Origin: a virus
DNA: 24,472 nucleotides
Strand: one strand, 5' to 3'
Virus record (IMG/VR): IMGVR_UViG_3300023210_000213
Location: 1-24,472 of that record
Made by a program: the position numbers and the translations under genes. Numbering within the stretch: the first letter of the stretch is position 1; each line of letters starts with the position of its first letter. The notes beneath the pieces are model-generated. The model was not told where the DNA came from and made no database searches. It saw only the letters and a program-made list of their open reading frames with translations. Of the stretch, positions 1-24,472 are shown piece after piece.

Positions 1-33
1 ATTAAAATATTTTACTTCTATAGTTGCTGGCAT
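1..33 (-). CDS. 5' end of a further late gene (partial)
   Basis: Reading leftward from an ATG at 33-31, eleven codons are open to the window edge (MPATIEVKYFN). The gene follows the large muzzle-like gene after a 29-base AT-rich gap with no hairpin, so it is probably in the same late operon. Too little is visible to name it. The start fits the leader style of its neighbours: an A/T-only stretch just before ATG. Confidence 0.5.
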   Translation of the reverse strand, partial: MPATIEVKYFN

Positions 34-62
34 AATTTATTATTACTTATTTATAATTTTAA

Positions 63-3000
63 TTACCATCCTTGATATTCCATTGCTAATGATGGATAAT
101 TTGAATTAGCTAAACTTTTTAATCCTGTACTGTCAAAATATGCCACCCATCTTCTGTGTATATTTTGTGTTAACCCAGGGTTTCCAAATGAACTCGTGTT
201 AGAATAGTCAGTTCCATACACAGCATTAATGTCACTCGAGTTTGACCCAGCAACATATTGAAACCATCCAGCACTATCAGGGATCCATTCTTGGGTAAGA
301 TCGGCATCTGTATAAAATTTTGTAACATATTTCATATGCCATTCTCTTGCAAAAAGAATTTGATTTGCGCTTTGAGTTGACGCAATCTGTGCTGTATTTT
401 GCGCCGTGTTACTAACTCTATATTGATAAGAATATATATTGCTTCCGCCGTAAGCCGCCGGATAGTAAAAGTCACCAAAGAATACATTAGCATTTACTAG
501 ACCACTTATTATGTTAAACCCATCTGCTGGACATTCATTAGACCCATATCCAACAACTATAGGATTAGAGGATCCGTTTGAACTTTTTATTCCCCAAGGG
601 TATCTTACTATAATTCTATAATCACCAAATTTGTCTGCTATATTAGCATATGGTGATTTACCTATTACAAAAGTTTTTCTTGCAATAGTATTTTGATTAC
701 TACCGTTAAGTGCTTTTGCCTGCGTGTTTGCCTCTAAGCACGCGGTATTTAAAATATCAGTTGTAAAACTTGAGCTATTAACTCTGCTTGATTGAAAATA
801 AAAAGGTAAATTTCTTTGATTTATTATTCCAGCTCCCCCAACTGAGCCTCCTGAATCAAAAGCTGCCCTATTTATTTGAGAGCCCCCAAAATTAATGGTT
901 TTACCTTCAATATCTGTTGCTGTAACCCAATTATTACCTGAGCTAAATGGCCTATATTGTAAATAGATAGGGTACATAAGCAAAGGATAATCATCAATTG
1001 TTAATCCTTCAAGCCCTACATCTAATTGATTAAAATTAATTTCTACCCCTATAAACGCTGTCCCCTGCCGCAAGCCAGCTTGAGATTGGTCTAATGTTGT
1101 AGCGTCAGCTGAAGACTGGATAGCCATTGCGTTTTGATTTTTATTAAGCATATAAAAATTTGCGCAATCTGGTACAGAGCTAAGAACTCTGGTTTCGCCA
1201 CCCCTATTCACAGTTACTTCGTTTATACTATTACTTAATTGCAAACCGTCATAAGGGGCTCTAATGTCGTTATTGCTAGTAATTGATACTCCTGGTAAAG
1301 GTATACTTCCTGCAGCATTATCAACAGCAGTTTGGCCTCCTACAAAATACAAGGCCCCAGACTCTCCACCCGAATTAGCAATACTAAACCCATATTTAGA
1401 AGTTGATCCAAATTCTGTATTAAGAGCTTCGTTGCCAAATAAAGCAGTAAGCTGTAAATTAGTAGCGTCAGTTGGCCCACCCGCGTCAGTTAATGTAATA
1501 GTTATAGGATATGGCCCAGTTAAATCTTCCGTTGTTGATAATTCACCAGCGGCGTTTATGCTAAATATAGTTTGATTAGCAGGAGATGTAATGGACCAAC
1601 TTAAATCATTTGTGTTTAAACTTGTATCAGCCGCACCATTTACGCCTGTAAATGTGGCTAATAACCCTGTTGATCCAGCCGTAAATTGCAGAGTAAGATT
1701 ACTAGGGACTGGGTCAATATTTACAGATGCTTGATTTGGTATTGTATAGGTTTTAAAAATAGGTGAAGTATTTGCTAAAGGCACTTCAAAGCCCGCTGAC
1801 CCTGCTGAGTTTCCAGAAACGTCGGTAAAATTAACTGTTATATTATATACTTTTTCTGTCCCAGCTTCTAAGCTATAATAAAAATCTTTAGTACTTTGTA
1901 TTTTATATCTATACCAAGTATCTTGGTTTTGGTTATCATAAGGAGAACTTTCGGGGGACACTTCAACAACAGTAAAAAAAGTAGATTTATTTTGTTCATC
2001 ACTTAAACTTGTAACACTAGCTATCGATGCAGTTAACCTGTTGGCCGGTAAATCTTGATTTACAGCTTCTCCTAAAGAATTAATATCTACAGGGGCCCAC
2101 CCTGCGTCAGCGGTTGAGGGTAAAATATCTACATTACCATTTGCATGACTTTGATTTTCATTAAAATCTACTGTAACAGTACCAATAGCGCCAGTAACAA
2201 CATTACTCGTGATTTCTATAGCAGTATTTAATTCTGATATTAATCCACTAGTAGATGTTTCATAATATATATCTAATCTTGATTCAACAGGTTCTGTTTC
2301 AAATACACTCAATAAAAAATTATATGTGCCTGAAGCTCCAGCCGAACCTATAGGGTTTGATGCTATTTGTGATATTCTTCCAACTAAAGGATTTGATGTA
2401 GTATCATAAATATCACTTAAAGCAGTTGTAGAACCAAATAAATCATCTTCTTCGGCAATAGTAATTACAGTATTTGATTGATTTGCTGGATAAAATTGTT
2501 TATTATAAGTTGGAGGGCCGGCTGTATCTGGAGTAACTCTACCAAATAATTGTACTGAACTTCTAAATTGTTTTTGTTCAGGGCCAACTTCAGATAAATC
2601 TCTGGGCACTTTGTTTACATTATCATTAATTAATGTAATAAATCCGACTGCACCAGCGGGATCATTAGTAGAAACGCCGTTCGGAGGGCCATTTAAAATT
2701 CCAGGTAAATAAACATTATAGTAATCTTGTTCAAATTGTTTAACCACAACTTTATAGCTATACCAACCTAATGGATTGTAATTATTACCCGATCCAATAT
2801 AAAGCCCTGGTATACCAGACTTAGCTGGAATTGGGGATGGTGTAGTTATAGGACTGTTAAATAATATTTTTAAAGCATCCCCGGGCCAAGAGGCTACGGG
2901 AGTATCAGCATCGTTTCTATAAGGATGATAATGAGTCGAGGCCGCAAATGTTCCTCCGCCACTTGTTATAGAAGCATCGGCAAATTGAGACAATAACACT

Positions 3001-4406
3001 GTAGATGATCTTCCGTACCTATCTGAAACAACAATCCCTACTTGATAATTTCTATTCTGTTTTAAGGTGCTATTAGGGTATTCTACTTTACTAGTGTCGC
3101 CAGCCGCCAAATTAAAATTAGATTTATCAAAAGCTCCTATTTTGTAATCTAATTGAGAAGTAAGCTGCCCATTTAAATCTTGAAACAGTGGAGTATGTTT
3201 ATCTTGGAAATTGCCATAAATAACTCTATTTCCTGATATTTCTTGAGAAAAGGCTTTAACCGGAACTTTATCATATACTCTGATTAAATCTGATTCAGGC
3301 AAAGTTTTATAGGGTTTTAAACTTTGGTAAATATAATTTATTGTAGAGTCTGTATAGGTTGTTTCAAACTGATTATTAACTAATAAAGTGTCTACTACTT
3401 GTACGGCTTGCGCATCTGATTCTTTATAAACAATATCAATTTCTGTAACTTTTAAAGTATTATTTAGTGTTGCTCCGGTAATAGCCGAGCCGTCTATAGC
3501 TTTTGGCAAGGGAATATTTAAAGTAATTTCGTTTACTTTATTTTCCATAAAATTAACTACGGTGCTTCTAAATGTTGCATCCTCATCTTCTGCATAAAAA
3601 TATCCGTCTTGTTTGGGTATAAAACATTCTTGAGTAAAAGGCGCTAGCGCTGAATATTCATTATCTTCAAATTTAAATCTATAGCTAAATCTTACAAATT
3701 TATCCTCTAAATAATCTGGATCTCCCGCATAATCTGTTTTTAAATATGGGTTTGCCGGAGGGTTTGTATCTGCGGCATTAATTGCGGGCACCGTGGGGCT
3801 TACTACATCTTTCATAGTAGTTTCATATTCCCCTGCTATAGAGCTTTCTTGATATAAATTTATAGCTTCATAAGGCGCAAATTTAGCTACTGAAATATGA
3901 TCTTCCGTAGTGTAATACCCTAATGTTTTATTTATATTTATTTTTCTTGGTTGATTTCTATTGTCTGTCCAAAACAATAAATTTTCAACTATGTTAATCC
4001 CATAAATAGGGTTTAAAGTTGAAAAATTTAAAAACAGCCCTTCAACCAATTTAGTAGAGGTTTGAGTTAAAGTATTATAAGCATAAATAAAATGGTTAAA
4101 TGTATTAATATCGTACTGATATGCGGATTCTGTATTATTTGTTAAAAATAAATATACCGTATCATTAATTGGGTTGACTATATGACCTATAGCTTGTAAT
4201 CCTGTATAGTTTGAGTTTAAAGCTTGGAAATCACCTTGGGGCAATAAAGCATTACCTAATACATTTTCTAATGCCCCTACGTCATCGCCCTCTGATTTAC
4301 TAACTTGTATATTAAAGCCTTGTCTATATTCGCCTTGAGGCACTAGCCGTGCATCAAGATCTAAATTCATTTTAGACTTTATAAAAGCATTTTTAACTTC
4401 TGCCAT
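63..4406 (-). CDS. Very large neck/tail protein, muzzle or stabilisation type
   Basis: A 1447-residue protein and the largest gene in the window. The N-terminus (AFIKSKMNLDLDARLVPQGEYR, residues about 7-28, then SEGDDVGALENVLGN) matches, from memory, the conserved start of the big stabilisation/muzzle proteins of crAss-like and many marine short-tailed phages. The N-terminal ~400 residues look like beta-propeller or tail-nozzle material. Residues about 880-990 look like an inserted cadherin/Ig-like domain (IPNQASVNID, then FSINAAGELSTTED and PYPITITLTD). The C-terminal ~450 residues are beta-rich, with many Ser, Asn and Gly. It likely forms or caps the distal part of the short tail below the ring proteins. 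It lies 4 bases after the ring/adaptor gene, so the two are co-transcribed. The cadherin-like insert could contact the host surface. The structural role is fairly sure; the exact position in the virion is inferred. Confidence 0.7.
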   Translation of the reverse strand: MAEVKNAFIKSKMNLDLDARLVPQGEYRQGFNIQVSKSEGDDVGALENVLGNALLPQGDFQALNSNYTGLQAIGHIVNPINDTVYLFLTNNTESAYQYDINTFNHFIYAYNTLTQTSTKLVEGLFLNFSTLNPIYGINIVENLLFWTDNRNQPRKININKTLGYYTTEDHISVAKFAPYEAINLYQESSIAGEYETTMKDVVSPTVPAINAADTNPPANPYLKTDYAGDPDYLEDKFVRFSYRFKFEDNEYSALAPFTQECFIPKQDGYFYAEDEDATFRSTVVNFMENKVNEITLNIPLPKAIDGSAITGATLNNTLKVTEIDIVYKESDAQAVQVVDTLLVNNQFETTYTDSTINYIYQSLKPYKTLPESDLIRVYDKVPVKAFSQEISGNRVIYGNFQDKHTPLFQDLNGQLTSQLDYKIGAFDKSNFNLAAGDTSKVEYPNSTLKQNRNYQVGIVVSDRYGRSSTVLLSQFADASITSGGGTFAASTHYHPYRNDADTPVASWPGDALKILFNSPITTPSPIPAKSGIPGLYIGSGNNYNPLGWYSYKVVVKQFEQDYYNVYLPGILNGPPNGVSTNDPAGAVGFITLINDNVNKVPRDLSEVGPEQKQFRSSVQLFGRVTPDTAGPPTYNKQFYPANQSNTVITIAEEDDLFGSTTALSDIYDTTSNPLVGRISQIASNPIGSAGASGTYNFLLSVFETEPVESRLDIYYETSTSGLISELNTAIEITSNVVTGAIGTVTVDFNENQSHANGNVDILPSTADAGWAPVDINSLGEAVNQDLPANRLTASIASVTSLSDEQNKSTFFTVVEVSPESSPYDNQNQDTWYRYKIQSTKDFYYSLEAGTEKVYNITVNFTDVSGNSAGSAGFEVPLANTSPIFKTYTIPNQASVNIDPVPSNLTLQFTAGSTGLLATFTGVNGAADTSLNTNDLSWSITSPANQTIFSINAAGELSTTEDLTGPYPITITLTDAGGPTDATNLQLTALFGNEALNTEFGSTSKYGFSIANSGGESGALYFVGGQTAVDNAAGSIPLPGVSITSNNDIRAPYDGLQLSNSINEVTVNRGGETRVLSSVPDCANFYMLNKNQNAMAIQSSADATTLDQSQAGLRQGTAFIGVEINFNQLDVGLEGLTIDDYPLLMYPIYLQYRPFSSGNNWVTATDIEGKTINFGGSQINRAAFDSGGSVGGAGIINQRNLPFYFQSSRVNSSSFTTDILNTACLEANTQAKALNGSNQNTIARKTFVIGKSPYANIADKFGDYRIIVRYPWGIKSSNGSSNPIVVGYGSNECPADGFNIISGLVNANVFFGDFYYPAAYGGSNIYSYQYRVSNTAQNTAQIASTQSANQILFAREWHMKYVTKFYTDADLTQEWIPDSAGWFQYVAGSNSSDINAVYGTDYSNTSSFGNPGLTQNIHRRWVAYFDSTGLKSLANSNYPSLAMEYQGW

Positions 4407-4410
4407 TTAT

Positions 4411-5637
4411 TTAACTTTTAATCCATTTAGATTTATTACGCATTACTTGAACTATTTCGTCTAGTTTAATATTAGATAATCTAATTTTTGCATTACGAAG
4501 TTTAGCGCTTTTTTCTCTTTTATATCTATTAACTATATATTCAGGGGTATTAACTTTGGTTGATAAAACAGCATGATTAACATAAGAATATATAGCCTCT
4601 TCTGCCATTTTGGGGACCTTCATATCTTGATCATATGCAAGTCCATCAGATATATATTCAAATATTATTAAAGCATCTCTTAAATTACTTGAAAAAGATA
4701 TTTTACCTTCCCGGTGGTTCATTGTAAACCAACCATTTCTTTGTGATGTTTCAGGGTTTAATCCATACCTTTCACCCCAAAATCCTTCAAAACCAAATCC
4801 ATACCAAGAACCCGGATATATACCTTTGTTTATTTCATTTAAATTTAAATTACCATTTATTAAACGATCATTTGCTCTAGCCCATTTAGATTCCGTTAAT
4901 GACGTTGCGTTTAAATCCTCGCTAAAATTATCTTGAATAGGTATTCCTTGCCAATCTTGTGGTAATAAGCTATTCGGGTTGGATGTTAATGTAGTAGGAT
5001 ATATAATATGTTTTACGCCTAATTGGTCTACCCAAGACATTTTAACATAATTAACATAATCTTGCGGTAATGGTATTGATAAACTAGGGGGCACTGTGGC
5101 CTCTTGCGATTTTATACTCGGCAGAGTATCGTAACTAAACTCCTGTAAAGCTCTTTTTACATGAAAAATTATATCATTTCTTTTAACATTTTGAATAATT
5201 TTCCCTTGACCTACATAGCCCACTAAAAAGTTTGTTATTAAATCAGAAACTTTAATATATGCATAACTACCATAATTTTCTTCTACAATATTGCCATAAG
5301 CGTCTTCATCGCCGTAATTTCCTCCTGTTAAATTTTTTAGTTGAACTACTATAACTGTATTTTGGGCGGGAACCGCTTGTATTGTTATGGTGTTACCTGC
5401 TACACTATAAGTTTGAGTATATTCAGTATAAGAGCCAGCTATGCCGGTGGGGCTTGTATATAGTTTAAAATTATTTTCGGCATAATTTACAGTAGTAGGA
5501 TCAAAGCTGCGAAACGCCAAATCTGTATTAAATGTAGTCGTAAATGTATTATTACTCCCGTCTGCTAAAAATGTTTGTGATCCAGCGTAATATTGTGCAT
5601 TAGTTTCTTGCACTAAACCTCCGTTTGGTTTTGCCAT
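4411..5637 (-). CDS. Ring/adaptor (tail tubular-like) protein with an N-terminal beta domain
   Basis: A 408-residue protein. Residues about 130-408 have the layout of a phage neck ring or adaptor subunit: an N-terminal helix pair (RNDIIFHVKRALQEFSYD), then IPLPQDYVNYVKMSWVDQLG, a late aromatic/Gly-rich loop and a basic C-terminal helix (VNRYKREKSAKLRNAK). These features recur in ring/tail tubular proteins of crAss-like and marine podoviruses. Residues about 20-105 are a separate beta-domain (FLADGSNNTFTTTF, then AGNTITIQAVPAQNTVIVV), like small domains found in phage fibres and decoration proteins. It is probably fused to the adaptor core to project from the neck. The gene sits between another ring-type gene and the muzzle-like gene with gaps of 4 to 6 bases. 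Which ring it forms cannot be told from sequence alone. Confidence 0.65.
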   Translation of the reverse strand: MAKPNGGLVQETNAQYYAGSQTFLADGSNNTFTTTFNTDLAFRSFDPTTVNYAENNFKLYTSPTGIAGSYTEYTQTYSVAGNTITIQAVPAQNTVIVVQLKNLTGGNYGDEDAYGNIVEENYGSYAYIKVSDLITNFLVGYVGQGKIIQNVKRNDIIFHVKRALQEFSYDTLPSIKSQEATVPPSLSIPLPQDYVNYVKMSWVDQLGVKHIIYPTTLTSNPNSLLPQDWQGIPIQDNFSEDLNATSLTESKWARANDRLINGNLNLNEINKGIYPGSWYGFGFEGFWGERYGLNPETSQRNGWFTMNHREGKISFSSNLRDALIIFEYISDGLAYDQDMKVPKMAEEAIYSYVNHAVLSTKVNTPEYIVNRYKREKSAKLRNAKIRLSNIKLDEIVQVMRNKSKWIKS

Positions 5638-5643
5638 AGCTTA

Positions 5644-6402
5644 TTAACTTTTTTCATTTATTTCATCCATTTGCACTTGCTGTGCTGCCGCCTGAACTAT
5701 TTGAGGATCTCTAATTATAATTCCTGCGTATTGAAGTACTCTTAAAATAACTTCTGTTTGCTCGCTTTCATGAAGCTCAAAATTAATAGAGCCTGTTGGT
5801 TGAGTAGATGCATTATACTCTTCTTCGTTATATAAATACTCGCCTAGCGTACCTACATTAAAACCCCATATTACATTAGATGGTTTTTTAACATATTCTA
5901 CTTGCACATTATTTTGAATAGTATCTGGTTTTATAAACAAATAATTGTTCTCATACAAATATGTAGGGAAAGTTTCAGTTGCTTTTGTTAATTTAGATTT
6001 TTCAGAAGTATAAAAATCATTTCTTTGAAGTCTTTGTATTAAAACTTCATTATTATATGTTACTTCACCCAATCTATAAAAGTTAACAGTTCTTCCATAA
6101 GAATCAGTAGTGGGCAGAGTAAAATAATTAGTAGGGGTAGGTGATGTATTATTATATAAGGCATTGCCAAACGTTTTAAATATAGCTACTTTTTCATCTA
6201 TATTTTCTAGCCTATCAGCGTAATTTAAATCGCTTTGAGGAACTCTAGCTTGTTGATTTAAATCTTCAAAATATTTTTCAAATATTTCAAGTTGAACTTG
6301 TGTTCCTACTTTGTTAAATTCATCAGGAGTCATATACCCCCTTTGCTCTTTATTTAAAATAGACAACACTGTTTGATATACAGTATTTACGTTTATTGCC
6401 AT
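5644..6402 (-). CDS. Neck ring / connector structural protein
   Basis: A 252-residue protein opening with a helical segment (VNTVYQTVLSILNKEQRGYM) followed by TPDEFNKVGTQVQLEIFEKY. This beginning is widespread in structural proteins of marine and crAss-like phages, where the genes lie between the capsid and the tail-hub genes. The middle has beta segments (NYFTLPTTD, YRLGEVTYNN, YLFIKPDTIQNNVQVEYVKKP). The C-terminus is a helical tail (TEVILRVLQYAGIIIRDPQI, then AAAQQVQMDEI). It has no catalytic motif and no membrane segment. It is followed after 6 bases by the adaptor gene, and a small hairpin separates it from the gene before it. Role as a connector or ring subunit is inferred from family resemblance and position. 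Confidence 0.6.
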   Translation of the reverse strand: MAINVNTVYQTVLSILNKEQRGYMTPDEFNKVGTQVQLEIFEKYFEDLNQQARVPQSDLNYADRLENIDEKVAIFKTFGNALYNNTSPTPTNYFTLPTTDSYGRTVNFYRLGEVTYNNEVLIQRLQRNDFYTSEKSKLTKATETFPTYLYENNYLFIKPDTIQNNVQVEYVKKPSNVIWGFNVGTLGEYLYNEEEYNASTQPTGSINFELHESEQTEVILRVLQYAGIIIRDPQIVQAAAQQVQMDEINEKS

Positions 6403-6428
6403 TTTTATTTTTTGTTATATAATAGTAA

Positions 6429-6446
6429 AGCCGCCAAAAGACGGCT
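6429..6446 (-). terminator. Short hairpin, possible weak terminator
   Basis: In the leftward transcript a 7-bp stem (one G-U pair) closes a four-U loop: arms AGCCGUC and GGCGGCU. The downstream tract is only UUUACUAUU, so termination would be inefficient. It lies 24 bases beyond the 281-residue gene and before the ring gene, in the only gap above 60 bases in that stretch. It could also protect the upstream mRNA's 3' end. Confidence 0.45.
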
Positions 6447-6469
6447 CTACATATTATAAATATTACACG

Positions 6470-7315
6470 TTATAGAAGTTTTTTCTCTATAGATTTGTAA
6501 ACTTCTATGCCTTCATCTGTTTTAAAGAATGCGGCCATAGCTGAATACGGGTTTTCATCAAAAGGAACATTCATTATTTTTCTTCCTGTTTTAGCCCATG
6601 CAAAAGTTCTTTGGTCTTGTGATAAATCTAAAAGGCCCAATTCGGTAGCGTTAATAGCTACATTTCTTAATTGTACATTTTCATCATTGGCCAACTCTAA
6701 GAACAGTTGAGCATTTTCTTTAGCAAATATTAAAAGATCTCTTTTAATCTCTTTAGAACTCATGTCAGATACCTTAGAACCAACCTCAACTCTTAAAATA
6801 GCCTCAGCCTGATCTATATCCATATCTCTTCCAACATTTAAAGCTTCAATAATATATTCAATAGTTTCTAAATCATCTACAGCTTCTTCTACAGGATTAA
6901 ATTCGGTATATTTAACTCCTTTCATTGGATGGTAAAGAGATAATAACTTTTGCAAATTTTGTTTTTCTTTAGTTACGGTTAGTGTACCATTTCTAAAAAC
7001 AATATGACCTAATGTTGCTTCACCTGATTGTTCATCAACTAATGGTGAATTTTGATTAGTTGCATATCTTAATTCTCTTTGTTCATTTTTTTCTTTATCA
7101 AACCATAATAAAGGATAACGACCCGTGTGACGAGATGCTATAGTATATGTTAGTGGGGTTTTAAGACCATTTAATAAATATGTTCTGTCTTTAATTTCCC
7201 ATTGTGGTTTTTTAGGTGTTGATACTTTAGCTGCAGGTTTTGCAACTTCTTTTGTTTCAATTACTTGAGGTGCAACCTCAATATCTTTTACTGCTTGAGT
7301 AGCTTTCTTAGCCAT
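6470..7315 (-). CDS. Conserved phage structural-region protein, function unknown
   Basis: A 281-residue soluble protein. Residues 1-37 are a Lys/Ala/Pro-rich, probably disordered leader (KPAAKVSTPKK). The rest is an ordered domain: a beta-rich part (RTYLLNGLKTPLTYTIASR, HIVFRNGTLTVTKEKQNLQ) and then acidic helices (EEAVDDLETIEYIIEALNVG, DIDQAEAILRVEVGSKVSDM). I recall similar proteins directly after the capsid gene in marine phages but know of no proven function. Candidates are a head-tail connector or head-completion factor, or a capsid accessory. It is isolated by hairpins on both sides, a strong one after the capsid gene and a weaker one after itself, so its dosage may be set separately from both neighbours. 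I see no signal peptide, membrane segment or catalytic motif. Confidence 0.55.
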   Translation of the reverse strand: MAKKATQAVKDIEVAPQVIETKEVAKPAAKVSTPKKPQWEIKDRTYLLNGLKTPLTYTIASRHTGRYPLLWFDKEKNEQRELRYATNQNSPLVDEQSGEATLGHIVFRNGTLTVTKEKQNLQKLLSLYHPMKGVKYTEFNPVEEAVDDLETIEYIIEALNVGRDMDIDQAEAILRVEVGSKVSDMSSKEIKRDLLIFAKENAQLFLELANDENVQLRNVAINATELGLLDLSQDQRTFAWAKTGRKIMNVPFDENPYSAMAAFFKTDEGIEVYKSIEKKLL

Positions 7316-7342
7316 GATATAATAAAATTAAATAGTTAAAAG

Positions 7343-7375
7343 GTAAAAACTACCCCCGTTAATACAACGAGGGTA
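7343..7375 (-). terminator. Rho-independent terminator after the capsid gene
   Basis: The leftward transcript folds into a 10-bp stem (arms UACCCUCGUU and AACGGGGGUA, one G-U pair) with a five-base loop GUAUU, followed by GUUUUUAC. This is the best terminator in the window. It starts 17 bases past the capsid stop codon, so many late transcripts probably end here and the neck/tail genes to the left are read by read-through or from another promoter. Confidence 0.85.
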
Positions 7376-7391
7376 ATTTATACCAGGTAAA

Positions 7392-8837
7392 TTATGATGC
7401 GGTAAACAATACAAAATTGTTAGCACCTTGTACACACAAACATCTTTCAGACAAGAAGTGAACGTCCATAGAGTCAATGTCAGAAGTAAAAGCACCTCCG
7501 GCAGATCCAGTAATCCAAGACTTCATTCTTCTATCTTCAGTTTGAGAAGCTCTGTAACGAACATGCAAGAAAGGTCTACGAATGTTAGAACCTAAAATTT
7601 GATCGTATACAGTTGATGTTCCAGCAGGGATAAGAACTCCGTCAATTGCTGAAACAGCTACTCCACCTCTTGTAGAAGCGTCATTAAGATATTTCCAGTC
7701 GGTTTTATAAAAGTCATAAGAACCTCTTCTAAATCCTGAAAAACCAAGATTCAAAGCCATTTCTTCAGAGTTTTCAAATAGACCAAAAGCAGTACCTCCC
7801 CCAATACCGGAAGAAATATTAGCTAGCATATCGTCAAAATCCAAAGAAGTTTTTCTATTCAAGAAAAGCATATTCTCTTCAATAGCACCTTGAGTATCAA
7901 GATTTTTAAGAATACTATCAAATTCTCCAAGACCGGCTGCAGCACTAAAATTGTTTAGCACGTTACCTCTTGCATTAATAGCAGCAAAAAGACCTTCAGT
8001 TCCGCCGTAGTCAGCAGCAATACCAGCAACTCCAGAACCTGCAGCAGCTTTTTCGCCTTCAACCATAGACATTTCAAGATAATCTTCAAATCTCAAACGA
8101 GTTTCAGATTCAGCTTTTAAATACCATAAATATCCAGATGTTCCATCTTCAGTAGCAACTTCAACCCAACCAATCTGAGCCATATCTGATCCATTGACCA
8201 CATATTTTTCTTTAATAATAATTGGTGAATTGTTAAATTGAGTAAAAGATGGGGTTACGCTTCTAATATCAGCATCACCAGTTCCTTTTCTATATTCAGA
8301 ACCATATACAAATATTTTAAGATTTGTAGGTGCCCCAGCGCCAAAAGTAGCGGCAAGATCAGCTCCAGTATATGTAGCTACAGTAATTGTTGCTAGAGTA
8401 GAAGAAGTATCGACACTATTGGTTACTAAAGCTTTTACTTCAGCTCCAGTAGTAGGATTCATTACTACAATAGTTTGATTAATAGAAATTGCATTATCAA
8501 CAAAGTTAGCACCCGCAGTAGCATTAAGTACAAAAGTTAAAGTTGTTGCGCTAGCTTTAGTAACATCATTATATGCAATGTGCAATCTATTTTGCTCTGA
8601 CCAAATTACTTGATCTGAGGTCATAGGCATTTCTGCTCCTACCATACGGAGGAATCCAGAAAGAGTTCGGTTTCCATATCGCTCTACTTCTTGTTCGTAG
8701 ATCTCAGGAAGATATTGTGCAGCGAAATCTGAAAAATCATCGCCGGCTTTATCTGTAAATTGCAGATAATTTGTAGACAGAACTTGTTGTTTCTGACTAG
8801 GTTTAATTGTCCCAAACGAGGGTACTACATTACTCAT
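7392..8837 (-). CDS. Major capsid protein (HK97 fold, crAss-like type)
   Basis: A 481-residue protein, the usual size for crAss-like capsid proteins. The N-terminal region carries the segment I associate with this family: DFAAQYLPEIYEQEVERYGN, then TLSGFLRMVGAEMPMTSDQV and IWSEQNRLHIAY (residues about 37-92). This is the N-arm/E-loop side of an HK97-type fold. A Thr/Val/Ala-rich beta insertion (about 95-185) follows, then an axial-domain-like part. Codon choice differs from the neighbours, with more C-ending codons (TTC, ATC, TAC, CTC), fitting very high expression. It lies 10 bases after the scaffold-like gene and is closed by a strong terminator. The phage chaperonins in this window may serve its folding, as gp31 does for T4 gp23; that is inference. 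No protease is visible nearby. Confidence 0.85.
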   Translation of the reverse strand: MSNVVPSFGTIKPSQKQQVLSTNYLQFTDKAGDDFSDFAAQYLPEIYEQEVERYGNRTLSGFLRMVGAEMPMTSDQVIWSEQNRLHIAYNDVTKASATTLTFVLNATAGANFVDNAISINQTIVVMNPTTGAEVKALVTNSVDTSSTLATITVATYTGADLAATFGAGAPTNLKIFVYGSEYRKGTGDADIRSVTPSFTQFNNSPIIIKEKYVVNGSDMAQIGWVEVATEDGTSGYLWYLKAESETRLRFEDYLEMSMVEGEKAAAGSGVAGIAADYGGTEGLFAAINARGNVLNNFSAAAGLGEFDSILKNLDTQGAIEENMLFLNRKTSLDFDDMLANISSGIGGGTAFGLFENSEEMALNLGFSGFRRGSYDFYKTDWKYLNDASTRGGVAVSAIDGVLIPAGTSTVYDQILGSNIRRPFLHVRYRASQTEDRRMKSWITGSAGGAFTSDIDSMDVHFLSERCLCVQGANNFVLFTAS

Positions 8838-8847
8838 ATTTTAAATT

Positions 8848-10068
8848 TTAAGTGTTAAATTTTTTTGTTCTAATTTTAAGTTTTGAAGAATCTAAACCGC
8901 TAATAGCTTTTACTTTTAAACCATTAACAAATACATCGCCCGGTGCAGTTTGCCTTGGTTCCGTAGTTATGTTTTTGGTTTTAGCAACTTGTTCTTTAAT
9001 AGCGTCGGCACGGCCTTGCTCATAGAAATGTGTTGCCATAGTATCGGCATTTCGCGCAGCGTAAATTGCTTTATGGTATCCAGCTGGATCTTTCATTTGA
9101 CCGTTTTTGTCTAGGAACGTCCCGACAAAGTCTGTAAGATCTTTTTGGTTTTCCGCTATTGAGTTAGGATCTTTAACTCCATATCTAACTTTTTTATCTC
9201 CTAATTTAAAATCAAAACCTTTGAAATCACTAGAAAAATAATTTTTAGTAGTATTTATAAATCCTTCTCGAACAGCATCATTACGCTTTTGTTCTTCAGT
9301 GTATCGATTGAAAAAGTCCATTGCTTTTTGTTGCTCTTGAGTAACACCAGGACGTAATTTAATTTCCTCGTAATACTTGCTTTTTGTTTGCTCTAAAAAG
9401 TTTTTGGCTTTTGCAACTTCTTCTTTATACGCAATTTTTTTCTTGCGTATGTCTCTGTCCTCATCAACTTCTTCATCCCATGTAAAATCTTCTAATAGTA
9501 GATTTACATCTTCCGAATCTAAATGAGGTTTACTTGTTTTATAATATTCTCTTAACAACGTGTTATTATCTACATTAGAGTAGTCCGCGTTAAGCCTAGC
9601 ATAGTCTTCAACAGTACCACCTGTTTCCTCCATAAACTTTATAAGTTTATCTACTCCCTCAGGAAGCTCTTGTGCTTTTGTTTCCGATAATACTTCTTTT
9701 TGTTCCGATACGGCAGCGGAAGCTTCATTGCTTCTATCCCCTCCTGCCTCTTCAGAATTATCTTCTTCATCTTCAATAACTTGAATAGGAGAATCTACTT
9801 CTGCTTCGCTAGCATTGCTATTATCTTGTCTGGTAGATTTTTCATCTGTTGGCTGCTCGTTTCCTTCTCGAATTCCTTCGCTAGTTTTGGATTCGTTGCG
9901 TACAGGTACTTCATCTGCGCTTTGCTTTTGAATGGCATCTTCTTCTTTTTTTGGCTCTCCAGGTGGTTTTGAAAGATCAACTTTAACAATGTCCTGCTCG
10001 CCTGTTAATTTTTTAGGAGTTCTTTTTTTAATTTTAAAATCTCCTTCTTGTTTTACTTCTGTTGACAT
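8848..10068 (-). CDS. Probable capsid scaffold protein
   Basis: A 406-residue soluble protein between portal and capsid genes, the classic scaffold position. Residues 1-130 are Glu/Asp/Ser/Lys-rich and low-complexity (EDEEDNSEEAGG), probably disordered. Residues about 190-290 are highly charged helices with coiled-coil character (KKKIAYKEEVAKAKNFLEQ, then RPGVTQEQQKAMDFFNRY). The C-terminal part contains an aromatic-rich segment (TKNYFSSDFKGFDFKLGDKK) and ends in a basic tail (KLKIRTKKFNT), as scaffold proteins often do for capsid binding. No catalytic triad of a prohead protease is apparent. A second gene is nested in another frame at residues about 44-91. Function is assigned from position and composition, not from a recognised motif. 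Confidence 0.55.
   Translation of the reverse strand: MSTEVKQEGDFKIKKRTPKKLTGEQDIVKVDLSKPPGEPKKEEDAIQKQSADEVPVRNESKTSEGIREGNEQPTDEKSTRQDNSNASEAEVDSPIQVIEDEEDNSEEAGGDRSNEASAAVSEQKEVLSETKAQELPEGVDKLIKFMEETGGTVEDYARLNADYSNVDNNTLLREYYKTSKPHLDSEDVNLLLEDFTWDEEVDEDRDIRKKKIAYKEEVAKAKNFLEQTKSKYYEEIKLRPGVTQEQQKAMDFFNRYTEEQKRNDAVREGFINTTKNYFSSDFKGFDFKLGDKKVRYGVKDPNSIAENQKDLTDFVGTFLDKNGQMKDPAGYHKAIYAARNADTMATHFYEQGRADAIKEQVAKTKNITTEPRQTAPGDVFVNGLKVKAISGLDSSKLKIRTKKFNT
9795..9938 (-). CDS. Small MPFKSKAQ-type protein overprinted inside the scaffold gene
   Basis: A 47-residue ORF on the same strand as the scaffold gene but in another frame, wholly inside it (ATG at 9938, TAG at 9795). It begins MPFKSKAQMKYLYATNPKLA and continues with EFEKETSSQQ and MKNLPDK. 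From memory, MPF(K/R)SKAQ followed by a hydrophobic/aromatic run, an acidic helix and LP is the signature of a family of tiny phage and bacterial proteins of unknown function (DUF3008-like). The frame opens further upstream, but the family start is the internal ATG, preceded by purine-rich AAAAAAAGAAG. Codons here (AGC, ACG, CTG, GCG) are richer in G and C than elsewhere, and the host frame encodes only low-complexity acidic sequence. Chance similarity is unlikely but expression is unproven. Confidence 0.6.
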   Translation of the reverse strand: MPFKSKAQMKYLYATNPKLAKEFEKETSSQQMKNLPDKIIAMLAKQK

Positions 10069-10099
10069 AATATGATAATATAAAATTAATTAATAAAAT

Positions 10100-12514
10100 T
10101 TACCTCGGCTCAAACTGTTCTAAGCCAAAGCCACTTAAATTATCATTACCCGCTGATTCAAAATCTTTAGGCAATAAATCATTTTTTCTTTGATCAATAA
10201 GTTCAGATTGCTGTGTACCTTGTATTCTTACACGTTTATCTTTCCTATCTTCTATTTCTTGTTCTTTTCTTGTAATTGCAGAAGCTTGTATTTCAGCAAG
10301 TTGGATATTATAATTAAATTCTTCTGCCATTAATTGTTTCTTAATTAATGCTTCTTGTTCCATTCTAGCTATTTCAAAATCTGATTTAGCTTTTTCAATC
10401 TGCACTTTTGTTTCAGCTAAGGCTTGTTGCTTTTGTACTTCTGCAAGCGCTGCGGCCTCAGAAGCCTGTGCGTTAGCTTGTGCTTGAGCTTGTATGTTAG
10501 CCTGTTGTGCAGCTTGCTCTTGCTGCCTTCTTTCTTTCTTTTTTAGCTTTAAAAGCTGATTAGCTAGTTTTATATTTGAAACCTCTCTAATATCTATAGC
10601 ATCATCTAAATCAATACCCCCCACTTGTAGGGCAACTTGTATATTTTGTTCTAATTTAGCTTTTTCTTCTTCATCAGGCTCTAGCTCTAAAAATATACCA
10701 AAATCATGCATCGCTACTTTTTCCATTTCTTCAAGTGTATTAACATTAAAAGTATTTATACTATTAAGTAATGCATCTTTAGTTAATGGGAATTGCAAAG
10801 CATCATTAGCTCTTAAGCTTATGTTTTCTGCAATTTTTATAGTTATATACATTAACGCTTTTAAAATATGCCTTGTAGCAACATTAGAATTAGCAGCGGC
10901 CATTTTTTGTAAGCCTACTAATGCGTTTTTATCGGGCATACTTCCATCAACAGCTTCATTCAAACCAGTTACATCTCTTATCATTTGCAAATAATATTGA
11001 TAAGTAGATATTAAAGCTTGCACCTTAGACATTCCGCTTGATGATTGAAGTTCTTGAATAGGTACTTTTCCTCTATTTAAATCGCCGTCTTGCGTTAATG
11101 ATCTTCCAACAATACTACCTGTTTGAAAATACATATTTAATGCTTCGGCTGGGTTGTAATTTGTGCCGTTGCCTAAATCAACTTCCGCTAAACCGTCCAT
11201 GTCTAAATAAACACCATCAGGAACCACTCTAGCTAAAACTTGCTGAAGTTTTAAATGAGTTAGTTGAATCATATCAGCAAAACCAGTAATTCTACTTACA
11301 ATAGAATCTATTTTGCCTTTATACATTCTAGGAGCGCAGATAGAGTAATTCATGTTTACTCTGGTAACATCTGAAGAAGGGCGTGTCATATTTTCTGCTA
11401 AACTCCAATTAAGCAATTTATTTAATCCTAATACTTTAGCTCCCGTATATAAAACTTCTATGCTTCTCGCTACCCTACTAAAATTATCATTTTCAGGCGG
11501 ATCAAAAGTATCATCTTTTTCTAATATTTTTTCTAATCCTTGATCCGTATTTTTTAATTTAAATACTTGATTTGTGTAAGTTTTGTATTCAAAAAATAAT
11601 ACAGAGATTAAATTATTATCATCTTGCCCTTTATAATTCCTTGTATAATTACTATAATTACTAGGCCCTTTATATTTTTGTATTTCTTCTAAATCTTCAT
11701 CAGTTAAATAAGGATATAATCTTTTTACTTCAGATAAACTTAAATTTTTAACTTCACCTACGTAATATATATCATCAAAATTTGGATCTTCCGTGTAAGA
11801 ATAAACAACATTTGCTGGATCTACATAATCCACAGTAATTCCTTCTGATAAATTAAAGCTAGTCTTTGAAACACCTATCCCTAAAACAGCTAAATCATAG
11901 GCTATTCTTCTTTGTATTTCAGGATATTTATTATAAGAAAAAACATTTTTAATAATTTCTTCTTCTGCTATTTCAATGCTTTGTTTATAATTTAGCTGTA
12001 AATATAAATCTAATTCAGCTTCTGTTGCAGGTAAGCTTGCGGGATCAGCGGATGCATAAAAATTACCTCCAGTTAATGCATTTAATTGTTCTATTTGCTC
12101 TTTATTAGTTATATCTCTTATAGCATTAAAAGCAAAATCAGTTCTTTCTTTAACAGCAAAAGGATCTGTTGCAAAAGATTTTATTTCGTATCCTTTGTCG
12201 GTCATTCCATTAACTAAAATGTCAACAAACTTGGGTATTACAGGAACTATTTTCCAATCTAAATTTAAATAAGACAAGTCACCATTTATAGATAATTCGT
12301 CTTTATATTTTTGCACAGGTTGTTCGCCCCTTGCGTATAATCTTAATCTATGATAATTCTGGAAGTTTTGTAAATACCTATCGCCCCCAATGTCTTGTCT
12401 AAACCATTCGTTTTCTATAGCCCGCCCTACTTGGATACCATAGTCATAACTATTCTTTACTGAATCAGGTACTACCTGATCTGGGAATGAACTGTTATAG
12501 TTAGTATTAATCAT
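10100..12514 (-). CDS. Portal protein (crAss-like type)
   Basis: An 804-residue protein forming the dodecameric DNA gate at the capsid vertex. It has the length and order I associate with crAss-like portals. The N-terminal helix-rich region contains YHRLRLYARGEQPVQKYK, then SYLNLDWKIVPVIPKFVDIL and VNGMTDKGY (residues about 52-108), the wing/clip entry of the fold. The central region includes RDVTGLNEAVDGSMPDKNA and LVGLQKMAAANSNVATRHIL, typical of the crown/stem-helix part of phage portals. The C-terminal ~150 residues are a Gln/Ala/Glu-rich coiled coil (LLKLKKKERRQQEQAAQQAN), likely the barrel extending into the capsid. It follows the terminase by 4 bases and is followed by the scaffold gene after 31 A/T-rich bases. 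I see no truncation. Confidence 0.85.
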   Translation of the reverse strand: MINTNYNSSFPDQVVPDSVKNSYDYGIQVGRAIENEWFRQDIGGDRYLQNFQNYHRLRLYARGEQPVQKYKDELSINGDLSYLNLDWKIVPVIPKFVDILVNGMTDKGYEIKSFATDPFAVKERTDFAFNAIRDITNKEQIEQLNALTGGNFYASADPASLPATEAELDLYLQLNYKQSIEIAEEEIIKNVFSYNKYPEIQRRIAYDLAVLGIGVSKTSFNLSEGITVDYVDPANVVYSYTEDPNFDDIYYVGEVKNLSLSEVKRLYPYLTDEDLEEIQKYKGPSNYSNYTRNYKGQDDNNLISVLFFEYKTYTNQVFKLKNTDQGLEKILEKDDTFDPPENDNFSRVARSIEVLYTGAKVLGLNKLLNWSLAENMTRPSSDVTRVNMNYSICAPRMYKGKIDSIVSRITGFADMIQLTHLKLQQVLARVVPDGVYLDMDGLAEVDLGNGTNYNPAEALNMYFQTGSIVGRSLTQDGDLNRGKVPIQELQSSSGMSKVQALISTYQYYLQMIRDVTGLNEAVDGSMPDKNALVGLQKMAAANSNVATRHILKALMYITIKIAENISLRANDALQFPLTKDALLNSINTFNVNTLEEMEKVAMHDFGIFLELEPDEEEKAKLEQNIQVALQVGGIDLDDAIDIREVSNIKLANQLLKLKKKERRQQEQAAQQANIQAQAQANAQASEAAALAEVQKQQALAETKVQIEKAKSDFEIARMEQEALIKKQLMAEEFNYNIQLAEIQASAITRKEQEIEDRKDKRVRIQGTQQSELIDQRKNDLLPKDFESAGNDNLSGFGLEQFEPR

Positions 12515-12518
12515 GTAT

Positions 12519-14738
12519 TTAAATTATTTTTGATGTAATTCCATCATTATTATATCTTTTTATTCCTAAATTTACCGGTTGAAATGTTCTTTTAGCTACC
12601 GGAGCATATTTGTTTTTATTACAAGCCATTATAGCTAGGCCAGAACTTATGGACGCATCGTGCTTTGTTCTGTTGTTAAGATTAAATTTAGACCAGTCAT
12701 TTAAGGTACGTGTAAAATACAAATCCCCATGTGTTTCGCCATTAAAACCTACATGAGCGTCAATATACGATTCTATAGCGGCCGCATGAGCTTGCTTCAT
12801 ATCTTCACTTGAGTTAGGCACTCCGCCTATTTCTCTTTCTGTAATAGACAATTTATTATAAACTTTATCCGGTCGATTCATTGAGTAGCCTCTATATCCT
12901 CTTCTTTTTAAATAATATAATAATCTTGGTTTATTATTTTCTGCAAGCAACGGCATACCATAAAACACTAATGCCATTAATACATCTTCAAAAAATATTT
13001 CAGCATTATCAGGTCTTGAAATATATTCTAAAAAGAAATGATTAGGTGGTATATCTTCCATCGTAAATTTAGTAAGTCCGTGTAAAGATCCTTTTGATCC
13101 GCGCCCATCTACCGTGCCTGATATATCATAACTATCACAACCAAAAGCACCGCAGTGCTCATTAGCTGGGTATCTTAAATTACCTTTAGATATAGATCTA
13201 TTTTGCATATGCTGTGGTGGCGCCCATGAAATAAAAAATCTTCCATTATTATTGGGATGAAATTCTACTAAAGAATCTTTTACCCCACCTCGCCATTGAA
13301 AATTGCCTTGTGTTATAAGGCCTGTATATTTTGTTTCTTCAATATAATCAATCTGTTCGTAAATCTTAGTCAGATTAAATAAAGATTGTTTTGTTTCATC
13401 TCTAAATGCATGCTGAGTAGTTCGGGGAAATTGTCTATAAAATTCATTTAAAGCATCTTGGTCTTTCTTTAGCCCATCAACTTCGTTTATCCAATAATCA
13501 ATTACTCCTATTTCTATTTCGGTACCGTCAATACTTCTGACTGGTTTTTCTGGTGTATCAAATACAGGTAATCCAAACATATTAATGAATCCTTCGTAAT
13601 TCCATTCCATAGGTATGAACAAAGAATATAATCCTGAGCTAGTCTGTCCGTTGCGGTTTCTTTTTGTAACGTCTGATCCTTCATATAGTTTTTTGAAGTT
13701 TTCACCTCCTTTATCTAAAGCATTAGATGTAGAACCCATCATGCATTTACCTACTATTCTACTTCCTAGCCTTAACGTTGTTTTTGTTACTCTCCAGTTA
13801 TTAATTATATTATCTGGCCTTTCCCACTTACCAGATTCATCGTGGACTAAAAGCTTTAGCTTTTCTCCATCATATGAGTTATCGCCTGTATTTTTCCAGT
13901 CGATTGTAGTATCAAGCCCATCAATATCCGCTAATTGTTCGCCAACTTCTATCTTGCGCCGAGTTAGTTTGGAGGCGGGCACTCGATAAGCAAGCTCTGT
14001 TTTGGGGCGATCCATACCGTCTTGAACGGGCTTGAAGAAGAAAGGATAATTGGTTGATATTGGAACGACTTTATCTGTAAACATTTTTTTGGCATCAGCC
14101 CCAGTTTTTGATAAAATTCCAAATCTTGAGTCGCTGGACATTGTCGCCTGATTAACAGTTTCGCTTGATGCCATGAAGCTAAACCCAGACCGTCTATTTT
14201 TGAGGTAGCATATTCCATAGCACCGGGTATCTGCTTTACACGCTTCCCAAAAAATGTAGAATAATCTATTTGATTCTCTAAATTCCGCGGCCCCAACGTC
14301 AATTTTAGTCCACTGCAAGTACATGTAATGAGTACCAGTAATGTAAGTTTCATTGCCATCGTTATAAAACGCAAAACCTTCTTCTCTATATTTAAATTCA
14401 TTATCTATATAATCGTACCATTGTTCTTTAAAATTGTCCGGATAATTATTCCAGTCAAATACGCTTTTTATTTTACTTAATTCTTTAGGGTAGTCAAACT
14501 TTTGCCAAAATTGTTCAGCTTTTTTATTTGATCTTTTAAAGCATTTATGTATTAATGGTAGACCTATTTTTAAGCCTTGAATATTATATACTTCACCAAG
14601 TTCACCTGTTTTACTTATAACTACTAAGTCGTGCTCTTTGTTATATCCGTATTCCCAACTTTTTTGTTTATTTTTTTTCTTTAATATATTGGGCTTTACA
14701 TAATCGGGTATAACTGAATATAATGTTTGCTTATACAT
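12519..14738 (-). CDS. terL: Terminase large subunit (ATPase and nuclease)
   Basis: The 739-residue packaging motor. The ATPase half carries a deviant Walker A (K180 N R R S G F S187) instead of GxxGKT, a Walker B ending in D300-E301 (KLLVHDES) and a coupling motif GSTSN at 335-339. The nuclease half has an RNase H-like fold. Its first acidic residue is D535 (FGCDSYDIS), and D694 (TKHDASISSG, LAIMAC) is a likely last metal ligand. E600 (LLAEN) may be the middle one. It drives DNA into the head through the portal and cuts concatemers. Its ATG overlaps the stop of the upstream small gene by one base (TAATG), so translation is probably coupled. Length and motif style fit crAss-like and related podovirus terminases. 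All expected elements are present and the gene looks intact. Confidence 0.9.
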   Translation of the reverse strand: MYKQTLYSVIPDYVKPNILKKKNKQKSWEYGYNKEHDLVVISKTGELGEVYNIQGLKIGLPLIHKCFKRSNKKAEQFWQKFDYPKELSKIKSVFDWNNYPDNFKEQWYDYIDNEFKYREEGFAFYNDGNETYITGTHYMYLQWTKIDVGAAEFRESNRLFYIFWEACKADTRCYGICYLKNRRSGFSFMASSETVNQATMSSDSRFGILSKTGADAKKMFTDKVVPISTNYPFFFKPVQDGMDRPKTELAYRVPASKLTRRKIEVGEQLADIDGLDTTIDWKNTGDNSYDGEKLKLLVHDESGKWERPDNIINNWRVTKTTLRLGSRIVGKCMMGSTSNALDKGGENFKKLYEGSDVTKRNRNGQTSSGLYSLFIPMEWNYEGFINMFGLPVFDTPEKPVRSIDGTEIEIGVIDYWINEVDGLKKDQDALNEFYRQFPRTTQHAFRDETKQSLFNLTKIYEQIDYIEETKYTGLITQGNFQWRGGVKDSLVEFHPNNNGRFFISWAPPQHMQNRSISKGNLRYPANEHCGAFGCDSYDISGTVDGRGSKGSLHGLTKFTMEDIPPNHFFLEYISRPDNAEIFFEDVLMALVFYGMPLLAENNKPRLLYYLKRRGYRGYSMNRPDKVYNKLSITEREIGGVPNSSEDMKQAHAAAIESYIDAHVGFNGETHGDLYFTRTLNDWSKFNLNNRTKHDASISSGLAIMACNKNKYAPVAKRTFQPVNLGIKRYNNDGITSKII

Positions 14739-15004
14739 TATTTTGATCTTGTTTCAGCAAAACCTCCAAAAGTTTTTTGGCTACTAGATTTATCTTCTAA
14801 TAATTTTTCTTCATTTTCTATTCTAGTAAGTATTTCAAATGCATCAAATATTGCCAACTTTTTTGTTGCTGCTGCATTTTTTAATCTATCTGCTGATATA
14901 TCATCTTCTGAATCTACAATAGCTTCTTTAGCTACTTTAATTAACTCCTCAACTGCTTTTTGCCCAGCTTGGATTATACTCAGTTTGGTTTTCTTTACGT
15001 TCAT
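14738..15004 (-). CDS. Probable terminase small subunit
   Basis: An 88-residue, helix-rich protein from MNVKKTKLSIIQAGQKAVEE. A start six codons further upstream (15022, MILLLS) is open, but the shorter start is preferred because MILLLS looks like chance sequence. The core ISADRLKNAAATKKLAIFDA with a following FEILTRIENEE is a conserved block I recall from marine phages, usually beside terL. Small charged helical proteins in this place typically recognise DNA for packaging. It overlaps the 201-residue gene upstream by 56 bases in a different frame and overlaps terL by one base. The C-terminus is Ser/Lys-rich and ends FAETRSK. No enzyme motif is present. The terminase assignment rests on position and size; a classical helix-turn-helix is not obvious. 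Confidence 0.5.
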   Translation of the reverse strand: MNVKKTKLSIIQAGQKAVEELIKVAKEAIVDSEDDISADRLKNAAATKKLAIFDAFEILTRIENEEKLLEDKSSSQKTFGGFAETRSK

Positions 15005-15554
15005 ACTTAATAACAATATCATTAGATTTCATACAATATAACCGCTCATTATCTACTATAAACTCCCATTCGCTGTTTGGAGTAAAGCCTATAACATCAC
15101 CTGGGTTGATTTCAAGCGCTTTTAACGAGCTATTGCTATACTTTAGTATACCAACATACTTTTGCTCTTTTTCTAGGCTTGTAGGGTCATTATTTAAAAT
15201 AGGCTTAACAAAGCATCTATCCATAAATGAATGCCACTCATTATTTTTTTTATAAAGATACACCTGATCTGGCTGACAAAAGTAAAGATTGTCTTTAAAA
15301 TATTTACTACTGTTTTTTTCTTTACCTTTTATATCATAATATCTTCTAAAAACATTATGATGAATTACAATTTCATCACCTTTTTTTATAACGGTGTTAT
15401 AAGCTTTTGGCGTAGATATAACTTTAGCAAGTTTATTTATAAACTTAAATGATTCTATATTACAGTTTAATATTAAATCTTTATTATCTACTTTAGTTGT
15501 ATTGTTATATCTTTCCCCAATAGGCTCAACAATAAAATCGTAGATACTATTCAT
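14949..15554 (-). CDS. Large GroES-like protein, possibly two co-chaperonin-like modules
   Basis: A 201-residue protein. The C-terminal part reads like a GroES-type barrel: VKPI, then YVGILKY, LKALEINPGDVIGFTPNS, and ERLYCMKSNDIVIKY (residues about 116-190), which matches the GroES order of turn, GD-V, Y/C strand and final D-I strand. The N-terminal part is similar (FIVEPIGERY, then KLAKVIS, VIKKGDEIVIHH and LYFCQPDQVYLY). If both halves fold alike this is a double GroES-like protein. It may act as a co-chaperonin variant, or the fold may be used structurally. Similar proteins occur near packaging genes in marine phages, from memory. It starts 8 bases inside the upstream 76-residue gene and overlaps the small terminase gene by 56 bases. 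Sequence identity to true GroES is low. Confidence 0.5.
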   Translation of the reverse strand: MNSIYDFIVEPIGERYNNTTKVDNKDLILNCNIESFKFINKLAKVISTPKAYNTVIKKGDEIVIHHNVFRRYYDIKGKEKNSSKYFKDNLYFCQPDQVYLYKKNNEWHSFMDRCFVKPILNNDPTSLEKEQKYVGILKYSNSSLKALEINPGDVIGFTPNSEWEFIVDNERLYCMKSNDIVIKYERKENQTEYNPSWAKSS

Positions 15555-15777
15555 ATTCTAAATTATATTCAACAGAAATAGCCATGTTAGAATTAAATTT
15601 TTTCCAAGGCAATACCTCATTATTCTTTTTTATAAAAATATTATAAGAATTATCAGTATCTTCGAATATGATATAAGCTATTTTGTGTCCTCCATACACC
15701 TCTTGGCCTACAGAGTAATGCATAGCATCATTTTTATAATCAGAACCGATGCTGATCTTTCTTATAACACTACCCAT
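15547..15777 (-). CDS. Small protein, function unknown
   Basis: A 76-residue, probably all-beta protein (YSVGQEVYGGHKIAYIIFED, then SYNIFIKKNNEVLPWKKF). It has no signal peptide, membrane segment or metal motif. The pattern of a Gly-turn hairpin followed by charged strands is what small KOW/SH3-like or ring-associated proteins show, but I do not recognise the family with certainty. Its stop overlaps the ATG region of the GroES-like gene by 8 bases, pointing to coupled translation, and it follows the coiled-coil gene by one base. It therefore belongs to the lysis/packaging operon. Confidence 0.6.
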   Translation of the reverse strand: MGSVIRKISIGSDYKNDAMHYSVGQEVYGGHKIAYIIFEDTDNSYNIFIKKNNEVLPWKKFNSNMAISVEYNLEYE

Positions 15778-15778
15778 T

Positions 15779-16036
15779 TTACTTTTCTTTTTCTTCGGTG
15801 TTTTCTATTTCTTTATAAACACCTGTTTCAAGATCGATGCTAATAGCGCCATACTCTTTTTCTAACTCTTTTTTATAGGCTTCCATATCTTGCTCGAGCC
15901 CGGCGTATTCATGCAATAATACATGCTTTTGATTTTCAACAAGCCCAATGTCTCGCAGCTTATTGTTCATTGTTACTTGTTGTTCTTTAATTTTAGCTAA
16001 TTGCTCTTCTGTTACTTTTTTTTCTTTTGTACTCAT
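15779..16036 (-). CDS. Small coiled-coil protein, function unknown
   Basis: An 85-residue, very charged helical protein. A long helix or helical hairpin (EEQLAKIKEQQVTMNNKLRD, then YAGLEQDMEAYKKELEKEYG) is followed by a short acidic tail with ISIDLETGVYKEIE. The end motif, EYG then one or two residues then I/V-DL-TG-Y, is a recurring C-terminus in marine phage small proteins as I recall them. No function is known to me. It lies just after the holin gene and may be a regulator or partner of lysis or packaging proteins, but nothing in the sequence decides this. Confidence 0.6.
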   Translation of the reverse strand: MSTKEKKVTEEQLAKIKEQQVTMNNKLRDIGLVENQKHVLLHEYAGLEQDMEAYKKELEKEYGAISIDLETGVYKEIENTEEKEK

Positions 16037-16055
16037 TTGATTAAATTTAATTAAA

Positions 16056-16436
16056 TTATTTTACTTTATCTTTTATTTTTTCAAAGGTTCTTAATCCGCC
16101 AAGACCAAGCATTCCTAATAAAACTGTCATTAAATGCTCCATTTGTAATGCCGGAGGAGCGTCGGTTGTTTTTGTTATCCAAATAAATAAATCTCTTATT
16201 ACGAAGTTATATGCTAACGCCACTCCACAAACCCATCCTATAAATGGTCTCCAGCCTGCAACAAATACTGTTCTATGGCCAGCTTCAATTTCATTTATTT
16301 TAGTTTGCAATTCTATTATTTCATTAGGGTCTAATTCTTTACCCTTAATTGCTTCTCTTATTTCCCACGCTAAGTTTCCGGCTACTGACTTTCTCCCATT
16401 GCCGCCTTTTAGTAGGCCTAATAATAATTTTAACAT
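16056..16436 (-). CDS. Holin, 3-TM type (GTA/phage holin family)
   Basis: A 126-residue membrane protein. Residues 1-15 are hydrophobic with glycines (MLKLLLGLLKGGNGRK). A charged helix follows (ELDPNEIIELQTKINEIEAG), then the segment RTVFVAGWRPFIGWVCGVAL and YNFVIRDLFIW (transmembrane, about 56-86) and MEHLMTVLLGMLGLGGLRTF (transmembrane, about 99-118), ending in a basic tail (KIKDKVK). GWRPFIGWVCG with an acidic pre-helix is the hallmark of the 3TM holins described for gene transfer agents and many phages. It would form the membrane lesions that release an endolysin. A small metallopeptidase gene is directly upstream (3 bases), but I found no clear endolysin in this window. Confidence 0.75.
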   Translation of the reverse strand: MLKLLLGLLKGGNGRKSVAGNLAWEIREAIKGKELDPNEIIELQTKINEIEAGHRTVFVAGWRPFIGWVCGVALAYNFVIRDLFIWITKTTDAPPALQMEHLMTVLLGMLGLGGLRTFEKIKDKVK

Positions 16437-16439
16437 AAT

Positions 16440-16748
16440 TTAAGCTTTGTCGTAAGCTTCTTTTTCCCAAGGAAGATTTTTTGCACCTTCCTGCATTTGG
16501 CTTCTAGAGTATGTTTTACCTTTCCAGTAAACATTATTATCATCATAATCTAAATCTCCTCTTTTAAATTGGTCAATATGTATCATTTCATGATCAACCA
16601 CTTTTTCAATTTGCCTTGGATTTAAATCTTTATTTATTAATATAGTTCCATTATTATTGGCTTTACCTAATACACCTTCTCCCAAATCTACATTATATAT
16701 AGGGGTATTATTTAATTTATAAGGTGGATTATTAAGTTTAAAAGCCAT
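16440..16748 (-). CDS. Mini HExxH metallopeptidase-like protein
   Basis: A 102-residue protein with a zinc-protease core. H53-E54-M55-I56-H57 (VVDHEMIHIDQ) is a perfect HExxH, and E95 or E97 (LPWEKEAYDKA) is a likely third ligand or active-site glutamate, 38-40 residues later. The part before it (YNVDLGEGVLGKANNNGTIL, then INKDLNPRQIEKV) looks like a short beta entry to the active helix. There is no signal peptide. Possible roles are cleavage of a phage or host protein, or of peptidoglycan cross-links when released by the adjacent holin; the sequence does not decide. It begins with a one-base overlap (TAATG) with the 51-residue gene upstream. Small peptidases of this kind recur in marine phage lysis regions, from memory. 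The activity is inferred from the motif alone. Confidence 0.6.
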   Translation of the reverse strand: MAFKLNNPPYKLNNTPIYNVDLGEGVLGKANNNGTILINKDLNPRQIEKVVDHEMIHIDQFKRGDLDYDDNNVYWKGKTYSRSQMQEGAKNLPWEKEAYDKA

Positions 16749-16903
16749 TATTTATAAGGAAACATTTTATTTAATTTATCTTTGCGAGCAGAACAGCCGC
16801 AGGGGATATTCAAACCCTCTGCGACTCTATCTACTACACTTTTAATTCCAGTAACTTTAGTAACTTTTTCAATTGAATCACCAAGCCCTTTAGATTTGCT
16901 CAT
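16748..16903 (-). CDS. Short Cys-containing protein, function unknown
   Basis: A 51-residue ORF filling the gap between two longer genes: ATG at 16903, TAA at 16748, each sharing bases with the neighbour's start or stop as TAATG. It begins MSKSKGLGDSIEKVTKVTGI, then SVVDRVAEGLNIP, CGCSARKDKLNKMFPYK. The amphipathic start followed by a CGC motif and a KDKLNKMFPY end is a recurring small-protein pattern in marine phages, from memory. The CGC pair might bind metal. Perfect coupling on both sides is the best evidence that it is real. Function unknown. Confidence 0.65.
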   Translation of the reverse strand: MSKSKGLGDSIEKVTKVTGIKSVVDRVAEGLNIPCGCSARKDKLNKMFPYK

Positions 16904-17211
16904 TATACAACCGCAAATTCAGTTACAGCGATTCCGCTAGGAAGTCCAACTGTTGATTTTACACCGCCTGGATTAGCTGTAAGAGCTGAATTAATAGCAT
17001 CTCTAACAGATGGAGTGGTTTCTGTACCGTGAGTTAGTACTATAGTATTAAGTACGGAGGAGTCTGTATGAATAGTAGTTTTAGTACCTTCATTAGCTCC
17101 AGCCTCATCACCAGAAGTAACTGTAATTACTGAATCGGTGTTAAGTAAGTGTTGCCCGTCTTCAAAGGCGTCTGCGCCTCCAACAACGGAAATAGAAATA
17201 AATCTTGCCAT
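16903..17211 (-). CDS. Small beta-rich protein, function unknown
   Basis: A 102-residue protein beginning MARFISISVVGGADAFED, with Thr/Ser/Val-rich strands (SVITVTSGDEAGANEGTKTT, then SVLNTIVLTHGTETTPSVRD) and ending GIAVTEFAVV. Composition and a short strand-turn-strand layout suggest a small capsid or decoration-type protein, but no family assignment is certain. It has no basic patch, no membrane segment and no cysteine. Its leader is an A/C-rich stretch with no G in the 35 or so bases before ATG. Its codon choice includes many A- or T-ended codons, like its neighbours and unlike the capsid gene. It shares a one-base overlap with the 51-residue gene downstream. Confidence 0.55.
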   Translation of the reverse strand: MARFISISVVGGADAFEDGQHLLNTDSVITVTSGDEAGANEGTKTTIHTDSSVLNTIVLTHGTETTPSVRDAINSALTANPGGVKSTVGLPSGIAVTEFAVV

Positions 17212-17265
17212 TTTGGTTTTGTTTTGTTATTGTTAATGTTTATGTTTTGCTAGGTTTATACAGTC
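17212..17265 (-). promoter_or_regulatory. A/C-rich, G-poor 5' leader
   Basis: The bases before the 102-residue gene's ATG read, leftward, CAAAACATAAACATTAACAA and on through A, C and T only, ending CAAAACCAAA. The ~37 bases next to the start codon lack G entirely. Such unstructured leaders without Shine-Dalgarno are common in Bacteroidota. No promoter boxes are convincing. Confidence 0.35.
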
Positions 17266-18012
17266 CTATCTGTTTTCTTTAATTTTTTTACGTTGTGCTT
17301 GTCTACTAGCTTTTCTTTCAATACGCCCTTCTATTCTTGAGGCTCTATTTTCTAATCTTTTAGCCTTAGCTCTTGAGCGTTTAGCGCTGGCCTGTTTTGC
17401 GCCTGTATCAGCGGATTTAGGCTTACTAGTATCGATGCTTCCTGCGGTTTGATTTGTTTTAGCTTTTGCAGAAGCTGCTTTAGCTTGAGTTTTAGCTAAC
17501 CTCACTTGTTGTCTAGAAACACCTGGCTTAGCTTTGTCTTTTTTCTTAGTAGCCTTAATTTCTTTTTTAGTTTGAGGTCTGGAAGAACTGACTAAATCTA
17601 TTTTTTTACTGGACTGTTTAATCATATTTTCTCCAACCTTTGGAGCCTTAGTCAAAGAAGAAAATCCTGAACTAGTTGATACCGTGCCTTTGTTTACTTT
17701 CTTTTTAACTACTTTTTTCTTAGTTTGGGCAGGTTTAGGTTTTGGGGTAACAGGTTGAGTAACCGCATTAGGGAGTGTCATCAACTTGTCAAAATTTTGT
17801 TGGGATGTTTTAGGCAAAACTTTTGGTGAAACACCAAAATTAGGATCTTTAGTAAAATCTTTTTTTGTAGCAGTTAATTCGGCTTTTGTAAAATTACCAG
17901 CTGCTCTTCTTCTTGATTGAGTCTCAGCTGAAGATTCTCCGCCAGTGCCTTTAAAAAATTTTACTATTGCTCCATCAACTTTAATCGGAGAACCTTTCAT
18001 TTTAAATCCCAT
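17266..18012 (-). CDS. Very basic low-complexity protein, possibly DNA-binding
   Basis: A 248-residue protein dominated by Lys, Arg, Ala, Ser and Thr. After MGFKMKGSPIK (an N-terminal element I recall from marine phage proteins) it carries a conserved-looking middle (LTATKKDFTKDPNFGVSPKV), a run of lysines (TKKKVVKKKVNKG) and a long alanine/lysine region resembling histone H1 tails (KTQAKAASAKAKTNQ). The C-terminus is almost all Arg/Lys (SRIEGRIERKASRQAQRKK). It probably binds nucleic acid or acidic proteins. It may be a virion-internal DNA-condensing or ejected protein, but no motif proves this. The following gene (129 residues) shares a style of KGSP/SP motifs, which suggests a group of small, related virion proteins. 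Confidence 0.5.
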   Translation of the reverse strand: MGFKMKGSPIKVDGAIVKFFKGTGGESSAETQSRRRAAGNFTKAELTATKKDFTKDPNFGVSPKVLPKTSQQNFDKLMTLPNAVTQPVTPKPKPAQTKKKVVKKKVNKGTVSTSSGFSSLTKAPKVGENMIKQSSKKIDLVSSSRPQTKKEIKATKKKDKAKPGVSRQQVRLAKTQAKAASAKAKTNQTAGSIDTSKPKSADTGAKQASAKRSRAKAKRLENRASRIEGRIERKASRQAQRKKIKENR

Positions 18013-18013
18013 C

Positions 18014-18403
18014 TTAATAATCTTTTTTAGCGGATTTTTTCATATCCCCTTTATTACCACCATATTTTTGTTGGCTTGCAACTGAAGGCTTTCCTACTTG
18101 TTGGCCATATCCTTTATTCATGTTTTGCATAGGAGACATGTTTTTCATCATCATTCCTGTATTTACCCCCTCTGTTCCTTGACCTGCAATATCATCCATA
18201 GGATTATAAGTAAGATCTGCTTTAGCTTGACCTATCATTCCGGCTGGGCTAGAATATCTGGGATGATTACCACTATAAGTTCCTGCGTGGCCTTTTCTGT
18301 CAGCAATATCATTTTCTAAATAATGCATTCTTGCTTTTGAAGATAGTTTTTTGTTATATGCTTCTTTAGCATCATAACGTTCATCTGATTTCATGTGTCC
18401 CAT
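18014..18403 (-). CDS. Small Met/Lys/Gly-rich protein, function unknown
   Basis: A 129-residue protein: an N-terminal charged helix region (SDERYDAKEAYNKKLSSKAR, then MHYLENDIADRKG), then Gly/Tyr/Met-rich low-complexity sequence (MMMKNMSPMQNMNKGYGQQV) and a basic tail (KKSAKKDY). The methionine-rich middle is unusual. It is one base before the long basic gene and after a G-free leader, and probably belongs to the same small-protein group. No enzyme or membrane feature. Could be an internal virion protein; the sequence does not settle it. Confidence 0.5.
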   Translation of the reverse strand: MGHMKSDERYDAKEAYNKKLSSKARMHYLENDIADRKGHAGTYSGNHPRYSSPAGMIGQAKADLTYNPMDDIAGQGTEGVNTGMMMKNMSPMQNMNKGYGQQVGKPSVASQQKYGGNKGDMKKSAKKDY

Positions 18404-18447
18404 AATTTTGTGTTTTGGTTTGTGTTGTTATTGTTGTTGTTTAATTA
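18404..18447 (-). promoter_or_regulatory. G-free 5' leader
   Basis: The leftward leader between the 104- and 129-residue genes contains no G in 44 bases (TTAAACAACAACAATAACAA, then CACAAACCAAAACACAAAATT). This is the cleanest of three such leaders in the window and suggests a deliberately unstructured start region. No promoter is convincing. Confidence 0.35.
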
Positions 18448-18762
18448 TTAGCAATTCCATCTTCTTCTTGCCGCTCTACCCCGTTCGCTTGTCCAGTCTT
18501 TAGATCTAGCGCAAAAAGATTTTCTGCGTTTTGCGGCTTTACTACCTTTCTTTAATTTTGAAGGTGGGGTAGTTACTGCAGTTTGCAGTTTGCTTCCAGG
18601 ATTATCTCTTTTATATTTTTTAACACCTTTTTCTGACATACCCCCGCCTGCGGCCGCCCCTGTTCCGGTTTTATTTGCTTTATTATAATAACCTTTTGAT
18701 TTTTTCCGTGAAGGCGCATCTCCTTTCTTTAAAAAAGGTGACGAGTGTTGTATATATGCCAT
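18448..18762 (-). CDS. Basic small protein of a conserved phage family (DUF6321-like)
   Basis: A 104-residue, strongly basic protein. The core EKGVKKYKRDNPGSKLQTAV, then TTPPSKLKKGSKAAKRRKSF and CARSKDW matches a family I recall from phages (DUF6321-like: GxxxKG, NPGSxL, TTPPSK, RRKSFCARM). Here the usual tail after CAR is replaced by a shorter one (TSERGRAARRRWNC), still ending in WNC. The high Lys/Arg content suggests binding to DNA or RNA. Its ATG overlaps the stop of the 48-residue membrane-protein gene by one base (TAATG). The family is conserved but, to my knowledge, without a proven function. Confidence 0.7.
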   Translation of the reverse strand: MAYIQHSSPFLKKGDAPSRKKSKGYYNKANKTGTGAAAGGGMSEKGVKKYKRDNPGSKLQTAVTTPPSKLKKGSKAAKRRKSFCARSKDWTSERGRAARRRWNC

Positions 18763-18908
18763 TATTTTATGAGTTTAAGCCATTTAGCTAAAGTATATCC
18801 TATAGTCACAGCTAAAAGTATTATTTTAAGCCATACTTCTATTTCCATCATAGTTACTACACCAACTGATCCATTGATAGCTAGCAACTTTATATCCGCC
18901 AAATCCAT
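18762..18908 (-). CDS. Tiny single-pass membrane protein
   Basis: A 48-residue ORF (ATG at 18908, TAA at 18762) that fits exactly between its neighbours: 2 bases after the 69-residue gene and one base of overlap with the next (TAATG). It begins MDLADIKLLAINGSVGVVTM and has a hydrophobic helix (LKIILLAVTIGYTLAKWL) close to a basic end (KLIK). This is one N-out or N-in transmembrane segment with an acidic N-terminus. Possible roles are lysis accessory or membrane regulator, but this is guesswork. A longer overlapping frame (18826-19014) is rejected in favour of this fit. Confidence 0.6.
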   Translation of the reverse strand: MDLADIKLLAINGSVGVVTMMEIEVWLKIILLAVTIGYTLAKWLKLIK

Positions 18909-18910
18909 TA

Positions 18911-19120
18911 TTATTCTCCGCGCGCTGCTTTTGCAATTTGCGTAATAGCACCTGCTTTATAAAATGTTGGAGCTTTTTTAACTTCCATCCCATTAATACC
19001 CGAGCTATTACCACTTGCCATTGGAAAACCTTTTGTACTTAAAGGACCATCCCATACGTGAGATTCTCCTACTTGCCCTTTTAATATAGGGTTTGAAATT
19101 ATTGCTTTACTTTTGTCCAT
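18911..19120 (-). CDS. Small protein, function unknown
   Basis: A 69-residue protein: IISNPILKGQVGESHVWDGP, then LSTKGFPMASGNSSGINGME and TFYKAGAITQIAKAARGE. Small, Gly/Ser-rich in the middle and alanine/lysine-rich at the end. No family is certain. It sits 2 bases after the 148-residue gene and 2 bases before the tiny membrane protein, so it is in the same operon. No metal, membrane or enzyme feature is visible. Confidence 0.55.
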   Translation of the reverse strand: MDKSKAIISNPILKGQVGESHVWDGPLSTKGFPMASGNSSGINGMEVKKAPTFYKAGAITQIAKAARGE

Positions 19121-19122
19121 AA

Positions 19123-19569
19123 TTATCTATACTTGTCTTTATTAACATTGTCTATAGAAACCTTTAAAACTTTATTTGTGTAGGTTTCACCTTTCATTAT
19201 TACATTTCTACGTTCGCTTATTGGAATATCTTCTTCACCAAGCATTATCTTATATATTTTATTTATAAGCTGCTTACATTTAAAAGATGTTTTGTATATA
19301 TTATACTTTTGAGTTGTATGATTTCTTTTACGCCATACAGTTATCCAGCCTTCTTTTAATAGTGTATTCCATCTTCTATTATTCCAGCTATACGAATAAG
19401 CCCCCGTTTTAAAATCTATCTTGCTAAATAGATCAACACAATCTAAATATATTAAGAGCTCTAAATCAGCATCAGTCATGCCATTATTTTTAGCAGCCCA
19501 CTTTCTTATAATTCTATAATGCTTCAGCAAGTTAAGATCTTTTAAATCTCTTGCTTCTAATCTTTTCAT
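19123..19569 (-). CDS. Possible winged-helix protein, conserved in marine phages
   Basis: A 148-residue basic protein. Residues about 30-80 (GMTDADLELLIYLDCVDLFS, SYSWNNRRWNTLLKEGWITV, WRKRNHTTQKYNIYKTSF) read like a winged-helix unit: short helices followed by a strand hairpin with Trp/Arg residues. The C-terminal part is helical and basic (CKQLINKIYKIMLGEEDIPI), then RRNVIMKGETYTNKVL. From memory this arrangement is a recurring unknown family in marine phages. It could bind DNA as a late-gene regulator or be a virion protein. The ATG overlaps the GroES stop by 4 bases (ATGA), so it is coupled to chaperonin expression. No HTH assignment is certain without a profile search. Confidence 0.6.
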   Translation of the reverse strand: MKRLEARDLKDLNLLKHYRIIRKWAAKNNGMTDADLELLIYLDCVDLFSKIDFKTGAYSYSWNNRRWNTLLKEGWITVWRKRNHTTQKYNIYKTSFKCKQLINKIYKIMLGEEDIPISERRNVIMKGETYTNKVLKVSIDNVNKDKYR

Positions 19570-19826
19570 AAAACGATTACAACGTCTTGGAGTTTAATTA
19601 CTTGTAAAACTTCTTTATTTATTTCAACACCATGCCCTGCATGCTTATCATAATAAATATTGTCGTTTTCTTCAACTCCAATTACTTCAGAACCTACAGA
19701 TATTACTTTGGCTTTATTATATCTTAAATCTTCTCTTTGATTTTCAGTTAACAATAAGCCTCCCTTGGTTTCAGAAGTACCTTGTTTTTCTTTTTTAATT
19801 ATTAAGTTTCTACCTATTGCCTTCAT
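19566..19826 (-). CDS. groES: Co-chaperonin GroES, short form
   Basis: An 86-residue GroES. It has the N-terminal strand (MKAIGRNLIIKKEK), the mobile loop with its GroEL-contact tripeptide (GTSETKGGLLLTEN, residues 16-29; LLL replaces the usual IVL), and the closing strand (LQVIKLQDVVIVL). E. coli GroES has 97 residues. The shortfall falls between VISVG and the GD-V-equivalent strand, where the roof hairpin of GroES would be, so this protein may lack the dome roof, as T4 gp31 is known to do. That would enlarge the folding cage. It caps the GroEL cavity for folding of virion proteins. The ORF begins 17 bases before the groEL stop and ends with ATGA overlap on the next gene. Confidence 0.9.
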   Translation of the reverse strand: MKAIGRNLIIKKEKQGTSETKGGLLLTENQREDLRYNKAKVISVGSEVIGVEENDNIYYDKHAGHGVEINKEVLQVIKLQDVVIVL

Positions 19827-21363
19827 TAATACGTAAATTATTAATTATACAATCTGTAGACAATATAGTAGTTGCAACTGAAGCAGCATTTTTTAATGCG
19901 GTTTTGGTTACAAGCAATGGATCAATTATTCCTGACTTAATCATATTTTTACTTTGGCCAGTAATAACATCAAGCCCCCAACCTTTTTTAGTAGGCTCAA
20001 CAATATCGAAATTTGCATTTTCTAATATTGTTATATAAGGAGCTTTAATAGCGTTTAATAATATTTCTTCGGCTTTATTTTTAGGCTTTATTTGTGTTGA
20101 TGCGTTTAATAATGCAACGCCCCCACCCGGTACAATGCCTTCTTTAATAGCAGCTTTAGTAGCACAAATAGCGTCTTCTACTCTATCTGCTTTTTCTTTT
20201 AATTCAATATCTGAATCTGCACCAACTTTAACTGTAGCAATCTTAGCTGATAACCTAGCTAATCTTTTTTCAAGCCTTATAGTTTCAGCAGCATTGTTTT
20301 TACCAGATAAATCTTTTTTAATTTTATTAATTACTTCGGATACTTCATCGGTAATACTTTCAACTTTTATAATAGTTTCAGTATCATTGGTAACAGATTT
20401 TAAACATTTACCTAAATGCTCTGGCTGTATTAAATCCATGTCATCACCTAAATCTTCATTTATAATAGTAGCGCCGGTTAATAATGCTAAATCAGTTAGC
20501 ATATCTTTTTTAGCTACTCCATAAGTAGGTGCATTGATAACATTAATTTTTACATTACCTTTTATTTTATTCATCGCCAATGTAGATATAACTTTAGGAT
20601 CTAAATCAGCTATAATAAGTAAAGGTTTACTTTTCTTTATAATGTATTCTAATACAGATTGTATCTTACGTATATTTTCTACAGGAGATTCAATTAATAA
20701 TACATAAGGATTGTCAAGCTCTGCAACTTTAGAATCTTGCTTAGTAATAAAATGTGAATTTGTTAGCCCCTTTTCGTATTGTAATCCATCAATTAATTCA
20801 GCTGTAGTTTCAGACAACTCTGTTGTTTCCATCATAACTACGCCGGTTTCATCAACTGATCTAAAGGCGTTTGCAATAGTTGTACCTAGTTTTATATCGT
20901 TATTAGTAGATATACTAGCCACTTGGTCAATCATATCACCTGTGACCTCTACAGAAGCTTTTTCTAAATGTTGCACAACTTTCTGTACAGCACTGTCAAT
21001 ACCTTCTTTTAATCCCCTAGCGCCTAATTCTTTTAATTTAGGATATGCCTCATTTAAAATTGAGTGCGCTAGCACTGTAGCCGTTGTCGTTCCGTCGCCA
21101 GCTTCTCTTACAGTTTTCCTAGCAGCTTCCTTTAAAAGCGTAGCACCCATATTTTCAATAGGGTCTAATAATACAATTGAATCAGCTACAGTTACCCCAT
21201 CTTTTGTAATAACAGGTTTTCCTGCGCCGTCTTCTAATATCACACGTTTACCGCTAGCTCCGAGAGTGGAACTAACGGCTTTTGTGAGTTTGTTTATACC
21301 TTCAAATAGTTTATCCTTAGCTTCGTGACCAAAGCTGAGGTTCTTGACAATTGCGTCCGACAT
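19810..21363 (-). CDS. groEL: Chaperonin GroEL (Hsp60, group I)
   Basis: A 517-residue complete group I chaperonin; E. coli GroEL has 548. The ATP site has KDGVTVA (54-60), GDGTTTAT (89-96) and the catalytic aspartate D397 (RVEDAICATKAA), equivalent to E. coli D398; GIVPGGGVALL follows. The phosphate loop reads LGASGKR where the usual form is LGPKGRN. The GGM-repeat tail is missing; the protein ends NNLRINEGNR. The apical and intermediate regions look complete. The double ring with GroES folds proteins in a closed chamber. It is joined to groES by a 17-base overlap, as in a groELS operon but with order reversed (EL then ES). Phage-encoded group I chaperonins are known in a few large phages. 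Its likely clients are capsid or tail proteins. Confidence 0.95.
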   Translation of the reverse strand: MSDAIVKNLSFGHEAKDKLFEGINKLTKAVSSTLGASGKRVILEDGAGKPVITKDGVTVADSIVLLDPIENMGATLLKEAARKTVREAGDGTTTATVLAHSILNEAYPKLKELGARGLKEGIDSAVQKVVQHLEKASVEVTGDMIDQVASISTNNDIKLGTTIANAFRSVDETGVVMMETTELSETTAELIDGLQYEKGLTNSHFITKQDSKVAELDNPYVLLIESPVENIRKIQSVLEYIIKKSKPLLIIADLDPKVISTLAMNKIKGNVKINVINAPTYGVAKKDMLTDLALLTGATIINEDLGDDMDLIQPEHLGKCLKSVTNDTETIIKVESITDEVSEVINKIKKDLSGKNNAAETIRLEKRLARLSAKIATVKVGADSDIELKEKADRVEDAICATKAAIKEGIVPGGGVALLNASTQIKPKNKAEEILLNAIKAPYITILENANFDIVEPTKKGWGLDVITGQSKNMIKSGIIDPLLVTKTALKNAASVATTILSTDCIINNLRINEGNR

Positions 21364-21394
21364 GATTTAATTAAATTTAATTTAAGTATTTTAT

Positions 21395-21676
21395 TTAAAA
21401 GGTTTTTACAACAACTGGACCTTCGGAAAGTTTTAATTTTTTAGCGTAATGTTCAATTGAAGATTCAATTGCTTTTTCAGCTCCTTCAATTGTTTCACGC
21501 CTTGTAATTCCGTTCCAGTTTTCGTTGAAATCAATCCATTCAGCTTGGTAATAGCCGTTTGGAAGTTGAGTTATTCGCCAATTTTTTTTCTTTGAATAAC
21601 GTTTCCAAATTTTCTTGGTTTCTTCGGATACTTGTGGTTGACTAGACCACGATTGAGTCTGGTAAAATAGCGTCAT
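21395..21676 (-). CDS. Small basic/aromatic protein, function unknown
   Basis: A 93-residue protein. The middle has Trp/Tyr and Lys-rich segments (KKIWKRYSKKKNWRITQL, then YYQAEWIDFNENWNGITRRE), followed by an amphipathic helix (IEGAEKAIESSIEHYAKKLK) and a short beta end. The layout (W-R-I-T, Y-Y-Q-A-E-W, then E-T-I-E-G-A-E-K-A-I) resembles a small alpha/beta domain of the kind found in many phage accessory proteins. It lies upstream of GroEL with 31 bases of A/T-only leader between. Function unknown. Confidence 0.6.
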   Translation of the reverse strand: MTLFYQTQSWSSQPQVSEETKKIWKRYSKKKNWRITQLPNGYYQAEWIDFNENWNGITRRETIEGAEKAIESSIEHYAKKLKLSEGPVVVKTF

Positions 21677-21725
21677 TGGTGTTGGTTTAAAATTAGTTAG
21701 GTTTATAGTTTATTATTACTTGTAA
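21677..21725 (-). promoter_or_regulatory. A/C-rich, G-poor 5' leader
   Basis: The leftward leader ends CTAATTTTAAACCAACACCA directly before the ATG of the 93-residue gene, with almost no G over 45 bases. It resembles the G-free leaders at 17212-17265 and 18404-18447. No clear Bacteroidota promoter boxes seen. Confidence 0.3.
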
Positions 21726-22187
21726 TTACTCACCTTTACAAGAACAGCTGTCTTCGCCGCATGTGCATTTTTTTTGTGACGTTAGTTGCCTATGCGCGCC
21801 AGCTCTATCATCATAATCTAATGCTGCTTTTAATATAATCTTGTCCATTACATCGTCTTGGTTTTTCAACATTTCTTTTTGAAGATTAATAACCATAGAT
21901 TCTAAATCATCTTTTGCTTTGGTTAAATAGTCTATTTGTAATTGCTTTTTTTCTACATCATTTTTTAATGAGTTTACATCATCGGGTTTAGCACCAGTAA
22001 TTGTGCTAATAACAATACCAATTGAAGCAGAAATGGTTCCAATTAGCATCATTACAACTTCTTTGTTTGTTTCTAATACAGGAAACATTACAAGCCATAC
22101 TACTATTCCTATAATTAATAAGAATACAAATAAACTTCCAATATAATGTCTTATTTCGCGAGCTATGCCGTTTCTTGGTAATTTCAT
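21726..22187 (-). CDS. Two-helix membrane protein with coiled coil and Cys cluster
   Basis: A 153-residue protein with a basic N-terminus (MKLPRNGIAREIRHYIG) that suits a cytoplasmic start, two transmembrane helices (SLFVFLLIIGIVVWLVMFPV, then VVMMLIGTISASIGIVISTI), a charged coiled coil (SLKNDVEKKQLQIDYLTKAK, then DDLESMVINLQKEMLKN) and a C-terminal cysteine cluster (KKCTCGEDSCSCKGE). The four cysteines in CxC and CxC form suggest metal binding or disulphides. Two helices with a soluble coiled coil would fit a holin or a membrane anchor near the fibre gene; I found no spanin-like partner. The alternative is a lysis-timing or superinfection protein. It lies between the fibre gene and the small gene before groEL. 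Function is not assignable from sequence alone. Confidence 0.6.
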   Translation of the reverse strand: MKLPRNGIAREIRHYIGSLFVFLLIIGIVVWLVMFPVLETNKEVVMMLIGTISASIGIVISTITGAKPDDVNSLKNDVEKKQLQIDYLTKAKDDLESMVINLQKEMLKNQDDVMDKIILKAALDYDDRAGAHRQLTSQKKCTCGEDSCSCKGE

Positions 22188-22202
22188 TTTTTTATTTTAA
22201 TT

Positions 22203-22250
22203 TTATGCAAATGCCATGTATATAAAAATCTTATTAAGTCCATTATTTGC
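22203..22250 (-). other. In-frame extension beyond the tail-fibre stop
   Basis: Immediately after the fibre's TAA the same frame continues for 15 codons (ANNGLNKIFIYMAFA) to another TAA at 22203. IYMAFA is, from memory, the usual end of this kind of marine-phage fibre protein, so these codons look like the true C-terminus cut off by one stop codon (22251-22253). Confidence 0.6.
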
Positions 22251-24472
22251 TTAACTTGATGTTTTTAATTGAAACCCATCAGAATTTAAATCCATTATAT
22301 TTTCTCCAGTATATTCGGCACCGGAGCTGTTAGCATCTAATCTTGCTGAATTTGGGTTTGTAGTGTCTCTTTTATTGTCAATCATAATCCAATCAGAGGT
22401 CTGGTCAGTCCCTTTAATCATAACAAAACTTGGAGCAAAATCCAAAGTAACAATAGTACCTGTTGTAGAGCCGTTCCCCGTATAAGTCCCCATCTTACTA
22501 TATCCTGTAACTGAATGGAAGCAGTAGGCGATAAAATTATTAGAAGAATTAACTTCAAAATGACTTCCTAAGGTAAATGTATTGGTTTGTACACTTTTTA
22601 CTCTATCTCTTGTTTGTTTTTGTCCATTGTCATTTAAGTAAAGATTTTCTCCATTTCCTACTGTACTACCACCAACACACCAATAATTAGCAGATGTTAA
22701 ATCTTTTACTATTACTATATTACATGCTTCCGTTAAACCAGTCCCAACAGTAGCTCCATCTGTATTATTCCCTGTATACTTCACAATACTAAACCCAGAA
22801 TCTTTATTAGCACTAACCTGGCTTGCTGTAGTGCCCTCATTATTAGTAACAGCTGTGCCTCCAGCTTTCCAGTTCCATGAAACATAATCTACGGTATTTG
22901 CATTTGTTCCAACGATACCAACACCATTAACCGTAAAACCGTTTGCATCAAAAGAGGTTACTCCTGCGTATGTTGTTTCCGCTGATGTTGTTTCGCTTTG
23001 TAGTAATTTTGAAGCTCCTCTTACGGAATCAATCAATACGTTCCCGATAGCAGAGCTTCTTGCTTTAATCCAAACAAAATCCGGTGCAAAATCTAAATGA
23101 CCATTAAAGTTTACATTTGTAGCCGCTCCGCTATATGATGTAGCGATACCTCTAGCTAAAGTTGTTACTTGAGTTTGTGTAAGTACTGTATTAAATATTC
23201 TTACTTGGTCTATATCGCAATCATTTGTCCAAGTCTGTCCTATACTGCCATTCACATAAATTTGCCCTATTGAGAATGGGCTTGTTGTTGCTGCTATTGT
23301 AACGGTCAAAGTCGCTGTGTTTTCAAGAACACCATTTATGTAAATCTTTTGAGTATTACCAGTTATTGTTACTACACAATGAACCCATAATCCAGTATTG
23401 ACATTTGAAACACTAGTGTGTTCTGGGTTGTTAGCATTACTTGCATTACCGCTCCTTCCAACTAATTTATTATTATTTATGTAAAGGTGCAGATTACCCC
23501 AATGGTTTCCTGATATATTATCCCCAACTAACCCTTGCGGATTTGTTGATGTTGTTTTTACCCATAAAGAAACACTTGCGGTCGATAGGGAAGGTTTGGA
23601 TGCATTAGGGACTACTATACTACTACTAAGACCATTAAATACCGCGGCTTGGTCAAAAGCACCTCCTTGATAAGTAATATTAGCTGGTGTACCATTATAT
23701 GTTCCACTAGTATCATTTGAATTTCCATTCATTTCATATAGTGCAATACAGCCTGCACCTGCTGGATAATTAACTGTACTTAAATCTTGTGTATTTAAAA
23801 GACCATTAGCACTGGTGTCCATTGTATATGTGGCTATAGCTGTTTGCCCAGATGGGAATGCAGCTGTAGATGCAGTTGCGGCTGTTTCGCCATAAAGAGC
23901 TGTAACATCTGAAGAACTTAATGCAGCATTATAAACCCTAACTTGGTCTATTAAACCATTAAATTCATTATTAGAAGCCCAATCTGTTAAACCTCCTATT
24001 TGTAAGTTTGAAGTACCTAAAAAATTACTACTTGCAATTCTTGTGTTTTCTAAAACACCATTTAAATAAATTTTTTGCGTTTTTGATGATGCGTCAAAAG
24101 TACACACCCAATGTTGCCAAGTTCCATCAGTTGATACATTTGTGGTTGAGTCTACATCATTAGCATAAAAACCAAATCTCATTTTGCCGACTGGGTAGGA
24201 TACGATTCTACCAATGTGCAAATTTTTATTACTACCATTATCTCCTTCTGTAATTATAACATAATTATCATTTGTACTATCAGTACACGCAATCCAAAAA
24301 GAAAAACTAAAGGAATTATTCGCAATATTAAGGTTAGAATTTATTTCTATTTTACTACTACTTCCGTTAAAACTCCCTGATCCATTTATATACCCGCCTA
24401 TACCTTGTGTAGCGCCATTACCTGTATATAATTTTGTATCAAAATAATTAGTTGCTGGTCCTATAAATCCGC
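22251..24472 (-). CDS. Tail fibre / receptor-binding protein with LamG domains (5' partial)
   Basis: At least 739 residues are visible; the frame is open to the right edge, so the N-terminus is missing (a TTG at 24221 is not the true start). Two LamG/concanavalin-like lectin domains are seen, at visible residues about 23-193 and 240-440, each with KIYLNGVLENT or KIYINGVLENT and ending IDQVRVYNAALSSSDVTALY or IDQVRIFNTVLTQTQVTTLA. A region with repeated FAPDFVWIKARSS / FAPSFVMIKGTDQT and NIVIVKDLTSANYW elements (about 450-739) follows; this is a fold I recall from marine-phage tail fibres. LamG domains bind sugars or proteins, fitting host attachment. The stop codon lies just before an expected conserved end (see 22203-22250). 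It opens the visible part of the rightmost operon. Confidence 0.8.
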   Translation of the reverse strand, partial: GFIGPATNYFDTKLYTGNGATQGIGGYINGSGSFNGSSSKIEINSNLNIANNSFSFSFWIACTDSTNDNYVIITEGDNGSNKNLHIGRIVSYPVGKMRFGFYANDVDSTTNVSTDGTWQHWVCTFDASSKTQKIYLNGVLENTRIASSNFLGTSNLQIGGLTDWASNNEFNGLIDQVRVYNAALSSSDVTALYGETAATASTAAFPSGQTAIATYTMDTSANGLLNTQDLSTVNYPAGAGCIALYEMNGNSNDTSGTYNGTPANITYQGGAFDQAAVFNGLSSSIVVPNASKPSLSTASVSLWVKTTSTNPQGLVGDNISGNHWGNLHLYINNNKLVGRSGNASNANNPEHTSVSNVNTGLWVHCVVTITGNTQKIYINGVLENTATLTVTIAATTSPFSIGQIYVNGSIGQTWTNDCDIDQVRIFNTVLTQTQVTTLARGIATSYSGAATNVNFNGHLDFAPDFVWIKARSSAIGNVLIDSVRGASKLLQSETTSAETTYAGVTSFDANGFTVNGVGIVGTNANTVDYVSWNWKAGGTAVTNNEGTTASQVSANKDSGFSIVKYTGNNTDGATVGTGLTEACNIVIVKDLTSANYWCVGGSTVGNGENLYLNDNGQKQTRDRVKSVQTNTFTLGSHFEVNSSNNFIAYCFHSVTGYSKMGTYTGNGSTTGTIVTLDFAPSFVMIKGTDQTSDWIMIDNKRDTTNPNSARLDANSSGAEYTGENIMDLNSDGFQLKTSS

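Follow-up and report, generated by a model that had tools for sequence, protein, structure and literature searches.

The window, meaning the whole 24,472-base virus record analysed here, appears from its sequence to represent a marine, podovirus-like phage that belongs near the flavophages. Its terminase is 45% identical to that of Flavobacterium elemo phages and 62% identical to that of an unclassified Caudoviricetes record. GroEL is encoded at 19810-21363, and there are possibly two GroES-like genes besides it, one bearing the PHROG label co-chaperonin GroES (14949-15554) and one an ORF of 86 amino acids which adjoins GroEL and looks GroES-like by eye (19566-19826). On the minus strand, a tail fibre ORF is open from the contig end (24470) down to a TAA codon, with the features of this locus listed in Table 1. 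The fibre consists of two Laminin_G_3-type stretches (PF13385, E = 9.7e-43) followed by a DUF7483 domain (PF24299, residues 444-738, E = 8.1e-83), which scores 278.7 bits against a cut-off of 27 and is hence a member of this family by profile. DUF7483 relatives were found in Pelagibacter, Synechococcus and Roseobacter phages, and the window shares sequence, length and the terminal IYMAFA strand with the DUF7483 fibre tips of marine pelagiphages, cyanophages and roseophages.

Table 1. Features at the 3' end of the tail fibre gene, in window coordinates.
Feature	Position	Strand	Remark
Tail fibre ORF as read	22254..24470	(-)	739 codons; truncated 5' at the edge of the contig
Whole DUF7483 domain	22206..23141	(-)	312 residues if read through
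Apparent swapped tip cassette	22203..22533	(-)	DNA 88-90% identical to L044/L007 and L046/L006
In-frame stop TAA, well supported as premature	22251..22253	(-)	TCA or GCA in nearest relatives
15 post-stop codons, ANNGLNKIFIYMAFA	22206..22250	(-)	last beta-strand of DUF7483
Ancestral stop TAA	22203..22205	(-)	15-nt spacer to the next gene, shared with syntenic phages
Downstream gene (MKLPRNGIAREIRHYIGSLF...)	21726..22187	(-)	conserved, 153 aa; used as synteny anchor

The original prediction placed an in-frame TAA just before the natural end of the fibre, and this was confirmed, with the same frame continuing through ANNGLNKIFIYMAFA to a second TAA. The stretch ANNGLNKIFIYMAFA is translated solely if the first TAA is read through. 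As encoded, the product ends at TSS, 16 residues short of the ancestral end, and the complete C-terminal strand of DUF7483 is absent from it.

The IYMAFA motif, named in the original prediction as the usual C-terminus of this fibre type, is real. Nearly all DUF7483 relatives in IMG/VR carry it as [YF][IL][YF][ML]A[FI][AK] at or near the C-terminus, usually at the very end of the protein. The resemblance well exceeds what chance would give: a profile of the DUF7483 C-terminus aligns to the window over its full length (positions 1-109), straight across the stop, and the close relative L046 shares 11 of the 15 post-stop residues. Phages sharing both the downstream MKLPRNGIAREIRHYIGSLF gene and a DUF7483 fibre end this fibre in YMAFA or a close variant, and the spacing between fibre end and MKLPRNGIAREIRHYIGSLF gene in syntenic phages is 11 to 21 nt, most often 15 nt. 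The same 15-nt spacing as at the second TAA of the window is found in L054, L055, L057, L058, L061 and L062. In L053, an extra ORF (630-1036, 131 codons from stop to stop) separates the intact end of the fibre from the conserved MKLPRNGIAR gene, taking the place of the 15-nt spacer that follows the second TAA in the window.

The five closest tips (L044 to L048) are 88-95% identical in protein sequence before the stop, and in every one of them the position of the window's TAA is occupied by serine (TCA) or alanine (GCA). These differ from the source codons proposed originally, namely CAA, GAA, AAA, TAT and TAC. A frameshift or indel was rejected as the origin of the stop because the DNA aligns gap-free at this site with near relatives.

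To count stops across the family, a profile of the last 109 domain positions was run on six-frame translations of all fetched loci, with stops read through. Of 342 distinct DNA segments that reached the domain end, the window alone had an internal stop, an in-frame TAA before the last strand. No stop occurred in any of 61 distinct segments from tblastn relatives, and a DNA pattern scan that fixed the preceding codons but allowed any codon at the stop position found no contig carrying TAA at this site. The scan of the collection used a smaller alignment, the family-wide one being too divergent. When 43 whole records were searched with PF24299, 42 gave a match, and two stops fell within the match in the window alone, the others having none or one at the domain end. 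A search for the tip in bacterial and archaeal genomes returned no relative. The relatives compared exclude records very near the window's own, i.e. sibling genomes, and the stop is known from this one sequence. Alignment of homologues, suggested with the original prediction as a check, showed the motif conserved and a sense codon at the stop position. Intact orthologues combine a sense codon at the site with a stop at the ancestral end, as expected for a nonsense mutation. Because every relative compared has a sense codon there and goes on to encode the conserved last strand, the reading of the first TAA as premature is well supported by these alignments.

Programmed stop-codon readthrough is known in phages, the A1 protein of Qbeta being one example. 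As in A1, the window has an in-frame stop followed by an open and recognisable coding stretch, and programmed readthrough of the TAA would yield a short fibre together with a long form carrying the IYMAFA strand, thereby varying host contact. Beyond the TAA the frame is indeed uninterrupted as far as the ancestral stop, and the final strand can still be recognised, but we consider this explanation very improbable. Unlike A1-type readthrough, the stop is unconserved, with a sense codon in all relatives examined, the codon is TAA and not the leaky TGA, and the extension is a single 15-residue structural strand, not an add-on domain. Both RNA structure and a terminator were looked for after the stop and neither was present, the RNA 3' of the stop having an MFE of -6.9 kcal/mol versus -9.97 for shuffles (z = +1.25). 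No tRNA genes lie within the 24,472-base fragment, hence a suppressor tRNA encoded there was rejected.

Stop codon usage, counted over 25 genes including this fibre, was TAA 20, TAG 3 and TGA 2, and the statement in the original prediction that all three stop codons terminate other genes was therefore right. As TAA ends 20 of the 25 genes, a strong or general TAA suppressor would be costly and would lengthen most phage proteins. The residues after the stop have also changed more than those before it, with private amino acid changes of the window in 0 of 76 codons before and 3 of 14 after, a small and post hoc count from one stop-bearing sequence which omits the last post-stop residue, itself also different. 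At least one of these three changes (V to I) lies in a stretch possibly recombined from the resident phage. This excess points weakly in the direction of relaxed constraint and away from a preserved extension. Programmed readthrough, one of the options first put forward, is thus unsupported. A receptor-binding fibre that, through in-frame TAA readthrough, displays its tip both with the final beta-strand and lacking it is harder still to credit; were readthrough true, the long form would contain NGLNKIFIYMAFA.

Late structural genes with an apparent internal stop also occur in crAss-like phages using code 15, in which TAG is read as glutamine (PMC9523058). Unlike in those phages, the codon in the window is TAA and occurs once. 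Code reassignment was rejected because TAA is the main stop codon, and all the other genes are open.

An AlphaFold2 model of the DUF7483 domain was made with the stop read as serine (mean pLDDT 94, pTM 0.93), in which residues 305-311 (IFIYMAF) form a predicted strand with a pLDDT of about 98. The models are suggestive of this last strand pairing with strands 215-221 and 239-244, although such models do not measure the effects of mutations. When the encoded product was modelled instead, strand 215-221 was unassigned and strand 239-244 was shortened to 239-242. The lost segment holds A310, one of six invariant columns in a 44-sequence alignment, and also two nearly invariant columns. From sequence and model together, DUF7483 appears to be built of three repeats, each about 100 residues long and ending in a similar strand (DYVSWNWKAG, IAYCFHSVTG and IFIYMAFA). 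Foldseek of the domain against the PDB gave no significant match; the weak matches include the beta-rich domain of T. gondii PLP1 and PCSK9.

The tip appears to be a swapped cassette, because the DNA from 22533 to 22203 resembles tips from other genomic contexts and the DNA below about 22235 resembles the window's own syntenic group. The genes downstream of the L044/L007 and L046/L006 tips differ from those of the window, and from about 22235 downwards the DNA is 89-95% identical to the syntenic L055, L058, L005 and L062. The 3' junction of the cassette falls somewhere in 22203-22235, within the conserved stretch coding for IYMAFA. Phages whose downstream genes differ thus appear to exchange the last third of DUF7483 as a cassette. 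Since the stop sits just inside the cassette, a substitution during or after transfer would be the simplest account of it.

We consider the TAA to be most probably a real nonsense mutation, private to this lineage, in a tip module that was swapped in recently. Recombination between phages would have supplied the final third of the tip domain as a cassette, its ends lying, as DNA similarity indicates, in the conserved CFHSVxGYSK strand and the conserved IYMAFA strand. Inside this cassette, the sense codon that specifies serine or alanine in every close relative would have been turned into TAA. The resulting fibre would be 16 residues short and lack the tip's final beta-strand, a well ordered predicted strand whose absence presumably entails loss of function. 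The phage would then probably be impaired, or make do with another fibre, whose gene, like any tRNA genes, could lie beyond this genome fragment, or with a low level of background readthrough.

A nonsense mutation and an assembly error were both named in the original prediction; the premature stop they share is upheld by the sense codons of relatives, and of the two the nonsense mutation is the more probable. The stop could stem from a wrong base call or from misassembly, or be a minority variant taken as the consensus, with the real genome having a sense codon and encoding a full-length fibre. We regard this as unlikely, though it deserves consideration, as the stop is private to the window's record, one substitution from a codon seen in relatives suffices to produce it, and lengths and frame are otherwise perfect, the protein being normal without the stop. 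However, the neighbouring codons also bear private changes that resemble natural divergence, and the window's 24 remaining counted genes showed no interruption. The other genes compared with relatives were all uninterrupted, hence the contig is not generally error-ridden. Seen in isolation, the stop would be a private nonsense mutation of an ordinary kind in a phage contig from a metagenome, or possibly a sequence error.

If the nonsense mutation is real, it may also have been selected, with the shorter tip altering or relaxing receptor binding. Selection on fibre tips is strong, and host-range phage mutants whose tail fibre gene contains a premature stop are reported for kayvirus 812K1/420 (PMC6445280); the window resembles them in that an adsorption gene stops early in one isolate or lineage. 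Unlike these mutants, the window loses just its last 16 residues, and does so by codon substitution with no deletion. We think an adaptive truncation improbable, given that few parts of the domain are as conserved as the lost strand and that no second phage with the truncation was found among the 342 domain ends scanned.

The cassette context is a useful by-product of this analysis, the borders lying in conserved strand-coding sequences, which fits the known swapping of tips among phages. The fibre gene as a whole (22203-24470) is a patchwork in which segments matching syntenic phages at 85-99% DNA identity are interspersed with unrelated ones, and L010 matches at 90% identity over 24371-23935. 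A further record, L135 (IMGVR_UViG_3300031851_000067), was considered as an independent truncation of the same tip and rejected, its sequence at 5650-5800 being a decayed relic (GENIMDLNTDGFQLKTSSSSKK) behind an intact fibre. The frame of this relic is lost in a run of seven A, and it directly follows an intact fibre of 1012 amino acids with a different tip, as if the old tip had stayed behind after a tip swap.
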